Source: Taibaiella sp. (GTDB lineage Bacteria > Bacteroidota > Bacteroidia > Chitinophagales > Chitinophagaceae). From it: a DNA stretch of 64,000 nt. The notes under the pieces are model-generated. The model had not been told where the DNA came from. It saw only the letters and a list, made by a program, of their open reading frames with translations, and did not search any database. The stretch lies in contig JAHBTQ010000002.1 of the NCBI GenBank assembly GCA_019638495.1, forward strand, positions 372,001-436,000. Direction: 5' to 3'. Positions 1-64,000 of the stretch are shown in pieces; within the stretch, counting starts at the first letter, position 1, and each line of letters begins with the position of its first letter. Position numbers and translations under genes: made by a program.

Positions 1-1
1 C

Positions 2-3000
2 TCAATCGGGTTTTCGATGGGAGATGCAAACAGGTGTACAGGCGGATTGCCTGCGACCTGCACTGTGAGCCCAATGATAGGTAATGCCTGGACCAGTAGT
101 GATCCCTCGATAGCAACTGTTACTGCGAGCGGGCAGGTGACTCCATCGGCATCTACTGCCGGAACTGTGACTATATCCTATCGTCACGGATATGGTAACT
201 GTTACGTAACAACCGGGGTGACTGTGAGTCCAACGCCTACCATCACAGCAACAACGCCGGTATGTAATTTAATAACGCAGACTTTGACTGCGACTCCTGC
301 AGGTGGCACATGGATGAGTACCAATCCTTCGGTGGGTACAATTCACAGCACCACAGGCGTGTTTACGAGCCTCACAGGTGGTTACACCCGTGCATTTTAC
401 ACTGCTCCGAACGGCTGTAAATATTCGGCTTATATGCTGGTGGCTGCAACCCCGGTAGCGATCCTGGGAACACCATCGGTATGCCTGGGAAATACGAGGT
501 CTCTTTATTGCGCATCGACGGGCGGTACCTGGAGCAGCTCTAATACCTCTGTTGCAACAATTTCGCCTACAACGGGCGTTGTGACGCCCGTATCGACCGG
601 CACTTCAACTATTAGCTATACGAATGGCGGAGGATGTGCAAGCACGGTGGTACTGACAGTTTATCCGGCTGTCGCTCCGATAGTGGGCCCCAATACTGTT
701 TGCCTGGGGCAAATGATGACACTCACCAATGCCTCATCCGGCGGCTACTGGACCAGCAGCGCACCATCGAGAGCAACAATCACTACCTACACGGGAATCG
801 TTACAGGTATAGCTACCGGTACGGTGACCATGTACTTTGTGGCGGGTAGCGGATGCTCAACAAACAAGATAATTACGGTAAACCCTGTGCCAGTGGCAAT
901 AAGCGGACCTGCTAACGTGTGCATGGCGGATACTGCCACGCTCTCGCATCCTGATGGGGGTGGTACATGGGCAAGCAGCAACGCAAATGCAACGGTAGAT
1001 ATTTCCTCCGGATTAGTGACAGGTGTGACTGCCGGTAGCTCGACTATTACTTATACCATTAGCCCGGGTTGCGTGAAAACGCACTACCTGATCATTAAAT
1101 CTACACCGGGCGCTACTACGGCATTGTCTCCGCTATGCCCCGGCGCAAATACCACGTTTGTAAATGCAACGTCCGGTGGTACCTGGACTAGTTCTGATCC
1201 CTCTGTTCTAACGATAGTGTCAGGTACGGGTGTGGCAACCGGTGTTGCAGCAGGTACAACCACTCTGTCATATGTACTCACTGCTACGGGTTGCAGTATG
1301 AGCTCGGTGGAGACAGTGAATCCGCTGCCCGATGTTATTACAGGGACATTGAATGTCTGTGCGGGTTCGGCGACATCACTTAGCTCTGCTACGACCGGAG
1401 GTGCCTGGACGAGCAGCAATACAGGTGTTGCGACAATCGGATCTTCTACCGGATATGTATCGGCTATACTGGCAGGTACAGCAACAATGAGTTACACCAT
1501 TGCAACTGGATGCCGGCGCACAAGCGTTGTGACGGTAGATCCGTTGCCGGGAGTAATAACCGGAACTATGTCTGTATGTGAGGAGGACACTACGTTACTC
1601 TCTAGTTCGTCGGCTGGTGGCTCATGGAGCAGCAGCAATACATCCATAGCAGCGGTAACGAGTACAGGTGGGGTAATAGGTGTGTCGGCAGGTACCACTA
1701 CAATCAGTTACGTGCTACCAACGGGATGTATTCGCACCACAATCGTTACTGTAAATCCGCTGCCCCGGGCAGGGAATATAAGCGGACCTTCCGTTCTGTG
1801 TCTTGGCAGTACCATCACGCTTTCGGATACAGTATCGGGAGGAACCTGGTCGTCCTCAAGCACGGCAATAGCGACGGTAAATAGTGCAGGCGTTGTAAGC
1901 CCGGTAGCACTAGGGTCTGTTTTGATATCTTATTCGGTGACGAACGGATGCGGAACGGCCGTAGCAACGGCGGGCATAACTGTAGGAACTACGCCGCCAA
2001 TGCCAACTATCACAGGCGGCACAAGTGTGTGCGCGGGCAGTTCGCTAGCACTTACGGTTTCGGCTTCCGGTGGAACCTGGGTGTCATCCATGCCTAGTGT
2101 GGCGTCGGTGAGTGGTACAGGTCTTGTTACCGGCGGCATTGCTGGTACAGTGTTGATATCATACACCGCGACCAATGCATGTGGAAGCGCGACTGCAACA
2201 ACAACGATCACTGTTTTGCCGCTTCCCGATGCAGGAACTATCACGGGGCCTTCGGTGGTATGTACCGGAATTGCTATATCGCTCTCCGGTACTGCGACAG
2301 GCGGATCATGGTCGTCGTCAGATGCCGCAGTCGCTACTGTTGACACGACTGGTACGGTAGCGGGAGTAGGTGTAGGCTCGGCTGTTATTTCGTACACAGT
2401 TACCAATTCTTGTGGCAGCGCATCCGCTACTGTAAATGTTGCTGTTGGTATGCCGGCATCTGTTTCGACAATTACAGGGCCATCGTCAGTGTGTAGCGGT
2501 AGTGATATTTCTCTTTTCGATACCGTATCAGGTGGCTCGTGGTCATCGTCAGATACTTCGATTGCTACTGTTAGCGCAGATGGAGTAGTTCATGGCTCCT
2601 CTTTGGGAATCGTTACGATCTCATATTCTATAAGTACTGTTTGTGCAAGTGCTTTTGCGACAAAGGATGTTACTGTAAACGCTCTTCCGACCGTTTATGA
2701 TGTTACGGGCGGTGGCGATCATTGTGGAGCGGGAGTCGCCATTGGATTAAGTAATTCTGATACCGGCGTGTTGTATTTGCTATATAAAGGGGCATCCCTG
2801 GTAGGAACGGCTACGGGTACCGGAAGTACACTTAGCTTTGGGACATTTACGATGACCGGCTCCTATATTGCTATCGGACAAACTGCGTGTACCTCCGTCA
2901 TGAACGACACAGCAGTTGTGACCGAAATTGGTATGCCATCGGCTGGGACAATATCCGGTCCTACTACCGTAACTGCGGGCTCAAGTATATCTCTCTCAAG

Positions 3001-3433
3001 TACGGTGAGTGGAGGGACATGGTCATCGTCAAACACTGAAATTGCAAGTGTGACAGGCACTTCCGGAATCGTTACCGGTGTAAGCGGAGGGTCAGTGACA
3101 ATTTCTTACACATTTACAAATGCCTGTGGCACGGATGTGGCAACTTACTTTGTTGCCGTTATTGTTACAAAACCTGGTCTTGAGACTTCGACTGTTCAGC
3201 AGAGTTCATTGCTCTATCCGAACCCGACAGCCGGCAGTGTGACAATACGTAGTTATATCAGTGGTAGAGCTACAATAAGTACTACAGATGGCAGAGAAGT
3301 GGGTAGTTATGTGCTTTCAGCAGGAGAGAATGGCATCCATTTGCCTGCATCATTAGCAGCGGGGGTATACTCGGTGAAGATAGTGGGCGACGATGGTAGC
3401 AGGCAGGTGGTAAAGTTGGTATACCAGCCATAA
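2..3433 (+). CDS. Giant Ig-like (Big_2) repeat surface protein with T9SS sorting domain, 5' end outside the window
   Basis: The frame is open to the left edge, so the N-terminus and any signal peptide are missing; the ATG at 17 is probably internal. The visible ~1140 residues contain about 13 Big_2-like modules of 75-90 residues, each with a GGxWxSS motif, an ATV turn, a GxVTGV turn and a closing ISYT strand. Most modules carry one Cys near the start (VC) and one near the end (GC or AC), which suggests one disulphide per Ig fold. A different ~80-residue insert interrupts the array before the last module. The final ~80 residues (LYPNPTAG, then LAAGVYSVKI, ending VKLVYQP) fit a T9SS type A sorting domain. 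The family acts as secreted or surface adhesins in general; the ligand is unknown. Ser, Thr and Gly dominate. Confidence 0.9.
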   Translation, partial: SIGFSMGDANRCTGGLPATCTVSPMIGNAWTSSDPSIATVTASGQVTPSASTAGTVTISYRHGYGNCYVTTGVTVSPTPTITATTPVCNLITQTLTATPAGGTWMSTNPSVGTIHSTTGVFTSLTGGYTRAFYTAPNGCKYSAYMLVAATPVAILGTPSVCLGNTRSLYCASTGGTWSSSNTSVATISPTTGVVTPVSTGTSTISYTNGGGCASTVVLTVYPAVAPIVGPNTVCLGQMMTLTNASSGGYWTSSAPSRATITTYTGIVTGIATGTVTMYFVAGSGCSTNKIITVNPVPVAISGPANVCMADTATLSHPDGGGTWASSNANATVDISSGLVTGVTAGSSTITYTISPGCVKTHYLIIKSTPGATTALSPLCPGANTTFVNATSGGTWTSSDPSVLTIVSGTGVATGVAAGTTTLSYVLTATGCSMSSVETVNPLPDVITGTLNVCAGSATSLSSATTGGAWTSSNTGVATIGSSTGYVSAILAGTATMSYTIATGCRRTSVVTVDPLPGVITGTMSVCEEDTTLLSSSSAGGSWSSSNTSIAAVTSTGGVIGVSAGTTTISYVLPTGCIRTTIVTVNPLPRAGNISGPSVLCLGSTITLSDTVSGGTWSSSSTAIATVNSAGVVSPVALGSVLISYSVTNGCGTAVATAGITVGTTPPMPTITGGTSVCAGSSLALTVSASGGTWVSSMPSVASVSGTGLVTGGIAGTVLISYTATNACGSATATTTITVLPLPDAGTITGPSVVCTGIAISLSGTATGGSWSSSDAAVATVDTTGTVAGVGVGSAVISYTVTNSCGSASATVNVAVGMPASVSTITGPSSVCSGSDISLFDTVSGGSWSSSDTSIATVSADGVVHGSSLGIVTISYSISTVCASAFATKDVTVNALPTVYDVTGGGDHCGAGVAIGLSNSDTGVLYLLYKGASLVGTATGTGSTLSFGTFTMTGSYIAIGQTACTSVMNDTAVVTEIGMPSAGTISGPTTVTAGSSISLSSTVSGGTWSSSNTEIASVTGTSGIVTGVSGGSVTISYTFTNACGTDVATYFVAVIVTKPGLETSTVQQSSLLYPNPTAGSVTIRSYISGRATISTTDGREVGSYVLSAGENGIHLPASLAAGVYSVKIVGDDGSRQVVKLVYQP

Positions 3434-3485
3434 GGTAATGCATAAGAAACCGGAACGATATCTTTCGCTGATAAAGTTCCAAAGC

Positions 3486-3525
3486 AATAAGGGGTGCAGT
3501 TCTATAAACAACTGCACCCCTTATT
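3486..3525. terminator. Bidirectional hairpin terminator
   Basis: Perfect 16-bp inverted repeat (3486-3501 with 3510-3525, 8-nt loop) with GC core GGGGTGCAG and A/T-rich flanks on both sides. It lies between the convergent Big_2 adhesin and NHL protein genes, so it can end both transcripts. Confidence 0.9.
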
Positions 3526-3543
3526 AATTAATACGAATTCTGT

Positions 3544-5265
3544 TTATTGAATTGTAACCTTTGTGCGGTATTGCGTGGTTTGTGTTTTTACCTCCACGAG
3601 ATAGATGCCAGCCGGAGCATTAAGCTTTACAGCTACAGTAGATTTGCCGGATTGTATGGTTTCGTATACCTTTTCGCCAACCATATTTGTAACAACAATG
3701 TTGATGTTGCCGTTTGCAGTTTCCGGTAGTTCTATAGAAAATTGCTTGTTTTCTGCAGGATTAGGGAACACGCGGAGTGCACGGGTATTGTCAGCTTCGC
3801 CTACAGCCGTAGTTGTGAGAACATAATCTGCTGACGTGGCGCTGCAACCCGATCCGTCAGTAACCTCTACAGCATATGTGCCGGACGTGGTTGCAGTATA
3901 GCTTTCACTTGTGGCGCCAGCTATCGCGGTGCCTCCAAGTGTCCATTGGTAGCTGGCATAACCTGTCGGAACAGAAAGGGTAGTGCCGCTTGCACTGATA
4001 ACCGGTGTGGTGGGGGCGTTAACTGTAACTACGGTGCTGCCAAAAAGCAGGCCGGCAACATAAGTAATAGTAGTAGTGCCGGCAGCAACACCCGTTACAA
4101 CTCCTGTAGAAGAAACTGTGGCTATTGCAGCATCAGCAGATTTCCAGATGGCACCGGGGATAGACGCGGTAAGTGGTGTAGTAGACCCTGCGCAGACGGT
4201 GCCTGTGCCTGTTATAGCAACGGTTTGTGCCATTACAACGCGAATGCGGTGGTTCCAGTTTGTTGATATCAAGAGATTGCCACCCGGTGTTACGGATACG
4301 CCCATTGGCCTGCCAAGACCTGCAGAAGTAGCCGGGCCGGCGTCGCCTGACGGGGTAGACGTTCCGTTTCCTGCAACAGTGTCCACTACACCCGATGTTT
4401 TCACCCTTAATACCCTGCCTGAGCTATTGAATGAACCTACGAACAGGTTGCCGGCCTGGTCAAAATCGAGCAATGCCGGTTGGTCGAAGCCAGTTGCGTA
4501 AGTTGAGATATTTCCTGTAGCAGCAGAGATCTTTCTGATTTTGTTGGAAGAATACTCGCTGAAAAAGATGTCTCCATCGGCATTGACTGCGATACCTTCG
4601 GGATATTCAACCTGTGCTGCAGTTGCTGCCGCTCCATCGCCAGTGCTGGCGCCAGTGCCGTCGCCGGCAATCGTCGATATGTTTCCTGTGGATATATTGA
4701 CCTTGCGAATACGGTGACCATTTTCTTCTGCAAAATAAAGATTGCCTGAGGCGTCGAAAGCGAGACCCATGGGACGACTTATCGATGCGTCCGTGGCAGG
4801 GCCGCCATCACCCGGACTTGTGGCGCCGCCACCTGCAATAGTAGTAATGATCCCTCCGGTATCTACCATTCGTACCCGGTTGTTATAGATGTCTGAGAAG
4901 TACAGGTTTCCAATGGCATCAAAAGCGATATCGCCTCCTGTGCCGCCGAGGTGAATTTCTGCCAAAAGAGCATCAGAGCCGTCACCCGAAAATCCATACA
5001 GACCCACACCAGCGACTGAGTACAATGCACCTGCCGAAACTTTCTTGACTATTTCGTTACCGGCATCGCCGAAGAATACGTCACCGCTGTGGTAGCGGAC
5101 ACCTGTAGGTCGGGTGATCTTGGCGACGCCGACCGGTGTTCCATGCGGTGAGGAGCCCAGGGTAGAGCCAATGTAGTTGTAAATAGTTTGTGCGGAGGCG
5201 TCACCGGCCAGCGCTGCGGTGCTGGCAATGCCAGCGATCAAGGAGTAAAATTTTCGGTTTGCCAT
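3544..5265 (-). CDS. Secreted NHL-repeat protein with Big_2 domain and T9SS sorting domain
   Basis: 573 residues from the ATG at 5265, chosen because MANRKFYSLIAG to ASAQ is a good signal peptide; the longer upstream reading has no such signal. Residues ~30-370 are NHL-type beta-propeller repeats (repeated GDGGPAT, RPMGLAFD, GNLYFAE and NRIRKV variants). One Big_2 module follows (~375-450, TATVSSTGVVTGV-like), then an Ig/PKD-like stretch (SYQWTLGGTAI). The end is a T9SS type A domain (LRVFPNPAENK to LNAPAGIYLVEVKT). Predicted to be exported through Sec and then T9SS and to act outside the cell; the binding partner is unknown. It is convergent with the Big_2 adhesin, with which it shares the module type. 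Confidence 0.9.
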   Translation of the reverse strand: MANRKFYSLIAGIASTAALAGDASAQTIYNYIGSTLGSSPHGTPVGVAKITRPTGVRYHSGDVFFGDAGNEIVKKVSAGALYSVAGVGLYGFSGDGSDALLAEIHLGGTGGDIAFDAIGNLYFSDIYNNRVRMVDTGGIITTIAGGGATSPGDGGPATDASISRPMGLAFDASGNLYFAEENGHRIRKVNISTGNISTIAGDGTGASTGDGAAATAAQVEYPEGIAVNADGDIFFSEYSSNKIRKISAATGNISTYATGFDQPALLDFDQAGNLFVGSFNSSGRVLRVKTSGVVDTVAGNGTSTPSGDAGPATSAGLGRPMGVSVTPGGNLLISTNWNHRIRVVMAQTVAITGTGTVCAGSTTPLTASIPGAIWKSADAAIATVSSTGVVTGVAAGTTTITYVAGLLFGSTVVTVNAPTTPVISASGTTLSVPTGYASYQWTLGGTAIAGATSESYTATTSGTYAVEVTDGSGCSATSADYVLTTTAVGEADNTRALRVFPNPAENKQFSIELPETANGNINIVVTNMVGEKVYETIQSGKSTVAVKLNAPAGIYLVEVKTQTTQYRTKVTIQ

Positions 5266-5506
5266 TATAGTTGAATTTTGTTCACCGCAAAAGTCCTGAC
5301 TATGAAAGGGCCTTGATGTGCATACTTTATGAAATGGCGGTCCGGCTTTCCGAAAACACAATTTCACTTATTATCCGTCTTCAAATGGTATGGCAAGTTG
5401 AATATTGGGAATCGGTAACCTTATATTTCAGAATATGTCTATGAAAACGCGCTATGCCCTCTCCTGGTTTGCTCTTTCAGTGCTTATTATTTGGCAGCGG
5501 AGTAGT

Positions 5507-5514
5507 TATCTTTG
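5507..5514 (+). promoter_or_regulatory. -7 promoter box TATCTTTG
   Basis: Exact match to the Bacteroidota TAnnTTTG box, separated from the ATG at 5519 by only four bases (AATA). No convincing -33 TTG at the usual spacing. The position implies a leaderless or nearly leaderless mRNA. Confidence 0.6.
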
Positions 5515-5518
5515 AATA

Positions 5519-6250
5519 ATGGACGACATATCACTAGTGGAGAGTTTTGGAACGCTTTCTGAGACAATAAATGGTTTGAAGAAAGTGGGTTATACTCATG
5601 ACCTTAACGTTAAAGAGGACTGTCTTGTATGTTATCAAACGAGTACTAGTTTATCGCCCGACGATTTCAGCATAGACAAAGTGTACCGTTTTGAAGGAGC
5701 TTCTGATCTGGAAGACGAAGCTGTAGTGTATGCTATTTCCTCTTCAAAATTTGGCATCAGGGGCACTCTGGTAAACGGTTATGGTGTTTCGTTCGACGAA
5801 GTGACGTCAAAACTCATCGAAAAACTAAAGACACATAAAGATGCATCAGTAAGGATAAGAGCGAATGAGGCAACAGCACAGCGACCAGGTGGCGAACGAT
5901 TGTTAAGCGCCACATTGGTAGAGATGGATTTGAATAAATTCATTGAACAGGTAAAAAATGAAAAACCCTGGATGGAAGGCGACCGTAATGCCGTTACGGT
6001 CTTTAAATCTGATAGTATGCGGATAGTGCTAATGGGGTTGCACGAGAATGCAGAGTTGAAGGCACACAAAGCAAAAGGTGTAATTAGTGTTCAGCTTCTG
6101 GAGGGTAAAATTGAATTTGTGACCGCTGACCACAAATCTGTACTCGTAAAAGGTCAGATGATAGCACTACAGAAGAACATTATTCACAGTGTCACTGCTT
6201 TGTCCGACAGTTTTTTCCTGCTTACACTCGCTTTGGAGGGAAACTCATAA
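5519..6250 (+). CDS. Fusion of a small Bacteroidota domain (so-called PRPP-synthetase-like) with a cupin
   Basis: 243 residues. Residues 1-105 match the stand-alone protein encoded at 12851-13177: shared features include a G-Y, D-x-N stretch, DDF-x-I, VYRFEG, DEAVVYAI and GYG near the end. Databases often label this small family phosphoribosylpyrophosphate synthetase, but no PRPP-binding loop is visible, so that label should not be taken as function. Residues ~130-243 form a cupin barrel: SMRIVLMGLHENAELKAH, then an LLEGKIEF turn and a second His in IIHSVTAL. The cupin His residues (LHEN, KAHK, IHSV) could bind a metal. The 3' end overlaps the convergent aminotransferase gene by 6 bp. The start is supported by a TATCTTTG box just upstream. 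Confidence 0.85.
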   Translation: MDDISLVESFGTLSETINGLKKVGYTHDLNVKEDCLVCYQTSTSLSPDDFSIDKVYRFEGASDLEDEAVVYAISSSKFGIRGTLVNGYGVSFDEVTSKLIEKLKTHKDASVRIRANEATAQRPGGERLLSATLVEMDLNKFIEQVKNEKPWMEGDRNAVTVFKSDSMRIVLMGLHENAELKAHKAKGVISVQLLEGKIEFVTADHKSVLVKGQMIALQKNIIHSVTALSDSFFLLTLALEGNS

Positions 6251-7417
6251 AAGCGACATGATCGTTTCGCACGCCAGTCTTATTTCCTGCTCCGTTATTG
6301 TTAGCGGTGGCGCAATGCGTATACAGTCGGCAGCAAACAAAAACCAATCTGAGAATAGTCCTTTTGATAGGCACTTTTGCAATACCTCCATTACTTTTTC
6401 GGGGGATGAGAGGCGCACCGCCATCAGGAGACCTTTGCTGCGCACTTCCAATATCTCAGGGTGTGCAAGCAGGTCGCGGAATAGTTCTTCTTTTGCTGCC
6501 ACACCTTCAATGAGGTTATCGGTCAGCAGTGCTTTCATCCCCGCCATGCCTGCAGCGCAGCTTACCGGATGGCCTCCGAAAGTGGTGATGTGGCCGAGTA
6601 CCGGAGCGTCCGTAAGTTTCATCATCATCTCGCGGGAGGAAACGAATGCGCCTAGCGGCATGCCTGCACCCAGTGCCTTTCCCAATAGCATTATATCCGG
6701 AACAATGCCGAAATGTTCATAGCCCCATAGCTTGCCGGTGCGGCCAAACCCACATTGTATCTCGTCGAACACCAGTAGCGTGCCGGTATCATTGCATTTC
6801 TTCCGCAGGGCAGATAGCCATACCTGGTCGGGCGCTACAATGCCGGCTTCAGCCTGTATTGTTTCTATCAGTACGCAAGCGGTCTGTTCGTTGATGGCGT
6901 CGATAAGCTCCCGGCTGTTGTATGTGTGGTGCCAAATACCCGGCATCAGTGGCCGGAATGCATTTCGCCAGTATTCATCTCCAATAAGAGCTAGAGCGCC
7001 AGTGGTGCTGCCATGGTAACTTTTGTGGCAGCAGATGATGTCGGTGCGGCCGGTAGCGCGGCGCGCAAGTTTTATGGCGCCTTCAGTAGCTTCCGCACCT
7101 GAATTGGTAAAGTAAACACAGTTAAGTGTCTCAGGCAGGTGCTCTGTCAGCAGCTTCGCATATAGCACTTGCGGGCTTTGCACCAGCTCGCCATAGACCA
7201 TCACATGCAGGTAGCTGTCCGCCTGCTTTTTTATTGCCTCAACCACGGCCGGATGGCGGTGCCCGATATTGCAGACACTTATGCCGCCTATCAGGTCTAT
7301 GTATTGTTTGCCCTCTGCATCATACAGGTAGTTGCCCTCTGCACGCACTATTTCTATTCCCACCGGTGCGGGTGAGGTCTGGGCCACATGTTGCAGGAAG
7401 AGTTGGCGGTTGTTCAT
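6245..7417 (-). CDS. Class III PLP-dependent aminotransferase (acetylornithine/4-aminobutyrate type)
   Basis: 390 residues, the usual size for the family. Visible features: substrate/PLP region IDLIGGISVCNIGHRHP (~40-56), FTNSGAEATEGAIKLAR (PLP phosphate binding), HKSYHGST, VFDEIQCGFGRTGKLW with the PLP-nitrogen Asp, LLGKALGAGMPLGAF with the Schiff-base Lys, and a C-terminal RIAPPLTIT. Substrate cannot be set from sequence: ornithine, acetylornithine, GABA, and diamine aminotransferases share these motifs, and no arginine-biosynthesis genes are adjacent. It lies 63 bp downstream of the macrodomain gene on the same strand and may be part of that operon. Confidence 0.9.
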   Translation of the reverse strand: MNNRQLFLQHVAQTSPAPVGIEIVRAEGNYLYDAEGKQYIDLIGGISVCNIGHRHPAVVEAIKKQADSYLHVMVYGELVQSPQVLYAKLLTEHLPETLNCVYFTNSGAEATEGAIKLARRATGRTDIICCHKSYHGSTTGALALIGDEYWRNAFRPLMPGIWHHTYNSRELIDAINEQTACVLIETIQAEAGIVAPDQVWLSALRKKCNDTGTLLVFDEIQCGFGRTGKLWGYEHFGIVPDIMLLGKALGAGMPLGAFVSSREMMMKLTDAPVLGHITTFGGHPVSCAAGMAGMKALLTDNLIEGVAAKEELFRDLLAHPEILEVRSKGLLMAVRLSSPEKVMEVLQKCLSKGLFSDWFLFAADCIRIAPPLTITEQEIRLACETIMSLL

Positions 7418-7480
7418 GTTTTAGTCGTGAGTCTTAAGTAAAAGGTCGTCAGTCCGCGAGTAGGTAATTTTCGTTTTTTG

Positions 7481-7996
7481 TTAGCAGGTGCAATACAGCA
7501 ATTGCTGGTAAAGGAAGTAGTTGTCGTCTCCAAAACAAACAAAAATTATTTCATCGTAGGCATCCGGTTGCTTTCTTACAAAGTCCTGAACAGCACCTAT
7601 AGCTGTTTGCGCCGCAAGGTCCTTAGGGTAGCCATATACCCCGGTGCTGATATTGGGAATTGCTATTGTTCGGAGACCATTTTCCATGCCCAGCATGAGA
7701 CTGTTGGTGTATGCGTCTCGCAATAGTTGAGGTTCGCCACTCTTGCCACCGTTCCAAATGGGGCCTACAGTGTGGATGACGTGCCTCGCCTTCAGGTTAT
7801 AGCCTTTCGTGATTTTGGCCTGCCCCGTTGCGCAGCCGTTTAGTGCCCGACACTCTTCGAGGAGTTGTGGGCCGGCAGCACGGTGAATGGCGCCATCTAC
7901 ACCTCCACCGCCTAGCAGGGATGTATTGGCCGCATTGACTATTGCGTCCACATCCATCGTGGTTATGTCGCCTCTCTGAACAGATATCTTAGTCAT
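7481..7996 (-). CDS. Macrodomain protein, probable O-acetyl-ADP-ribose deacetylase (YmdB-like)
   Basis: 171 residues, one macrodomain. The N-terminal VQRGDITTMDVDAIVNAANT holds the ADP-ribose-binding GDIT and NAAN motifs, followed by the glycine-rich LLGGGGVDGAIHRAAG, HVIHTVGPIW and the STGVYGYP phosphate loop. This matches the MacroD/YmdB class, which hydrolyses O-acetyl-ADP-ribose or removes ADP-ribose from proteins. Its ATG lies inside the end of the CCA-adding enzyme gene (8-nt overlap ATGACTAA), implying translational coupling. A role in RNA-end or NAD-derived metabolite processing is possible, but that is inference from the neighbour. Confidence 0.92.
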   Translation of the reverse strand: MTKISVQRGDITTMDVDAIVNAANTSLLGGGGVDGAIHRAAGPQLLEECRALNGCATGQAKITKGYNLKARHVIHTVGPIWNGGKSGEPQLLRDAYTNSLMLGMENGLRTIAIPNISTGVYGYPKDLAAQTAIGAVQDFVRKQPDAYDEIIFVCFGDDNYFLYQQLLYCTC

Positions 7997-9413
7997 TTCG
8001 CACGGGTTTCAGATTTAGTTCGCCGGCCTTCTCCAGGAGCAGGTTATACGCCGCTTCGCGTTCGTTGGGTATCACCCCATCTAATATCGCTTCTCGTATC
8101 GTCGTTTTCAGAATTCCTACTTCGCGGGAAGGCGAAAGGCCAAATATTGCCATGATGTCGTCGCCGCTGATGGGAGGCTGCCAGTTGCGTATTTTGTCGC
8201 TCTCTTCTACTTCCTTCAGCCGTTGTTTTACTATTTCAAAGTTCTCCAGGTAGCGACGCACCTTCACCTTGTTCTTAGAGGTAATGTCACTTTCGCAGAG
8301 TATCATCAGATCCTCAAGGTCGTCGCCTGCATCAAAGAGCAAGCGCCGCATGGCCGAGTCTGTAATGTCCTCTTTGGTGAGGCTTATGGGGCGCAGGTGA
8401 AGCGATACAAGCTTGGCCACATACTTCATATGCTCATTCTGCGGCAGCTTCAGCTGCCGAAATATTTTTGGTGTCATTCGTTCGCCCACTACCTCATGGC
8501 CGTGAAATGTCCAGCCGTGCCCTTCCTCAAATTTCTTGGTGGCCGGCTTGCCTATGTCATGTAGCAGGGCTGCCCAACGCAGCCACAGGTTATAACTCTT
8601 TTCAGCAGTATTGTCTATCACCTTGAGGGTGTGGTAGAAGTTGTCCTTGTGTCCTTTACCCTCTACGATTTCCACTCCCGCAAGGTCTGTCATCTGGGGG
8701 AAGAACTCTTTAAGTACACCACTGCGATACAGGAGGTCCAGACCCACTGAGGGCTTTGGGGCAGCCATTATCTTGTTCAGTTCGTCTGTTATTCGTTCCT
8801 GTGACACAATTTTGATTCGCTCAGCATTGCGCCCAATGGAGTCGAATACTTCAGGCGTGATGGTGAAACCTAGTTGCGTCGCAAAACGGGTGGCACGCAT
8901 CATGCGCAGCGGGTCGTCGCTGAATGTAGTGTCCGGGTCGAGTGGGGTTCGTATTATTCCGGCCTCCAGGTCCGCAACACCGTCGAAAGGGTCCACCAGC
9001 TTGCCATAGTCGCCCTGGTTCAGGCTTATGGCAAGTGCGTTTATGGTGAAGTCGCGGCGGCGCTGGTCGTCTTCAATTGTTCCTTCTTCAACTTGTGGCT
9101 TGCGGGAGGTGGATACATAGGATTCCTTACGTGCGCCTACAAACTCCACATCCAGCTCACCCAGGCGAAAATGTGCCGTACCGAAATTCTTGAAAAAACT
9201 AACGGTCGGCTTATGTGGGAAAGTGTCTGCAACGGCATGTGCCAGCGCTATACCGTCGCCGGTACAGACAATGTCGACGTCTTTTGTAGGACGCCCAAGT
9301 AGCTTATCGCGCACAAAACCACCGATCAGGTAACAATGCAGGCCGAGTTCGGTCGCAGCGTCACTGATCGTCTTAAACAGCTTCAATTCTTCCTTTGAGC
9401 AATTAATATCCAT
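7989..9413 (-). CDS. cca: CCA tRNA nucleotidyltransferase (class II) with HD domain
   Basis: 474 residues. N-terminal polymerase-beta-like nucleotidyltransferase: LIGGFVRDKLLG then the catalytic KDVDIV (~43-48), followed by RRRDFTINALA. The motif RATRFATQLGF is the neck region that class II CCA enzymes and poly(A) polymerases share. A C-terminal HD domain (LHDIGKPATKKF and later FHGHEVVGERM) gives predicted metal-dependent phosphohydrolase activity, as in many Bacteroidota and E. coli Cca proteins. The enzyme adds or repairs the 3' CCA of tRNA. Poly(A) polymerase I is the alternative, but the HD-containing, 470-residue arrangement favours Cca. The start at 9413 is supported by a TAGATTTG box 8 nt upstream. 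The gene overlaps the downstream macrodomain gene. Confidence 0.92.
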   Translation of the reverse strand: MDINCSKEELKLFKTISDAATELGLHCYLIGGFVRDKLLGRPTKDVDIVCTGDGIALAHAVADTFPHKPTVSFFKNFGTAHFRLGELDVEFVGARKESYVSTSRKPQVEEGTIEDDQRRRDFTINALAISLNQGDYGKLVDPFDGVADLEAGIIRTPLDPDTTFSDDPLRMMRATRFATQLGFTITPEVFDSIGRNAERIKIVSQERITDELNKIMAAPKPSVGLDLLYRSGVLKEFFPQMTDLAGVEIVEGKGHKDNFYHTLKVIDNTAEKSYNLWLRWAALLHDIGKPATKKFEEGHGWTFHGHEVVGERMTPKIFRQLKLPQNEHMKYVAKLVSLHLRPISLTKEDITDSAMRRLLFDAGDDLEDLMILCESDITSKNKVKVRRYLENFEIVKQRLKEVEESDKIRNWQPPISGDDIMAIFGLSPSREVGILKTTIREAILDGVIPNEREAAYNLLLEKAGELNLKPVRND

Positions 9414-9421
9414 TCAGGCGG

Positions 9422-9429
9422 CAAATCTA
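9422..9429 (-). promoter_or_regulatory. -7 promoter box TAGATTTG
   Basis: On the minus strand this reads TAGATTTG, an exact TAnnTTTG match, 8 nt before the ATG of the CCA-adding enzyme gene. It suggests a very short or absent 5' leader. Confidence 0.5.
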
Positions 9430-9500
9430 ATAATAATCGCTCTCAGCTCGCCGTAACCTATGGCTATGGCCACCAAATAGCGTAACAGAACAAGGCCTTT

Positions 9501-10073
9501 TTACGGGCGGATTACCTCCATTTCGCCACTGTCGTGCAGACGAATGAGGCGAGAAGGTGGTTTTGTGCCGGTGTCATCCTGCCGGTATCGTACAATGTAA
9601 TCTGCTCCCGACTTAATTTCTTCTGAAATTTCGGCAAAAGTGGGCGGAGTGGGCTGGCCACTTACATTGGCAGAGGTTGATACCAGCGGCACGCGCAGTC
9701 GCTTTATCAGCGCCTTGCAGAAAGGGTCGGTGGTGACGCGTATGGCTATGGACCCGTCGGCATTCACAACATTTTCCGGAAAACCGAGCGCATTTTCGTA
9801 GATCACCGTTGTCGGCTTGTCGAAATGCTCAATGATAGAAATAATGTCGGGGTGGGGGGAAGCCACGTATTGAATAACGTCGCGGGCATCAGCAAGGAGA
9901 ATTATCAGGCTTTTTTCTTTAGGTCGTTGTTTTAATGAGAAGACCTTGTCTACTGCCGCTTCGTTCAGCGCGTTGCAGCCGAGTCCCCACACAGTTTCTG
10001 TGGGATACAAGATTACGCCACCGTCGTTAATGGTAGTTAAGCAGTTCTTTATGTCTTGTTCGAAGTCCACCAT
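9501..10073 (-). CDS. tsaC: L-threonylcarbamoyladenylate synthase (Sua5/YciO/YrdC)
   Basis: 190 residues from the ATG at 10073; the reading frame is open further upstream, but that extension has no YrdC features. The core YrdC fold is complete: GGVILYPTETVWGLGCNA near the N-terminus, KQRPKEKSLIILL (the KxR substrate motif), PTTVIYENA, IAIRVT and VSTSANVSGQPTP. The enzyme makes threonylcarbamoyl-AMP from threonine, bicarbonate and ATP, the first step of the t6A37 tRNA modification, in the cytoplasm. The length fits the single-domain TsaC class, without the Sua5 C-terminal domain. It overlaps the 3' end of the upstream glycosyltransferase gene by 25 bp, so the two are likely co-transcribed. Confidence 0.93.
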   Translation of the reverse strand: MVDFEQDIKNCLTTINDGGVILYPTETVWGLGCNALNEAAVDKVFSLKQRPKEKSLIILLADARDVIQYVASPHPDIISIIEHFDKPTTVIYENALGFPENVVNADGSIAIRVTTDPFCKALIKRLRVPLVSTSANVSGQPTPPTFAEISEEIKSGADYIVRYRQDDTGTKPPSRLIRLHDSGEMEVIRP

Positions 10074-11059
10074 AGTAGTTGTTCTGTTTCGATGCCAAAT
10101 GCACACCTGAAATGACCTTGAGGGCATACCCGGCGCCCATGCAGCCCGCAAGGGCGGCAGTAAAGTTTGCCTGTTATTTCCACAACCCGGCCGTTCGGGC
10201 GCAGCGGGCCGAAGCCAAATCCGGGAATTGTAGAACAGAATACGGCAGTCACGGGTGCATTGACCGCAGACGCAAAATGCAGCGGTGCCGAATCGTTCAC
10301 GTAATTCATAACCGCATCGCGCATCAACGACGCAGACTGCAGGAATGACAGGTGGCCACATAAGTTCTGGACCTTTGGAGAACCTGCCCTATTCGCGATA
10401 TCCTGGGCCAGTACCGTGTCGCCGGGTGCGCCAAGCAGGTATATGGCGTAAGAGTCGGGCAATGCCTTTATCAGCTCTATCCATTTTTCTGCCGGAAACT
10501 GTTTGGTAAACCAGACCGATGAAGGCGCTATGCAAATGAACGGCTTCCCTTTGTACTTAGCCGCCGCGGCTTCATCCTCAGCTGAAGGGTATAAGGCAGG
10601 CAGAGAAGCTTTTTCGTTTGTAATGTCGGCAATGAGTAGCTGGTTCCTTTCCACTTCGTGCGTGCGCACCGGGGCGTCGGGACCAGATATAATATGCTCT
10701 ACTTTTCGTGTATATGCGAAGGCAAACGGATTCTTTGTAAAACCTGCCCGGTAAGGTGCACCTGACATCATAGTAATGAACCCGGATGAGCCAAATCTAT
10801 GGGGATTGATCACATGGGTATACCGACGACTTCTTATCTTCAGCGCCAGCTTCACCAGGTTCCTGTTCTTATTACTTCGTTTGTCCCAAACCAGTGTTTC
10901 CCTGACATAAGGATGGTTTTTAAGTAGCCCTTCGTTTCCCTTTCTAACAAGAAAATCAATATCGGCGTCAGGATAGAACTCGTGCAGCTTTTCAGCCAAT
11001 GCCGTAGCAAGCACTACATCGCCCGTGAAGGCCGTCTGGATAATGAGAAATGAGGGCAT
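10049..11059 (-). CDS. Glycosyltransferase family 9 (ADP-heptose:LPS heptosyltransferase-like)
   Basis: 336 residues from the ATG at 11059 (MPSFLIIQTAFTGD), a typical GT9 N-terminus (FLIIQTAFTGDVVLATALAE; GT9 enzymes carry a G-D-V/I motif here). Later features are VNDSAPLHFASAVNAPV (the D-s-x-x-x-H-x-A motif), ALFG-like donor-site loop CSTIPGFGFGPLRP and a Cys-rich end (CRPCGLHGRRVCPQGHFRC). GT9 proteins transfer heptose or related sugars onto lipopolysaccharide at the inner membrane. The true donor in this organism is not known. The 3' end overlaps tsaC. A TACTTTTG box lies 6 nt upstream of the start. Confidence 0.9.
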   Translation of the reverse strand: MPSFLIIQTAFTGDVVLATALAEKLHEFYPDADIDFLVRKGNEGLLKNHPYVRETLVWDKRSNKNRNLVKLALKIRSRRYTHVINPHRFGSSGFITMMSGAPYRAGFTKNPFAFAYTRKVEHIISGPDAPVRTHEVERNQLLIADITNEKASLPALYPSAEDEAAAAKYKGKPFICIAPSSVWFTKQFPAEKWIELIKALPDSYAIYLLGAPGDTVLAQDIANRAGSPKVQNLCGHLSFLQSASLMRDAVMNYVNDSAPLHFASAVNAPVTAVFCSTIPGFGFGPLRPNGRVVEITGKLYCRPCGLHGRRVCPQGHFRCAFGIETEQLLWWTSNKT

Positions 11060-11065
11060 CTGCCG

Positions 11066-11073
11066 CAAAAGTA
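11066..11073 (-). promoter_or_regulatory. -7 promoter box TACTTTTG
   Basis: Minus-strand TACTTTTG, an exact TAnnTTTG match, 6 nt (CGGCAG) before the ATG of the family 9 glycosyltransferase gene. Confidence 0.55.
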
Positions 11074-11135
11074 AACACTGATTGCTTTTGAATTGTTTTA
11101 ACAATAAAAAGATGTGTTATTAAGGCAATTGGCCC

Positions 11136-11143
11136 TAAATTTG
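11136..11143 (+). promoter_or_regulatory. -7 promoter box TAAATTTG
   Basis: Exact TAnnTTTG match on the plus strand, 36 nt before the ATG at 11180. Likely start of transcription for the DUF1573 cluster. No strong -33 element was recognised. Confidence 0.5.
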
Positions 11144-11179
11144 TTTCTCTTGTAAACAATAATTCTAAAAGTGCTGAAA

Positions 11180-11728
11180 ATGAGAAAGATATTCCTCTTA
11201 TCGTGCTTGGTGCTGCTTTCGGGCGGCGTGGTGATGGCTCAAAGCCGTAAAGAACGGAAAAAGAACAAGGAGAAGAGCGAAACAACACAAGCGCCCCTTG
11301 TGATAGAATCTGCCGCAAACGCAACCCCTGCAACAACAGGAGAAGTTCCGGCAACACCTGCAACCACATTAAAGGTAGATGACCTGGAATTCACAGAAGT
11401 TGTTCATGACTTTGGAACCGTGATAGAAGGGCCTGACGCTAAATGCGTTTTCACCTTTGTAAACAAGGGTACCGAACCAATTGTCATTCAGAAGGCACAG
11501 CCTTCATGCGGCTGCACTGTACCTTCTTTCTCAAGCGATCCGGTAGCCCCGGGTGCTACCGGAAAGATAGACGTAGCCTATCATACACAGGGAAAGCCTA
11601 ATGCATTTTCTAAATCAATTACAGTGGTATCAAATGCCGGGACTAAAATGCTTACAATAAAGGGCACTGTTGAAAAGGCGCCTACAAGCTCAGTTCCTGA
11701 GAATACCTCAATGATGAAAACCAATTAA
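11180..11728 (+). CDS. DUF1573 secreted protein, paralogue 1
   Basis: 182 residues. The ATG at 11180 starts a clear signal peptide (MRKIFLLSCLVLLSGGVVMAQ). A charged, low-complexity linker follows (KERKKNKEKSE, then Ala/Thr/Pro). The DUF1573 domain covers ~70-165: VHDFGTVIEGP, FTFVNKGTEPIVI, the conserved PSCGCTVP and a GTV-type last strand. DUF1573 is an Ig-like (ASPM/Hydin-type) fold of unknown role, predicted periplasmic or outer-membrane associated. It is the first of three tandem paralogues, 29 bp before the next. Confidence 0.9.
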   Translation: MRKIFLLSCLVLLSGGVVMAQSRKERKKNKEKSETTQAPLVIESAANATPATTGEVPATPATTLKVDDLEFTEVVHDFGTVIEGPDAKCVFTFVNKGTEPIVIQKAQPSCGCTVPSFSSDPVAPGATGKIDVAYHTQGKPNAFSKSITVVSNAGTKMLTIKGTVEKAPTSSVPENTSMMKTN

Positions 11729-11757
11729 TTCCGAAACTTAAAACAGAAGAGTCTGGT

Positions 11758-12273
11758 ATGAAGAAGTTTTTTCTTGTTTTTGCAGTTGCATCTTTTGCAG
11801 CAGTTGTTACAAAGGCGCAGGCGCTTAAAGCAAATCCTACTCCGCCTCCGGCACAGTCAATGCTGAAGCCTCCTACACCTCCGCCGCCACCGCCGGTGCC
11901 GGTAAACAATCCTAATGCAGGAAAGTTCCAGTTTAAGGAGGAAACCCATGACTTCGGTACCGTTCCGGAAGGCCCATTGGCAGAATACGACTTCGAGTTT
12001 GAAAATACAGGCAAGGAGCCGATCGTAATCCAGGAGGCTCACGGATCCTGCGGATGCACCGTCCCGAAATGGCCCACGGAACCTATTCTGCCCGGCAAGA
12101 AAGGAGTCATTCACGTGGCATATAACAGCGCGGGACGTCCCGGACCAATAAGCAAGGAAGTGACGATAAACTCAAATGCACAGCAGTCACCTATGGTGCT
12201 TCATATTCGTGGAAACGTTACTCCGAAGCCAAGCGAGCCTACACCGGCACCTGCTGCTCCGGCGCACAATTAA
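11758..12273 (+). CDS. DUF1573 secreted protein with proline-rich linker, paralogue 2
   Basis: 171 residues. Signal peptide MKKFFLVFAVASFAAVVTKAQ. Between the signal and the domain lies a proline-rich spacer (residues ~24-55, with a run of six prolines), which differs from the charged linker of paralogue 1. The DUF1573 domain has THDFGTVPEGP, YDFEFENTGKEPIVI and GSCGCTVP. The C-terminal tail is again Pro/Ala-rich. The Cys pair of SCGC is conserved in all three paralogues. A strong hairpin terminator lies directly downstream, separating it from paralogue 3. Confidence 0.9.
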   Translation: MKKFFLVFAVASFAAVVTKAQALKANPTPPPAQSMLKPPTPPPPPPVPVNNPNAGKFQFKEETHDFGTVPEGPLAEYDFEFENTGKEPIVIQEAHGSCGCTVPKWPTEPILPGKKGVIHVAYNSAGRPGPISKEVTINSNAQQSPMVLHIRGNVTPKPSEPTPAPAAPAHN

Positions 12274-12291
12274 ATCGTCTTTAAATATGTT

Positions 12292-12322
12292 AAAAGAGTT
12301 GGCCCGTGCCAACTCTTTTTTT
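12292..12322 (+). terminator. Rho-independent terminator
   Basis: Stem AAAAGAGTTGGC (12292-12303), loop CCGT, and arm GCCAACTCTTTT followed by a T-run. It ends the transcript of the first two DUF1573 genes. Because of it, the third paralogue probably has its own promoter or is expressed by read-through. Confidence 0.92.
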
Positions 12323-12355
12323 AGAAATGGCATTTCAATAGACAAAATCTAACTA

Positions 12356-12811
12356 ATGAAGAAATTACTGATAGCACTTTTGACACTGGGAACTATTTCC
12401 TCTGTTCCCGTTATCGCACAGACTAAGCAGGAAGCTGCACAGGGACCGCTGTTCAAATTCCTTGATGGTGAGACACACGATTTCGGAACCATTAAACGTG
12501 GCCCGGCTGCGCCACATACATTCAAATTCAAAAATGTAGGGACCGAGCCAATTATCGTTATGAACGTTACGCCGTCATGCGGTTGCACCAATGTAGACTG
12601 GAGTAAGAACCCGGTTCTGCCAGGTCAGGAAGGTTATATTCACCTGGAGCTGAAGACTGAGGAACAGCACGGCACTTTCCATAAGGAAGTCTACATTCAG
12701 TCTAACGCCAAGACACCTCATGGCGAGAAGCGATATACGCTTTACATAAAGGGTGTGGCGAAGGATGAGCTAACGCCTGATGACATTAAGAATAATGAAA
12801 AGAAAAAATAG
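12356..12811 (+). CDS. DUF1573 secreted protein, paralogue 3
   Basis: 151 residues with signal peptide MKKLLIALLTLGTISSVPVIAQ. The domain follows almost at once (THDFGTIKRGPAAPHTFKF, GTEPIIVMN, PSCGCTNVDW, YIHLELKTEEQHGTF), without the long linker of the other two. Residue conservation with paralogues 1 and 2 (HDFGT, EPI, SCGCT) shows that all three derive from tandem duplication. The Lys-rich C-terminus (NNEKKK) is unusual among the three. Function unknown. Confidence 0.9.
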   Translation: MKKLLIALLTLGTISSVPVIAQTKQEAAQGPLFKFLDGETHDFGTIKRGPAAPHTFKFKNVGTEPIIVMNVTPSCGCTNVDWSKNPVLPGQEGYIHLELKTEEQHGTFHKEVYIQSNAKTPHGEKRYTLYIKGVAKDELTPDDIKNNEKKK

Positions 12812-12815
12812 TATC

Positions 12816-12852
12816 AAATAACAAAGGCTGCGTATTGCAGCCTTTGTTATTT
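12816..12852. terminator. Bidirectional hairpin terminator
   Basis: 16-bp perfect inverted repeat (AAATAACAAAGGCTGC with its complement at 12837-12852, 5-nt loop). It lies between the convergent DUF1573 paralogue 3 and the 108-residue gene, whose stop codon is inside the second arm. Confidence 0.88.
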
Positions 12853-13177
12853 ACGGGTTGATCAGTTTCGTGCTCAACTTCTCTAAAATCCTGGAAGATG
12901 TAATGTCGGCCGTCGCGCCATAACCTGTAACAAGTATACCCTTGAGGCCGCTTCCGGATTCAATGGCGTATACTACTGCCTCATCCGCCGGATCAGAGTC
13001 GCCCTCGTATCGGTATACATGCACAATGTCAAAATCTTCAGCGCCCAACATGGTGTCTGTATTATTGATATTGCAGATCAGATGCTCTCCTACAAGATTG
13101 AAATCGACATTATAGCCTCTGTGCCTCAGTTTGTCGATAGCTTCAGTTACCGTGGCATAGTGATAATTTTCTTCCAT
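12851..13177 (-). CDS. Small Bacteroidota domain protein (so-called PRPP-synthetase-like), stand-alone
   Basis: 108 residues covering the same domain as the N-terminal half of the fusion at 5519-6250: RHRGYNVDFNL, EDFDIVHVYRYEGDSD, DEAVVYAIESGSGLKG, LVTGYGA and a final ILEKL. No signal peptide, membrane segment or nucleotide-binding motif is visible. Databases often call members phosphoribosylpyrophosphate synthetase; the true enzyme is about 310 residues with a PRPP loop, which is absent here. Function unknown, probably cytoplasmic. Monocistronic, ending at a shared bidirectional terminator. Confidence 0.85.
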   Translation of the reverse strand: MEENYHYATVTEAIDKLRHRGYNVDFNLVGEHLICNINNTDTMLGAEDFDIVHVYRYEGDSDPADEAVVYAIESGSGLKGILVTGYGATADITSSRILEKLSTKLINP

Positions 13178-13300
13178 TGCTTTTCGTTTTATGGTGAATC
13201 AATGTGGTTTCCTAATAGTAAAGTTACTTCAGCACAATAGCTGAAACGTTACATAAACCACATGTTCGCAGAAAATTAACGGAGCAATTTTCTACGCAGA

Positions 13301-14116
13301 TCAGTACTGCTCTTTCTCGCTTGGGAAGTCTTTTGACTTCACATCGCCAATGTATTGCTTTGTTGCATTCGATATTTCCTCGTACAAATTCAGGTAGCGG
13401 CGCAGGAAGCGAGGCGAAAAATCTTTTGTTATTCCCAGCATGTCATGCATTACCAGCACCTGCCCATCTACGCCGCCGCCGGCTCCTATACCTATAACAG
13501 GAATCCGGAGTTCACTGGCTACCCGCGCACCTAATGCAGCCGGTATCTTCTCCAGAACCAGGCAGAAAATGCCTGCTTCTTCGAGCGCATGCGCATTCTT
13601 TATCAGGCGTTCTGCTTCTTCCTCTTCTTTTGCTCTTACAGTGTAAGTTCCGAATTTATATATCGATTGGGGGGTGAGCCCCAGGTGACCCATCACGGGC
13701 ACACCGGCGCCTACAATACGTTTAATTGATTCGCATACTTCGTCGCCTCCCTCTAGTTTTATGCCATGTGCTCCCGCCTCTTTCATTATGCGGATGGAGG
13801 AATTGAGCGCCTCCTTGCTATTGCCCTGGTATGACCCAAACGGCAGATCTACGATCACAAGGCAGCGAAGACAGGCGCGCACCACGCTCTGGGCATGGTA
13901 GATCATCTGGTCGAGTGTAATGGGTAGGGTAGTCTCGTGGCCGGCCATCACATTGGATGCGGAGTCGCCAACTAGTATCACATCTATGCCTGCGTCGTCA
14001 AATATGCGGGCCATGGAAAAGTCATATGCCGTAAGCATGCTTATCTTTTCGCCACGCATTTTCATTGACTGCAGGGTATTGGTCGTAACCCGTTTTACTT
14101 CTCCGTGAACTGACAT
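13301..14116 (-). CDS. panB: 3-methyl-2-oxobutanoate hydroxymethyltransferase
   Basis: 271 residues, full length. Makes ketopantoate from 2-oxoisovalerate and methylene-tetrahydrofolate, the first committed step of pantothenate and coenzyme A synthesis, in the cytoplasm. Diagnostic features: [56 protein letters not shown] (metal-binding Asp and Glu residues), [23 protein letters not shown] and PVIGIGAGG. The C-terminal tail after residue ~250 is Lys-rich. No panC or panD lies nearby. The upstream 75 bp carries no obvious -7 box. Confidence 0.96.
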
Positions 14117-14191
14117 AACTCCTTATTTGAGGTTAACAGGCCTTGGCCGGACTGTAAATGTAAGACGGGCATTCGGTTTTTTTAGTAAGTG

Positions 14192-16228
14192 CTACTGTGC
14201 GAGCCAGTACTTGCGTAGCAGCCATTCGGCCACTGCAAAGGCAAGAATGATAAAAAAGTACCACTTGCGGTCTACCAGGGGCACGTTTTCTGTTTCAGTG
14301 CGAATTACCGGTTTGATCTTTTGATTGTTACTTATAGAGTCAAAAAGCGCAGGAATACCCTGTAGCGTGAAGAATGCGCCGTTATTACGCTTTGCAAGGC
14401 CATAGAGCAGTGAATAATCGGCACCGGTTTCCATTTGCTCAATGGGCGTGCTCTCCACAACGAACGAACCATCTGCAGACATTTCTTTGCCATTAAATGC
14501 CGTATGAGCGCTGTAGGTATAACGGCCCGGTGCATGAATTCCCAGGTTTAATGAGTAGCCGCTGCCTGATCGCTCAAAAGAATAATCTTGCTTTTTGCCG
14601 GAGCTATCCTTGATGGTGATACTTACGTCCGATGTGTTTACTTGTTCATTGTTCGCGTTCAGAACATATGCGCTGAGCGAGACCGGTTCCTGGTCGCTCC
14701 ATATGTGGCGAGCCATCTGAACGTAAAATGGCTTTTCAGTATTGTTGGTACACAGGAAGGCCACTGTTTGGCGAATGCACTCATCTATCACATCGTGTTC
14801 GTCAAAATTCTTGTATTCATACATGCGCCAGCGCCAAAGACCTTCACCTGCCAGGATAGCTGTTGGCACGCGGCCCTGTTGCATACACCATGCGGGCATA
14901 GTGCCTGCCGGGGTTCTTTGCGTGAAAAGTACATTGGTGCCGGGTGCCGCAATTATGTTGCCGGTGTAAGATGTGAGTGGTGGCATCTTATCAGTAACTA
15001 CCTGTATGCGCGGGGGAACAGTAAAGGCGTTAAATGCGGAATGGTAAGTTGCCTGGGCATCATGTATCGGCTGGGCAGCCAACCCGGTATGAGTGAATTC
15101 TCTTAGCGCATTTAGCGCAAGGATATCTGTTTGTCCGGATACAACAAACCACATGGGCTTTCGCGCTGTTTCCAATATCGGCGATATTCTGAACCGTGCA
15201 GATGGCAGCCCATGTAGTATTACGGCATCATAGTCGGCCAGCGATTGAGGGAAGTTTTCGCCTTGTCGAACAACGACTTCGTAAGTTTCCAGGGAACTAA
15301 GTGCCTCTTTAAGGGCATTAATATCAGGGTGAGGAGCAGCGCTCGCAATGAGTATCTTTTTCTTTTCGTCTACTACCTCCACAAAGATATCACGCCTGTT
15401 GTTACCTAAATTCTTTTCGTTTCCGGCATCGGGCAGGGTTATGACGTAATGGTGCAGCCCTGCCTTAGTTGCCTTCACCGTAAATGACAGCGACCGGTCA
15501 AACTTGTCGCCGGAGATCGACACCGGGCTGGTTGCTACATCTTCATTTTCCTCGCGTAAGATGGCCGGGCTGTTATAACCTTTGCAGAGTTCGGCCACCA
15601 CATCCGCTCTTATTTCAAAGGTGCTGTTGAGCGCTACGGTCTTGTTGGAATACGTACGTGCCAGGCGCAGGTCCTTTTCGCGTGTACTATCACCCAATGC
15701 AATTGTGAACAAAGAGCCATTGAAAGTGTACTCACCATATGCCGGGTTCATGCCACGGTTAAACCTTCCATCTGAGGCAAGAACAATCGCGCCAAGATTT
15801 TGTAGTCCAAAATACTCACCGGCCTGGGCCAGGGCATTGGATATGTCTGTTGATTGTCGGTCGTATGTAAAAAGGCTGTCTTTCTGAACATCCGCGCCGA
15901 ACCCCCATGCTACAACGCGGTATTTACCGGACAATTTATCCGCCAGTGCCTCTAATTCGGTACGGTAGGTTGTAGTGTCCTTTCCCAGTGCAGTGCCGGC
16001 CGAGGTTGAATTGTCATGTAGAAAAAGTACGATCGGCTGTTCTGTAGTATGCTTGGTTATGACAATATCAGGCATTAGCGCCAGCAGGGCGGCTGCTAAT
16101 ACCACGATGCCCCGAAGAGACGATGTGAGCCAGGGGTAGGGTACTGCCCGCTTCTTATCCGCACGATAAACAAAAAGGGCTGCAATAAGGGCAATAACGA
16201 TGGCAATGAGCCAGTACATCCATTGCAT
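14192..16228 (-). CDS. Membrane protein with von Willebrand factor A-like region
   Basis: 678 residues. Two N-terminal membrane helices (about residues 4-21 and 37-53) and one near the C-terminus (WYFFIILAFAVAEWLL) anchor a large periplasmic or extracytoplasmic part. Residues ~65-190 look like a degenerate VWA fold: VLFLHDNSTSAG replaces the usual DxSxS metal site, and IVLASDGRFNRG resembles the later strand. A ThuA/glutamine-amidotransferase-like segment (DYDAVILHGLPS) follows. The layout resembles Bacteroidota BatA-like and related VWA membrane proteins, but no MoxR or other Bat genes are adjacent. Function unknown. Confidence 0.75.
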   Translation of the reverse strand: MQWMYWLIAIVIALIAALFVYRADKKRAVPYPWLTSSLRGIVVLAAALLALMPDIVITKHTTEQPIVLFLHDNSTSAGTALGKDTTTYRTELEALADKLSGKYRVVAWGFGADVQKDSLFTYDRQSTDISNALAQAGEYFGLQNLGAIVLASDGRFNRGMNPAYGEYTFNGSLFTIALGDSTREKDLRLARTYSNKTVALNSTFEIRADVVAELCKGYNSPAILREENEDVATSPVSISGDKFDRSLSFTVKATKAGLHHYVITLPDAGNEKNLGNNRRDIFVEVVDEKKKILIASAAPHPDINALKEALSSLETYEVVVRQGENFPQSLADYDAVILHGLPSARFRISPILETARKPMWFVVSGQTDILALNALREFTHTGLAAQPIHDAQATYHSAFNAFTVPPRIQVVTDKMPPLTSYTGNIIAAPGTNVLFTQRTPAGTMPAWCMQQGRVPTAILAGEGLWRWRMYEYKNFDEHDVIDECIRQTVAFLCTNNTEKPFYVQMARHIWSDQEPVSLSAYVLNANNEQVNTSDVSITIKDSSGKKQDYSFERSGSGYSLNLGIHAPGRYTYSAHTAFNGKEMSADGSFVVESTPIEQMETGADYSLLYGLAKRNNGAFFTLQGIPALFDSISNNQKIKPVIRTETENVPLVDRKWYFFIILAFAVAEWLLRKYWLAQ

Positions 16229-16331
16229 AAGGGCGGCAAGCTAACTAAATTTTTGCGAGTTTGAAGTAGGTGCCAATACCTTCACCCTTTTTTAGCTTTT
16301 TAAGGGATAACTTTACCACTCAAAGACTTAG

Positions 16332-17126
16332 ATGAAGACAATGAGAGCGGTAATTGCAGCCTCGCTGCTGCTGATCAGCAGTAACTGTTTTGCCCAGGCC
16401 GATCTTTTTGGCCCCACCGAAAATAAATCAGCCCGAAGCGGTTTTATTCTTAACGGCAATGTAGGGCTTGACTTTCCCGGCGCCGATATGGCAAAGCGTT
16501 TTAAGCAGTCATTTCGCGTTGGGCCGGCACTCATGTACAAGACTAAGTCAAATTGGCTATTTGGTGCAAAGTTCGACTTCATTGTTGGGAAGAATGTGAC
16601 CGAAGACTCCCTTATGTACAACATCAGGGACAAGTACACTACCTATAGTCAGAATCTATTTGAATTCATCAACAATGACGGACAGCGTATTGGCGTTCCG
16701 GTATATGAGCGGGGCTATGCGGTGGGGCTATCTGCGGGTAAGATCTTTTCGAAGTCGGTGGACCACCCGGATAACGGGTTGACAGTCCTGACAACTGCAG
16801 GGTTCATGCAACACCGTATAAACATTTTCGACAAGGATAAGTCGGTTATGGCACTTCGGGGTAATTATCTTAAGGGCTACGATCGCCTTTCCAATGGACT
16901 CTTTGTGGAGCAGTATGTTGGCTACTCTTATTTTGCTGCAAATAAGCTTGTGAACTTCACCGTTGGGCTTGACTTCCTTGCAGGTTTTACACAGGGTCGT
17001 CGTGACTACTTATATGATGTTATGCGTCCGGATCATGAAAAGCGATTAGACTTGCTTTACGGCTTGCGTGCCGGCTGGTTCATCCCTATGTTCCGCAAAA
17101 AGTCAGAAGAGATGATGTTTGAGTAG
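16332..17126 (+). CDS. Predicted outer-membrane beta-barrel protein
   Basis: 264 residues with a signal peptide (MRAVIAASLLLISSNCFAQ; the ATG at 16341 is an equally good start). The mature part alternates aromatic/aliphatic and polar residues, with Gly-rich turns typical of an 8-stranded barrel: GFILNGNVGLDFPGADM, VGPALMYKTKSNWLFGAKFDF, YAVGLSAGKIF, QYVGYSYFAANKLVNFTVGL. The protein ends EEMMFE rather than in an aromatic residue. No enzyme motif is seen. It is divergent from the VWA-like membrane gene and abuts the next gene tail to tail without a gap. Confidence 0.75.
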   Translation: MKTMRAVIAASLLLISSNCFAQADLFGPTENKSARSGFILNGNVGLDFPGADMAKRFKQSFRVGPALMYKTKSNWLFGAKFDFIVGKNVTEDSLMYNIRDKYTTYSQNLFEFINNDGQRIGVPVYERGYAVGLSAGKIFSKSVDHPDNGLTVLTTAGFMQHRINIFDKDKSVMALRGNYLKGYDRLSNGLFVEQYVGYSYFAANKLVNFTVGLDFLAGFTQGRRDYLYDVMRPDHEKRLDLLYGLRAGWFIPMFRKKSEEMMFE

Positions 17127-17642
17127 CTATGGTTGCGTCATTTTTGCGCTGATTACCTTCTGTTGTACCAGTGCCTTCAGCACCTCATCAACTTCTGAAG
17201 TCTTACATGTGCCTATGAGCACTCGTTTGCCGTCCTTAAGTTCCACCTGTATTCCCTTATTGCCACTGATATTGTAGGCTTTTCCGGTTTTGCCAAACCC
17301 TTTGCGGATACCCCAGCCACCATATTCCTTTAATGGGCTATAAGTGCGTGTGTATACTTTTTCTACCTCATTCCATTGTATATGTTGCTCTTTTCCGTGC
17401 ACTGGTATAAATCGGTAACGTATACCTGTTTCGTTAATTTGAGTGCGGAGGTGCATGATAAGGAAGAATACGAGTATCAATAATGGGAACAGGCTGCCAA
17501 TGGCAATGTCGGTGCCGGTAATGCCGGAGTCTGCAGCTCGAGATTGTATCAGTGTGGCCGAAAGAGGGATGACAAGTGCCGCTATCAACAGCGCCCATAG
17601 CCACCACTGCGTGAATCGTTGTTTTTCTGTAAATGAGGTCAT
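17127..17642 (-). CDS. Membrane protein with bacterial PH-like domain
   Basis: 171 residues. Two hydrophobic segments at about residues 14-30 and 45-66 (WWLWALLIAALVIPLSATLI, then IAIGSLFPLLILVFFLIMHL) precede a soluble half (~75-160) with alternating short strands, IQWNEVEKVYTRTY, GIQVELKDGKRVLIGT and a C-terminal helix. That pattern fits the bacterial pleckstrin-homology-like fold found on small membrane proteins. Function unknown. The gene is tail to tail with the beta-barrel gene. A TAATTTTG box lies 18 nt upstream of the start. Confidence 0.7.
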   Translation of the reverse strand: MTSFTEKQRFTQWWLWALLIAALVIPLSATLIQSRAADSGITGTDIAIGSLFPLLILVFFLIMHLRTQINETGIRYRFIPVHGKEQHIQWNEVEKVYTRTYSPLKEYGGWGIRKGFGKTGKAYNISGNKGIQVELKDGKRVLIGTCKTSEVDEVLKALVQQKVISAKMTQP

Positions 17643-17660
17643 TCGGTATCTTTAGACGAG

Positions 17661-17668
17661 CAAAATTA
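17661..17668 (-). promoter_or_regulatory. -7 promoter box TAATTTTG
   Basis: Minus-strand TAATTTTG, an exact TAnnTTTG match, 18 nt before the ATG at 17642. Confidence 0.45.
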
Positions 17669-17703
17669 AGGAAACCCTTGTTGCGCTATTCAGCATGTAA
17701 TAA

Positions 17704-18240
17704 TCAGAAAAGAGATTTACCCACAATAACATCGAAACCCAGCAGACCTTCCCGGGTCTGTATCATTATGTCAGTGTGACCTTTGATAATTGTGTCGCAA
17801 GGAAATAGCAGTGATTTTTCGATCCCGTATATATTTACTACCGCATATGGTAGCCTGCATCGAGAGCCGCGGCCTGCGGCCTGGTGACCAGTTTCAATGA
17901 TTGGCAATTTATATGTTGTCATCTCACTGTCTTGCCAGCTGTTATTGAGAACCATAAGGGAAGTGACCAACAGGCCGCCATAGCCCATAATGCAGTAGAA
18001 CAGCCGAATAATAAACCTATTTCCTTTTATACTGGCGGGAGTTAGAGGCAGGGAAATAATACCGGTAAGTAGCCATAAGCCGAAGGGTAACCCAAACGGT
18101 ATTATTGTCTTTCGATATATCTCAATTTCGAATAGCAGTGCAATGGTGCCTGAAAAGATGAGCAGTATTGCACTTGTGGGGTTTGGTTTTTCTGCTTTTT
18201 CAGTCTGTTGGGGAATTGTTCCTCGTCTCCTCTTTGACAT
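17704..18240 (-). CDS. Small polytopic membrane protein, function unknown
   Basis: 178 residues from the ATG at 18240 (MSKRRRGTIP), which has an AAGGAA just upstream; in-frame ATGs at 18255 and 18315 are possible alternatives. A basic N-terminus is followed by three hydrophobic segments (SAILLIFSGTIALLFEI, GLWLLTGIISLPLTP, LFYCIMGYGGLLVTSLMVL), then a ~90-residue soluble part with a short Gly/Arg-rich stretch (AAGRGSRCRLPYAVVNIYG). No family was recognised. Orientation suggests divergence from the lipocalin-like lipoprotein gene that follows. Confidence 0.6.
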   Translation of the reverse strand: MSKRRRGTIPQQTEKAEKPNPTSAILLIFSGTIALLFEIEIYRKTIIPFGLPFGLWLLTGIISLPLTPASIKGNRFIIRLFYCIMGYGGLLVTSLMVLNNSWQDSEMTTYKLPIIETGHQAAGRGSRCRLPYAVVNIYGIEKSLLFPCDTIIKGHTDIMIQTREGLLGFDVIVGKSLF

Positions 18241-18356
18241 TTCCTTGTAGCTGCGCATGGTGTTAAAGCAAGGCAAGCTCTGTATTTTGTCTATGTAATT
18301 TAAGAAAATACCCAAGATGTCACATGTAATCGCCGTCTATATAGTAAATCCACTGC

Positions 18357-18770
18357 ATGAGGAAACTAATACTAATTCTGGCGGGCAGTGCCTTCGTTTC
18401 ATTGTGTGCCTGCCATAAGAAGGCTAACGACCATGTTAGGGAGAACCTTGTTGGGAGATGGCGGGCAATCGAGAATGCGCGTGACGATAACGGAAACGGA
18501 AAGCTTGATGAGGGCGAGTCTTTTCCGGATAGGTTATATGCCGAGAATAATCTTGTGTTTGCAAGCGATGGCGAAGTCAACCTGATCAACAATAACATGA
18601 TCAACGGGCGCAAACAATGGGAACTTATGTTTGACAATACCTACCTGCGTATAATTGAGCCGGCTTATGCAACCGACTACCATATTGACAAAATAACGTC
18701 TTCTAAACTTGTACTTAAAGACACATCAGGGCGTCATACTTCATGGTATATTTTCGAAAAGTTGAAATAA
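18357..18770 (+). CDS. Lipocalin-like lipoprotein
   Basis: 137 residues. Signal peptide with a lipobox-like end (FVSLCACHKK; Cys at residue 17 or 19), so it is a predicted lipoprotein. The mature part opens with NLVGRWRAIENARDDNGNGKLDEGE: the GRW motif begins many lipocalin-like domains, and the DDNGNGKLDEGE segment resembles a calcium-binding EF-hand-like loop. Later strands (LVFASDGEVNLI, YLRIIEP, KLVLKDTSG) fit a beta-barrel. Ligand unknown. Confidence 0.75.
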   Translation: MRKLILILAGSAFVSLCACHKKANDHVRENLVGRWRAIENARDDNGNGKLDEGESFPDRLYAENNLVFASDGEVNLINNNMINGRKQWELMFDNTYLRIIEPAYATDYHIDKITSSKLVLKDTSGRHTSWYIFEKLK

Positions 18771-18805
18771 GGGACAGCTTGCCTGAGATATGTAGATATT
18801 GAATT

Positions 18806-19693
18806 CTACTTCCTTTCCAGAATGATATTTACATCTTTTCCTATAATAGTGCTTGCGTCAATATAGTATGATTTGTCGCGCGAGGCGATCTTTATGCGTG
18901 CAGTATTTACAGGCAGGCTACCCTCTGTATCTGCCACCAGCCTGAGCCGGACCGATTTTTCATCTCCCATTTGCACCTGAAGTCGCTTGTGCTCATTGGT
19001 AATCATGTAGCCCGACAATAACTTATTTTCTCCGCTAAAAAGGGTAACCCGGTCGCCGTCAAGAGTTTTGGCATCCCATATTTCTACCGTTACATCCTTG
19101 TCGGGGCATTTAAGTATGATAGTCTCTCCCGGCTCGATCTTGCGTACCGAGCTTTCCGGCACGTCGTTGTCTGCATCCATTGACGGTAATGCTGATTCTG
19201 TAGTGTCGCCGGGACGCGCCATTCCCTCTTTTTCTGCAATCTTCATCAGGCGGGCCAAGGCGTCCTGCGCACAAACCAGAATGATCTTTCCCTTGCCACA
19301 CTCTGTTTTTCCATCTGGCTTGTAGCCGGTGAAGTTGCCTTTAAGGGTAGTGGCTCCTTGCATAGAGCCTGTTTTTAACCGGGCATGAATAAAACAGAAG
19401 TCACCAACCGGTATTTTTGACTTCGTTTGCTGGATGTGGGTCTCTTTGAACGTAAGTTGTTTACTCTTTCGATCTATTTTGCCCCGGATGTATGTCTTTG
19501 TTTCGTCCGCACCGAGTATATCGGTTACTGAGTAACCGGTGACAATGTCTTCCGAGTCTGTTACATACAGCTTGTAAGGGTAGTTTCGCCCGTCGTTAAC
19601 ACTGACACTACCAATAAAAACAAGGTTTGCGACTTGTGCTGTGGATATCGTGTGGATTAAAATGAAGGTTAGAAAAAAATAAAGTGGCCGCAT
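18806..19693 (-). CDS. Secreted hypothetical protein
   Basis: 295 residues with a signal peptide (MRPLYFFLTFILIHTISTAQ). The first ~125 residues are a beta-rich module (LYVTDSEDIVTGYSVTDI, YIRGKIDRKSKQLTFKE, LKGNFTGYKPDG) resembling N-terminal regions of Bacteroidota extracellular proteins. The C-terminal ~100 residues form a second beta module (VEIWDAKTLDGDRVTLF, with LLSGYMITNEH and RIKIASRDKSYYID), linked by a Pro/Ser/Asp-rich stretch. No catalytic motif or sorting domain is seen. It is divergent from the TM2 gene. Confidence 0.65.
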   Translation of the reverse strand: MRPLYFFLTFILIHTISTAQVANLVFIGSVSVNDGRNYPYKLYVTDSEDIVTGYSVTDILGADETKTYIRGKIDRKSKQLTFKETHIQQTKSKIPVGDFCFIHARLKTGSMQGATTLKGNFTGYKPDGKTECGKGKIILVCAQDALARLMKIAEKEGMARPGDTTESALPSMDADNDVPESSVRKIEPGETIILKCPDKDVTVEIWDAKTLDGDRVTLFSGENKLLSGYMITNEHKRLQVQMGDEKSVRLRLVADTEGSLPVNTARIKIASRDKSYYIDASTIIGKDVNIILERK

Positions 19694-19745
19694 TTGCGAT
19701 AATTAATTGATTTGCCTATCCTTGTGTAAAATTAAAGCAAACGCA

Positions 19746-20156
19746 ATGAAAAAAAACCTGACAGCACTTTTTGTAACCCTCATTATGATGGTTACCGGCG
19801 CATGCCTTAGCTATGCAGCCTTCCCAGCAGCAACTTCAGCAAGTTCTGCTGCATCGACAACAACCTCTGCTCCTGCAGTGGTGACAATGGCAGAGGAAGC
19901 GTTTCACGCTCCTAAAACTTTAGTAGCAAAAACAGCAACAAAACCGGCAAACGGAAAAAGCCAGATCGTTGCAGCAGTTCTTTGTTTCTTCCTGGGTGGT
20001 TTGGGTATTCATCGTTTTTATCTTGGATACACATGGCAGGGCGTGGTTCAGTTGCTTACAGGCGGTGGCTGCGGCATCTGGGCTTTGATCGATTTTATCC
20101 GTATCCTGATTGGTGACCTCGGGCCGAAAACCGGAAACTATGCCAAGACGTTCTAA
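19746..20156 (+). CDS. TM2 domain protein with signal peptide
   Basis: 136 residues from the ATG at 19746; the longer upstream reading has no signal peptide. N-terminal signal or membrane segment (LTALFVTLIMMVTGACLSYA), an Ala/Ser/Thr linker, then a TM2 domain (~75-128): KSQIVAAVLCFFLGGLGIHRFYLG and VVQLLTGGGCGIWALIDFIRI, two helices joined by the characteristic HRFYLG motif. TM2 proteins are membrane proteins of unclear role. The next gene starts 17 bp before this one ends, so translation is probably coupled. Confidence 0.85.
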   Translation: MKKNLTALFVTLIMMVTGACLSYAAFPAATSASSAASTTTSAPAVVTMAEEAFHAPKTLVAKTATKPANGKSQIVAAVLCFFLGGLGIHRFYLGYTWQGVVQLLTGGGCGIWALIDFIRILIGDLGPKTGNYAKTF

Positions 20157-20505
20157 ACGTATTTTCAGTAAAAAATTTTACATAGCCAAAGCAATCGCTT
20201 TGGCTATGTTTCCTTTAGTATTACTCCTTCTCCCGGCAAATGCCTTTGATAGCGGGCCCGAGATGTGTTTGTTTACCATAGCAACCGGCATCCACTGTCC
20301 GGGTTGCGGTATGACTCGCGCTTGCATGCACCTCATACACCTGGATACAGTGCCCGCGCTGGAGTACAATAAGGTGGCGTTTGTGGTATTGCCCATCTTG
20401 TGTATACTCCTGGCAAAAGACTTCCTTCAAACCATCCGTCGCATAAGGAAATACGACGAGTACGTTGCCTGGGCTCAGAAGATGCGCGAGGAGCAAGGTT
20501 CCTGA
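20140..20505 (+). CDS. DUF2752 membrane protein
   Basis: 121 residues from the ATG at 20140. A basic start (PRRSKRIFSKK) leads into a first helix (FYIAKAIALAMFPLVLLLLP). The family motif CPGCGMTRACMHL follows at ~62-74, then a second helix (VAFVVLPILCILLA) and a charged tail. Members are two- to three-helix membrane proteins in many Bacteroidota and Actinobacteria, with unknown function; the CPGCG Cys pair may bind metal. An in-frame ATG at 20206 inside a hairpin is an alternative start (99 residues), but it would shorten the first helix. It overlaps the TM2 gene. Confidence 0.8.
   Translation: MPRRSKRIFSKKFYIAKAIALAMFPLVLLLLPANAFDSGPEMCLFTIATGIHCPGCGMTRACMHLIHLDTVPALEYNKVAFVVLPILCILLAKDFLQTIRRIRKYDEYVAWAQKMREEQGS
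20181..20208 (+). terminator. Hairpin inside the 5' part of the DUF2752 gene
   Basis: Perfect 12-bp inverted repeat CATAGCCAAAGC / GCTTTGGCTATG with loop AATC, then TTTCCTTT, 25 nt after the TM2 stop codon. It looks like a terminator or attenuator for the TM2 transcript, yet lies inside the DUF2752 reading frame. Confidence 0.55.
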
Positions 20506-20515
20506 TGGCTCGGTT

Positions 20516-21007
20516 TTAGTTCCCGTCCGCAGATGGACCATAGGAGCCCGGGAGTGGAATATCCAACATGCGTAGGTAAACACCTAGTTGTGCACGGTGG
20601 TGTACTATCTGGCAGTAACAAACCCTCAGGAATTCGAGCCGCGTTCCGCTCGAAAATATCACATCTCCACTGCGTAGTGCCCAGGGCTCAAGAAGCTGAG
20701 GCTCGGTCGCTATTGCCATTTGATCATGGCCCGCAGCACAGTTTTTTTCGAAGAACTCCATCAATTCCTCGTTTTTACTGAAAGTGAACGGTTTGTACTC
20801 GTTTTTCTGAAAGTCCAGTTCGGGTGTGGTAAGTGTCATTGCTACCCAGCCGCCCAGCTCGGCGATGTGGGAAGCAAGCTGTCCCAGTTTCAAGCTTTTG
20901 ACATGTGGTTGCCAGTCGAGTTTGTCATCGGGAACGAGCGCCATGAATTTCCTTGTTGTGTTTGCTTCCTGCTCCATTTCTTTAAGCAGTACCGGTAAAA
21001 TGTCCAT
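20516..21007 (-). CDS. DinB superfamily protein
   Basis: 163 residues from the ATG at 21007 (MDILPVLLKEMEQEAN). Four-helix DinB/YfiT-like fold: SLKLGQLASHIAELGGW with the conserved first His, and VHHRAQLGVYLRML with the second metal-ligand His pair; the third ligand would be in the region HDQMAIAT. DinB proteins bind a divalent metal; some are thiol transferases, but the substrate here is unknown. It is immediately followed in the transcription direction by the tail of DUF2752 (convergent), and its upstream neighbour is a WYL regulator, a pairing often seen in Bacteroidota. Confidence 0.82.
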   Translation of the reverse strand: MDILPVLLKEMEQEANTTRKFMALVPDDKLDWQPHVKSLKLGQLASHIAELGGWVAMTLTTPELDFQKNEYKPFTFSKNEELMEFFEKNCAAGHDQMAIATEPQLLEPWALRSGDVIFSSGTRLEFLRVCYCQIVHHRAQLGVYLRMLDIPLPGSYGPSADGN

Positions 21008-21097
21008 AATTGTTGCTTTTTTGTTTTGTAGTGCAAAGCAACTTTGAGTGGGTGACAACCCTATGGCAGCCTGTTTTTACCGAATCAAATATTTGTT

Positions 21098-21787
21098 TTA
21101 GTAATTCACAGGAAGCTCTTGTATAAAGGCGTCCAGAGAGATGTGGTCTGTTTTGCTGAAAGGTACTTGGCTGTTAGAAAGTTTAAGAATGCGCGACACG
21201 CGGAAATCACGGTAGTCTTGACGCGAATGGCACCAGCCGATAATATGCCAGTTGAGTGCATAGAACACCAGCCCTACAGGCTCAACACGGCGCCTGCTTA
21301 CTTCTTCCTTTTTGTTCACATAGTCTATCTCCAGGATGGTTTTTGCCGATATGGCATCCTGCAGCGCAGAAAGGTAGGCATGATTATAGATGAAGCACTG
21401 CGGCACCTGCATGTGAATGTTCTTGTTGAGCTGTTCCAGTCGCTCCTGTTCACGGCCGTCAAGAACTGCCTTTACCTTGTCCATTGCGGTTGCGTAATGG
21501 GCCTGGATAGACTGGTCTGTAAAGCCTTTTACAATGCTCTGAACCAGCAGCATCGCGTTGGCTTCATCTTTCGTAAATGACACGGGTGGGAGGAAGAATC
21601 CCTGCACTATAAAATAGCCCCTGGCAGGCTCAAAGCTCACAGGAATGCCCTGCTCGCAAAGTGCCTTAATGTCGCGATATACGGTACGGACGCTGATGCC
21701 GAACCGCTGCGAGATTTTTTCAGCAGACACATACTTTTTTGATTGCAGGAGTGTAAGGATGCCAAATAGACGGTCAATGCGGTTCAT
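21098..21787 (-). CDS. HTH/WYL-domain transcriptional regulator (YafY family)
   Basis: 229 residues. N-terminal helix-turn-helix of the HTH_11 type (RLFGILTLLQSKKYVSAEKI then RFGISVRTVYRDIKAL, residues 6-44), a linker with FFLPPVSFTKDEANAML, and a C-terminal WYL domain (ISAKTILEIDYVN, RRVEPVGLVFYALNWHIIGW, RDFRVSRI). WYL regulators sense small ligands or nucleic acid. It is oriented with DinB directly downstream, so it may control that gene. A TAACTTTG box lies only 4 nt before the ATG. Confidence 0.9.
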   Translation of the reverse strand: MNRIDRLFGILTLLQSKKYVSAEKISQRFGISVRTVYRDIKALCEQGIPVSFEPARGYFIVQGFFLPPVSFTKDEANAMLLVQSIVKGFTDQSIQAHYATAMDKVKAVLDGREQERLEQLNKNIHMQVPQCFIYNHAYLSALQDAISAKTILEIDYVNKKEEVSRRRVEPVGLVFYALNWHIIGWCHSRQDYRDFRVSRILKLSNSQVPFSKTDHISLDAFIQELPVNY

Positions 21788-21791
21788 GTTT

Positions 21792-21799
21792 CAAAGTTA
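21792..21799 (-). promoter_or_regulatory. -7 promoter box TAACTTTG
   Basis: Minus-strand TAACTTTG, exact TAnnTTTG match, followed by AAAC and then the ATG of the WYL regulator (4-nt gap). Suggests a leaderless mRNA. Confidence 0.6.
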
Positions 21800-21818
21800 G
21801 GGGCAATGACCAGATCCA

Positions 21819-22181
21819 TTAGCCATGGTAAACGCGTGACGCAACTATTTTGCCGTCCTTAATATCTAATACTTCTGCAACGAGCATGTCGTTCTCGCCC
21901 GCTACGTGTCGAACGTACTCCATAAACACGCGATCGTCGTTTGCGGTGAGCGTTGTATATGTATAAGCGAGGGTAGGCAATCGGTCAAACGCGTCTTGCC
22001 ACCACGCATGCAAAGCTTCCCTGCCACGCACCTCTCCATTGGTTTCCGGCTGGCGCAGCTTCAGTTTGGGGCTGTAGTGTCGAGCGTCACTGTGATACAG
22101 GTTTAGCAGGTCTCCAAGGTTATGCTGGTTAAAGGCGTTGAACCATTTCTTTGCTATCTCAATGTTCGTTTGTGCACTCAT
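21819..22181 (-). CDS. NTF2-like (SnoaL-type) small protein
   Basis: 120 residues, one NTF2 fold: N-terminal helix IAKKWFNAFNQHNLGDLLNLYH, the HPD-like YHSDARHYSP, GREALHAWWQDAFDRLP, and strands FMEYVRHVAGENDML and IVASRVYHG. These proteins catalyse varied reactions (ketosteroid isomerase, epoxide hydrolase) or have none. The role here is open. It lies 31 bp upstream of the WYL regulator on the same strand, though the regulator has its own box. Confidence 0.8.
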   Translation of the reverse strand: MSAQTNIEIAKKWFNAFNQHNLGDLLNLYHSDARHYSPKLKLRQPETNGEVRGREALHAWWQDAFDRLPTLAYTYTTLTANDDRVFMEYVRHVAGENDMLVAEVLDIKDGKIVASRVYHG

Positions 22182-22261
22182 ACTCGTTGTTGTCGTGTAA
22201 ATATCGGGCTATTTGCGGACGCGAAAAACCCAATACGAAAACTCGGGAGGCATGTACAACC

Positions 22262-22309
22262 GCAGAGGCGACATGTGCTGCACAAATTTGTGCCACATGT
22301 CGCCTCTGC
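22262..22309. repeat. 48-nt near-perfect palindromic hairpin
   Basis: Arms of 16 bp (GCAGAGGCGACATGTG with its exact complement at 22294-22309) enclose a second 14-bp palindrome (GCACAAATTTGTGC) with only a 2-nt bulge (CT). It lies between the S41 protease gene end and the NTF2 gene start. There is no T-run, so it may be a REP-type element rather than a simple terminator. Confidence 0.8.
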
Positions 22310-22324
22310 TATTCTAAGTTTGTT

Positions 22325-24304
22325 CTAGTCCTTCTTCGAAAGCTTGATGATCGTTTCCTTTTCTCCGGCATTTACTCTCGCCATGTATAAGCCGGGTACG
22401 AGCCCGGATAAATCGAGCGTAGTTTTGGTGCGTACTCCGGAATTCTGAATTTGGTGTTTAATCAATTCTCTTCCTGCGAGATCGCATATGGAAATGCTGA
22501 TAATCTCAGTCTTTGCATAACCGATCTCTACTTCCACAAGGTCAGATGCAGGATTGGGAAATAGGGAGACGGTAGGGTTTGCCCGTACAGTTTCGGGTAC
22601 CCCATTGCTACAGCCGGCGAGTGCAAGCGCCTGCTCCAATACATAGTCTCGGTTGTGCCTTACTCCCTCTTTTGTGGGGTAAGCATAAACGTCAGGTACT
22701 ATTCCGATACGCTGGGTGGAGTCGCCATTAGGATAGAACACGCCGAGGCTGGTCCAGCCAAAACGTATGTCCTCGGCGGGTTGCAGGTAGGTGATGTTGC
22801 CATCGGCTCCTGCTGTGTGGCTACCAATTACCTTACATCCCGGGTAGCCGCGAAGCATCATGGTGGTGTATTCTGCCGCACTTTGGGTCTCCTGGTCAAC
22901 AATTACTACCACATTGCCGAAGTAGGGCGTGGGGTTGCCCAGCACACCCATTGACACTACATACCACATATACGTTCCCGGATAGGTGACATCCGGAATG
23001 GTCAGTTTCGTGACGTCAGTTGGTCCTTCCAGAATCCTGTCAGACAAGGCCCAGGCATTACCACTAATAGGGTAGTTACGTATATCTATCACTATCCCGG
23101 GCAGATCATGCATAGCCGCATATGCTGCGTCTGTACCCGCATCAGTGAGATTGCCAAAGTTCATATAGCCCACATTACAGTCAAATATGCTCCATTCTAC
23201 TCCATCCAGTGTGTCAGCAGGATAATAGTAGGTGTAGAAGAAGTCCCTGAAAACAGTAGAGGAGCTATTGACGGTGTTGATAGTTGTGGTTTGTGTGGTG
23301 CCGGTGCTGTCTGCAAATTCGATGGCAATGGGAGTTCCTACCGACATCCGTCGCAAGATATTGTCGGCAATAGAGCGGCGCTTTATTTCTATGCTGCCAG
23401 CGGAGTAAAATTTTTGCAGGCTATCTTCCCACTCAGCTATTGTAAGCCCGTCTACCTTCAGAAGGGCATCACCGGGTTTCAGTGATGGTTCCAGTGAGCG
23501 AACCACCACATATTGACCCTCTATATGGCGCAGCAATATCCGTGGGCGATAAATGCCCGGAGGTGAGGGCTCATAATACAGGTAGGACAGGCCCTCTACG
23601 TGAGCATCGTCTAATTGTGTCACGAAACGCAGGTAGGTATTGTTGAGCGATTCCACGGTTGTCAGTGTGTCAAACTGTGGCGCAAAATTCAGGAGTGTAG
23701 TGTCTATGGACGTAGTAAGCACATAGTTGTAAGGGTTAAAGTACCGCGTAATGTTCCATGTTTTGAAGAACATTAGCATCAGGTGGTCGGCATCCGGGAA
23801 GGCAGAATGTACATTGGCATGCAGCATTATGGTGTCTTGCGGAAATTTCAGGTAACCGTTCCACACATAGCCGGTGGATCCGCCCATGTTATAGTCCACC
23901 TGGCAAGTGGCATGTGGCCTGTAGTTGTTCTTAATAGTGTCCAGCAATACCTGCACATCTGCTCTGAGTACAGGGCTACCTGTCCAGGACCAATCGCGGT
24001 TATGAAGCAATTCGGGGTCCGTTATTACGGGCGGAGCTGTAGTGGCAAGTGCCATAGGGCCTGCAGCAAGCAGCATCGTGTCCAGTGCATCGTTAAACTC
24101 GTCGGTGGTGCTTGCGCCGCGCACCATCGGCAATACGTGCAGCAATACACTGTCCCAGTTTACATGACAGTTAGAGACCTCAGAGTGGTAGTATTTAGCA
24201 AAGCCCCAGACCTTGCAGGTATAGTACAGCTTTTCGTTTAGCGGTTGGCCAAAAAGGTTACCGGCTATGCCACCGAGCAAAACAATGAGTATTAGTTTCT
24301 TCAT
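22325..24304 (-). CDS. S41 family (C-terminal processing-type) peptidase with PDZ and T9SS sorting domain
   Basis: 659 residues. Signal peptide MKKLILIVLLGGIAGNLFGQ. A helical N-terminal region (KLYYTCKVWGFAKYYHSE, as in many Bacteroidota S41 proteins) precedes a PDZ-like segment (~268-320, LEPSLKPGDALLKVDGLTI). The S41 core covers ~370-540, with PGIVIDIRNYPIS and the nucleophile segment DQETQSAAEYTT followed by GSHTAGADGNI. The last ~75 residues are a T9SS type A domain (LFPNPASDLVEV to LVPGLYMARVN). Predicted exported protease. The palindrome at 22262-22309 lies just downstream. Confidence 0.9.
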   Translation of the reverse strand: MKKLILIVLLGGIAGNLFGQPLNEKLYYTCKVWGFAKYYHSEVSNCHVNWDSVLLHVLPMVRGASTTDEFNDALDTMLLAAGPMALATTAPPVITDPELLHNRDWSWTGSPVLRADVQVLLDTIKNNYRPHATCQVDYNMGGSTGYVWNGYLKFPQDTIMLHANVHSAFPDADHLMLMFFKTWNITRYFNPYNYVLTTSIDTTLLNFAPQFDTLTTVESLNNTYLRFVTQLDDAHVEGLSYLYYEPSPPGIYRPRILLRHIEGQYVVVRSLEPSLKPGDALLKVDGLTIAEWEDSLQKFYSAGSIEIKRRSIADNILRRMSVGTPIAIEFADSTGTTQTTTINTVNSSSTVFRDFFYTYYYPADTLDGVEWSIFDCNVGYMNFGNLTDAGTDAAYAAMHDLPGIVIDIRNYPISGNAWALSDRILEGPTDVTKLTIPDVTYPGTYMWYVVSMGVLGNPTPYFGNVVVIVDQETQSAAEYTTMMLRGYPGCKVIGSHTAGADGNITYLQPAEDIRFGWTSLGVFYPNGDSTQRIGIVPDVYAYPTKEGVRHNRDYVLEQALALAGCSNGVPETVRANPTVSLFPNPASDLVEVEIGYAKTEIISISICDLAGRELIKHQIQNSGVRTKTTLDLSGLVPGLYMARVNAGEKETIIKLSKKD

Positions 24305-24480
24305 TTTCCTAAGGTTGTTTTACAAATATAATATTATAATTTGTCTTTTTGTTTACTTCTTGCTGGCCTGTACTTGGGTAGTGATATTGCTTATATTAAC
24401 AAAGACGAATATTGGTCGTAGATTCTTTGGCCTATATCGGTAATTCTTAATAGTAGACAATCCTGTTGCAGGAAATGCTA

Positions 24481-24488
24481 TAGTTTTG
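24481..24488 (+). promoter_or_regulatory. -7 promoter box TAGTTTTG
   Basis: Exact TAnnTTTG match followed by AGGC and the ATG at 24493 (4-nt gap). A TTG lies 12 nt further upstream, closer than a normal -33 element. Confidence 0.6.
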
Positions 24489-24492
24489 AGGC

Positions 24493-24924
24493 ATGTTATT
24501 AAGGCCAGGAAAAGGTTTAGGAGACCTCACATTCGGTATGCTGCCAGCAGAGGTGGAGCAGAAATTGGGAAAACCGGACAGGATATTCGTAGCTGAAGAC
24601 GAGGAAGATGAGTTCATCTGGCAATACAACGCGCATCGCATGATGCTTACTTTTTACAGGCATGAAGAAGATAAGCTTGGCTACATACGGTCTTCAAATC
24701 CTGCTATTACCTTCTTTGGCGCACCCATGATAGACCAACCCGTAAAGGAGCTGTTGGATGGGCCCATGAAGTCGATAAAAAAGTGGCAGACAGAAAAGTA
24801 TGACTTCTTTGATACCTACCTCAACGAAAAGAGCTGGATAGTGCTCAATGTGGAGTATGAGCTTATAACAGATGTAGAGATAGGCGTGCCCATGGGTGAG
24901 GATGATGTGTATATCTGGATGTAG
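24493..24924 (+). CDS. Small cytoplasmic protein, function unknown
   Basis: 143 residues, no signal peptide or membrane segment. Starts MLLRPGKGLGDLTFGMLPAE, with a pattern (GLGDLTFGM then EVEQKLGKPD) also seen in hypothetical Bacteroidota proteins and vaguely similar to BamE/SmpA-type folds. Acidic and aromatic-rich in the middle (AEDEEDEFIWQYNAH) and rich in Val/Asp at the end (VPMGEDDVYIWM). Function was not recognised. The start is supported by a TAGTTTTG box directly upstream. Confidence 0.7.
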   Translation: MLLRPGKGLGDLTFGMLPAEVEQKLGKPDRIFVAEDEEDEFIWQYNAHRMMLTFYRHEEDKLGYIRSSNPAITFFGAPMIDQPVKELLDGPMKSIKKWQTEKYDFFDTYLNEKSWIVLNVEYELITDVEIGVPMGEDDVYIWM

Positions 24925-25065
24925 GTAAACCTCGCCCCGGGTCTCTTCGAAGGAAGGGGTGGAGTAGAGCAAAATCCTGTTTCGTTTCCTTGGGGATGGT
25001 ATGAGATCTTTACTCAACTCCATCAGGGGTTAAGGCTCTGTGGTTTAAGGTGCTTAGTTTTTCAC

Positions 25066-25083
25066 GCACTCCGTTAGGAGTGC
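25066..25083. repeat. Short palindromic repeat (GCACTCC-GTTA-GGAGTGC)
   Basis: Perfect 7-bp arms with a 4-nt GTTA loop, between the convergent genes ending at 24924 and 25098. Looks like a REP-type hairpin or a weak terminator. Confidence 0.6.
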
Positions 25084-25097
25084 AACATTAGCGTTCA

Positions 25098-25694
25098 TCA
25101 CAAATTTGATCTCTGTCCTGTGCTGTCGGGGACTATGAACGTATTGTCCATATTGTTGTAATACGCTCTATACTTGGGATGTGCGACAATGAAAGCTTTA
25201 CACTCTTTTAGAAAGCGCTTGTTTTGCCGGCCCATAAAACGGGAGTAGTTCACCACCATAATGTGGGTGTTATTGCCGGGATCTATTTTCTGCGCGCGCA
25301 AGAGACGGGTATAGAAATCCGGCCCGGTATTCTTTGCGTTGATGGTTTTGCCGACGAAGTTCTTCTCTATCGGCCATTTGAGGTTGGGGAAGCCACCTGC
25401 ATCACAGTTTACCATATTGCTAATTAGCTCACCATTGTCAAATATCCAGTATTGCAATGGCTGCCGTAGGTCTTTCTTTAATCCCTTATCGCTTATGTTT
25501 TCCGCCAGGCGTTGCTTATAGTCGTGGTTGAATACTGCATTGCCAGAAATACCATGTACTGTGTTCCATTGTTCTATCTGCGCAGGTGTATAAGCACGCA
25601 CCCGTTTTAGTCCGTAGATCTTCATGCAGGATGCCATACTTAAAGTAATCATCGCCAGTAAAATTTTTTCTACCAGGTTCCGTATCGATCTCAT
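25098..25694 (-). CDS. Lipoprotein, function unknown
   Basis: 198 residues from the ATG at 25694, whose ATGA overlaps the thymidine kinase stop codon, the usual coupling signal; an in-frame ATG at 25706 is the alternative. Signal peptide with lipobox ITLSMASC. The mature part is mixed alpha/beta (RAYTPAQIEQWNTVHGI, LQYWIFDNGELISNM, NFVGKTINAK). A tail with LLRAQKIDPGNNTHIMVV is typical of Bacteroidota outer-membrane lipoproteins of unknown function. Operon partner: the upstream tdk gene. Confidence 0.75.
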   Translation of the reverse strand: MRSIRNLVEKILLAMITLSMASCMKIYGLKRVRAYTPAQIEQWNTVHGISGNAVFNHDYKQRLAENISDKGLKKDLRQPLQYWIFDNGELISNMVNCDAGGFPNLKWPIEKNFVGKTINAKNTGPDFYTRLLRAQKIDPGNNTHIMVVNYSRFMGRQNKRFLKECKAFIVAHPKYRAYYNNMDNTFIVPDSTGQRSNL

Positions 25695-26251
25695 TGTCCG
25701 TAACATGTTCTGCAGCGCGGCTCATAAAGGTCGCGCTCGCCCAGGAGAAAGAGTTCCTGCTCCTGCGATTTTCGATACGAGTAGTTGGCAAGGCTGCCGC
25801 ATTTTGCACAGATGGCGTGCAGCTTGGTTACATATTCAGCCCGTGCCATAAGCGCGGGTACCGGGCCAAAAGGTTTGCCGGTAAAGTCCATATCCAGTCC
25901 CGCTACTATTACACGCACACCAGCCTGGGCCAGATGGTCGGCAATATCACAGATGCTGTCGTCGAAGAACTGCGCCTCATCTATGCCCACAACATCTACA
26001 CCCACCGCCAGTGCGGGAATGGATTCTGGGCTTGCTACAGGCAGACAGGGAATTCGTGATGCGTCATGAGAAACTATATGTTCTTTATCATAGCGGGTGT
26101 CTGTCTCCGGTTTAAAGATACGCGCCTGCTTACCCGCTATCTCCACCCGCTTCAGCCTGCGTATTAGCTCTTCGCTTTTGCCGGAGAACATACTGCCGCA
26201 GATCACCTCTATCCATCCGGTTTTTTGTGCGTTTTGTGGCTCCGTAAACAT
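25691..26251 (-). CDS. tdk: Thymidine kinase
   Basis: 186 residues, the size of type II (TK1-like) enzymes. P-loop GSMFSGKSEELI at residues 19-30, lasso/base-binding region with VGIDEAQFFDD (DEAQ), GLDMDFTGKPFGPVP, and the zinc motif CAKCG with CRTC near the end. Phosphorylates thymidine with ATP in the salvage pathway. It is followed, with a 4-nt overlap, by the lipoprotein gene. A shortened, diverged copy of its first ~21 codons lies at 27713-27775 on the other side of the monooxygenase gene. Confidence 0.97.
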   Translation of the reverse strand: MFTEPQNAQKTGWIEVICGSMFSGKSEELIRRLKRVEIAGKQARIFKPETDTRYDKEHIVSHDASRIPCLPVASPESIPALAVGVDVVGIDEAQFFDDSICDIADHLAQAGVRVIVAGLDMDFTGKPFGPVPALMARAEYVTKLHAICAKCGSLANYSYRKSQEQELFLLGERDLYEPRCRTCYGQ

Positions 26252-26515
26252 TATTCTATTTGGCCGATTTTACTTGCAAGATATTGAGAATTTTGAAGCG
26301 CAGAGTTGATGCGCTATTTGCTCATGCCTCGCTTTTGACAAGTCCTGCGTAAGCCGATACTGCTATATAATATTCATTATTAGTGGGTTGCGACCATGGT
26401 CTTTACTCATCGGCAAAGGTTGTATCTTTAAATAGACCATGCCCTATAATATTGGTTCGGAGCCGAAGCCGGCAGCCCGAATATTTTTTTCAGAATAAGC
26501 CAACCATGAACACCA

Positions 26516-27700
26516 ATGGAAAACAAGTATGTGCTCATTTCAGGAGCAGGTATTGCCGGGACAGCTCTGGCATATTGGGTGAAGAGATTCGGCTTTAACC
26601 CTACCATCGTAGAGGTAGCGCCTGCTCTAAGGCAGGGTGGTTATGCAATAGACTTCTGGGGGTCAGGTTTTGAGGTGTCTGATCGAATGGGAATAGTGCC
26701 GGCCCTTTCCAGGGCAGACCTGGGCATTTCAGAAGTGTCTTTCGTCGACGCTGATAACAGGCGTAAGGCCGCGATGAACTACGCGAAGTTGAAGCAGATG
26801 ATGAATGGGCGTGCTTTTACTCTACTGAGAAGCGACCTTGCCCGCATTATCTACGAGCACCTTGACGACGATATTGATATCATTTTCGGAGATACTGTTA
26901 CGGGAATTGTCCAGCACTCAGATAGGGTTGCGGTGCAATTTAGAAATAGCAAAACGCGTGACTTCGATCTGGTCATTGGTGCAGACGGACTACACTCTGT
27001 GGTGCGTAACCTGGTGTTTGGCGACGAAGCGCGGTATGAAAAATTTTACGGTTTCTACACAGCGTCGTTTACCGTCAAACATAATTTTTCCAATGGAAAG
27101 GAATTTCTGATCTACAATGTGCCGGGGAAGCAAGCTGCAATTTATTCGATAGATGAAAATACGTCTGCGGCCTTTTTCATTTTTGCTGTTGAGGGAAAGT
27201 TGGCATATGACCACCATGACTTAGCTGCGCAAAAACAACTGCTGCGTGATGAGTTTGCCGGTGTTGGCTGGAAGTGTGCCGACATACTCGCCCGGATGGA
27301 TGACGCACCGGACTTTTACTTTGACGTTGTGAGCCAGGTGCAGATGGATAATTGGTCTCAGGATCGCGTGAGCCTGGTAGGCGATGCGTGCGACTGTCCC
27401 TCGCTGCTTTCTGGCCAGGGCTCCACGCTGGCCATTGTAGGGGCTTACATACTGGCCGGTGAGCTAAAGAATGCCAACGGCAACTACAGGCAAGCGTTCG
27501 CGGAATACCAGAGAATCTTCAAGCCTTTCCTCGATGAGAAGCAACGGCTGGCCCGCAACTTTGCAGCATCCCTGGTCCCCAAAAGTAGTTTTGGGATATG
27601 GCTGCGCAACAAAACAGTTAATCTCATGTTCCTACCCTTCGTTTCAAAGCTGTTTATCAAACAGTTTCTGGATCATAAGTTAGAACTCAAGAAATATTAG
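26516..27700 (+). CDS. FAD-dependent monooxygenase (PHBH-type; TetX/UbiH-like)
   Basis: 394 residues. FAD-binding Rossmann motif at the start (LISGAGIAGTALAYWVKRFG), GIQ-like second motif replaced by DLVIGADGLHSVVRN, and the GD motif VSLVGDACDCPSLLSGQG. This is the aromatic hydroxylase fold that also includes tetracycline-inactivating TetX and ubiquinone hydroxylases. The substrate is not determinable. It lies divergent from tdk. Immediately 3' of its stop is a remnant of a tdk-like gene start on the opposite strand, which suggests a past duplication or insertion here. Confidence 0.9.
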   Translation: MENKYVLISGAGIAGTALAYWVKRFGFNPTIVEVAPALRQGGYAIDFWGSGFEVSDRMGIVPALSRADLGISEVSFVDADNRRKAAMNYAKLKQMMNGRAFTLLRSDLARIIYEHLDDDIDIIFGDTVTGIVQHSDRVAVQFRNSKTRDFDLVIGADGLHSVVRNLVFGDEARYEKFYGFYTASFTVKHNFSNGKEFLIYNVPGKQAAIYSIDENTSAAFFIFAVEGKLAYDHHDLAAQKQLLRDEFAGVGWKCADILARMDDAPDFYFDVVSQVQMDNWSQDRVSLVGDACDCPSLLSGQGSTLAIVGAYILAGELKNANGNYRQAFAEYQRIFKPFLDEKQRLARNFAASLVPKSSFGIWLRNKTVNLMFLPFVSKLFIKQFLDHKLELKKY

Positions 27701-27712
27701 GTGCTGTTTTGA

Positions 27713-27775
27713 CAGGCTCCCACGAACTACCTCAATCCACCCGGTTTTATGTGCGAGATATGGTTCTGTGAACAT
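27713..27775 (-). pseudogene. Remnant of a thymidine kinase 5' end
   Basis: Reading the minus strand from the ATG at 27775 gives 16 codons with 13 residues identical to the start of Tdk (MFTEPxxAxKTGWIEV), then weaker similarity to about codon 21 (GS). It lacks the P-loop and everything after. The region upstream of the ATG also resembles the tdk upstream region. This is a degenerate duplicate, not a working gene. Confidence 0.8.
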
Positions 27776-27826
27776 GTGATTTGTGAAATTTCAAGTCGAA
27801 GATAATGCGGGAAACCGCTTTAAGAA

Positions 27827-28030
27827 TTACTCAGCAAGCTTCTTTAGCACCGAACAGTACTTTGACTTTATAGCATCGTAGTGTTGCGACAGGTTAACTG
27901 CATTGTCGTCATTGGTCTTAATACCCTTTAAAAAGTCGAGAATCATTTCCAGCACATTCTCGTTGTCGGTTGATTCAACTCTTAGAGCAAATTGCCTGAT
28001 GGCTTCTTTTTTAAGTTCGGCCACGCTCAT
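27827..28030 (-). CDS. Small antitoxin-like protein (orphan)
   Basis: 67 residues: MSVAELKKEAIRQFALR, then VLEMILDFLKGI and a Lys-rich tail (KYCSVLKKLAE). The pattern of two short helices with a conserved start resembles Bacteroidota antitoxin-like small proteins that sit before RelE/ParE-type toxins, but no toxin gene follows: the downstream space holds only the tdk remnant. Function therefore unproven. It is probably a real gene because of the coherent amphipathic helices and start. Confidence 0.5.
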   Translation of the reverse strand: MSVAELKKEAIRQFALRVESTDNENVLEMILDFLKGIKTNDDNAVNLSQHYDAIKSKYCSVLKKLAE

Positions 28031-28137
28031 TTGATTGCTTTAGTTTAAAAATACGGACAATTTCGGTTGCAAGGTTAAGCTAGCTGCTGCCACGTGGAAA
28101 TCGTTCATCCTTTCTATAAGTTTAATATTTTTATCGG

Positions 28138-28875
28138 ATGAAAATAGGCCTGGTTTTTCGAATTGTGCTAATTAGTTTATTTGTGGCAGGCTGCAATGAA
28201 ACTGCTAGCGAAAAAGTGACCTATATTAAGGATAAGGCGACTGTTGATGCTAGTTCAATAGTTCCTTTCGCAGGCACTTGGGTAAAAAGGGCTTATGTCG
28301 ATACGCTGTTGCTAACACATTCGCCAATGGCATCGCAGTCAGTTGAGTGGTTCTATTATATACCATTGTCAGATACTGAAATTGGATATTCATTTACGAT
28401 TCATGAAGGGGCAGACCAGTACCGGGTACTTAAGCGTGATGGGCGGTACCTATTACAGTTTATTCAAGGAAAAACATCAGGTATTGAAGTTCTCAGTCAG
28501 AATGTAATAAAAATTGGCGGCGAAGAGTATCTCAAAGTTGCAGACTCAGTTTGTGACCGTGTTTCTGAGCGATTCCTTTTCCCTGGTCAATTCGCTAAAG
28601 GAGATACGGTCGTCGAATTTACGTCTGATGGAAAAATTATCGGCCTCGATACATTTTCCTTCTATCACGTTCAAAATGACTACTATGGCGCGGGTCTTGA
28701 TCGGGACTTGATGTATATGGGGGCAACTGTTGGCGATGTCTCTAACGTTACTTTTAGTTTTCGCAATGATACGCTTATTATTTGCACCATCAAATGCGCT
28801 CTCAAAGATGAGAATGACGATTGCGTGGAAATCGAAAATGATAAAGTGTGTTATAGATTAGTGAAACAAAGATGA
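28138..28875 (+). CDS. Lipoprotein, function unknown
   Basis: 245 residues. Signal peptide with lipobox LFVAGC (Cys at residue 19), so a predicted outer-membrane or inner-membrane lipoprotein. The mature region is beta-rich (SVEWFYYIPLSDTEIGYSF, YRVLKRDGRYLLQF, VSNVTFSFRNDTLIIC). Three Cys in the C-terminal half (SVCDR, IICTIKC, DDCVE) could form disulphides. The GTWVKRAYVDTLLL opening recalls lipocalin-like domains. No specific function was recognised. Convergent with the CarboxypepD_reg-like gene, separated by a hairpin. Confidence 0.7.
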   Translation: MKIGLVFRIVLISLFVAGCNETASEKVTYIKDKATVDASSIVPFAGTWVKRAYVDTLLLTHSPMASQSVEWFYYIPLSDTEIGYSFTIHEGADQYRVLKRDGRYLLQFIQGKTSGIEVLSQNVIKIGGEEYLKVADSVCDRVSERFLFPGQFAKGDTVVEFTSDGKIIGLDTFSFYHVQNDYYGAGLDRDLMYMGATVGDVSNVTFSFRNDTLIICTIKCALKDENDDCVEIENDKVCYRLVKQR

Positions 28876-28934
28876 TGTTACTTCAGCTGATTAAGCTGTG
28901 GCGTTTAATTTATGAACAATTGCCTTCGGATATC

Positions 28935-28966
28935 GATTTGTCAACTTTCCGAAAAGTTGACAAATC
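28935..28966. terminator. Bidirectional hairpin
   Basis: Perfect 14-bp inverted repeat GATTTGTCAACTTT / AAAGTTGACAAATC with a 4-nt loop, between convergent genes ending at 28875 and 28988. The arms are A/T-rich but no strong T-run follows. Confidence 0.75.
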
Positions 28967-28987
28967 TTGAGAACTATGTTTGACCCC

Positions 28988-29656
28988 CTAATTCTGACTC
29001 CTGTAAGGATTATTCTTCTTCCTGTAATCCCCGCGTTTCCATGACTGGATGAATTCGCCCCATGCTATCGGGTTAAAGATGTTCATAGGCGGGCGCTGCA
29101 TGTAATATACCGCTTCGTTTGCTTGTTTGGCCAGTTGGCGGGCCTGGGCTTCCCGGCCATCTATAGGCATAGTATATGCTAGCATGCGCAGCAGGTAGGC
29201 GTCTGTGTTGCGGCGCGCCAGCTCATACTGGTCGTTAGGTATGTTCCAGTATTTAAAGGCATAGTCAAATGCCTCCTTCGATGGCAATGGGCGAATAATG
29301 GTCTCCGGCAGGTAAAAGGTATCCTGCACCATTAGCTGAATGAGGGAGTAATATTGCCCTTCTATATTACGCGGCACCACAAATTCCTTTGAGCGATAGC
29401 CGATACTGCTGAATTCAAGCGTATCACCTTTGTAACAAACGATGGAGAATACTCCGGTGTATTCGGCTTCCACGCCACGGTTCTGGTTCTTTACCAGTAC
29501 AGTAGCTCCCGGCACAGCGCGCAGGCTGTCGGCAGTCATCACCACGCCATTTATCTGTATGATGTTTTCCATGCCTTGCTGTGCCATGGAAGCGCCGGCA
29601 GCAAACAGGGCAGACAGCAGCAGGAAAAAGCGGGTTAGTGCGCGTGTGCGAATCAT
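28988..29656 (-). CDS. Secreted protein with carboxypeptidase-D-regulatory-like domain
   Basis: 222 residues. Signal peptide MIRTRALTRFFLLLSALFAAGASMAQ. An N-terminal CarboxypepD_reg-like beta sandwich (~32-115): INGVVMTADSLRAVPGATVLV, YTGVFSIVCYKGDTLEFSSI and GYRSKEFVVP, the pattern that in Bacteroidota begins TonB-dependent receptors and many lone proteins. The C-terminal half is helical (AFDYAFKYWNIP, ARQLAKQANEAVYYM). No plug or barrel follows, so it is not a receptor. Paralogous in architecture to the protein encoded at 40506-41210. Confidence 0.8.
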   Translation of the reverse strand: MIRTRALTRFFLLLSALFAAGASMAQQGMENIIQINGVVMTADSLRAVPGATVLVKNQNRGVEAEYTGVFSIVCYKGDTLEFSSIGYRSKEFVVPRNIEGQYYSLIQLMVQDTFYLPETIIRPLPSKEAFDYAFKYWNIPNDQYELARRNTDAYLLRMLAYTMPIDGREAQARQLAKQANEAVYYMQRPPMNIFNPIAWGEFIQSWKRGDYRKKNNPYRSQN

Positions 29657-29750
29657 ACTATAAAGTTACTCTTTTAGGGCCATTGAAGCAAGGATGGGAA
29701 GCCATCTTCAGCCGGGCGTGTAACACGGCCAAAATACGCGTGTTTTCATG

Positions 29751-29758
29751 TACTTTTG
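29751..29758 (+). promoter_or_regulatory. -7 promoter box TACTTTTG
   Basis: Exact TAnnTTTG match, 33 nt before the ATG of the Mrp ATPase gene. Confidence 0.5.
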
Positions 29759-29791
29759 CGTGTCTTAAGACGTACTTTAACAAAGGTTTAT

Positions 29792-30889
29792 ATGATAACA
29801 AAAGAGGCTGTAATAGCGGCGCTAAGCCAGGTAGAGGAGCCGGATCTGGGTAAGGATCTGGTGACGCTGAACATGGTGAAGGATGTGGAGATAGATGGTA
29901 AGAAAGTGTCCTTTACTGTGGTGCTCACCACACCGGCATGTCCGCTGAAGGAGATGATCGAGAGAGCGTGCGTTACTGCCATAAAGCACCTGGTAGATAA
30001 GGAAGCCGAGGTTACGGTTAACATGACATCTAACGTAAACAGCAATCGTAAGGATGCCAAGTCCGTGCTGCCTGGAGTGAAGAACATCATCATGGTTGCA
30101 TCCGGCAAGGGCGGGGTAGGTAAGTCTACGGTATCGGTAAACCTTGCTATTGGTCTGGCCAGGGAAGGTGCCAGTGTCGGACTCCTGGATGCAGATATCT
30201 ATGGTCCGTCTATTCCCATAATGATGGGCCTGCGCGATGAGCGGCCTAAAATGATGGATGTAGACGGCAAAGGCATGATAGTGCCTATGGAGCGCTACGG
30301 TGTAAAAACCATGTCTATCGGAGTACTTATCGATGAGAAGCAGGCGGTGATCTGGCGTGGCCCTATGGCCAGTTCTGCGTTGAAACAATTTATCTCTGAC
30401 GTTTACTGGGGCGAGCTGGACTATCTGGTCATAGACCTGCCACCGGGCACGGGCGATGTGCACTTGACCATGGTGCAGACTGTACCGGTAACAGGTGCCC
30501 TTATAGTGTCTACACCACAGGCGGTGGCCGCGGCCGACGCACGCAAAGCAATAATGATGTTTAAGCAGCCGCAAATCAACGTGCCGATACTCGGAATTGT
30601 TGAAAATATGGCTTATTTTACACCGCAAGAGCTGCCGGAGAACAAGTATTACATCTTCGGGCAGGGTGGTGCGCGCAAGATGGCAGAGCAGTTTGAACTG
30701 CCATTCCTTGGCGAAATACCTATAGTACAGGGTATTCGTGAAGGGGGCGATAGGGGCATACCCGCCGTGGTGGACGATGAGCCGGTAGCAAAAGCAGCCT
30801 TTACGGAGCTGGCGCAAAGCGTGGCGCGCAACGTAGCGATACGCAATGCTAACCTGGAGCCGACCAAGGTGGTGCAAATGAGTAACTAA
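29792..30889 (+). CDS. Mrp/NBP35-type Fe-S cluster carrier ATPase
   Basis: 365 residues from the ATG at 29792 (MITKEAVIAALSQVEEPD). An N-terminal MIP18/DUF59 domain (residues 1-~85, VEEPDLGKDLVTLNMVKD and TTPACPLKEMIE) precedes the deviant P-loop ATPase: MVASGKGGVGKSTVSVNLA, LLDADIYGPSIP, LVIDLPPGTGDVHLT. The C-terminal CxxC present in many Mrp proteins is missing, as the corresponding segment reads VENMAYFTPQELPENK. Role in the family: carrying and transferring iron-sulphur clusters. Downstream SUMF1-like gene follows by 23 bp on the same strand. Confidence 0.93.
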   Translation: MITKEAVIAALSQVEEPDLGKDLVTLNMVKDVEIDGKKVSFTVVLTTPACPLKEMIERACVTAIKHLVDKEAEVTVNMTSNVNSNRKDAKSVLPGVKNIIMVASGKGGVGKSTVSVNLAIGLAREGASVGLLDADIYGPSIPIMMGLRDERPKMMDVDGKGMIVPMERYGVKTMSIGVLIDEKQAVIWRGPMASSALKQFISDVYWGELDYLVIDLPPGTGDVHLTMVQTVPVTGALIVSTPQAVAAADARKAIMMFKQPQINVPILGIVENMAYFTPQELPENKYYIFGQGGARKMAEQFELPFLGEIPIVQGIREGGDRGIPAVVDDEPVAKAAFTELAQSVARNVAIRNANLEPTKVVQMSN

Positions 30890-30912
30890 CAGAACTAACT
30901 AAAAGCAACTAT

Positions 30913-31764
30913 ATGAAGTTTGGTTTGTCGTCCCTGCTGTTGTGCCTGCTGGTGCAGCCGGCGGTCGCTCAAAGGAAATACAACAAGACGATTTTCGGGC
31001 CGCTGAAGATAGAGACCGTAAACGTGAACGGTGGCACATTTGACATGGGTGACGATGGTGGTGCGCAGGACCGCAAGCCTGCCCATACAGTGGTGCTCGA
31101 CAACTTCATGATGGGTAAGTACGAGATAAAGCAACAGCAATGGGTAGCGCTTATGGACGAAAACCCATCGCTTTATAAGTGCGACGAATGCCCTGTTACG
31201 AACGTGACTTATGACGAGGTGCAGGAGTTCATCAAGAGGCTGAATGAAGGTACCGGCAAGAAATACCGTCTGCCTACGGAGGCTGAATGGGAGTATGCTG
31301 CGCGTGGCGGCAGTCATGAGGATCTCATAAAGGAAAAGCATGTGCGCGGAGGTGTCAATGAGCTGCTGGTAGCTGACGAGAAGAAAGGCATGATGGCTCC
31401 GGAAAAGCACAAGAAGGGCGATAAGTATTCCGGACGCAATGGTGGACCGCAATCTATAGCCTGGTATAAGAATAATGCTGATGGACACGTGCACCGTGTA
31501 GGTATGAAGCAGCCCAATGACCTGGGCATATATGATATGACCGGAAATGCAGAAGAGTGGGTGAGCGACTGGTACTATTCAAAAGGATACGGTAGCAAGG
31601 ACACGGTGAGCAACCCTACAGGACCTGTAGGTGGCAAGTCGAAAGTGGTAAGGGGTGGCTCTATAGAGAATGAGGGCTCTGAGTTGGTGGTGACGCGCCG
31701 TGCGGGTTATTTGCCTGATACAAAGGCTCGTTCACTTGGTTTCCGCCTCGTAGAGGAGAAGTAG
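30913..31764 (+). CDS. SUMF1/formylglycine-generating-enzyme-like secreted protein
   Basis: 283 residues. Signal peptide MKFGLSSLLLCLLVQPAVAQ. FGE-sulfatase fold: VNVNGGTFDMGDDGGAQDRKP at the start, FMMGKYEIKQQQWVALM, PVTNVTYDEVQEFIKRLNE, YRLPTEAEWEYAARGG, MTGNAEEWVSDWY and RGGSIENEG, ending SLGFRLV. These match Bacteroidota SUMF1-domain proteins, including gliding-related GldK/GldJ relatives. Gliding function cannot be assigned because no other gld gene is adjacent. Catalytic Cys residues of true formylglycine enzymes were not located. Confidence 0.85.
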   Translation: MKFGLSSLLLCLLVQPAVAQRKYNKTIFGPLKIETVNVNGGTFDMGDDGGAQDRKPAHTVVLDNFMMGKYEIKQQQWVALMDENPSLYKCDECPVTNVTYDEVQEFIKRLNEGTGKKYRLPTEAEWEYAARGGSHEDLIKEKHVRGGVNELLVADEKKGMMAPEKHKKGDKYSGRNGGPQSIAWYKNNADGHVHRVGMKQPNDLGIYDMTGNAEEWVSDWYYSKGYGSKDTVSNPTGPVGGKSKVVRGGSIENEGSELVVTRRAGYLPDTKARSLGFRLVEEK

Positions 31765-31793
31765 AGACCTCTCCCCGGCCGGAAGTGAGCTTG

Positions 31794-31809
31794 CCTGCCG
31801 GTAGGCAGG
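31794..31809. repeat. Short palindromic repeat (CCTGCC-GGTA-GGCAGG)
   Basis: Perfect 6-bp arms around a GGTA loop just after the SUMF1-like gene. Sequences of this type recur in Bacteroidota intergenic regions; here only one copy is seen. Confidence 0.5.
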
Positions 31810-31835
31810 GTCGAATGAGCGTTGAAAATATTAAT

Positions 31836-31863
31836 AGCTCATCCCAACGGGATGGGCTTTTTT
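31836..31863 (+). terminator. Rho-independent terminator
   Basis: Stem AGCTCATCCC / GGGATGGGCT with a 3-nt loop followed by a T-run, after the SUMF1-like gene. Confidence 0.88.
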
Positions 31864-31895
31864 CTTAACTGAATTTAGCGGTGAAACCGCATTTG

Positions 31896-33581
31896 ATGAA
31901 TCGTTATCTACTAATTATTGTCGTAGCTGCGTTGCTCTTTATTCCATTCCTGGGAGGGGTGCACCTGTTCGACTGGGATGAAATAAACTTTGCGGAGTGT
32001 GCCCGGGAAATGATTGTCTCCGGCGACTACCTCCGTCCGCAGATAGACTTTATGCCTTTCTGGGAGAAGCCTCCTTTCTTTATCTGGCTGCAGGTATTAG
32101 CCATGAAGCTGTTTGGCGTGGGCGACTATGCGGCCCGGTTTCCCAATGCTGTAGTAGGAATTGTGACACTTTGCGCCGTTTATTATGCGGGCAAGCGTGC
32201 GGTAAGCGAGAAGGTGGGGCTATTCTGGTCGGCACTGTTTGCGGCCTCATGGCTTCCGCACCTTTACTTTAAGTCGGGTATTATAGACCCGACGTTCAAT
32301 CTGTTCATTTTCCTCGCTTTCTTCCAGGTCTATCTATTGGGGCAGGTTCCTCCGCCGGGGCGCACTGGTAGACCCTGGCTCCATGCTATGCTCGCAGGTC
32401 TGCTACTAGGCATGGCTGCAATAACAAAGGGGCCGGTTGCTATACTTGTAGCATTGCTTTCGCTTGGTGTATATCTAGTGGTGAGCAAGGGGCTCAGGAA
32501 TTATAAGATACAGCACCTGCTGGCAATTGCCGTTTTTGCCGCTGTGCCATTTGCCATCTGGATGGCCGCGGCTGCTGCAATTAATGGGGTGGAGTATGGT
32601 AAGTGGTACCTGAACGAGTTCTTTCAGTACCAGGTGCGCCTCTTCAGCACCGAGGATTCTGACCATGGCGGGCCATTCATCTATCATTTTGTGGTGCTGC
32701 TGGCAGGGTGCTTTCCCGCGTCTATCCTGTTGTTCCAGTACATAGGCAAGGGTAACGAGCAGGCAGAAGAAAACCGGGAATTGAAAAAGTGGATGTGGAT
32801 AATGTTTTGGGTGGTCCTGATCCTGTTCTCTATCGTAAAGACCAAGATCGTCCACTATTCATCGCTTTGTTACTTCCCGCTTACTTTCCTTGCAGCAGAG
32901 AGGCTGGCTGCCATTGCCGATGGTCGCGAGCAAATGAAGAGTTGGGTAAGGGCTGGATTGTTATTCATGGGCACTATTTGGGCGATCATACTCATAGCAC
33001 TTCCGGTCGTTGGTCTCAATAAGGAGCAGATTATACCCTTCATAGCCGATAAATTTGCAGTGGCCAATCTCCGGGCAAATATCTCCTGGAGCTATGCCGA
33101 ATGTGCATGGGGCCTGGGCTACCTGGTTGCGCTTTGGCTGTCTGTGCGCATGTTCCGGTCAAATGCTGCGCGGGCTACGTTGGTGCTACTGGCAACTCAG
33201 GTCGTAGCTATCCAGGTGACGATTTTGCATTTTACGCCCAAGGTGGAGGGCTACACACAGCATGCTGCGATTCAGTACTTCGAGAGTTTCGCAGGTAAAG
33301 ATGTGTATGTTCAGCCCCTCGGTTATAAGAGCTATGCAAACCTGTTTTACACCCGCAAGGGTCCATATACTAACAAAGAGTATGTATGGATGCGCACAGA
33401 TGACAAGGGCCGCCAAACGCCGGAAGCCAACAGCCACTGGCTGATCTATGGGGTTACAGACAAGCCTGCCTACTTTATTTGTAAGGTCAATGACAGTGCT
33501 GAATATGCATCAAAGCCGCAACTGCACCTTACAGGGAGCAGAAACGGCTTTGTCTTTTTCGAAAAGAAGTCAGCCCGATAA
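31896..33581 (+). CDS. Polytopic glycosyltransferase, ArnT/PMT (GT83/GT39) type
   Basis: 561 residues from the ATG at 31896. About 12 hydrophobic segments. The N-terminal part has the family signature: LFDWDEINFAECAREM (the DWDE acidic motif of GT83/GT39 proteins), then PFWEKPPFFIWLQ and DYAARFPNAVVG. The catalytic Asp/Glu would lie in the first periplasmic loop. GT83/GT39 enzymes use a polyprenyl-phosphate sugar, for example 4-amino-arabinose (ArnT) or mannose; the acceptor is unknown here. The C-terminal soluble region (FESFAGKDVYVQPLGYKSYANLF) is characteristic of this Bacteroidota branch. A second polytopic membrane protein is encoded at 41213-42664. Confidence 0.88.
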   Translation: MNRYLLIIVVAALLFIPFLGGVHLFDWDEINFAECAREMIVSGDYLRPQIDFMPFWEKPPFFIWLQVLAMKLFGVGDYAARFPNAVVGIVTLCAVYYAGKRAVSEKVGLFWSALFAASWLPHLYFKSGIIDPTFNLFIFLAFFQVYLLGQVPPPGRTGRPWLHAMLAGLLLGMAAITKGPVAILVALLSLGVYLVVSKGLRNYKIQHLLAIAVFAAVPFAIWMAAAAAINGVEYGKWYLNEFFQYQVRLFSTEDSDHGGPFIYHFVVLLAGCFPASILLFQYIGKGNEQAEENRELKKWMWIMFWVVLILFSIVKTKIVHYSSLCYFPLTFLAAERLAAIADGREQMKSWVRAGLLFMGTIWAIILIALPVVGLNKEQIIPFIADKFAVANLRANISWSYAECAWGLGYLVALWLSVRMFRSNAARATLVLLATQVVAIQVTILHFTPKVEGYTQHAAIQYFESFAGKDVYVQPLGYKSYANLFYTRKGPYTNKEYVWMRTDDKGRQTPEANSHWLIYGVTDKPAYFICKVNDSAEYASKPQLHLTGSRNGFVFFEKKSAR

Positions 33582-33584
33582 CCT

Positions 33585-33893
33585 TTATAGTAGTAGTAGG
33601 ATAAGGATCAGAATTAATATTAGTGTGCCGCCGCCTATGTATACATAGGTATTGGGGTGCATAGCCTGTAGTTCTTTTTTCAGTTCTTTTACCTCGGCAC
33701 GCACTTCCTTCTTTTCTTTTCTGCTCATATGGCCATAGTCCATGGCCTTTAGCTCATAAACACGCTCCTTTATCGCCATTGCCCTTATTTCGGCCGATGC
33801 TGCGTTGTCCGCCGCCATTGTAAAGCCCGCTGTGCTGACAAGCGTTATAAATGCGAGCAATATTGCTTTGATACTTACACGTAGGTTCTTCAT
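33585..33893 (-). CDS. Small secreted or membrane protein with signal peptide and C-terminal helix
   Basis: 102 residues. N-terminal signal peptide (VSIKAILLAFITLVSTAGFTMA), a short charged helical middle (KEKKEVRAEVKELKKEL, residues ~58-74) and a C-terminal hydrophobic tail (YVYIGGGTLILILILILLLL, after HPNT). This arrangement is found in a Bacteroidota family of small membrane proteins of unknown function. Convergent to the glycosyltransferase gene by 3 bp. No enzymatic motif. Confidence 0.75.
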   Translation of the reverse strand: MKNLRVSIKAILLAFITLVSTAGFTMAADNAASAEIRAMAIKERVYELKAMDYGHMSRKEKKEVRAEVKELKKELQAMHPNTYVYIGGGTLILILILILLLL

Positions 33894-34060
33894 AGCTTGG
33901 TTTATTTTAGGTTAATAATTAATGTAAAGTTACTCTCCCATTTCCCCGTTCTTGTTGCATGTTGCACCTGGCGAGATTATAGAATTGCTAGATATGCGTC
34001 CAGCCAAGTCCTAATTGTTAAATACAATCAAAGAAACATGATATTTCCGCACGTTGTGCG

Positions 34061-34068
34061 TACCTTTG
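34061..34068 (+). promoter_or_regulatory. -7 promoter box TACCTTTG
   Basis: Exact TAnnTTTG match, 120 nt before the ATG of the ABC-F gene. The long leader between it and the gene contains a 6-codon reading frame at 34090-34110. Confidence 0.55.
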
Positions 34069-34188
34069 CAGCCCCAATTTCAGCCTCAAATGGTGTTTAA
34101 GAATTGGTAAGCGGGAATTTACACCCAGCATACAGGATTGGAATTTGTGATTTGGATTTTGGAATTTTTCAGCGTTTAGATTTGTCTT

Positions 34189-35820
34189 ATGATATCAGTT
34201 AATAATTTGTCGTTGCGCTATGGTAAGCGCGTTTTGTTTGAAGATGTAAATATCAGGTTTACCGAGGGTAACTGTTATGGCGTTATTGGTGCCAACGGTG
34301 CGGGTAAATCTACATTTATGAAAATACTCTCCGGAGAGATAGACCCTACCACTGGCAAGGTGGAAATAACCAAGGGCATGCGTATGAGCGTGCTCAAACA
34401 GAACCACTACGAATTTGATGAAGTACCTGTATTAGAGACTGTAATTCGCGGTAATTCAGTGCTTTATAATGTGATGAAGGAGAAAGATGCTCTCTATGCC
34501 AAAGAAGATTTCACCGAGGAAGATGGCATCAAAGCCGGCGAATTGGAGGGTCTGTTTGCAGAGATGGATGGCTGGAACGCAGAAAGTGATGCGGCAACCT
34601 TGCTGAGCAACCTCGGCATCAAAGAAGAGTTTCACTATAAGCTGGTAAAAGAACTGGATGGTAACCAGAAGGTGCGTGTGCTCCTGGCGCAGGCGCTCTT
34701 CGGCCACCCGGATATTCTGCTACTTGACGAACCTACCAACGACCTGGACCTCGAAACCATCAACTGGCTCGAGGACTTCCTGGCGGGTTATGACAAAATT
34801 GTATTGGTAGTTTCGCACGACCGTCACTTCCTGGATACTGTTTGTACGCACGTTGCCGATATTGATTTCGGAAAGATTAATGTGTTTACCGGTAACTATA
34901 CTTTCTGGTACGAATCAAGCCAGTTGATACTGAAGCAGCGGGCTGACCAGAATAAGAAAGCAGAAGATAAGATCGCAGAGTTGAAAGAGTTCATTGCTCG
35001 ATTCTCTGCAAACGCATCTAAGTCTAAGCAGGCGACCAGCCGTAAGAAAGCGCTGGATAAGATAAAGCTGGACGAGATGAAACCATCTAACCGTAAGTAT
35101 CCTGCTATCCTGTTTAACAACCAGGTGCGCGAGGCGGGCGACCAGATTTTGGAAGTAAAAGGTCTGGGCAAGACGCAGCATGGTGAGGTACTGTTCAAAG
35201 ACATTAGTTTCGATTTGAAGCGTGGCCAGAAAATTGCAGTTCTTTCGGCTAACTCATTGGCTACAAAAGCATTCTACGAAATACTTGCAGGAGAAGATAA
35301 GGATTTTGATGGCATGTTTAAGTGGGGTGTAACAGTTACGCCTACCTATCTGCCGGGAGATAATACCAAGTATTTTGAAAACAATGACGACAACCTGATC
35401 GACTGGTTGCGTCAATATTCTGAAGAAAAGGACGAAACCTTTATTCGTGGTTTCCTCGGTAGGATGCTCTTCAGCGGTGAGGAAACCCTGAAGAAAAGCA
35501 GCGTATTGAGCGGAGGTGAAAAAATGAGGTGTATGCTGAGCCGCATGATGATGCTCAAGGGTAACGTGCTGATGATGGACGAGCCTACGAACCACCTTGA
35601 CTTGGAAAGCATCACCGCGCTGAACAATGGTATGAAGGACTTTAAGGGTACCATCCTGTTCACCACGCGCGACCATGAGCTGGCTAATACCGTGGCCGAT
35701 CGTATTCTGGAGATCACACCTTCGGGCCTGATAGACCGTGAAATGAGCTTCGACGAGTACATTACCAACGACAGGGTAAAAGCACAAAGGGCTGAAATGT
35801 ATGGCGGTGTACCTGCATAA
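34189..35820 (+). CDS. ABC-F ATPase (ribosome-associated type) with one canonical and one degenerate ATP site
   Basis: 543 residues with two ABC domains and no transmembrane part. First domain: Walker A GANGAGKST, signature LDGNQKVRVLL (normally LSGGQ), Walker B ILLLDEPTNDLD. Second domain: degenerate Walker A (SANSLATKAF instead of GxxGxGKST), signature LSGGEKMRCML and Walker B MMDEPTNHLD. Canonical ATP sites pair one Walker A with the other domain's signature: site 1 (Walker A of domain 1, LSGGE of domain 2) is intact, site 2 is degenerate on both sides. ABC-F proteins act on the ribosome E-site (EttA, YbiT, Uup types) or in antibiotic resistance. The role here is not known. Confidence 0.9.
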   Translation: MISVNNLSLRYGKRVLFEDVNIRFTEGNCYGVIGANGAGKSTFMKILSGEIDPTTGKVEITKGMRMSVLKQNHYEFDEVPVLETVIRGNSVLYNVMKEKDALYAKEDFTEEDGIKAGELEGLFAEMDGWNAESDAATLLSNLGIKEEFHYKLVKELDGNQKVRVLLAQALFGHPDILLLDEPTNDLDLETINWLEDFLAGYDKIVLVVSHDRHFLDTVCTHVADIDFGKINVFTGNYTFWYESSQLILKQRADQNKKAEDKIAELKEFIARFSANASKSKQATSRKKALDKIKLDEMKPSNRKYPAILFNNQVREAGDQILEVKGLGKTQHGEVLFKDISFDLKRGQKIAVLSANSLATKAFYEILAGEDKDFDGMFKWGVTVTPTYLPGDNTKYFENNDDNLIDWLRQYSEEKDETFIRGFLGRMLFSGEETLKKSSVLSGGEKMRCMLSRMMMLKGNVLMMDEPTNHLDLESITALNNGMKDFKGTILFTTRDHELANTVADRILEITPSGLIDREMSFDEYITNDRVKAQRAEMYGGVPA

Positions 35821-35832
35821 ATAGTTTAAAGG

Positions 35833-35869
35833 AAAGAAAGAGGGGCGTTGATCGCCCCTCTTTCTTTTT
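35833..35869 (+). terminator. Rho-independent terminator
   Basis: 15-bp stem AAAGAAAGAGGGGCG with complement at 35853-35867, loop TTGAT, then T-rich sequence, after the ABC-F stop codon. Confidence 0.9.
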
Positions 35870-36018
35870 GCCAGGAACAAATCATAAAGCATTAATACCC
35901 ATATATCAAAAGATGCCCACAACTGCTAGCGGAAAAAGAATACGACCCAAAGCATAGTCAATCGCCTATATCGTCTCAACAATCCCAATTCCTAATACCC
36001 TAATTCCCAATTCCCAAA

Positions 36019-37458
36019 TCACATCATCCCCTTCACCAGATCGCCCAGCTTCTTCAGCGCCCTGTCCACCTCCGGGGTCCATTGCATACCATAGCTTATG
36101 CGGATGCAGTTTTGATACCTGTCCTGCAAGGAGAACATCATGCCCGGTGCTATGCTGATTTTATGGAACATGGCCTCCTGGTATAGCTGGTAGGCATCTA
36201 TTTTCTTATCCAGTTCCAGCCACAGGATAAAGCCGCCCTTAGGGTTGCTCATTTTTATACCTGCAGGAAAGTACTCACCTATGGCACGCGTAAAGCGCAG
36301 GCTGTTGGCATGCAGGGTCTGGCGCAGCTTGCGCAGGTGGTGCTCGTATCTGCCTGTGGCCAGGAAGCTGCCAATAGCCGCCTGCTGCGCAGTAGGGGAG
36401 GTGATGCTGTGGTAGAGTTTGAGCCGGCGAATGTCATCAAGGTACTTACCCGGGGCTACCCAGCCCACGCGATAACCCGGTGCCAGTGTCTTAGAGATGG
36501 AGCTGCACCACAGCACATTGCCTTCTTCGTCAAAGCTCTTACAAGACTTGGGCCGCGTTTTTCCGAAGTACACGTCGCCATACAGGTCATCTTCTATCAG
36601 CGGCACACCGCGCTGTGCCAATAGCTGCACCAGCGCTTTCTTCTGCTCGTCGGGCATGCAATAGCCCAATGGGTTGCTGAAATTGGTAACGAAGAAACAA
36701 GCCTTGATGTCGTGTTTGTCCAGAGCCTTTCTTACGTCATCCGGGTCCACGCCGGTATCCGGGTCTGTGGGCAGTTCCAATACCTTAAGCCCGATACTAT
36801 GTGCAAAACGCAATGTGCCAAAATAAACGGGACTTTCCACCGCTATAGTGTCACCCGGCTTCGTCACGGCCATCAGGCAGTAGGCTATAGCGTTCATGCA
36901 TCCTGCAGTGGTAACAATGTCGTCCGGTTTCAGCCCGCCGTCCCAGTGCATAGACCAGCGCGCTACCTGCCTTCTCAGTAGCTCGTTGCCCAGCACATGC
37001 TCATATTGTGTGCCGTTTGAGGGTAGGTCGCGCAGCGCCTGGGTCATAGACTTATTAAGACGGGCCAGCGGCAGAATTTCCGGTGCCGGCACGCTCAGCG
37101 AAAAACGGATAATACCCTCCTGCGAAAAGCTGTCATACACCTCGCCAATGATGGATTCTACATTTTGCGTGCGCACCACTTGTGCAGGATTGCTCTTTTC
37201 TATCTTTTGTGGAAATCGGGACGGATTGAAGCTAACATAATAGCCTGATTGGGGGCGCGACTCAATGAGTCCCTTAGCCTCCAGGTGATAATAGGCCTGC
37301 AGCACTGTGCTAACGCTGATGTCATGCTTTTTACTCAGCATCCGCACAGAGGGTAGCTTGTCGCCTATCTTCAATACCTGCGACATTATTTGCTGCTCTA
37401 TGCCATCTGCTGTGCGCAGATATATATGTTCATTTCTAGCCTTAGAGGTACTTTTCAT
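36019..37458 (-). CDS. MocR/PdxR-type regulator (GntR HTH plus aminotransferase-like domain)
   Basis: 479 residues. N-terminal GntR winged-helix (ADGIEQQIMSQVLKIGDKLPSVRMLS then ISVSTVLQAYYHLEAKGLIESR, residues ~15-70) fused to a type I aminotransferase fold with PLP-Lys motif SSISKTLAPGYRVGW, DDLYGDVYFGK and GGFILWLELDKK. MocR proteins regulate genes for PLP or GABA metabolism using the PLP-bound domain as sensor. The target gene is not identified: the neighbours are the ABC-F gene and a DUF4097-like gene. A TATTTTTG box lies 17 nt before the ATG. Confidence 0.93.
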   Translation of the reverse strand: MKSTSKARNEHIYLRTADGIEQQIMSQVLKIGDKLPSVRMLSKKHDISVSTVLQAYYHLEAKGLIESRPQSGYYVSFNPSRFPQKIEKSNPAQVVRTQNVESIIGEVYDSFSQEGIIRFSLSVPAPEILPLARLNKSMTQALRDLPSNGTQYEHVLGNELLRRQVARWSMHWDGGLKPDDIVTTAGCMNAIAYCLMAVTKPGDTIAVESPVYFGTLRFAHSIGLKVLELPTDPDTGVDPDDVRKALDKHDIKACFFVTNFSNPLGYCMPDEQKKALVQLLAQRGVPLIEDDLYGDVYFGKTRPKSCKSFDEEGNVLWCSSISKTLAPGYRVGWVAPGKYLDDIRRLKLYHSITSPTAQQAAIGSFLATGRYEHHLRKLRQTLHANSLRFTRAIGEYFPAGIKMSNPKGGFILWLELDKKIDAYQLYQEAMFHKISIAPGMMFSLQDRYQNCIRISYGMQWTPEVDRALKKLGDLVKGMM

Positions 37459-37475
37459 TGCCTAACTGTTATGCA

Positions 37476-37483
37476 CAAAAATA
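37476..37483 (-). promoter_or_regulatory. -7 promoter box TATTTTTG
   Basis: Minus-strand TATTTTTG, TAnnTTTG match, 17 nt upstream of the MocR-type regulator ATG. Confidence 0.45.
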
Positions 37484-37616
37484 GGAATCGTGGAACTGTT
37501 TTGCTGGTTCCGGTAATATCACGCTGAATTAAAGGTTTTATTAACAAACGGTTTGCAAACGGGCGACGCCATACTAATGATTCGTACACTCATTTTTCAC
37601 CGCAAAACCAATTACC

Positions 37617-38687
37617 ATGAAAACCACAGCATTTATCTCAGCCTTACTTTTTCTCTTTTGCCTTCCTGGCCTTGCCGCATCTGGCAAGCTTATCACCAAA
37701 AAGAAAACCATCTCGCGACAAAAGGGACTTCGATACAACGATACGCTTGCAATACGTAATATGTTTGGCGATGTGCATCTGAGTACCTGGGGCAGGAGTT
37801 ATGCGGGCATTGAGATCGTTATCACCGGCAAGGCAAGAAACGATTCGGATGCGCAGAAACTTGTGGACAACGTAACTATTGTGGAGAGCAAAGCGGTGGC
37901 TGGGCACAGAGCCACGTCCTATCGAACACATATTGCAGTCTTGCCGGCAATTGATGCCGGCGTGTTGCGACTATCCGACTCCCTCAATTTTGAAACCAAG
38001 GTTGACTACTACATTCATATGCCCCGAAATGCAGCTATAGAGGTGAAGAATACATATGGAAACGTAGAAGTAGGTGAGTTTGCCGGTACATTGAAAGTAG
38101 ATCTGGCATACGGGGCTTTTCATGCACGCAGACTACTGAGCGCAAATGTGATGCTGAATAATGCCGGCACCATTGGTGCAAACAAGGTAGCATACGCGGA
38201 AAGATGCACGTTTAGCGGTGTGGTAAAAGGCGGCTTGCGTATTGACAAAGCAGTGGCTTCCCGACTAGAGGAGATGAACGGGTGCAGCATAGGTTACGGT
38301 CGCGATATAGTAATGAGCAAAACCAGTGGCAGCATAAGTATAGACACAGTTTCGGGCATAAAGGGTGCTGTGTCTTACACAAACCTCACACTGGGTTGCG
38401 TGGTACGCAACGCTGACCTGAGGTTAAAGTACTGCAACAAGGTTTACATGAACAGTATCTGTGGCTCAGGCCCGTGCCGGGTAAAAGTGAGTGCAGAGAA
38501 CACATCTGTAAAAGCGCATTTACGCGATGAAGACCACACCAGCCTCGACATCAGGGCAGAAGATACGCGGGTAGAATCGCATGGTGTGGCCCTGAAAGTA
38601 GAACAAATGAATAAAACAGGGCGCAAAGCAAAAAGCCCGGGTTCCGTTTCTTTTGATATGAAGGGTGGTAGCCTGGCCTTTGATTAG
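37617..38687 (+). CDS. Secreted DUF4097-like repeat protein
   Basis: 356 residues. Signal peptide MKTTAFISALLFLFCLPGLA. The mature part is a right-handed beta-like repeat of short strands (AIEVKNTYGNVEVGEFAGTLKVDLAYGAF, VKGGLRIDKAVASRL, SISIDTVSGIKGAVSYTNLTLG), like DUF4097 putative adhesins and polymer-forming cytoskeletal-like folds. No enzyme motif. Often found as an anti-sigma/two-component-linked surface protein in Bacteroidota, but no such gene is adjacent here. Function unknown. Confidence 0.75.
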   Translation: MKTTAFISALLFLFCLPGLAASGKLITKKKTISRQKGLRYNDTLAIRNMFGDVHLSTWGRSYAGIEIVITGKARNDSDAQKLVDNVTIVESKAVAGHRATSYRTHIAVLPAIDAGVLRLSDSLNFETKVDYYIHMPRNAAIEVKNTYGNVEVGEFAGTLKVDLAYGAFHARRLLSANVMLNNAGTIGANKVAYAERCTFSGVVKGGLRIDKAVASRLEEMNGCSIGYGRDIVMSKTSGSISIDTVSGIKGAVSYTNLTLGCVVRNADLRLKYCNKVYMNSICGSGPCRVKVSAENTSVKAHLRDEDHTSLDIRAEDTRVESHGVALKVEQMNKTGRKAKSPGSVSFDMKGGSLAFD

Positions 38688-38732
38688 CAATAGCAGATTA
38701 CCGCTAACTTTAGCAGCAAAAAAACACCGGCC

Positions 38733-39293
38733 ATGGCAAAATTTTCGGACGAGTTACTGGATCACCATAAAGAGTTCATAGCCCATCAGAAGATGTTCTT
38801 TGTAGCTACATCGCCCTTAAGCGCAGATGCCCGTATCAATCTGTCGCCAAAAGGACTCGATAGTTTCCGGGTGTTATCGCCCAACAAAGTTTGCTACATG
38901 GATATTACAGGCAGTGGCAATGAGACGTCGGCCCATCTCCTGGAAAATGGTCGGATCACTATCATGTTCTGTGCGTTTGACGGTCCACCCAATATTCTGA
39001 GAATTTATGGAACGGGATATACTGTGTTGCCCTCACATGCCGATTGGCCTGAGGTGTCTGGCACTTTTGGTGAATTGCCGGGTGTGAGACAGATCATAGT
39101 CGTGGACGTTGCACAGGTGCAAACTTCTTGCGGTTACACCGTTCCGCTATATGAATACGCTGGCGAACGCGACCATATGTGGAAATGGGTAGAAAAGAAA
39201 GGTGCAGACGGGTTGGAGACCTACCGGAAAGACAATAATCTGGCAAGCATTGACGGCCTGCCAACGGCATTGTCACATGCGCAAAACGAGTAG
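38733..39293 (+). CDS. Pyridoxamine 5'-phosphate oxidase-family (split-barrel flavin) protein
   Basis: 186 residues. Split beta-barrel FMN-binding fold: HQKMFFVATSPLSADARINLSPKG, NKVCYMDITGSGNETSAHLLENGRITIMF (NETxxH flavin contact pattern), GYTVLPSHADWPEV and IIVVDVAQVQTSCGYTVP. It lacks the extra PdxH catalytic C-terminal features, so it is not PdxH. Substrate unknown; related proteins bind FMN or heme-degradation intermediates. Only weak TAACTTTA similarity to a promoter box upstream. Confidence 0.85.
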   Translation: MAKFSDELLDHHKEFIAHQKMFFVATSPLSADARINLSPKGLDSFRVLSPNKVCYMDITGSGNETSAHLLENGRITIMFCAFDGPPNILRIYGTGYTVLPSHADWPEVSGTFGELPGVRQIIVVDVAQVQTSCGYTVPLYEYAGERDHMWKWVEKKGADGLETYRKDNNLASIDGLPTALSHAQNE

Positions 39294-39379
39294 AGGGATT
39301 TCCTGTTATTAGGGACCTGGCTATATCTTTCGGCACGTGCAAACGAACGCTGAAACTAAAGCCAACACATGCTTGCAGT

Positions 39380-40405
39380 TTATGCTAATCCTTCGCAGAT
39401 ATTCTTTGATATAGCCGGCCCTTCATAGATGAAACCAGTATAAACCTGCACCAGGGATGCACCGGCATCCAGTTTTTCCTGTGCATCTGCAGCCGTAAAT
39501 ATGCCCCCGGAAGCAATGATGGGAATGGAACCGTTACTCTTGGAGTGTAGGTACTTCACCACTTCTGTAGCCCGGTTCTTTAGTGGGGCACCGCTGAGCC
39601 CGCCCGCACCGATGCCTTCAATTTCAGAAGTCGGGGTTTGAAGACCCTCGCGGCTAATGGTGGTGTTCGAAGATACAATGCCGTCAAGCTTCGTATCCCT
39701 CACTATTGTTACAATGTCGTCAAGTTGCTCATTTGTTAGGTCAGGTGCTATCTTCAGCAATATTGGTTTCTTCCCTCCTTTTTCGCGGTTCAGGTCCTGC
39801 AGGCGCGATAGTAGTTTTGTTAGCGGCTCTTTGTCCTGTAGTGCACGTAAGCCCGGGGTGTTAGGGCTGCTCACATTTACTACAAAGTAGTCTACTACTT
39901 CATAGAGTCGCAGGAAGCAAGCTTCGTAGTCCTCAGTCGCCTTATCGTTATCCGTGTCTTTATTCTTGCCAATATTCCCGCCTATTATCACACGTTCTTT
40001 TCGCCTTTTCAGACGCTCCACGGCCGCATCAACGCCTCCATTGTTGAATCCCATCCTGTTTATCAAGGCCTTGTCTGCAGGCAGTCGAAACAAACGAGGT
40101 TTCGGATTGCCCGGCTGAGGGCGGGGTGTAAGCGTGCCTATCTCGATAAAGCCAAAGCCCAGGCATGCAAGCGAATCTGTGAATTTTGCGTCCTTATCAA
40201 AGCCTGCTGCCAGCCCTACAGGGTTGGAGAATTTTATACCCCAAATTGTCCTTTCCAGTTTCCCGGATGCCTTTGGCACAAAAAGCGACTTTAAGATTCC
40301 TCTCAGAGGTGCAATAGAATATGCCTTGGTCATCCAGTTCATTACCATGTAGTGAACCCGCTCGGCATCCATACTGAAGAGTATGCGACGTATTAAATTA
40401 TACAT
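39380..40405 (-). CDS. pyrD: Dihydroorotate dehydrogenase, class 2 (quinone)
   Basis: 341 residues from the ATG at 40405; the upstream in-frame extension (to 40573) is not supported because class 2 PyrD starts close to [10 protein letters not shown]. Features: N-terminal helical quinone tunnel (~1-40), [40 protein letters not shown] cut into shorter motifs here, [22 protein letters not shown] (with the catalytic Ser region), ILLKIAPDL and [10 protein letters not shown]. Oxidises dihydroorotate to orotate at the inner membrane in pyrimidine synthesis. A TATCTTTG box lies 18 nt upstream. Other pyr genes are not nearby. Confidence 0.95.
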
Positions 40406-40423
40406 TACCCGGAAGTGTGGCTG

Positions 40424-40431
40424 CAAAGATA
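40424..40431 (-). promoter_or_regulatory. -7 promoter box TATCTTTG
   Basis: Minus-strand TATCTTTG, exact TAnnTTTG match, 18 nt before the pyrD ATG at 40405; a TTG lies about 24 nt further upstream and could be the -33 element. Confidence 0.55.
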
Positions 40432-40505
40432 ACATCGACGGGTGGACCATTTTTAACAATTTTCCACTCCCGACCTTTCGGGTATCTATTAACTTAGCAG
40501 TAGAT

Positions 40506-41210
40506 ATGCTTCGAACCGCCGTATTTTGCCTTTCATTTTGCCTTGTGAGTGGAGCCACAATAGCCCAGATCATTCATGGCGAGGTGCTTGATATAGACAA
40601 CATGAAGCCGGTTGAGGGTGTTTCCATTGAGAATATCTACACCAACGTCGCTATTAATTCTACTGCAGATGGTGCTTTTGTGATTGCAGCTACTTCAGAC
40701 CAGCTTCTAGAGTTTAAGAAACCCGGATACAGGGTAACACGTGTTCGTATACCGAAGGGCCAGGTGCCGTCTTACTTCCGGATCATCATTGAGCACGGTA
40801 TCAACAAACCATCCGGCGAGTACCAGCAGAAGGGCGACCGGTATGACTACAAGCGGGATAGTATTCGCTTTCACGACATTTATGCTCATGAGCTGGACTT
40901 CCCACGCATGTCTACGATCGATAAGATCAAGAGCCCCTTTTCTGCCATGAGTAAACGGAATAGAATGATATGGCAGTTTCAGGACGACTATGCCAATTTT
41001 GAGCGGGAAAAGTATGTTGACCGCACCTTCAATCCAGCCCTTGTACAGAAAATTACCGGCCTTACAGGCGATAGCTTGTCGAACTATATGATACGTTTCC
41101 GCCCGTCTTATGACCAGGCGCGTGGTATGACTGATTACGCGTTCTATAACTACATTAAGACTACAGGTACACGGTTCCGCACGCCCAATCGACCAATTTT
41201 CGGTCAGTAA
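40506..41210 (+). CDS. Secreted protein with carboxypeptidase-D-regulatory-like domain
   Basis: 234 residues from the ATG at 40506 ([21 protein letters not shown] signal peptide); the longer upstream reading overlaps pyrD and has no signal. CarboxypepD_reg-like beta sandwich at ~22-95: [52 protein letters not shown]. The C-terminal part is helical, with tyrosine- and arginine-rich stretches ([35 protein letters not shown]). Same architecture as the protein encoded at 28988-29656. It is convergent with, and 2 bp from, the membrane protein gene that follows. Confidence 0.8.
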
Positions 41211-41212
41211 GG

Positions 41213-42664
41213 TTACTTCACTCTGAGGATGGAAAACCCATATCCTTGCGGGCGCGATGCTACTTTCAGGCCCAATACCCTCACAGGTTCGGCGGCTCTC
41301 CAATCGAAGATGACTTCTGACCGATTCTTCAACTCTTCCGGAATGTCGAGGTAGGCCTGTTGTAACACAATTGTATCGCCTGAACTGAACTGATCGCCTA
41401 TGTGCACCGCAGGCGCGTAGATGTCCGGATAAAGTGGCCAGACACCGTTAGAAACATAGACGTTTTGGTTCTTGCCGGTTTTTTCGAGCACGATGGCGCG
41501 GGCAGCACTGAACGTTTTGCCTGAGGCCAGCATATTCCCAAACAACAGTATGTGCCTGCTCATGGCAAATGTCCCGGCTACGCAGAGCAAGCCGAAGGCT
41601 ATCGTCATTATTTTGTTTCGGGTCTTTGCAAGCGACACAATAATAAACGACATAAAGGGCAACACAAATTGTGTAACGTTATAAACAGTTGGTGCGCCAT
41701 ATAGCACGTATCTGAACAATGCCCAAATAAGTATGAATGCCAGGAAAGCTGCAAACAGGATGGTTAGCGGCTTTGCTTGCCGCAGACGTGCAAAAGCGCT
41801 CCTGATAAAGAACCCGGCGGCAAGCAGAAAAATGCCGATGAACCCAAAAGACAATGGCGCCAGGGCCCAATAGTAGAATAGAAGCGAAAGGCTGTTATCA
41901 TTTCTTTTTACTACGGCTGACACATGCCACCAGACAGCATCGAGAGTCTCACGGAAACCTATTGGTCCGGCGGCAATGATGAGACAGGCAAAGCCAATCG
42001 AGAGAATAAATACGGCTAACGATTCTAATGCAGAGCGAATGGGCTTATCAGTCTCGATCACATCGCACAACGCATAGAATACAAAACAAAAGAAAAAGCA
42101 GAGGATCTGTGATGCAAGTAGCGATGCGAATAGCAGGGCTATTGCAATGTGATATGCAACTGGCGGTATCCGCTTTTTTGCTCCATAAATAAGGTAAATG
42201 ATGAAGCTTACAAAAAATGTCAGGTTTTCCGGCCTGGATACGGTGGGCAAAAAGAAGATAGGAAGGTAAAAGCAACTGAAGATAAACCCAAGGCGCAGGT
42301 GGCGTGATGCATCGCTTGCCATGGTTACGAACTTCCTTGTATATAACATTAGTCCACCAGTACCTAGCATAGCACAGAATAGGAATATTGTACGTACATC
42401 GCTATAGGCACGACCCACAGCCCCCACCAACCAGGGGAAGAGCGGAACGTAGTAGTTGAACCTATGGGTGTGTGTAGGGTCTGTGAATTTGTCTACGTAA
42501 TACAGCGGATTCGTGAACCCTTGACCGTGAGCGTATGAAATTGCAGGTGGCAGAAAGACCAATGAATCGGTACCCGGTATCGGAAATACGCAAACGGCAA
42601 AGACAATAAGCAATAAGCTGCTCAGTATTGCTGGGACGTACAGATTTGCCTGTTTCTTTTGCAT
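41213..42664 (-). CDS. Polytopic membrane protein, GT39/GT83-like
   Basis: 483 residues with about 10 hydrophobic helices (for example AILSSLLLIVFAVCVFPIPG, GFIFSCFYLPIFFLPTVS, AVFILSIGFACLIIAAGPIG, FGFIGIFLLAAGFFI). The pattern TDSLVFLPPAISYAHGQGFT and FPWLVGAVGRAYSDVRT in the first large loop resembles dolichyl-phosphate-mannose-type glycosyltransferases, but the acidic catalytic motif is not clear. Substrate and role unknown. It could be a glycosyltransferase working with the ArnT-like protein at 31896, but the genes are not linked. A TACTTTTG box is 14 nt upstream. Confidence 0.7.
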   Translation of the reverse strand: MQKKQANLYVPAILSSLLLIVFAVCVFPIPGTDSLVFLPPAISYAHGQGFTNPLYYVDKFTDPTHTHRFNYYVPLFPWLVGAVGRAYSDVRTIFLFCAMLGTGGLMLYTRKFVTMASDASRHLRLGFIFSCFYLPIFFLPTVSRPENLTFFVSFIIYLIYGAKKRIPPVAYHIAIALLFASLLASQILCFFFCFVFYALCDVIETDKPIRSALESLAVFILSIGFACLIIAAGPIGFRETLDAVWWHVSAVVKRNDNSLSLLFYYWALAPLSFGFIGIFLLAAGFFIRSAFARLRQAKPLTILFAAFLAFILIWALFRYVLYGAPTVYNVTQFVLPFMSFIIVSLAKTRNKIMTIAFGLLCVAGTFAMSRHILLFGNMLASGKTFSAARAIVLEKTGKNQNVYVSNGVWPLYPDIYAPAVHIGDQFSSGDTIVLQQAYLDIPEELKNRSEVIFDWRAAEPVRVLGLKVASRPQGYGFSILRVK

Positions 42665-42678
42665 TGAGACGACTGTAG

Positions 42679-42686
42679 CAAAAGTA
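42679..42686 (-). promoter_or_regulatory. -7 promoter box TACTTTTG
   Basis: Minus-strand TACTTTTG, exact TAnnTTTG match, 14 nt upstream of the membrane protein ATG at 42664. Confidence 0.5.
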
Positions 42687-42844
42687 GTCGTAATTAGCTT
42701 ATCCCACCTATTTCATTCCCGGTTTAGAAACTTCCCCCCACAAATAATCTGAAAACACTTATTTATTGTGGGCCGTTTGGGAATGTGGCAATGCAAACCG
42801 CCCGGTAATGTTCCAGGCGGCAAACAACTATCTCCATTTTGGAT

Positions 42845-43375
42845 CTATCGGGTAATGATATTCATGCTGCCGATCACCAGGTCAGCATTTTTTTTGTGTG
42901 CATCCGCAGTATTAATATAATTGCGTGCATAATCTTTCAATTCCTCGTCGTTTCCGTTGGCCATTTCATCTTGCATTATACCCACCATCTCTATATGGTC
43001 TTCCTGAATGATGTTCATGTACGAAGAGTCGAAGTTTCGTCCCGACTTAGTTTCGAGCGACACTTTGTAGCCAAAGTGTTCAACGTTCATTTTTGAGGGT
43101 ATCTTGTAGTTGCGGGCGTCAGCAAGCTTATGCAGCGCGTCCAGGTCTGCATTGTGCGAGCTCACCTCCATTTGTGCATAGTCAGTTACCAGGCTGTTTT
43201 CTCCACGGCTCATTGCCATTATCCCAAATTCGATTGCTCCGTTATGTGCATATGCCGTCTGGTCCAGGAACTGGCGGTCCGTATTATTCATATTCTTGGT
43301 GCCGGTCTTATGGCAGGCGATGGTTGCAGACACAAGCAGCAAAGCGATAGCTAATTTTAGTGATCTGGTTTTCAT
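42845..43375 (-). CDS. DUF4142 lipoprotein
   Basis: 176 residues from the ATG at 43375 (MKTRSLKLAIALLLVSA with lipobox SATIAC). DUF4142 four-helix bundle of ~140 residues (ferritin-like shape): DRQFLDQTAYAHNGAIEFGIMAM, DYAQMEVSSHNADLDALHKLADARN, SSYMNIIQEDHIEMVGIMQDEMAN and LKDYARNYINTADAHKKNADLVI. The spaced acidic/His residues in the helices (HN, QEDH, DAHK) could bind metal. DUF4142 proteins are common periplasmic Bacteroidota proteins of unknown function. A TAACTTTG box lies 21 nt upstream. Confidence 0.9.
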   Translation of the reverse strand: MKTRSLKLAIALLLVSATIACHKTGTKNMNNTDRQFLDQTAYAHNGAIEFGIMAMSRGENSLVTDYAQMEVSSHNADLDALHKLADARNYKIPSKMNVEHFGYKVSLETKSGRNFDSSYMNIIQEDHIEMVGIMQDEMANGNDEELKDYARNYINTADAHKKNADLVIGSMNIITR

Positions 43376-43396
43376 GTTTGGTGGTTTATGAGACAA

Positions 43397-43404
43397 TACA
43401 AAGT
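43397..43404 (-). promoter_or_regulatory. -7 promoter box TAACTTTG
   Basis: Minus-strand TAACTTTG, exact TAnnTTTG match, 21 nt upstream of the DUF4142 ATG at 43375. Confidence 0.5.
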
Positions 43405-43522
43405 TAGGGCTGGAACCTATGGAATAGTTGTCTTCATAGTCGGGGCGTTTATATAGTTCTCACAAATCGCTATCTAGATAAGGTGGAGTCATATATTGCC
43501 GGTATTTTATACTTTTATCTCT

Positions 43523-45775
43523 ATGAAGAAGGTGCTACTCTCAATTCTGGGGACTGTTGTTTTTATGGGTCAGATCAATGCGCAATCGGACGCGTCAAAA
43601 TCAGCTCATTTGTCCGTGCGAACCCGCCAGTTTTTACATGATGCTTCGAAGGCTGGTAACAAATCTACCCGTATTCCCGGCTACATCTACAAAGAGATTG
43701 GTGGACAGGTTTACATGAGTGCATTCATCAAGGTCAATTCGCTCTTCAATGAATCGGCGCTTTCGGCATTAGACGTTCATACCGGCACCCACGCGGGCAA
43801 TATATATACCGTACAGTTGCCACCGGATAAACTGTCCGCGCTGTCGGCTGTTGCCGGTATCACCCATATCGACCTCGATATGCCGGTCGTCCCGCAAAAC
43901 GATCAGGCAAGGAAATGGACAAAGGCAGACTCAGCACAACGTGGCATTGGTATGTCTTACCCCGCTACCGGCAGGGGAGTACTCACCGGAATCATTGATG
44001 CGGGTTTTGACTTCAATCATCCCACTTTCTATGATACACTTCATGGTGCCTATCGCGTCAAGAAGGTTTGGCGTCAAAAGGTTAATGGTACACCACCGCC
44101 CGGTTACTTCTATGGCAACGATATGACTGACCCATATGTGATCCGTGGCAATGGTACAGACACGTCAATAACAACACACGGCACCCATGTGGCAGGCATA
44201 ACTTCCGGCTCAGGATATGGTAGCCCCGGTAATAACCGTTACCGCGGTTTCGCTTACGAAAGCGATATGGCTTTCGTTTGCATCATGCCCGCGCCTTATC
44301 AGTGGGCTATGCCGGGTACTTCCGACATCATTGATGGTGTAAACTATTTATTCAACTACGCTCAGTCCATCTCCCGGCCTTGCGTGGCCAACCTGAGCTG
44401 GGGTAGTAGCATTGGTCCGCACGACGGTCATTCATTCTTTAGCGAGGCTCTGGATGCGCTTACCGGTCCTGGCAAAATATTTGTGTGCTCCGCAGGTAAC
44501 AACGGACAGGATACCATTCACCTCTCTAAAACCTTCTCTGCCGCAAACAATACGGTGTCCACTTTCGTGACATTCTCTCAATACCTGCCGGCTGACATTA
44601 AGCGCACCTGGCTGGACGTGTGGGGCGACTCGTCTAAATCGTTCTGCCTTAACTTTAAGCTGTTCGATGGACCCGGTGCCATAGATTCGTCGGCAACCAT
44701 TTGTGTTTCCGATACAATTCAGGATTACGCCTTGGTTGGCTCCAACGGCGACACCTGCTTCATTACAGTTAATATGCTGGCATCTGAATATAATGGACGC
44801 CCGCATGCGTTCCTTACATTCTATAGCAGAACGCCTGATAATATTTGTCTTACCGTAAAGGGAACAAGTGGCACAGTGAATATGTGGGAGGGATATGTGT
44901 TTCCGCCCACAGGCTATTATGGAGAGCTTAAAAAGTTGGGATACTCCTTTGCTGTCGATGGCGATACTAAATACACCACTTCAGATTACAGCAGCAGCTA
45001 TTCTGCCATCTCTGTTGGTGCCTACACCAGCAAAAGCGTATTCACAAACATCAGTGGTGCTACGCTTGGCTATGCCGCCACCGTAAATGGTATTGCACCT
45101 TTTTCCAGCATTGGTCCCACATTCGATGGACGCATAAAGCCCGACATTACAGGGCCAGGTCTTGCACTTGCATCTTCCATTAGCTCTTTCGATACCAGTT
45201 ATCTGCCCACAGGTGGCAACTATAATTCGGTCATTTGCACCAGCAATGTTGGCGGCAAAGATTATTCTTATGCAATGGCAGCAGGTACTTCTATGTCGTC
45301 GCCCGCGGTTTCTGGTGTCATAGCTATGATGCTGCAAATGAACCCCACGCTTACCCCCGACTCAGCAAAGGCTATAATAGCAAAAACGGCGATTAAAGAC
45401 GGCTATACTGGAGTAATACCTGCTGCAGGCACTAACACCTGGGGTCATGGAAAGATCAATGCCTACGCCGCCCTTAAGTATATGGATCAGCTGACAATGG
45501 TTGAAAATACCCTTGAGAACAGTCTTGCCTGCATTGCATATCCCAATCCGGCCGGTAATGAGTTTAGTGTGAATTTTGAATCAAAGGAAAAAAAGAGCCT
45601 GGATGTTTCACTTTTCGACCTTACCGGAAGACTTATGAATTCCGAAAAATGGCAGGTGTCTTCAGGGGGAAATACCCGCACATTTTCTCTGGCACGTATT
45701 CCGGCGGGTTTGTATTTACTCAAAGTGACGGAGCCGGGAGGAAATTTTAAGACGATTCGCATTGAACACAGATAA
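43523..45775 (+). CDS. S8 (subtilisin-like) peptidase with T9SS sorting domain
   Basis: 750 residues from the ATG at 43523 (MKKVLLSILGTVVFMGQINAQ signal peptide). Propeptide-like region, then the S8 catalytic triad: Asp in GVLTGIIDAGFDFNHPTF, His in TTHGTHVAGITSG and Ser in MAAGTSMSSPAVSGVIAMML. An insert of about 200 residues (~310-520) between the His and Ser regions is typical of Bacteroidota extracellular subtilases. The last ~75 residues are a T9SS type A domain (IAYPNPAGNEFSV to RIPAGLYLLKVTEP). Predicted secreted, calcium-binding protease. Confidence 0.95.
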   Translation: MKKVLLSILGTVVFMGQINAQSDASKSAHLSVRTRQFLHDASKAGNKSTRIPGYIYKEIGGQVYMSAFIKVNSLFNESALSALDVHTGTHAGNIYTVQLPPDKLSALSAVAGITHIDLDMPVVPQNDQARKWTKADSAQRGIGMSYPATGRGVLTGIIDAGFDFNHPTFYDTLHGAYRVKKVWRQKVNGTPPPGYFYGNDMTDPYVIRGNGTDTSITTHGTHVAGITSGSGYGSPGNNRYRGFAYESDMAFVCIMPAPYQWAMPGTSDIIDGVNYLFNYAQSISRPCVANLSWGSSIGPHDGHSFFSEALDALTGPGKIFVCSAGNNGQDTIHLSKTFSAANNTVSTFVTFSQYLPADIKRTWLDVWGDSSKSFCLNFKLFDGPGAIDSSATICVSDTIQDYALVGSNGDTCFITVNMLASEYNGRPHAFLTFYSRTPDNICLTVKGTSGTVNMWEGYVFPPTGYYGELKKLGYSFAVDGDTKYTTSDYSSSYSAISVGAYTSKSVFTNISGATLGYAATVNGIAPFSSIGPTFDGRIKPDITGPGLALASSISSFDTSYLPTGGNYNSVICTSNVGGKDYSYAMAAGTSMSSPAVSGVIAMMLQMNPTLTPDSAKAIIAKTAIKDGYTGVIPAAGTNTWGHGKINAYAALKYMDQLTMVENTLENSLACIAYPNPAGNEFSVNFESKEKKSLDVSLFDLTGRLMNSEKWQVSSGGNTRTFSLARIPAGLYLLKVTEPGGNFKTIRIEHR

Positions 45776-45956
45776 ATATAAGATTATCAATTCATTAGTC
45801 TGGGTGTCATATATTGTTTCATTGCTTTTGTTTCTGAGGCGATGATTTTTCTATCTTCATTTTGCTGGTAGACGATGCTATGAATGGGTTAAAAAAAGCT
45901 CATTTTTATAACAAAACACTTGCAAATACCGGTCATATGGTTTAACTTAACAGTCG

Positions 45957-45964
45957 TAAATTCG
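45957..45964 (+). promoter_or_regulatory. Probable -7 promoter box TAAATTCG for recQ
   Basis: One mismatch to TAnnTTTG, 74 nt before the RecQ ATG. The following sequence (GCAGTCCTTTAAAATCG) is nearly repeated at about 60863-60879. Confidence 0.4.
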
Positions 45965-46038
45965 CAGTCCTTTAAAATCGTTCCCCCTCTTTTTCCTGGA
46001 TTGCCGGATGATTTTAATAACTTTTAGTTAAATCGTGT

Positions 46039-48261
46039 ATGGGAGCTGTTAGTAGTAGCACAAAACTTAATCTGAAGAAAGAACTACAAAAATATTTCGG
46101 GTTCGACACCTTTAAAGGGGAACAAGAAAAAATAATAAAGAGCGTCCTGTCCGGTAACGATACTTTCGTTATTATGCCCACAGGTGGCGGTAAATCACTT
46201 TGCTATCAGCTTCCTGCATTGCTTAGCGAGGGGGTTGCAATTATAGTTTCACCACTGATTGCGCTTATGAAGAACCAGGTAGACCTCATCCGAGGCTACA
46301 GCTCCAGTGATAACATTGCACATTTTCTCAACTCCACACTTAGCAAGGCGCAGCAAAAGAAAGTGAAGACCGACCTTACGGAAGGACGCACGAAAATGCT
46401 ATATGTGGCCCCGGAAACACTTACAAAGCAGGAAAATATTTCGTTCTTTTCTGATTTGAAGATATCCTTTGTAGCGGTCGATGAAGCTCACTGTATCTCG
46501 GAATGGGGACATGACTTCAGGCCTGAATACCGCAAACTAAGGGACATGATCGATATGATCGACCCGGAGTTGCCAATTATTGCACTTACGGCAACAGCTA
46601 CACCCAAGGTTCAGGATGATATCGTGAAGAACCTAAGTCTCCGGACCCCTGAAATTTTCGTAGACTCTTTTAATCGTGCTAACCTATACTACGAGATCGT
46701 TCCTAAAACAAGCAAGGAACAGACCCTGAAGAGTATAGTGAAGTTCATAAATACGATGAAAGGTAAGAGCGGTATCATTTATACGCTGAACCGCAAAACC
46801 ACAGAGGAGCTTGCTCAGACGCTTCAGGCAAACGGTATAAGCGCAGTTGCTTACCACGCTGGCCTGGAAGCGGCCATCAGGTCTCAGCGCCAGGACCAGT
46901 TCTTATTGGAAAAAGTTGATGTGATTGTCGCTACCATAGCGTTTGGAATGGGTATAGACAAGCCGGACGTTCGTTTTGTGATCCATTACAACATACCGAA
47001 GTCACTGGAAAATTATTACCAGGAAACCGGCCGTGCCGGCCGCGATGGCATGGAGGGCAAGTGCCTGCTCTATTACTCGCACAAAGATGTGCAGAAGCTG
47101 GAGCACCTCATGCGCGACAAGCCACTGAGCGAGCGCGAAATGGGTGCACAGCTCATCTCTGAAACGTTGGCTTATGTCGAAAGCGGCGTGTGTCGCAGGA
47201 GATTATTACTACATTATTTCGGTGAGGAATATAAGAAGGACAATTGCGGCAATTGCGATAACTGCAAGAACCCGAAAGAGAAGCTGGAGGTAAAAGACAG
47301 TATTAAGATTACCCTGGACGCTATTAAAGAACTTGATGAGCGCTTTGGGATAGAATATGTAGTTAACGTAATACTCGGAAAGGCCACTCCACAAATTCAT
47401 ACTTTCCGTCACGATAAGTTGAAATCCTTCGGTGCGGGGCTGGTGATGGAGATGGATGCCAATTTCTGGAATTCGCTCATCCGCCAGATGATGCTGGAAG
47501 GCATGATTCGGAAGGACATTGAGGAGTATGGCCTGCTGAAGATCACTGAGAAGGGGGCAAAATTCCATAAGAAGCCTTACTCAATTATGGTTGCTTTGAA
47601 CCATAAGTATGAAGACGCCAACTTCGATGACGAGGAGACAGTGTCGGGTGGTGGCGGCCCTGCAGCGACCGACCCGGTCCTTTTCGATATGCTGAAGGAT
47701 CTGCGCAAGCAGGTTGCCCGCGAAAAGAACCTGCCGCCGTTTGTTATCTTCCTGGAGAATTCGCTGGAAGACATGGCCACTAACTATCCTACAACCATGG
47801 ATGAGCTGGAGCGAATACAGGGTGTAAGTAAGGGTAAGGCAATACGATATGGCAAGAAGTTCGTTGACCTGATAGCCAAATACGTTGAAGAGAATGATAT
47901 CACAAAGCCGGACGATTTTGTGATGAAAAGTGTGGTGAATAAGAGTGGTATGAAGGTGTTTATCATTCAGAACATCGACAAGAAGATACCGCTGGAGACT
48001 ATTGCCAGGAATAAAGGACTTTCTTTGCCAGACCTGCTTGTTGAGATGGAAACGATCGTTGCAAGTGGCACCCGCCTGAACCTGGATTATTGCCTGGAGC
48101 AGGAACTGGACGAGAATGAGCAGGAGGATATATTCGACTACTTCCGCAACAGTCATGATGACGACATGGACAGTGCTTACGAAGAATTTAAGGATCGCGA
48201 CGTAAGCATTGAGCACCTGAAAATGATGCGTATCAAATTCATGAGCGAATACGCTAACTAA
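46039..48261 (+). CDS. recQ: ATP-dependent DNA helicase RecQ
   Basis: 740 residues, a full RecQ. Helicase motifs: VIMPTGGGKSLCYQLPALL (Walker A, motif I), VDEAHCISEWGHDFRPEY (DEAH, motif II), ALTATATP, YHAGLEAAIRS, VATIAFGMGIDKPDVRF and QETGRAGRDG (motif VI). A zinc-binding region follows (GVCRRRLLLHYFGE, CGNCDNCKNP), then a winged-helix part and an HRDC-type C-terminus (LEDMATNYPTTMDEL, GKAIRYGKKF), extended by a further ~100 residues with acidic stretches. 3'-5' helicase for recombination and fork repair. Followed by yggS after 9 bp, probably the same transcript. Confidence 0.97.
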   Translation: MGAVSSSTKLNLKKELQKYFGFDTFKGEQEKIIKSVLSGNDTFVIMPTGGGKSLCYQLPALLSEGVAIIVSPLIALMKNQVDLIRGYSSSDNIAHFLNSTLSKAQQKKVKTDLTEGRTKMLYVAPETLTKQENISFFSDLKISFVAVDEAHCISEWGHDFRPEYRKLRDMIDMIDPELPIIALTATATPKVQDDIVKNLSLRTPEIFVDSFNRANLYYEIVPKTSKEQTLKSIVKFINTMKGKSGIIYTLNRKTTEELAQTLQANGISAVAYHAGLEAAIRSQRQDQFLLEKVDVIVATIAFGMGIDKPDVRFVIHYNIPKSLENYYQETGRAGRDGMEGKCLLYYSHKDVQKLEHLMRDKPLSEREMGAQLISETLAYVESGVCRRRLLLHYFGEEYKKDNCGNCDNCKNPKEKLEVKDSIKITLDAIKELDERFGIEYVVNVILGKATPQIHTFRHDKLKSFGAGLVMEMDANFWNSLIRQMMLEGMIRKDIEEYGLLKITEKGAKFHKKPYSIMVALNHKYEDANFDDEETVSGGGGPAATDPVLFDMLKDLRKQVAREKNLPPFVIFLENSLEDMATNYPTTMDELERIQGVSKGKAIRYGKKFVDLIAKYVEENDITKPDDFVMKSVVNKSGMKVFIIQNIDKKIPLETIARNKGLSLPDLLVEMETIVASGTRLNLDYCLEQELDENEQEDIFDYFRNSHDDDMDSAYEEFKDRDVSIEHLKMMRIKFMSEYAN

Positions 48262-48270
48262 ATTTTTAAA

Positions 48271-48942
48271 ATGGTTAATAAATCCCTTTGGGAGAAATTA
48301 AGTAAAGAACTGACGGCCATGGGTGTAACACTCGTGGCCGTTTCTAAAACAAAACCTGTTGAGGACATTCAGGAATTGTATGACCTGGGGCAGAGGCACT
48401 TTGGCGAGAATTATGTGCAGGAGCTAGTGTCAAAACAAGAAACACTTCCGGCTGACATCCATTGGCACTACATAGGGCACCTTCAGTCTAATAAGGTAAA
48501 ATACATCGCTCCATTCGTACATCTCATTCATGCTGTAGACAGTTTCAAGCTACTGCTGGAAATAGACAAACAAGCGGCAAAATTCAAACGCACAATTGAT
48601 GTGCTCCTGCAGTTGCATATCGCCGACGAGGATACCAAATTCGGAATGGATGAGAAGGAGATATTCTCCTTCATGGACTATTATACGGCACAGCGTGCCT
48701 CGTTGCAACATGTGCGCATTTGTGGACTCATGGGTATGGCATCAAACGTTGAAAATGAAACCAAGCTGCGTGCTGAGTTTTCAAGGCTGAAGAATGTCTT
48801 TATTCATCTTAAAGAGACTTCTTTCTTGGGAAAGGAGCATTTCAACACCTGCTCCATGGGAATGAGCAGCGATTATAAGATCGCAATTGAAGAAGGTAGC
48901 AACATGGTCAGGATTGGCAGCATGCTTTTTGGCAGTCGCTGA
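48271..48942 (+). CDS. YggS/PROSC family PLP-homeostasis protein
   Basis: 223 residues, single TIM-barrel domain. LVAVSKTKPVEDIQELYDLGQ carries the PLP Lys, RHFGENYVQELVSK, DIHWHYIGHLQSNKVKYI, HAVDSFKLLLEIDK, LLQLHIADEDTKFGMDEKEI, GLMGMAS and MGMSSDYKIAIEEGSNMVRIG. Family binds PLP and influences amino-acid pools; no catalytic reaction is certain. It is downstream of recQ on the same strand. Its stop is 12 bp from the convergent holA gene. Confidence 0.95.
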   Translation: MVNKSLWEKLSKELTAMGVTLVAVSKTKPVEDIQELYDLGQRHFGENYVQELVSKQETLPADIHWHYIGHLQSNKVKYIAPFVHLIHAVDSFKLLLEIDKQAAKFKRTIDVLLQLHIADEDTKFGMDEKEIFSFMDYYTAQRASLQHVRICGLMGMASNVENETKLRAEFSRLKNVFIHLKETSFLGKEHFNTCSMGMSSDYKIAIEEGSNMVRIGSMLFGSR

Positions 48943-48954
48943 CGACCAACTTAT

Positions 48955-49980
48955 TTATGCCTCCAGCATTCTGCCCACCATTTCTTTTAGTAGTTCCTTG
49001 TCGCTTGCGTCACTTCGTATACCTACCGCCATTGTATTGTATTTGGCCAGTAACATGATGCAACGTTCCACACGGTGCAATGGCCAGTTTGGTAGTATAG
49101 CCATTATGTCCTTTACATAGAAGGGTGCCATTCCCATAGCTGCAGCTGCTTCTTTGTCAGATCTCCCTACCATAAAGTGCCCAACGTACATCTTGTTGAA
49201 ATGGCTATAGAAAGACCCAATAAGTAGAGGTATCGGGGCAGCTTTGCTGTTAGCAAGGAAATAATTCAGCATGCTGTAAAACCGCTCCCTGTTGTTTCCT
49301 GTCAATGCAGTTGGGAAGTCGAAAATATTATACTCCTTGCTTACCCCGATGTATTTCGTGATGAGCTGCATTGTAAGTTGACTCTCGCCTGGTACATTGA
49401 TACGGATCTTGTCTATTTCATTTGCGATCTTTTGCAGGTCACTACCCAGGTAAGATGCTAATATCTCCGCCTCTTTTCGATCTACCCTGAAGCCAATTTC
49501 CCTGCCGTGTTCTTCTATCCAGTCCGGTAGCTTATCCTCTTTTATCTTGTCTGAAGTAAAATGGACTCCTTTCTCTTTTACGCGTTTTACGAATCGGGTT
49601 TTTGAATCAGCTTTCTTAAAGGAATGTTCAATAAGAAAAACCGTAGAAGGTGATGGCTTCTCCACATAACTCAGAAGCGAATTCAATCCTTTCATATCGT
49701 TTTCACCACCTCGGAATTGTGCAGCATCGCGCAATATCACCACCTGCCTTTCGGCAAACATCGGGAAGCGTTGGCATGCATTTAGAACATCATTCCATTG
49801 CGCTTCCTTTCCATAAAGAATAGTAAGGTTGAAGTCTCGCTCGGCAGGCGAGAGTATCTCAGTTTCAAAAAGCTCTGTGATCTTGTCGAGGTAGTAGGGT
49901 TCCTCACCGTCTATCAGGTAAACCGGCGCAAATTGCTTCATGCGCAACGCCTGGATAATTTTCTTGTATTCTGCCGTCAT
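48955..49980 (-). CDS. holA: DNA polymerase III subunit delta
   Basis: 341 residues from the ATG at 49980 (MTAEYKKIIQALRMKQFAPVY); an upstream in-frame ATG (50052) is less likely because HolA normally begins near here. Features: PVYLIDGEEPYYLDKI (degenerate Walker A-like, typical of delta), NACQRFPMFAERQVVILRDA, LSYVEKPSPSTVFLIEHSF, WIEEHGREIGFRVDRKEAEILASYLGSDLQKIANEIDKI. Subunit of the clamp loader, which opens the sliding clamp for DNA replication. Low sequence conservation of this family lowers confidence slightly. Confidence 0.92.
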   Translation of the reverse strand: MTAEYKKIIQALRMKQFAPVYLIDGEEPYYLDKITELFETEILSPAERDFNLTILYGKEAQWNDVLNACQRFPMFAERQVVILRDAAQFRGGENDMKGLNSLLSYVEKPSPSTVFLIEHSFKKADSKTRFVKRVKEKGVHFTSDKIKEDKLPDWIEEHGREIGFRVDRKEAEILASYLGSDLQKIANEIDKIRINVPGESQLTMQLITKYIGVSKEYNIFDFPTALTGNNRERFYSMLNYFLANSKAAPIPLLIGSFYSHFNKMYVGHFMVGRSDKEAAAAMGMAPFYVKDIMAILPNWPLHRVERCIMLLAKYNTMAVGIRSDASDKELLKEMVGRMLEA

Positions 49981-50104
49981 GGAGGACTGTGAAATTAGCA
50001 AAAAGACCAGAAACATCGGGAATGATGAACTCTGGTCTCCCGAATTGTGCATTCGATGTACATAAGTTCAATGCCAATCAGGCCTCTGATAAAGCGCAGC
50101 TTAC

Positions 50105-50112
50105 TATTTTTG
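50105..50112 (+). promoter_or_regulatory. -7 promoter box TATTTTTG
   Basis: Exact TAnnTTTG match, 21 nt before the DUF1835 ATG at 50134. Confidence 0.45.
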
Positions 50113-50133
50113 GATTTTAAAATTGGCATCAGA

Positions 50134-50988
50134 ATGATTTATCATATTGTTGTGGGCGATATGGCCGCAGTTCCGCTGCAGGAGGCTATACAGGATAATG
50201 AGGAATTAGCGGGCGAGGTAGTTGTTATTAAGGACCTGCTGAATGTAGGACCGTTGCAGAAGACTGAAGAAGGGCAGAAATTTTCGGAATTGCGTAGCGC
50301 CTTTTGGCAGCAAGTGGTCGTGAATGATAAGACGCCTGTCGAAGTAGATGACACCGAGCGTATTCTTGCCGTTAGCGCGGCAATGGCTGCAAACGAAGAA
50401 CATAAGGTTTGGCTGTGGGTGGCACCCTGGCCGGCAGACATCTGCACATGGCTTTGGCTCACAAAATATTTTGGCAAGTATCCCGGTCGCTTCTTTGTGG
50501 TGAACATTGCCGGTCTGCCATTCCTCGATGCAAATGGAAAGGTGTTCTATCCTAAAAACATAAGCGAGCTATCTCCAAGGGAGATCATAAAAGCTCGTCG
50601 TCTTGCGCGTCAGGTAAGCTATGCCGAGATTGAAACAGATGGAGAGGACTGGAGAAAGCTTGTCGACGGTAACTCAGGTATTAGAACGCTGGACGGTGCA
50701 AAAAGAATAACCGGCCGCGCCGACGATTATTATGATGCGCAGCTCATAAGTTTCTGCTCTCAACAGTTTCAAAAGGCTTCGAAAATCGTAAATCAGGCAC
50801 TAAGTAAGTTCAATATACCCACCGGCGATTTTTACCTCGGTTGGCGCCTTCGCACTTTAGTCGCGCAGGACCGTCTGCATGGTCAGGGTGATACAGCCAA
50901 AGGTCTTAAGGATTTTGATGTGAAATTGCCGAGTGCTACATTGGATTTCGGAGAGGCGCCACAGCCTGTTTCTTCGGCCGAGGCGTAA
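50134..50988 (+). CDS. DUF1835 domain-containing protein
   Basis: 284 residues from the ATG at 50134 (MIYHIVVGDMAAVPLQEA); longer upstream readings are unlikely. DUF1835-like core: YHIVVGDMAAVPLQEAI then VVIKDLLNVGPLQ, FSELRSAFWQQVV, HKVWLWVAPWPADICTWLWLTKYFG, with the DUF3658-like C-terminal region (SPREIIKARRLARQVSYAE then ADDYYDAQLISFC). Members of this family are cytoplasmic; function unknown. Runs tail to tail (3-bp gap) into the next gene. Confidence 0.85.
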   Translation: MIYHIVVGDMAAVPLQEAIQDNEELAGEVVVIKDLLNVGPLQKTEEGQKFSELRSAFWQQVVVNDKTPVEVDDTERILAVSAAMAANEEHKVWLWVAPWPADICTWLWLTKYFGKYPGRFFVVNIAGLPFLDANGKVFYPKNISELSPREIIKARRLARQVSYAEIETDGEDWRKLVDGNSGIRTLDGAKRITGRADDYYDAQLISFCSQQFQKASKIVNQALSKFNIPTGDFYLGWRLRTLVAQDRLHGQGDTAKGLKDFDVKLPSATLDFGEAPQPVSSAEA

Positions 50989-50991
50989 TCG

Positions 50992-51903
50992 TCAGAATTT
51001 TTCCCTCAGTCTGAATTTTACAGTTTTGAGCCCGGCCTTCGCAGCAGGTGTTACTGTTATTGTGCAATCCACGTTGTTGGTAAATGTGTACTCGTAATCT
51101 TTACACTCAGCATCGGCCATAATTGCCGCATTCTTTACAAGTACCCTTTTGGTATAGAGCACACGTTTTGCCAGCGCTACTTTTTCCAGCGTCCCCGCAG
51201 GTAGCATCGAGAAGCACTTTTTGGGAAGTTCGCCCGCAAGTTCCTGGTGCTTCTTGGTTACCCTGAATTCGGGGAAGAAAACAGACCGCTCTTTCACCTT
51301 GCCGTTCTCGCCGTAGGTGAAGCTTTCTACATGGATCACGTCTTTATTGTTATCATTGAGGCGCACTTCCTTTTGCAGCACGTTGTGTTTGTCATAGTAT
51401 AGCTTGGTGTAGAATTCGATCTTGTTGTTCACAAAAGAGCTTTCCGTTGCCACCATCTCGCCTGTTTTCTTATCCAGGCTATAGCTATAATTCTTAAGGT
51501 ACCTGGTGTTGGTCACCTTGTTTTCTCTATAATGGGTGGCCTTCCGGTTTTTATCATCGTAGGTCCAGTCGTTTACTTCCTGTAAGTTGTCGTTTTTGTA
51601 GTCCTCCTTTTTTACGAGCTGTCTTTTGCTGTTGTAATAGTGGATGGTTTTGTAATTGGCTTTGTCGCGTTGGTTATAGGTTTCCAGCATTGTTGCGGCG
51701 CTGTCCGCGGCTATCAGCGTTTTAGCGCTATCTACTGGTGTCAGCCTCGCGCTATCGGCGGCATTAAATGTATAGGTATATTCGTGAATCACTGAGCCGA
51801 CGACAAAAGTTTTGAAACCAGCCTTGAATGTTGCCTGTGATGGCGCATCACCAGATGTGAGCAATACCAGTAAAAGGAATAGCAGCGATTTCCCTGTTCT
51901 CAT
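50992..51903 (-). CDS. Secreted protein, function unknown
   Basis: 303 residues with signal peptide (SLLFLLLVLLTSGDAPS). Mature part: Asp/Ala/Thr-rich linker (FNAADSARLTPVDSAKTLIAADSAATML), then repeats of Tyr-rich strands with alternating charged residues (YNSKRQLVKKEDYKNDN, YDDKNRKATHYRENK, YSLDKKTGEMVATESSF, YDKHNVLQKEVRL, YGENGKVKERSVF). This is the pattern of RHS/MORN-like or YD-type repeats of Bacteroidota extracellular proteins. Ends TVKFRLREKF. No enzyme motif. Confidence 0.7.
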   Translation of the reverse strand: MRTGKSLLFLLLVLLTSGDAPSQATFKAGFKTFVVGSVIHEYTYTFNAADSARLTPVDSAKTLIAADSAATMLETYNQRDKANYKTIHYYNSKRQLVKKEDYKNDNLQEVNDWTYDDKNRKATHYRENKVTNTRYLKNYSYSLDKKTGEMVATESSFVNNKIEFYTKLYYDKHNVLQKEVRLNDNNKDVIHVESFTYGENGKVKERSVFFPEFRVTKKHQELAGELPKKCFSMLPAGTLEKVALAKRVLYTKRVLVKNAAIMADAECKDYEYTFTNNVDCTITVTPAAKAGLKTVKFRLREKF

Positions 51904-52040
51904 TTGTTCCCGGGAGGTTGATGTGCCACTAAGGTAGGAGTGATATCCTTCGAATTAGATTTTTTTAATTAACAGCATGTGGATAGGGGCGAATAAGGAA
52001 TCCTGCCCCAGGGTACAAATTGCTTACTTCAACTCATAAA

Positions 52041-52074
52041 AAAGCGGTCGTCTTAATTTCGAGACGACCGCTTT
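52041..52074 (-). terminator. Rho-independent terminator (minus strand)
   Basis: 13-bp perfect stem AAAGCGGTCGTCT with complement at 52062-52074, loop of 8 nt; on the minus strand a T-run follows. It lies just downstream of the second Ig-repeat T9SS gene. Confidence 0.88.
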
Positions 52075-52092
52075 AGGGGGATTTGTATTGAG

Positions 52093-53988
52093 TTACTCTA
52101 CGGTTACCTTAGCATCAAATGTGCCATTGTTCGTGTTCACCTTCACGAGGTAAATACCGGGAGCAAGTGCAGACACATTCAGCGAAGATTGACCGATGCT
52201 TGTCATGTCAACTGAAGACGACAATACTTCGCGGCCGATTGCATCATACATTTTCACCTTTGCTACGCCCAGGTTGCCGGCATTCCACTTGATATTCAGT
52301 TTGTCATTTGCTGGGTTAGGGTACAGGTCCACCCTCACGGCGCCCATGCCTGTATTGTCAATAACAGAAGTAGCGATTGGTTCTATCTTCATCGATACTG
52401 TGCGCTGGATGAAGTTAGCGACAGTCATAGAAGGTGTGCCGGATGTAAGTGTGATGGACGTATATGGAACAGTTGCGTAGTTGATGAGTTCAGGATATAC
52501 ATTCAGCGGCTCGCCAACAGGCAGATTGCTGAAAGAATAATGACCGGCAGCGTCTGTGTAGGTTTGCTGTAGTATGTTGCCTGTCGCAGCCTGCACGCAA
52601 TATACCAGCAGGTTTACAGCAGGTGCGCTGGATGTGCCTTTGTTGGCTCCTGTAGTAACGTCCCCGGCTACAAAACCCGGGCCGGATGTGCCGGTGCCAT
52701 ATCCCATGATGATGTCTTTGTGGCTGTCATAAGTGCCAGATACATGGTAGATCACCGATGCCGAGCTCCAGTATGCGCTCGATGTATGGTAGGTAGGTAG
52801 ATAACCTGCTCCTCCTATTGCAGGTGAGTCGCAATGCGCCTTTACACGGAACGAGTCTGTAGAAAGACCGCAGAACGAGTACTGAACTGAGTCGCCCGAG
52901 CAATAAACATAGTTTGAGTCAGCCGCTGAAAGCATGTGCGTTGCAGGGTCATACTTTATCAGCCATACTTTCACAGGGCCATAATAAGGTACTGTTGTGA
53001 AGCGCACGGTTCCTGCGATGCAATTTGGAGTCGTAACAGTTACCACTGCAGTTACGTAAGACGTGGTGCTGCAGCTTGTTACTGAATACGTGATCGTGGC
53101 AGTACCGGCACTAACGCCGCTCACTACGCCGCTGCCGCTCACTGTTGCTACAGATGGTGTGCTGCTGCTCCAGGTGCCGCCGGGTACACTGTTTGATAGC
53201 GTGGTTGTTGATCCTATTGCCACGCTGGTGCTGCCTGTAATGGCGCCTGGTGTAAGCCCGGTTGTAACCACAATGCTTTTTACAGCATATGACGGACATG
53301 GACCTGACATCCAATAGGTGATCCAGGCTGTACCAGACGATACGCCTGTTACCACGCCCGTCGAGCTAACGGTTGCTATTAGCGTAGAACTGCTGGTCCA
53401 TGTTCCACCTGATGTGGTAGTGCTCAAAGTCGCCGTGCTGCCTACACAAACACTGTAAGGCCCTGTTACAGAATCGATGGGTGTAGCCAGAACTGTTACG
53501 ATAGTGGACACCATACAGCTTCCTACATGGTAGGCTATGCTGGCAGTGCCCGCATGCGACCCTGTTACAATTCCGGATGACGAGCCCACAGTCGCAACAT
53601 AAGGAGAACTGCTGCTCCATGTGCCGCCTGCAGGGCTTGACGAAAGCGTAGTAGTAGAACTTATACAAATTGGAGATGTGCCACCAGAGATAGATACCGG
53701 TGTTGCGGTTACGGTCACTATCGCCGTTTCAAGGCCCAGCGACCCGTTCCATGAGATCATTGCAGTTCCGGCCGATACACCAGATACAATACCGCTGGCA
53801 GAGCCAATTGTCGCCACTGCCAGGTTGCTGCTGCTCCAGTAGCCGGTGGATGTTGAGTCGTGGCTAAGGTAGGTCGTGCCACCGCTGCAGGTGGTTAATA
53901 CGCCGGTTATGGCAGCATTGGCGCCTTTGGCGAATAATAGGGATGTGCAGATAACTGCTAAGGTTAGAATCTTCCTCATGATTTTCAA
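52093..53988 (-). CDS. Ig-like (Big_2) repeat protein with carbohydrate-binding-like domain and T9SS sorting domain
   Basis: 631 residues; ATG at 53988 or 53979 (MRKILTLAVICTSLLFAKG signal peptide). Four Big_2-type modules in the N-terminal half, each with GGTWSSS or a variant, and turns such as GIVTGVSAGTATISY. A region with repeated Tyr/Thr follows (PVKVWLIKYDPATHML, GDSVQYSFCGLSTDSF), then a Cna_B-like sandwich (AGDVTTGANKGTSSAPAVNL, TYTDAAGHYSFSNLPVGE). Ends in a T9SS domain (VDLYPNPANDKLNI to LAPGIYLVKVNTNNG). A TAGCTTTG box lies ~60 nt upstream. Relative of the partial giant protein at the start of the window, but much shorter. Confidence 0.9.
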   Translation of the reverse strand: MKIMRKILTLAVICTSLLFAKGANAAITGVLTTCSGGTTYLSHDSTSTGYWSSSNLAVATIGSASGIVSGVSAGTAMISWNGSLGLETAIVTVTATPVSISGGTSPICISSTTTLSSSPAGGTWSSSSPYVATVGSSSGIVTGSHAGTASIAYHVGSCMVSTIVTVLATPIDSVTGPYSVCVGSTATLSTTTSGGTWTSSSTLIATVSSTGVVTGVSSGTAWITYWMSGPCPSYAVKSIVVTTGLTPGAITGSTSVAIGSTTTLSNSVPGGTWSSSTPSVATVSGSGVVSGVSAGTATITYSVTSCSTTSYVTAVVTVTTPNCIAGTVRFTTVPYYGPVKVWLIKYDPATHMLSAADSNYVYCSGDSVQYSFCGLSTDSFRVKAHCDSPAIGGAGYLPTYHTSSAYWSSASVIYHVSGTYDSHKDIIMGYGTGTSGPGFVAGDVTTGANKGTSSAPAVNLLVYCVQAATGNILQQTYTDAAGHYSFSNLPVGEPLNVYPELINYATVPYTSITLTSGTPSMTVANFIQRTVSMKIEPIATSVIDNTGMGAVRVDLYPNPANDKLNIKWNAGNLGVAKVKMYDAIGREVLSSSVDMTSIGQSSLNVSALAPGIYLVKVNTNNGTFDAKVTVE

Positions 53989-54049
53989 TTTTTGAGTTCT
54001 AATTTGTTTTGTATCATGATTGACGCAGGCAACATAGAAAATGTGAGTG

Positions 54050-54057
54050 CAAAGCTA
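54050..54057 (-). promoter_or_regulatory. -7 promoter box TAGCTTTG
   Basis: Minus-strand TAGCTTTG, exact TAnnTTTG match, 61-70 nt upstream of the two possible starts of the second Ig-repeat gene. Confidence 0.45.
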
Positions 54058-54259
54058 AACATTTAATTCAGTGTAAAGTATAATGCGCAGATTCTCGCCT
54101 GTAAAGAGAAGGGCGCCCTGCAAATGCAAGCCGCCCTAGCATGTTCACTGCTTTTATCTCAATTTTAGCCTCAGTAAGTATAGGTGCACACTCGGGTAGA
54201 AATGTTAGTATATTAATCAGAGATTTATTTTCCTGATTTATAATTTGGCGGCAAACTAA

Positions 54260-55642
54260 TCAGATAGTCGCCCACTTCACATTCGACGCTGACAACGCAG
54301 CTTCAATAATTCGCTCCCTTTTCTGTACCTGGAATCGGAATGGAGAGATAGCCCAACTTGAACGAAGTCTGGATAACCTATCGGCCGGGGGCTGCAGTAT
54401 AAGCCTCGATAGCCAGGTGAGCGGTGCCAAAGACCGCATTATGCCGGATAGCTTCACAAAATATATTACTGTGGTTGCGTCGCAATTTTCAAGTAGTTCG
54501 GATAGTTGCGCGGGATCGGTGAAAGAGGAAATGCAAAGCACCGCTCCCGTTTTGGGGTTAAAATACGTGTTGACGGTCTTGTCGCGATGCCAGCTGCTAC
54601 CGGTTAGTACTTTTGCTACCCGTTCTGCCTCCGGCAGTTGTTCCGGCATGGTTATCGATTGGTCCGGTACAAATTTCACTTCCCATTCTTTTTTTGAAAG
54701 GGTATCATATACGGTCCATACGCAGTTCTTGTAATAGTTAAGCATTTCAGCAGCATAGGCGTTTCCGGTGCCCTTTATGCCTCCCGAATAGAAGGATGCA
54801 TACATATACAGATGGGAGGCGTAGGGCTCAAATAGCTCCGGCACCCTCACTACCAGGTCACGGTTTTTGGCATATACCTTCCATACTATACGCCGAACGT
54901 CATCGCCGCTTTCAAAATCTTTATAATTAAGGTATTCGCCATCTACCCTGCGAAGCTGGTCAATCCGTACGTCCAGGTTCTCGGTCTTTTTAGGCGACAC
55001 TTCGTCTTCAGGCCCTTTTGACAATACAGGCGGCTGGTAAAAGTGACCTGATATAGGTTGCGACACAGCCAGTGAAAAAATGTGAAGCATGTCCTGGAAA
55101 TACACAAAACCACCCTTCAACTCATATTCTTTGATGTCGGGGAGGTAGAGTCGGCTCTTACCCGCTATGGCAGTACGCCTGAAGCTTCGCGGCAGTCGTT
55201 TATTGGTGAGCAGCGCAAAGGTCTCCGTCATCACGTTGTCGTCATAGTACAGGCGTCCTTTCACAAATCCCAGGATTGGCCTGAATGCTCCATTAAGACT
55301 AGCCGTGAGGTATAATCTACGCTTGCCGCTTTTTCCCGATTCCGTTTCAAATGTCACATCCAGATCGTTCTCGCCACTCGCCTTGAGCCAGGTATAATAG
55401 AAGTATGCAGCAAGCGTACTAAACATGGAAACCAGCACCAGTGCAACAACAAACCAGAATGCCAGCTTGCCCATTAATATCACAAATGGTATAAATGGGG
55501 ACGCATATTCTCCCTTTACAGGTGGTTTGTATAGCAGCCGGAATGATAGCCACGCAGCTACCGCGCAGAGCACTGTATTAAATGTGAAGGGGAAATATTG
55601 CCAGTAATACCTGGCCCACCATTTTAGCTGTTTGGTATTCAT
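54260..55642 (-). CDS. DUF58 membrane protein
   Basis: 460 residues from the ATG at 55642 (MNTKQLKWWARYYWQYF). Two hydrophobic segments near the N-terminus (FTFNTVLCAVAAWLSFRLLY, ILMGKLAFWFVVALVLVSMF). A soluble part follows with the DUF58 core YLNYKDFESGDDVRRIVWKVYAKNRDLVVRVPE and later LYMYASFYSGGIKG. DUF58 proteins normally accompany MoxR ATPase and VWA (Bat) genes in aerotolerance-like clusters. Here the nearest candidate VWA-like protein is 38 kb away, so this copy is isolated. Function unknown. Confidence 0.82.
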   Translation of the reverse strand: MNTKQLKWWARYYWQYFPFTFNTVLCAVAAWLSFRLLYKPPVKGEYASPFIPFVILMGKLAFWFVVALVLVSMFSTLAAYFYYTWLKASGENDLDVTFETESGKSGKRRLYLTASLNGAFRPILGFVKGRLYYDDNVMTETFALLTNKRLPRSFRRTAIAGKSRLYLPDIKEYELKGGFVYFQDMLHIFSLAVSQPISGHFYQPPVLSKGPEDEVSPKKTENLDVRIDQLRRVDGEYLNYKDFESGDDVRRIVWKVYAKNRDLVVRVPELFEPYASHLYMYASFYSGGIKGTGNAYAAEMLNYYKNCVWTVYDTLSKKEWEVKFVPDQSITMPEQLPEAERVAKVLTGSSWHRDKTVNTYFNPKTGAVLCISSFTDPAQLSELLENCDATTVIYFVKLSGIMRSLAPLTWLSRLILQPPADRLSRLRSSWAISPFRFQVQKRERIIEAALSASNVKWATI

Positions 55643-55719
55643 ATGCCCGGCTTTCGCCACGTGTGAAAGTAGGAAATGCCGTTTGTAAAAGTTGTTAATT
55701 CTGTACTGTATTCCGGCTA

Positions 55720-57294
55720 TTACCTCCGATAGCTGTCCGGCGACTTATTTACCTTGGGCAATTGCTTGCGTGGAAGCTTTTCGCTACGCATAGCAGTATG
55801 GTACACGAAGGAAGCCATGATCACCGAGGCCTGCATCAGGTCGTTCGCACTTGCCCGGTCATAAGAGTCCATATTGGTATGGTGCGTGCGCGTGCCATAC
55901 TCCAGCGGGTCTTGTATGAACTGAAAGCCGGGAATGCCAACTTCATCAAATGATATATGGTCGGTAGATCCGGTATTGCGAATGGTAAGTGTGCTTGCGC
56001 CCAGGTCTTTAAAAGGCGCCATCCATGCCTCGAATATCGGTCTTACAGCATCATTCTCCTGCATATAGATGCCACGTATTTTACCACCGCCATTGTCCAG
56101 GTTGTAGTAGGCCGATACCTTGCTGTGGTCGTCCTTCAGTTTCATGGTCAGGCGGTCGCCAAAATGTTTCTTTACATATGCGCGCGAGCCTAGTAGTCCC
56201 TGCTCTTCGCCGCTCCATAGCGCCACCCGTATTGTGCGGCGTGGCCTTATGCCAATGGCTTTCAGAATGCGCACAGCTTCCATCGCTACCACGGTGCCGG
56301 TGCCGTTATCCGTTGCGCCGGTAGAGGCGTGCCAGCTATCCATGTGTGCACCCAGCATCACAAGCTCCGGTGCCAGGTTAGGGTCCGTGCCGGGTATGTC
56401 TGCTACCACATTATACTCAGTGCTATCTTCCGTGTGGAAGGTGGTACGAGTGTCCATCTCTATTGTTACGCGTTTGCCAGCGTCCAGCAGGCGGCCTAAT
56501 ACTCCCAGGTGCTCGCTCCCCATCTCTATGTCAGGAAGCACAGCAGGTGCGTCCCATTTACGTGAGGCGCCGTTAGATGTAAATACAGTGCCCATCGTGC
56601 CGCGTCCACCACTCACCACGGCTATTGCGTCTTCCTCTACGAGGAAGGAATCGATCATCGGTCTCAGGTTCACCCTTGGCTTGGCGGTTGCCTTCTTCTG
56701 GCTCAGCGAGGTTACACCATCACCAGCATGCGGGTCGGCATCCATTTTCGCCAGTTCCTCATCAGTGAGCCTGCGTGCATCAGGTGTGAAGTTTGGCTTG
56801 GTCTCATTATTCAGTGTAGAGAGTACCACCACTTTGCCCGATAGTTTCCCCCTGTATTTAGCCATGTCCTCACGACCCTCTATGCGCACCAGCACCGCAT
56901 CACCCTTTATAAGTCCGTTGGTGCCCGGTGTCCATGCGCGCGGCACGCCTATCAGCGGCTGGTAGTATGGTGCTGTCATGGCTACATAGCTCTTATTGAT
57001 CTCCCATCCCTTGCCAAAGCCTCCCCATCGTTCTATCCGCACATTCTTCAGCCCCCAGCTTTTCAGCTTTTTGGCGGCCCACTCCTCGGCCTGCTTCATA
57101 CCCGGCGACCCCGTGAGGCGCGGGCCATTTACGTCCGTCAGCTCAAATAGGGAACGCATTACCTGCGAGTTGGCAAATCCTTCATGCTTTATCTGCATCA
57201 CAGTACGCATGTTCACACTTTCGGTATTGTCTCCGCGAAACGACAATAATAAGGCGGTGAGTGAGGTCAGAACCAGGAGGTTATGTTTTTTCAT
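55720..57294 (-). CDS. M28 family metallopeptidase
   Basis: 524 residues with N-terminal signal peptide (LLVLTSLTALLLSFRG). A protease-associated-like region (~130-270) precedes the M28 core: LVMLGAHMDSWHASTGATDNGTGTVVAMEAVRIL (metal-binding His, Asp), RVALWSGEEQGLLGSRAYVKKH (metal Glu pair), NTGSTDHISFDEVGIPGFQFIQDP and RTHHTNMDSYDRA with the final metal His. Zinc aminopeptidase or carboxypeptidase type; T9SS domain absent, so it is predicted periplasmic or secreted by another route. Divergent from the Pro/Ala/Lys-rich gene. Confidence 0.95.
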   Translation of the reverse strand: MKKHNLLVLTSLTALLLSFRGDNTESVNMRTVMQIKHEGFANSQVMRSLFELTDVNGPRLTGSPGMKQAEEWAAKKLKSWGLKNVRIERWGGFGKGWEINKSYVAMTAPYYQPLIGVPRAWTPGTNGLIKGDAVLVRIEGREDMAKYRGKLSGKVVVLSTLNNETKPNFTPDARRLTDEELAKMDADPHAGDGVTSLSQKKATAKPRVNLRPMIDSFLVEEDAIAVVSGGRGTMGTVFTSNGASRKWDAPAVLPDIEMGSEHLGVLGRLLDAGKRVTIEMDTRTTFHTEDSTEYNVVADIPGTDPNLAPELVMLGAHMDSWHASTGATDNGTGTVVAMEAVRILKAIGIRPRRTIRVALWSGEEQGLLGSRAYVKKHFGDRLTMKLKDDHSKVSAYYNLDNGGGKIRGIYMQENDAVRPIFEAWMAPFKDLGASTLTIRNTGSTDHISFDEVGIPGFQFIQDPLEYGTRTHHTNMDSYDRASANDLMQASVIMASFVYHTAMRSEKLPRKQLPKVNKSPDSYRR

Positions 57295-57466
57295 TGCAGA
57301 TTTGCTTATTTCCTTGTCAAAATATGTAAAAGCGCGTACACGTCATAGCCCTGGCAGTTTCCGCACGCCACAACAGCCCCGATATGCTCAAAAATGTAGG
57401 TTTTCCGCTATTGCGAAAAAGGAAATTTTATATCTTCGCTTTGACAAATTCTTCAAAAAAGATATT

Positions 57467-58201
57467 ATGACGAAATTTTTTGTACCATTTTTTGCTGCTG
57501 CAATGCTGGTTGCCGGCGCAGCAAATGCCCAGAAACCTGCTCCTGCAGTAAAAAAGGTTGCACCCCCGGTTAACAAAATGCCGGTTCCTGTAGCCCGCCC
57601 GGTAGTTCCGGTTACAAAACCTGCACCTCCGGTTACCAAACCTGCGGCAGCGCCGGTTGTGGCTAAGCCTACGCCTCCACCACCAGCTCCCAAGCCGGTT
57701 CCTGTGGCTGCTCCGGCTCCGGCACCAAAACCAGCGGTAGCTGCTAAGCCGGTACCTGCACCAAAGCCTGCTGTTGCAGCAAAACCTGCGCCTGCGCCAA
57801 AGCCTGCAGCCGTGAAAAAAGCTCCCGTAGCGAAGAAAGCAGTTGCTAAGAAGAAAGCCAAAGTTGCTAAGCCAGCGCCGGTAACAGAAGAAGTAATAGC
57901 ACCAAAGCCGGTGATTCGTGAAGAAGAGCCTGTGCGCGTTGTTATCCGCGAGGTAGAAGAGATGGATACAGAAAAGGAGAGCGATGCTCCTTGCTCTGGC
58001 AAGTATCACAGCATCAACAACTGCACTTGCTACAAGGGCGGCCCCGATGACTGCATTCCATGGAAGTTCCGTAACAGGCGCTACTATCGCTACAACTATA
58101 CGTTGGAGCACTACCGCAACCACAAGCATGACAATTGCTGCGAGGGCAACAACTCTTGCGGTCATAGCTACAAAAAGCATAGCCGTAAGTGCTGCCACTA
58201 A
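57467..58201 (+). CDS. Secreted Pro/Ala/Lys-rich protein with Cys/His-rich C-terminal tail
   Basis: 244 residues from the ATG at 57467; the reading frame is open for 157 codons further upstream but that extension overlaps the M28 gene and has no signal peptide. Signal peptide FFAAAMLVAGAANAQ, then ~115 residues of low-complexity PAPKPA-type sequence and a Lys-rich stretch (VAKKAVAKKKAKV). An acidic linker leads to a ~60-residue tail containing 9 Cys and 7 His (CSGKYHSINNCTCYKGG, then HKHDNCCEGNNSC and HSRKCCH). Tail may bind metal. The linker resembles TonB-type spacers, but no TonB domain follows. No family was recognised. Confidence 0.75.
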   Translation: MTKFFVPFFAAAMLVAGAANAQKPAPAVKKVAPPVNKMPVPVARPVVPVTKPAPPVTKPAAAPVVAKPTPPPPAPKPVPVAAPAPAPKPAVAAKPVPAPKPAVAAKPAPAPKPAAVKKAPVAKKAVAKKKAKVAKPAPVTEEVIAPKPVIREEEPVRVVIREVEEMDTEKESDAPCSGKYHSINNCTCYKGGPDDCIPWKFRNRRYYRYNYTLEHYRNHKHDNCCEGNNSCGHSYKKHSRKCCH

Positions 58202-58229
58202 TTTGCAGAAAAATTATACTAATTCTATG

Positions 58230-58254
58230 GCCCCCGGATTCCGGGGGCTTTTTT
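58230..58254 (+). terminator. Rho-independent terminator
   Basis: Stem GCCCCCGG / CCGGGGGC with a 3-nt loop and a T-run of six, 29 nt after the stop of the Cys/His-tail gene. Confidence 0.93.
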
Positions 58255-58304
58255 ATACTTGTTAATTCGTATCGCTTACGGATGATAATACCGTTGGCAC
58301 GATT

Positions 58305-58312
58305 TACATTTG
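58305..58312 (+). promoter_or_regulatory. -7 promoter box TACATTTG
   Basis: Exact TAnnTTTG match, 18 nt before the ATG of the rhomboid gene at 58331. Confidence 0.5.
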
Positions 58313-58330
58313 AAGCCTGATAATTTGCAA

Positions 58331-58927
58331 ATGACGATCACACTCTTCATAGTAATCATTACCGTTGGCATTTCTATTGCCGCTTTTAATAATTCCACAC
58401 TGCTCAACAAGCTGATTCTCTGGCCCGGTTACATGACCAGCCCGAACGAATACTATCGTTTCCTCACGTCCGGCTTCATCCATGCCGATTGGAACCACCT
58501 TATCTTCAACATGGTTTCATTATGGTTCCTGGGTGGGGCGGCTGAGTCTATATTGGGGAGCGGCGTCATTACGCTCTATCTCACAGGTATCATACTGTCT
58601 TCATTACCCACATTCCTCAAGTATAGAAATAATACCCACTATCGCGCGCTGGGTGCTTCCGGTGGCGTTTCGTCACTCACTTTCCTGTTTATTTATTATG
58701 CGCCCTGGGCCAAGCTTTACCTCTTCTTTATCCCGATAGGTATTCCGGCATTGCTTTTTGGTGTGCTCTATCTCACTTATGAGGCATATATGGCAAAGAA
58801 GGGCGGCACAACGATGAATCATGATGCTCACTTCTGGGGCGCAGTTTACGGTATTGTTTATGCTTTGATTACAGACCCCACACACGGTGCCATGTTCTTC
58901 AACTCGCTCATGCACCCGTCATTCTAG
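58331..58927 (+). CDS. Rhomboid-family intramembrane serine protease
   Basis: 198 residues from the ATG at 58331. About six membrane segments. Rhomboid core: FIHADWNHLIFNMVSLWFLGG (first loop with the conserved HxxxN), then RALGASGGVSSLTFLF with the catalytic Ser in GASG, and NHDAHFWGAVYGIVYAL with the catalytic His. The membrane is the plasma membrane; substrates are unknown. It overlaps the end of the convergent tilS gene by 4 bp. Confidence 0.93.
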   Translation: MTITLFIVIITVGISIAAFNNSTLLNKLILWPGYMTSPNEYYRFLTSGFIHADWNHLIFNMVSLWFLGGAAESILGSGVITLYLTGIILSSLPTFLKYRNNTHYRALGASGGVSSLTFLFIYYAPWAKLYLFFIPIGIPALLFGVLYLTYEAYMAKKGGTTMNHDAHFWGAVYGIVYALITDPTHGAMFFNSLMHPSF

Positions 58928-60303
58928 TTGGTAATTGGCTCCATGGTAATGGTGATGACGTTTTTGGTCGCATCGCTTACCTTGAACCGTTCATCCAGCC
59001 GCATACCCACCAGCCAGGCTATACGCTTATTGCTTTCCACAACCCACACGTTTTCCTTTTCGTGCAGGGCCACCTTGGCATCTACCAGCATGCGGCTCAC
59101 CTTTTTTTTCTTCATGCCCATTCCCAGTGGGTACATATAGTCGCCGGTACGTTTTTTACGAAGTATAAGTGGTAACGAAGACTTCGTTGCATCCAGGCAA
59201 GCTATGTTGCTTTCTGTCGGCAGTTGACCAGGTGCCGCACCCAGGGAAAAAGTAAACTTATGTGTGCCGGTAACAATGGTGGCCGGCAATTCATCTATCG
59301 TTATTAAGTCTGTATCTGTAGTGGCCTTTGCCGTTATCACCAGGAAGTTGCGGTTGCGGATGATCCTGTGTGTGGCAGATTGCACCAAGCGACCTGTTTC
59401 GGAACCTAAAAGCGACCTTATCGCGGGCACCTGCGCCGGAACAAAGCCAAACTGGGTAGTGATCTCGAATAGTAAGGTGTCGATAGCCTGCTCTTTCTGC
59501 AGCTTTAAGATGGGAATGTATAAGTCTTTGCCGCGTCGTTCCACCAGTTTGCTGCAAGCCCTTTCTACTGCACTGCGATAAAGTAATTCGGCCTCTGCGA
59601 CACGAATTATTGTTTCATTCATGTTGGCAACGGCATTAGGAAACATCTTTTCCGCAGCGGGTATTACCTGGTGCCTTATCGCGTTCCTCGTATAGTCGTC
59701 ACTGGCATTGGATGCATCCTCGCGATAGGCGATTCCGGTCTGTAGTACATATTCTGCTATCTCTGCGCGTGTCGCAAAAAGCAAGGGTCTTATCGTTGTG
59801 CCGTTGTCCGGGAGAATTCCGTGTAGGCCGCGTATGCCCGTACCTCGGAATAGGTTTAGCAGCACCGTCTCGGCATTGTCGTTGGCGTGGTGGGCAGTGG
59901 CGGTTCTGGTATAGCCATGCTCTGCCATCAGTTTGGAGAACCACTCGTAGCGCAGTATACGTGCCGTTTCTTGCGTGCCGGCCTTTAGTTCCTCTGCGCG
60001 CTTCTTTGTTTCAAACCGAATGCCATGAAACTGTATTGAGTGGGCAGTGCACCAGTCGCGCACCAACTGCTCATCCGCATCAGCCTCTGCACCCCGCAGA
60101 CCAAAGTTGCAATGCGCTATTGCAAAACTTGCACCCACATGTTGCAGCAGGTGTGCCAGTGCCATGGAGTCCATGCCGCCACTCACTGCCAGCAGCAGTC
60201 GGCCAGCTACGTGATAAGCAAAGTTCTTTTGCCAGTGGTCCGCAAATTTATTTGGTAGGTCGTTCAATCCTGTTGACGTAGGTTTAGTATGCAAGGTCTT
60301 CAT
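58924..60303 (-). CDS. tilS: tRNA(Ile)-lysidine synthase
   Basis: 459 residues from the ATG at 60303. PP-loop: LLAVSGGMDSMALAHLL (the SGGxDS motif), then AIAHCNFGLRGAEADADEQLVRDW, YTRTATAHHANDNAETVLLNLFRGTG, RPLLFATRAEIAEYV, DDYTRNAIRHQVIP. The C-terminal TilS substrate-binding part contains RKKRTGDYMYPLG and SRMLVDAKV. Converts cytidine to lysidine in the wobble base of a tRNA(Ile) in the cytoplasm; essential in most bacteria. Its start lies inside the 3' end of the upstream TPR gene (20-bp overlap). Confidence 0.95.
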   Translation of the reverse strand: MKTLHTKPTSTGLNDLPNKFADHWQKNFAYHVAGRLLLAVSGGMDSMALAHLLQHVGASFAIAHCNFGLRGAEADADEQLVRDWCTAHSIQFHGIRFETKKRAEELKAGTQETARILRYEWFSKLMAEHGYTRTATAHHANDNAETVLLNLFRGTGIRGLHGILPDNGTTIRPLLFATRAEIAEYVLQTGIAYREDASNASDDYTRNAIRHQVIPAAEKMFPNAVANMNETIIRVAEAELLYRSAVERACSKLVERRGKDLYIPILKLQKEQAIDTLLFEITTQFGFVPAQVPAIRSLLGSETGRLVQSATHRIIRNRNFLVITAKATTDTDLITIDELPATIVTGTHKFTFSLGAAPGQLPTESNIACLDATKSSLPLILRKKRTGDYMYPLGMGMKKKKVSRMLVDAKVALHEKENVWVVESNKRIAWLVGMRLDERFKVSDATKNVITITMEPITN

Positions 60304-60598
60304 ATGCCCCCTGCAGCTCGTTATAGCTGTGCATGTCTTTTGCCGCCTTTGCCGCCTCCATACCCTTTTCATAGGTGCTTATGGCGTCCTGTGTCTGCCC
60401 GGTGCGTTCCAGCAGCTTGCCCAGGTGATAGTAGGTAGCCACATAGGTGGCGTCATTGGCCAGGTTCTTTTCAAAGTAGGTCTTTGCCGCAGCCTCGTCG
60501 CCCGCCTTCACATATTCCAGCGCCAGGGCATGGTTCAGAAAACAGTCTTTAGGACTAGCCTCCAGGAATTTCAATAGTTTCTCTATCCGTTCTGTCAT
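60284..60598 (-). CDS. Small TPR protein
   Basis: 104 residues from the ATG at 60598 (MTERIEKLLKFLEASPKD). Two to three TPR-like helices: FLNHALALEYVKAGDEAAAKTYFEK, TYVATYYHLGKLLERTGQTQDAISTYEKGMEAA. No signal peptide. Overlaps tilS by 20 bp and is probably co-transcribed. A protein-protein adaptor; partner unknown. Confidence 0.85.
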   Translation of the reverse strand: MTERIEKLLKFLEASPKDCFLNHALALEYVKAGDEAAAKTYFEKNLANDATYVATYYHLGKLLERTGQTQDAISTYEKGMEAAKAAKDMHSYNELQGAYEDLAY

Positions 60599-60822
60599 GA
60601 GTGGTTGTAAAATTAGCAAAGCCATGCTGAATTATCTTCTATAAGCTGCGTCACTGCAAGAAGCAGCAGGGCAAGGTAGCGTATGCTCGACGAAGTGGTC
60701 GTGCGAAATGCCGGTCAGACACGTATATAGTATGAATCCGCCTGGGGGTGGAGTGGTAAACGGCCGGAATTTAGGGATTAGCAGAATTAAGAAGCGGAGA
60801 TTATGGGCAGTGATAGTAGTAT

Positions 60823-60869
60823 GTCATGGTGAGCCCCGTCGAACCAGGACTGCCCAAATTTTGCAGTCC
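60823..60869. repeat. REP-like palindrome with nested hairpin
   Basis: GTCATGGT (60823-60830) and ACCAGGAC (60843-60850) form 7 of 8 base pairs around the centre GAGCCCCGTCGA. A second inverted repeat, GGACTGC (60847-60853) with GCAGTCC (60863-60869), overlaps it. Similar GTCATGGTgag palindromes recur widely in bacterial intergenic DNA. Confidence 0.65.
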
Positions 60870-60950
60870 GTAAAATCGATTACCGCGTTTATAACATACA
60901 AACACATCCTCTGAATAATTTGTATTAATCCCATCACTATGCATCTAAAA

Positions 60951-61072
60951 TTTCCGCTACTTCCGGTTTCTTCCGGTTCTCCGGAAAACCGGAAACGGCT
61001 GTGATGCAATACAGGCAACATTTACAAGCGATCATTTCCGGTTTTCTGCTTCCGCTATTTACTTCCGGTTTT
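60951..61072. repeat. Cluster of TTCCGG motifs in two orientations
   Basis: Six TTCCGG or CCGGAA sites with CCGG cores at 60963, 60973, 60981, 60989, 61038 and 61065, plus TTCCGC at 60952 and 61050. The first four cores are spaced 10, 8 and 8 bp. Confidence 0.6.
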
Positions 61073-61125
61073 GTTAATGCAAAAATGTGTTTTTGTGGTA
61101 ATTTGTCTGTACCGCACTAAAGACC

Positions 61126-61186
61126 CCCATCCTGGTCCAAGGGTCTCCCTTGGTCCTCAAAATTGCAAGCATCGCGCTTGCGAGCA
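61126..61186. repeat. 61-bp hairpin-rich direct repeat, copy 1
   Basis: 53 of 61 bases identical to 62133-62193, in the same orientation. Contains two hairpins: CCAAGGG-TCT-CCCTTGG and GCAAGC-n5-GCTTGC. Confidence 0.8.
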
Positions 61187-61330
61187 TATGGTCGCCTTTT
61201 TTAATTATTGATACTGTCGATGAAGAAAGTAGAGGTGAAGACGTTGTCTGTCTGCGTTTGTTACCTTTTCTGATTTTCCGTTTTGTGGCCCCGCTACAAG
61301 CTTTGGCTCGAAATTTGTATAATTGTGCAT

Positions 61331-62080
61331 ATGCGGAATTTACGCTTAGTCTTGGTGGTTCTGGCATTTTTCTCATGCCACAAGAAAGAGAAAGAAGCCT
61401 TCCCGGGACTTACGGGCACGTGGATGGGAATAGGTCACACACAGGCTTCCGGAAGCATTACTCCGCCCGATGCATTTTGGCCTGTCGCGGTTCATGTTAT
61501 AGACAATAATACAATAGCTGTATTTCGTGATACGCTGCCGTATAACTCAGGCATATCAAATGATGACAGCGCAGTGTTTAAGATAGTCTCAAATTACAAT
61601 CCGGCCTTAAATTTTACCAGCCTTGTGTACAATAAAAGGAGGCGTGAAGTGCTATATATTTCGTCGGGCGGCTCGTCATCGGGATCTGGTAGCACCTACC
61701 TCTCGTCTGCAAAATATCATCCAAACCCGTTCGTAAAAAATATTCTAAAAAAGCTGTCCGGAACCCGGGCCTTTTCAGGAACGATACACGACTTAACTTT
61801 CTGGCCGCGACGTGACACAACATACGAAACGTCAGTAGACGTGACTTTCACCATAGTAAATGATAGTGTACTGGCATTTAATAGGTCGATATTGATACCT
61901 GGCGGGGACACGTTGCATTATAAGGCAACAGATAATTCTGCTAATACAGTAACATTCGAGACATTTCATCTGTCCGATGATGATATCACCACGGTGATGT
62001 ATAATACGACTACTGATGCAGTGACCATTAAAGAATGGCGTGGTCGTTTTCCTGGTAGAGTGGATGTGGACCTGAAGTAG
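61331..62080 (+). CDS. Lipoprotein, function unknown
   Basis: 249 residues from the ATG at 61331 (MRNLRLVLVVLAFFSC; lipobox FFSC). The mature part begins GLTGTWMGIGHTQASGSIT, a lipocalin-like opening with GTW. Later strands: FWPVAVHVIDNNTIAVFRD, EVLYISSGGSSSGSGSTYLS, SGTIHDLTFWPRR, YETSVDVTFTIVNDSVLAF and AVTIKEWRGRFPG. No known function. The gene is bracketed by the two 61-bp direct repeats, about 145 bp before its start and 52 bp after its end. Confidence 0.7.
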   Translation: MRNLRLVLVVLAFFSCHKKEKEAFPGLTGTWMGIGHTQASGSITPPDAFWPVAVHVIDNNTIAVFRDTLPYNSGISNDDSAVFKIVSNYNPALNFTSLVYNKRRREVLYISSGGSSSGSGSTYLSSAKYHPNPFVKNILKKLSGTRAFSGTIHDLTFWPRRDTTYETSVDVTFTIVNDSVLAFNRSILIPGGDTLHYKATDNSANTVTFETFHLSDDDITTVMYNTTTDAVTIKEWRGRFPGRVDVDLK

Positions 62081-62132
62081 GTGGTTGCAATTTCTTATCA
62101 GAATCGTTTTTCATTATTTATTTGAAGTGAGT

Positions 62133-62193
62133 CCCATCCAGGTCCAAGGGTCTCCCTTGGGCCTTAAATTAGCAAGCCTCACGCTTGCGAACA
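62133..62193. repeat. 61-bp hairpin-rich direct repeat, copy 2
   Basis: 53 of 61 bases match copy 1 at 61126-61186, with the same two hairpins (CCAAGGG/CCCTTGG and GCAAGC/GCTTGC). The copies are 1007 bp apart and flank one lipoprotein gene. Confidence 0.8.
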
Positions 62194-62369
62194 CTTACCG
62201 TTGTGAGGTCCACTAATCATGAATAGCTTTCCAACCCGTTTGCTGTCTCTATCCCAAAAGATATCAACAAATTCCCTCCACCTGCGCTCCCAATAATTAA
62301 CTCGTCCTACCTTTGTGCCGCAAAGAGCCCATTCCTTTTCGATATAATCTTAAATGTGGCCGCCCTCGT

Positions 62370-62472
62370 TAGAAGTCTTTAGCAACAAGCGTAGCAATTT
62401 TAGAAGCGATATAGCAACCTTCACGCAACTTTTAGCAATTTTTAGAAGCTCGTAGTAGCGTTTAGAAATTAA
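62370..62472. repeat. Degenerate tandem array with ~10.3-bp period (TAG-rich units)
   Basis: TAG trinucleotides begin at 62370, 62380, 62392, 62401, 62412, 62433, 62443, 62453 and 62463; a degenerate unit (CACGCAAC) fills the slot at about 62422. The typical unit is TAGCAAnTTT or TAGAAGCnnn. Average spacing (62463-62370)/9 is 10.3 bp, close to one DNA helical turn. Confidence 0.65.
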
Positions 62473-62614
62473 ATAAAAATTGCATAATCAATACTGGCTT
62501 GCATTTCAGTCGATCGAAACTTGCCCGCACCCCGAAAAAACGAGTTTAGGGTATCGTTTAGCATCGCTTCACAACGAATTGGATTTTGTTCCCCCGCGTT
62601 GGATCTGATTTGCC

Positions 62615-62648
62615 ATTTGGAATTTGGAATTTGGAATTTGGAATTTGG
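62615..62648. repeat. 7-bp tandem repeat (AATTTGG)n
   Basis: About 4.9 perfect copies of AATTTGG in a row, just before the 3' end of the hydrolase gene on the minus strand. Confidence 0.9.
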
Positions 62649-62684
62649 TCGGCCTCGGCCGATGGAATTTTTCAATCGTGGCTT

Positions 62685-63896
62685 TTATCTTTCCACGATC
62701 AGGCGTTTCGTCACCGGTGCACTACCGTCCCTCAGTGTGATCGTCAGGATGTACAGGCCCGGGCTCAGCGATTCGGTATGAAGCTTTTCGGTTTGACCGT
62801 TTGCTGCCTGTCGCAGCACTATGCGGCCTTGCAGGTCTGCTACCTCCAGCATGCTCATATCGGCTGTGGTAGTTATGGTTACGTCGCCCAAAGTAGGGTT
62901 AGGGTAGAGCGAGGCAGTTGCCGCTGCAAGGGTCTGCACCGACGATGTGCCGGAGCATACAAAGGTGTACAGGAATTCGGTAATCGTCGAGTCCACAGTC
63001 TTGAACATTACCGGGTCAGAATCCCATGGCACATGGCCGGCCCCGGGGAAAACAGTAGTTGAATGGAAGATGCCGGCAGCAGTCAGCGCCGGTTCCAAGG
63101 GCCCCATGCCACAAAGGCTAATGCTGCTGAGGCCACCCAGCGCCTTTGCGCACGTGTAGGGAACCACATTATCCAGGTCGCCCTGGAAGTTCACAGATGG
63201 CACATCACCTGTATTGATGAAGCTGGTCTTGTTAAGCGCACCGGCCATATCTATTATGGCGCGGTAATGTATGCCATAGGTAGCAGTGACCGGGTCGCTA
63301 CTGTTGCCATCAATGCCGCCATTGGCAGCGAATGCACTTGCCACATAGGGAGGGCATTCGGCCGAAGAGGTTATATAACCGAGGTGCATGTTCAGCACGG
63401 CGCCGGCAGAGTTGCCACCGGTATAAATGTTGTTGGTGTCTATCTTCCATGTATCGGTAGTGACAGCATCGCGCACAAAATACCTGATGGCAGCTTTTGC
63501 ATCGCTCACAGCCTTTATCACCGCATTGATAGAAAGTGACGAGTCAGGCGAAAGCATGGCGAGCATTGTAGTGAGGCGATAATCTATGGATGCAGTCACA
63601 TATCCCCTGCGTGCGAAACGCATACATAGCGAGTCTACCGTAGCATCATCACTACGGTTGCCCGATATAAAAGCCCCCTCATGTGCCAGGATTATCAGTG
63701 GCCTGTGCGCCATGGCATCGCCCACGGGTTGGTATATGTCCATCTTCAGGCTATAGGGAGAAGAATAGGTGACCGAGTCAACCGAAACAGATGCGAAAAT
63801 TTCATCGCGAAACCGTCCGCCGTCGCATTGTGCATGTGTGGTAAAGGTCTGCAAGGCAAGAGCGCAGTAACCTACGATACGTAAAACTTCTCTCAT
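62685..63896 (-). CDS. Secreted alpha/beta hydrolase (esterase-like) with T9SS sorting domain
   Basis: 403 residues from the ATG at 63896 (MREVLRIVGYCALALQTFTTHAQ signal peptide). The alpha/beta hydrolase fold: PLIILAHEGAFISGNRSD carries HEGAF where related lipases often have HGGGF, and the nucleophile elbow is IYTGGNSAGAVLN (GNSAG). Later HVPWDSD holds a probable catalytic His, and MGPLEPALTAAG precedes it. The last ~80 residues are a T9SS type A domain (SLYPNPTLGDVTIT to LSPGLYILTITLRDG, ending KRLIVER). Substrate unknown. Confidence 0.88.
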   Translation of the reverse strand: MREVLRIVGYCALALQTFTTHAQCDGGRFRDEIFASVSVDSVTYSSPYSLKMDIYQPVGDAMAHRPLIILAHEGAFISGNRSDDATVDSLCMRFARRGYVTASIDYRLTTMLAMLSPDSSLSINAVIKAVSDAKAAIRYFVRDAVTTDTWKIDTNNIYTGGNSAGAVLNMHLGYITSSAECPPYVASAFAANGGIDGNSSDPVTATYGIHYRAIIDMAGALNKTSFINTGDVPSVNFQGDLDNVVPYTCAKALGGLSSISLCGMGPLEPALTAAGIFHSTTVFPGAGHVPWDSDPVMFKTVDSTITEFLYTFVCSGTSSVQTLAAATASLYPNPTLGDVTITTTADMSMLEVADLQGRIVLRQAANGQTEKLHTESLSPGLYILTITLRDGSAPVTKRLIVER

Positions 63897-64000
63897 TGAT
63901 AAGTGGGTTTGATTTGTCCCTTTAAGCAATTGCAATCAATAGCTAAAACTGAAATATACAATTATGCGCCGGACAAAGCAAGTAGTTCGTCCGTTGCGGC

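Follow-up and report, generated by a model that had tools for sequence, protein, structure and literature searches.

Many small terminase subunits (TerS) show little sequence preference in binding DNA. TerS proteins assemble into rings, most often of nine subunits, and share a layout of helix-turn-helix (HTH) domain, helical core and disordered tail (PMC9611059). In phage packaging systems such as those of SPP1/SF6, P22 and PaP3, the DNA site (pac or cos) adjoins terS and comprises ~100 bp of bendable, repeat-bearing DNA; Greive et al. present a pac segment of about this length as bendable and well suited to wrap around the TerS ring (PMC4737164). A review judges both current models of TerS-DNA recognition, wrapping included, to be incomplete (PMC9611059). 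Here we compare these systems with a ladder of TAG-initiated units in a gene-free part of a 64,000-nucleotide stretch of Taibaiella sp. DNA (the window, i.e., the whole stretch analysed). The gene linked to such ladders encodes a protein of the same layout, has relatives beside the large terminase gene (TerL), and adjoins a DNA array of about 100 bp. Unlike in the phage systems, these genes stand by themselves, no TerL, capsid or integrase gene adjoining them, and the ladder is a regular one-per-turn site, scattered 20-50 times per genome.

Other described elements share part of this arrangement. MITEs are also short, intergenic and multi-copy, and arise by gene loss from a longer copy; here, however, the gene in the longer copy is for a TerS-like protein, that copy has no transposase gene, the end repeat of the element is very short, and no target duplication was seen. 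Plasmid centromere iterons, e.g., the 11-bp repeats of R1 parC, are direct repeats about one helical turn apart that are bound by the product of the adjacent gene, as we infer for the ladder, but the ladder element has no motor partner and exists in dozens of chromosomal copies. REP/RAYT and other palindromic dispersed repeats are likewise dispersed and intergenic, whereas neither the ladder nor its core has a hairpin structure. Finally, phage-inducible chromosomal islands combine terS with a recognition site outside a phage, as the ladder element would if the ladder is such a site; the latter has no integrase, replication or capsid-size genes, and measures ~1 kb or less.

The original prediction described TAG units at steps of 10, 12, 9, 11, 21, 10, 10 and 10 bp. 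A recount confirmed these steps, with starts at 62370, 62380, 62392, 62401, 62412, 62433, 62443, 62453 and 62463, and one further TAG at 62456. The 21-bp step, which had been read as holding a degenerate unit, is indeed filled, but not by mere degeneration: an ACGCAA-like unit occurs in 14 of the 16 copies of this type in the same genome, one bp out of register, so that the step resolves into 10+11 bp. The view that the ladder encodes no protein repeat was also borne out. The longest chain of TAGs with steps of 9-12 or 20-22 bp in the window has 9 members, against 3-6 in simulated 64-kb sequences (first-order Markov, n = 300); when the ladder's own dinucleotide composition was used, a chain of 9 arose in 2 of 300 simulations. 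The strongest evidence against chance is the recurrence of the phased array at other loci, and the simulations and this recurrence rule out a chance origin.

The window ladder lies between two convergent genes, named by reading their translations: an ORF for a predicted lipoprotein (61283-62080, + strand) and an esterase-like gene whose product has the look of a C-terminal sorting domain (62685-63935, - strand). An adjacent pair of hairpins, AGGTCCAAGGGTCTCCCTTGGGCCT and GCAAGCCTCACGCTTGC, is found at 61126-61186 and again at 62133-62193, on either side of the first ORF, and this stretch has just these two copies genome-wide; other hairpin repeats adjoin several ladder copies. A heptad tandem, TTTGGAA, occupies 62616-62641, and similar TTTGGGA/TTTGGAA runs adjoin ladder copies L003 and L058. 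The features of the window copy are collected in Table 1. The promoter reading of TACCTTTGTGCCGCAAAG presumes the TAnnTTTG consensus, which we take to apply to this box.

Table 1. Features of the ladder element in the window (positions within the 64,000-nucleotide stretch)
Feature	Position	Strand	Description
Left block	62256-62325	+	From alignment of 16 copies; common to TerS-like gene promoters
Operator-like AAAAGATATCAACAAATTCCCTCC	62256-62279	+	Part of left block
Putative Bacteroidota-type -7 promoter box TACCTTTGTGCCGCAAAG	62308-62325	+	Part of left block
Non-conserved leader	62326-62369	+	Place of the terS-like ORF in gene-bearing L053 and L058
TAG ladder	62370-62472	+	Units TAGAAG/TAGCAA/TAGTAG about every 10 bp; one ACGCAA unit at ~62422
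Conserved core TAGAAATTAAATAAAAATTGCATAATCAATACTGGCTTGCATTTCAGTCGATC	62463-62516	+	Best-conserved block, 1.37 bits per column
Right end (CGAAAAAACGAGTTTAGGGTATCGTT)	62533-62558	+	Degenerate in window copy

A search with the ladder and its flank identified 16 TAG-type copies in the window's genome, including that of the window, to which the other 15 are 71-88% identical over the matched part. A sequence model built from 15 TAG-type copies (R1) recovered all 16 at E<=3e-20, and additionally detected four more distant copies, on contigs C1, C4 and C8. In these distant copies TATACC, repeated every 10 bp, replaces TAGCAA/TAGAAG, and the core is shared. With a fifth copy of this type at C1:494.6 kb, the family in this genome totals ~21, i.e., 16 copies of TAG type and at least 5 of TATACC type, all intergenic and in mixed orientation to their neighbours. 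Contig C1, which makes up 1.3 of the 4.4 Mb, has three of the five TATACC-type copies and none of the 16 TAG-type copies, nine of which are on C5. The aligned copies have the same order of parts, namely the left block (AAAAGATATGCACAATTTCCCTCC...TACCTTTGTG, or a variant), a variable stretch, the ladder, the core (TAGAAATTAAATAAAAATAGCATAATCAATACAGG...GCATTTCAGCC, a version of which is also present in TATACC-type copies and in the genome G027), and the right end, which in most copies other than the window's is GGTATAATATACC or similar.

Among 35 genomes of the genus, the three-unit TATACC pattern was found in six, and in none of the reverse-read controls. Such loci number ~50 in G027 and at least 13 in G026; G019 has many, and G007 and the window's genome have few. 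The lone match in G031, which has no core, is probably due to chance. In G027, the 21-bp steps are occupied by inverted units (GGTATAATTATACC). Over ~85,000 genomes, four-unit TATACC matches fell mainly in the same genus, and the remainder look like unrelated exact tandem repeats, as do 54 pattern matches in viral contigs; this pattern search of viral contigs thus revealed no ladder beside the phage versions of the gene. Model matches at contig ends of G008 were judged to be chance matches to insertion-sequence-like repeat ends with no ladder. These repeat ends (L070, L075, L078-L082) are 124 bp long, identical to one another and include a 36-bp palindrome; they recur at many contig ends, and the insertion-sequence-like element to which they belong is multi-copy and breaks up the assembly. 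Matches in G009 and G017 (L068 and L069) were classed as analogues rather than proven homologues: in L068 (1300-1750) and L069, a ~10-bp phased array (AACGTTTAGAAA...) precedes a gene for an excisionase-like HTH protein, at the end of a putative genomic island.

The array for which the original prediction would have looked in its own and in related genomes therefore recurs in the former and also, built from a different unit, in four further species. Absence from close relatives, the first half of what had been named as refuting the prediction, holds at this locus. The same esterase-like gene was located in 23 relatives (two loci being fragments), and the array model matches nothing at any of these loci; the gene neighbours also differ there, so that no clean empty site is available. 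Because the array recurs elsewhere in its own genome and in the four other species, we interpret this absence at orthologous loci as lineage-specific dispersal.

Measured from the core, most of the 16 TAG-type copies have units at -10, -20, -30, -41 (ACGCAA), -51, -61, -71 and further out; in others ACGCAA is at -51 or -61, i.e., whole 10-bp units have been gained or lost. The triplet phase columns carry 1.3-1.7 bits in the 16 copies, versus 0.85-1.1 bits for the spacers. Phase is what the ladder copies conserve. The claimed phasing by helical turn is upheld by 35 further ladders, in which steps are of 10, 11 or 21 bp, apart from a few of 9, 20 or 22, and the longest of which has 12 units across 118 bp; steps of 10, 11 or 21 bp are seen in the four other species too. 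A wedge model predicts the window ladder to lie at the 99.8th curvature percentile of the 64-kb window, and predicts all six TATACC ladders tested to be more curved than their own shuffles. The earlier suggestion that a DNA-bending or protein-coating site is the likely kind of function is supported by this predicted curvature.

Two copies in the window's genome, L053 (C5:603 kb, TAG type) and L058 (C1:386 kb, TATACC type), have the ladder just downstream of an HTH gene, and the two encoded proteins, of 198-200 residues, are 79% identical to each other. Genes of the same clade, defined by at least 40% identity to L058, have a ladder within ~400 bp downstream in G027 (three genes), G019, G026 and G007. 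That is, in the five ladder-bearing genomes each of the eight clade genes (two in the window's genome and six spread over four further species of the genus) is followed by a ladder at 30-400 bp, while none was found beside the more distant paralogs examined. Ladders occur in 5 of 7 genomes with the clade and in 0 of 28 genomes without it (p ~6e-5, calculated by hand; 4e-6 when the doubtful G031 is counted). The exceptions are G024, whose gene is 44% identical, and probably G031, both of which have the gene and no ladder. The wider protein family is present in 32 of the 35 genomes, at 1-13 copies each. Thus, we hold it as nearly certain that the repeat family is tied to this terS-like clade, and the statement that no feature class explains the ladder no longer stands: the window ladder belongs to a repeat family that is scattered over the genome and linked to a TerS-like gene.

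The ladder-linked genes stand alone among other genes, and no TerL adjoins them within flanks of ~1.5 kb. A match to Terminase_5, the N-terminal HTH of terminase type, was obtained for 27 of 28 family members, and phrog_4151 matches most of the ordered length of the protein. Relatives immediately precede TerL in Bacteroides phage p00, and one there is annotated as a terminase small subunit; in the window's genome, the relative L140 directly precedes a prophage-like TerL (phrog_38). No viral relatives of the ladder clade itself were detected by tblastn. In the AlphaFold model of the monomer, the HTH is followed by a long helical hairpin and two more helices, and the tail is disordered (mean pLDDT 74; ~90 for the HTH helices). 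Compared with the PDB, the model matched no solved TerS, and nothing at E<=0.001; among viral models, its top match bears the label DDE transposase family protein (a label taken as given), and TerS names appear only weakly. The name TerS-like therefore reflects sequence and gene context, not fold. The putative recognition helix reads SQRTVSNY in L053, beside a TAG ladder, versus SQKT[VI]S[TQL][YW] beside TATACC ladders. Unit and helix differ together once, a single event, which is consistent with wrapping of the ladder by the protein. Another clade of solitary terS-like genes, with 11-13 copies in each of G009 (L358-L366) and G006 (L367-L371), forms scattered ~1-kb units made up of a palindromic operator and the gene, and has no ladder; in G009, arrays of ~280-350-bp repeats lie upstream of them, and comparison of the G009 copies revealed no obvious mobilising partner beyond operator and gene.

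Gene-less copies have upstream blocks that match the terS-like promoters of the same species, at 73-96% in the window's genome and 70-100% in G027; the L058 promoter is 85% identical to the window copy over 34 bp (blastn). At L217 in G027, an ORF stump (MNNDKKQQAKELY) that resembles the TerS-like N-terminus runs into the ladder. Because the promoter block is kept, and one copy retains this stump, the gene-less copies, that of the window among them, are MITE-like deletion derivatives.

On this basis we propose that the complete element would consist of an operator and promoter, the terS-like gene, the ladder, the core and a terminal TATACC palindrome, and that the window copy is a gene-less derivative with TAGCAA/TAGAAG in place of the TATACC of related copies. 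The TerS-like protein may form a ring of about nine subunits with its HTH domains facing outward, as in phage TerS, and the ~100-bp pre-curved ladder would wrap this ring, with one HTH contact per helical turn. The ladder would then be a pac-like array, in the manner of the nucleosome-like model for pac DNA; a one-per-turn array of ~7-12 units is what a TerS ring would need for sequence-specific wrapping. That the ladder is a binding array for the TerS-like protein is probable, given the repeat family, its phase, the gene linkage, the co-occurrence across genomes, the promoter retained by gene-less copies, the resemblance of the protein to phage TerS, and the predicted curvature. The whole account, i.e., a TerS-like ring wrapped by the ladder of a small dispersed element, we favour by a modest balance of the evidence. 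Counting against such wrapping are the lack of a significant match to a solved TerS fold and the DDE transposase label of the best viral model, as well as the genes of G024 and probably G031 and the phage versions, none of which has a ladder. The low sequence preference of many TerS proteins and the incomplete state of the wrapping model (PMC9611059) weigh in the same direction, and the paired difference of unit and recognition helix is a single event.

The element is presumably mobile in some way, and wrapping might serve autoregulation, spread or movement of the element, or a pac-like start of packaging with a TerL acting in trans. We consider a packaging role rather doubtful. A minimal selfish element, in which a terS-like gene with its own helix-phased wrapping site spreads via the heads of a helper phage or prophage, seems equally doubtful; dozens of pac-like sites scattered on the host chromosome would in that case direct the packaging of flanking DNA, and the prophage-like TerL beside L140 is of note in this regard.

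The ladder might instead be a transposition end, with sites for a transposase or an accessory subunit, in a MITE moved in trans; the TerS-like protein would be that accessory subunit, or a passenger. A dispersed multi-copy element with deletion derivatives is what one would expect, and many G027 copies start with GGTATAATT and end with AATTATACC, a 9-bp terminal inverted repeat. Yet this repeat is unrecognisable in the window copy, no target-site duplication was seen by eye at the ends of ~20 G027 copies, and no gene-bearing copy examined includes a transposase, the terS-like gene being the sole shared gene. We therefore regard a transposition end as unlikely. It is more improbable still that the array serves a wrapping protein of the host, of nucleoid or Lrp-like type, with the terS-like gene a co-spreading neighbour. 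Phasing and curvature would suit any wrapping protein, and the sites are intergenic, but ladders are confined to genomes that have one terS-like clade, and lie beside clade genes, and the unit differs between species and, in one genome, between two gene-bearing subfamilies, as fits an element-specific protein.

We find it very improbable that the element is a cis-regulatory module for host neighbours, with phased A-tracts acting like an UP element: several copies in the window's genome do lie upstream of the housekeeping genes atpD, sucD, metK, rpsA, purM and topB (named by reading translations), but orientation to the downstream gene is mixed (~12 same, 7-8 opposite), and the window copy, between convergent genes, is upstream of neither. 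Least credible is a non-coding RNA transcribed across the ladder from the left promoter, since, for all that gene-less copies retain the promoter-like block, the copies share no conserved structure and have no Rfam match, which rules out a structured RNA or Rfam family, and the window copy folds no better than its shuffles.

With binding of the ladder by the TerS-like protein as the preferred reading, these results point to a dispersed element in the genus (Flavipsychrobacter and relatives) that is carried by a phage-packaging-like gene without a phage; our literature searches found no description of such a repeat family. Specific DNA recognition by the HTH ring of a small terminase is still incompletely explained (PMC9611059). 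An array that occurs naturally with a site at every helical turn, in dozens of copies and with subfamily-specific units, would provide a ready-made test of wrapping.
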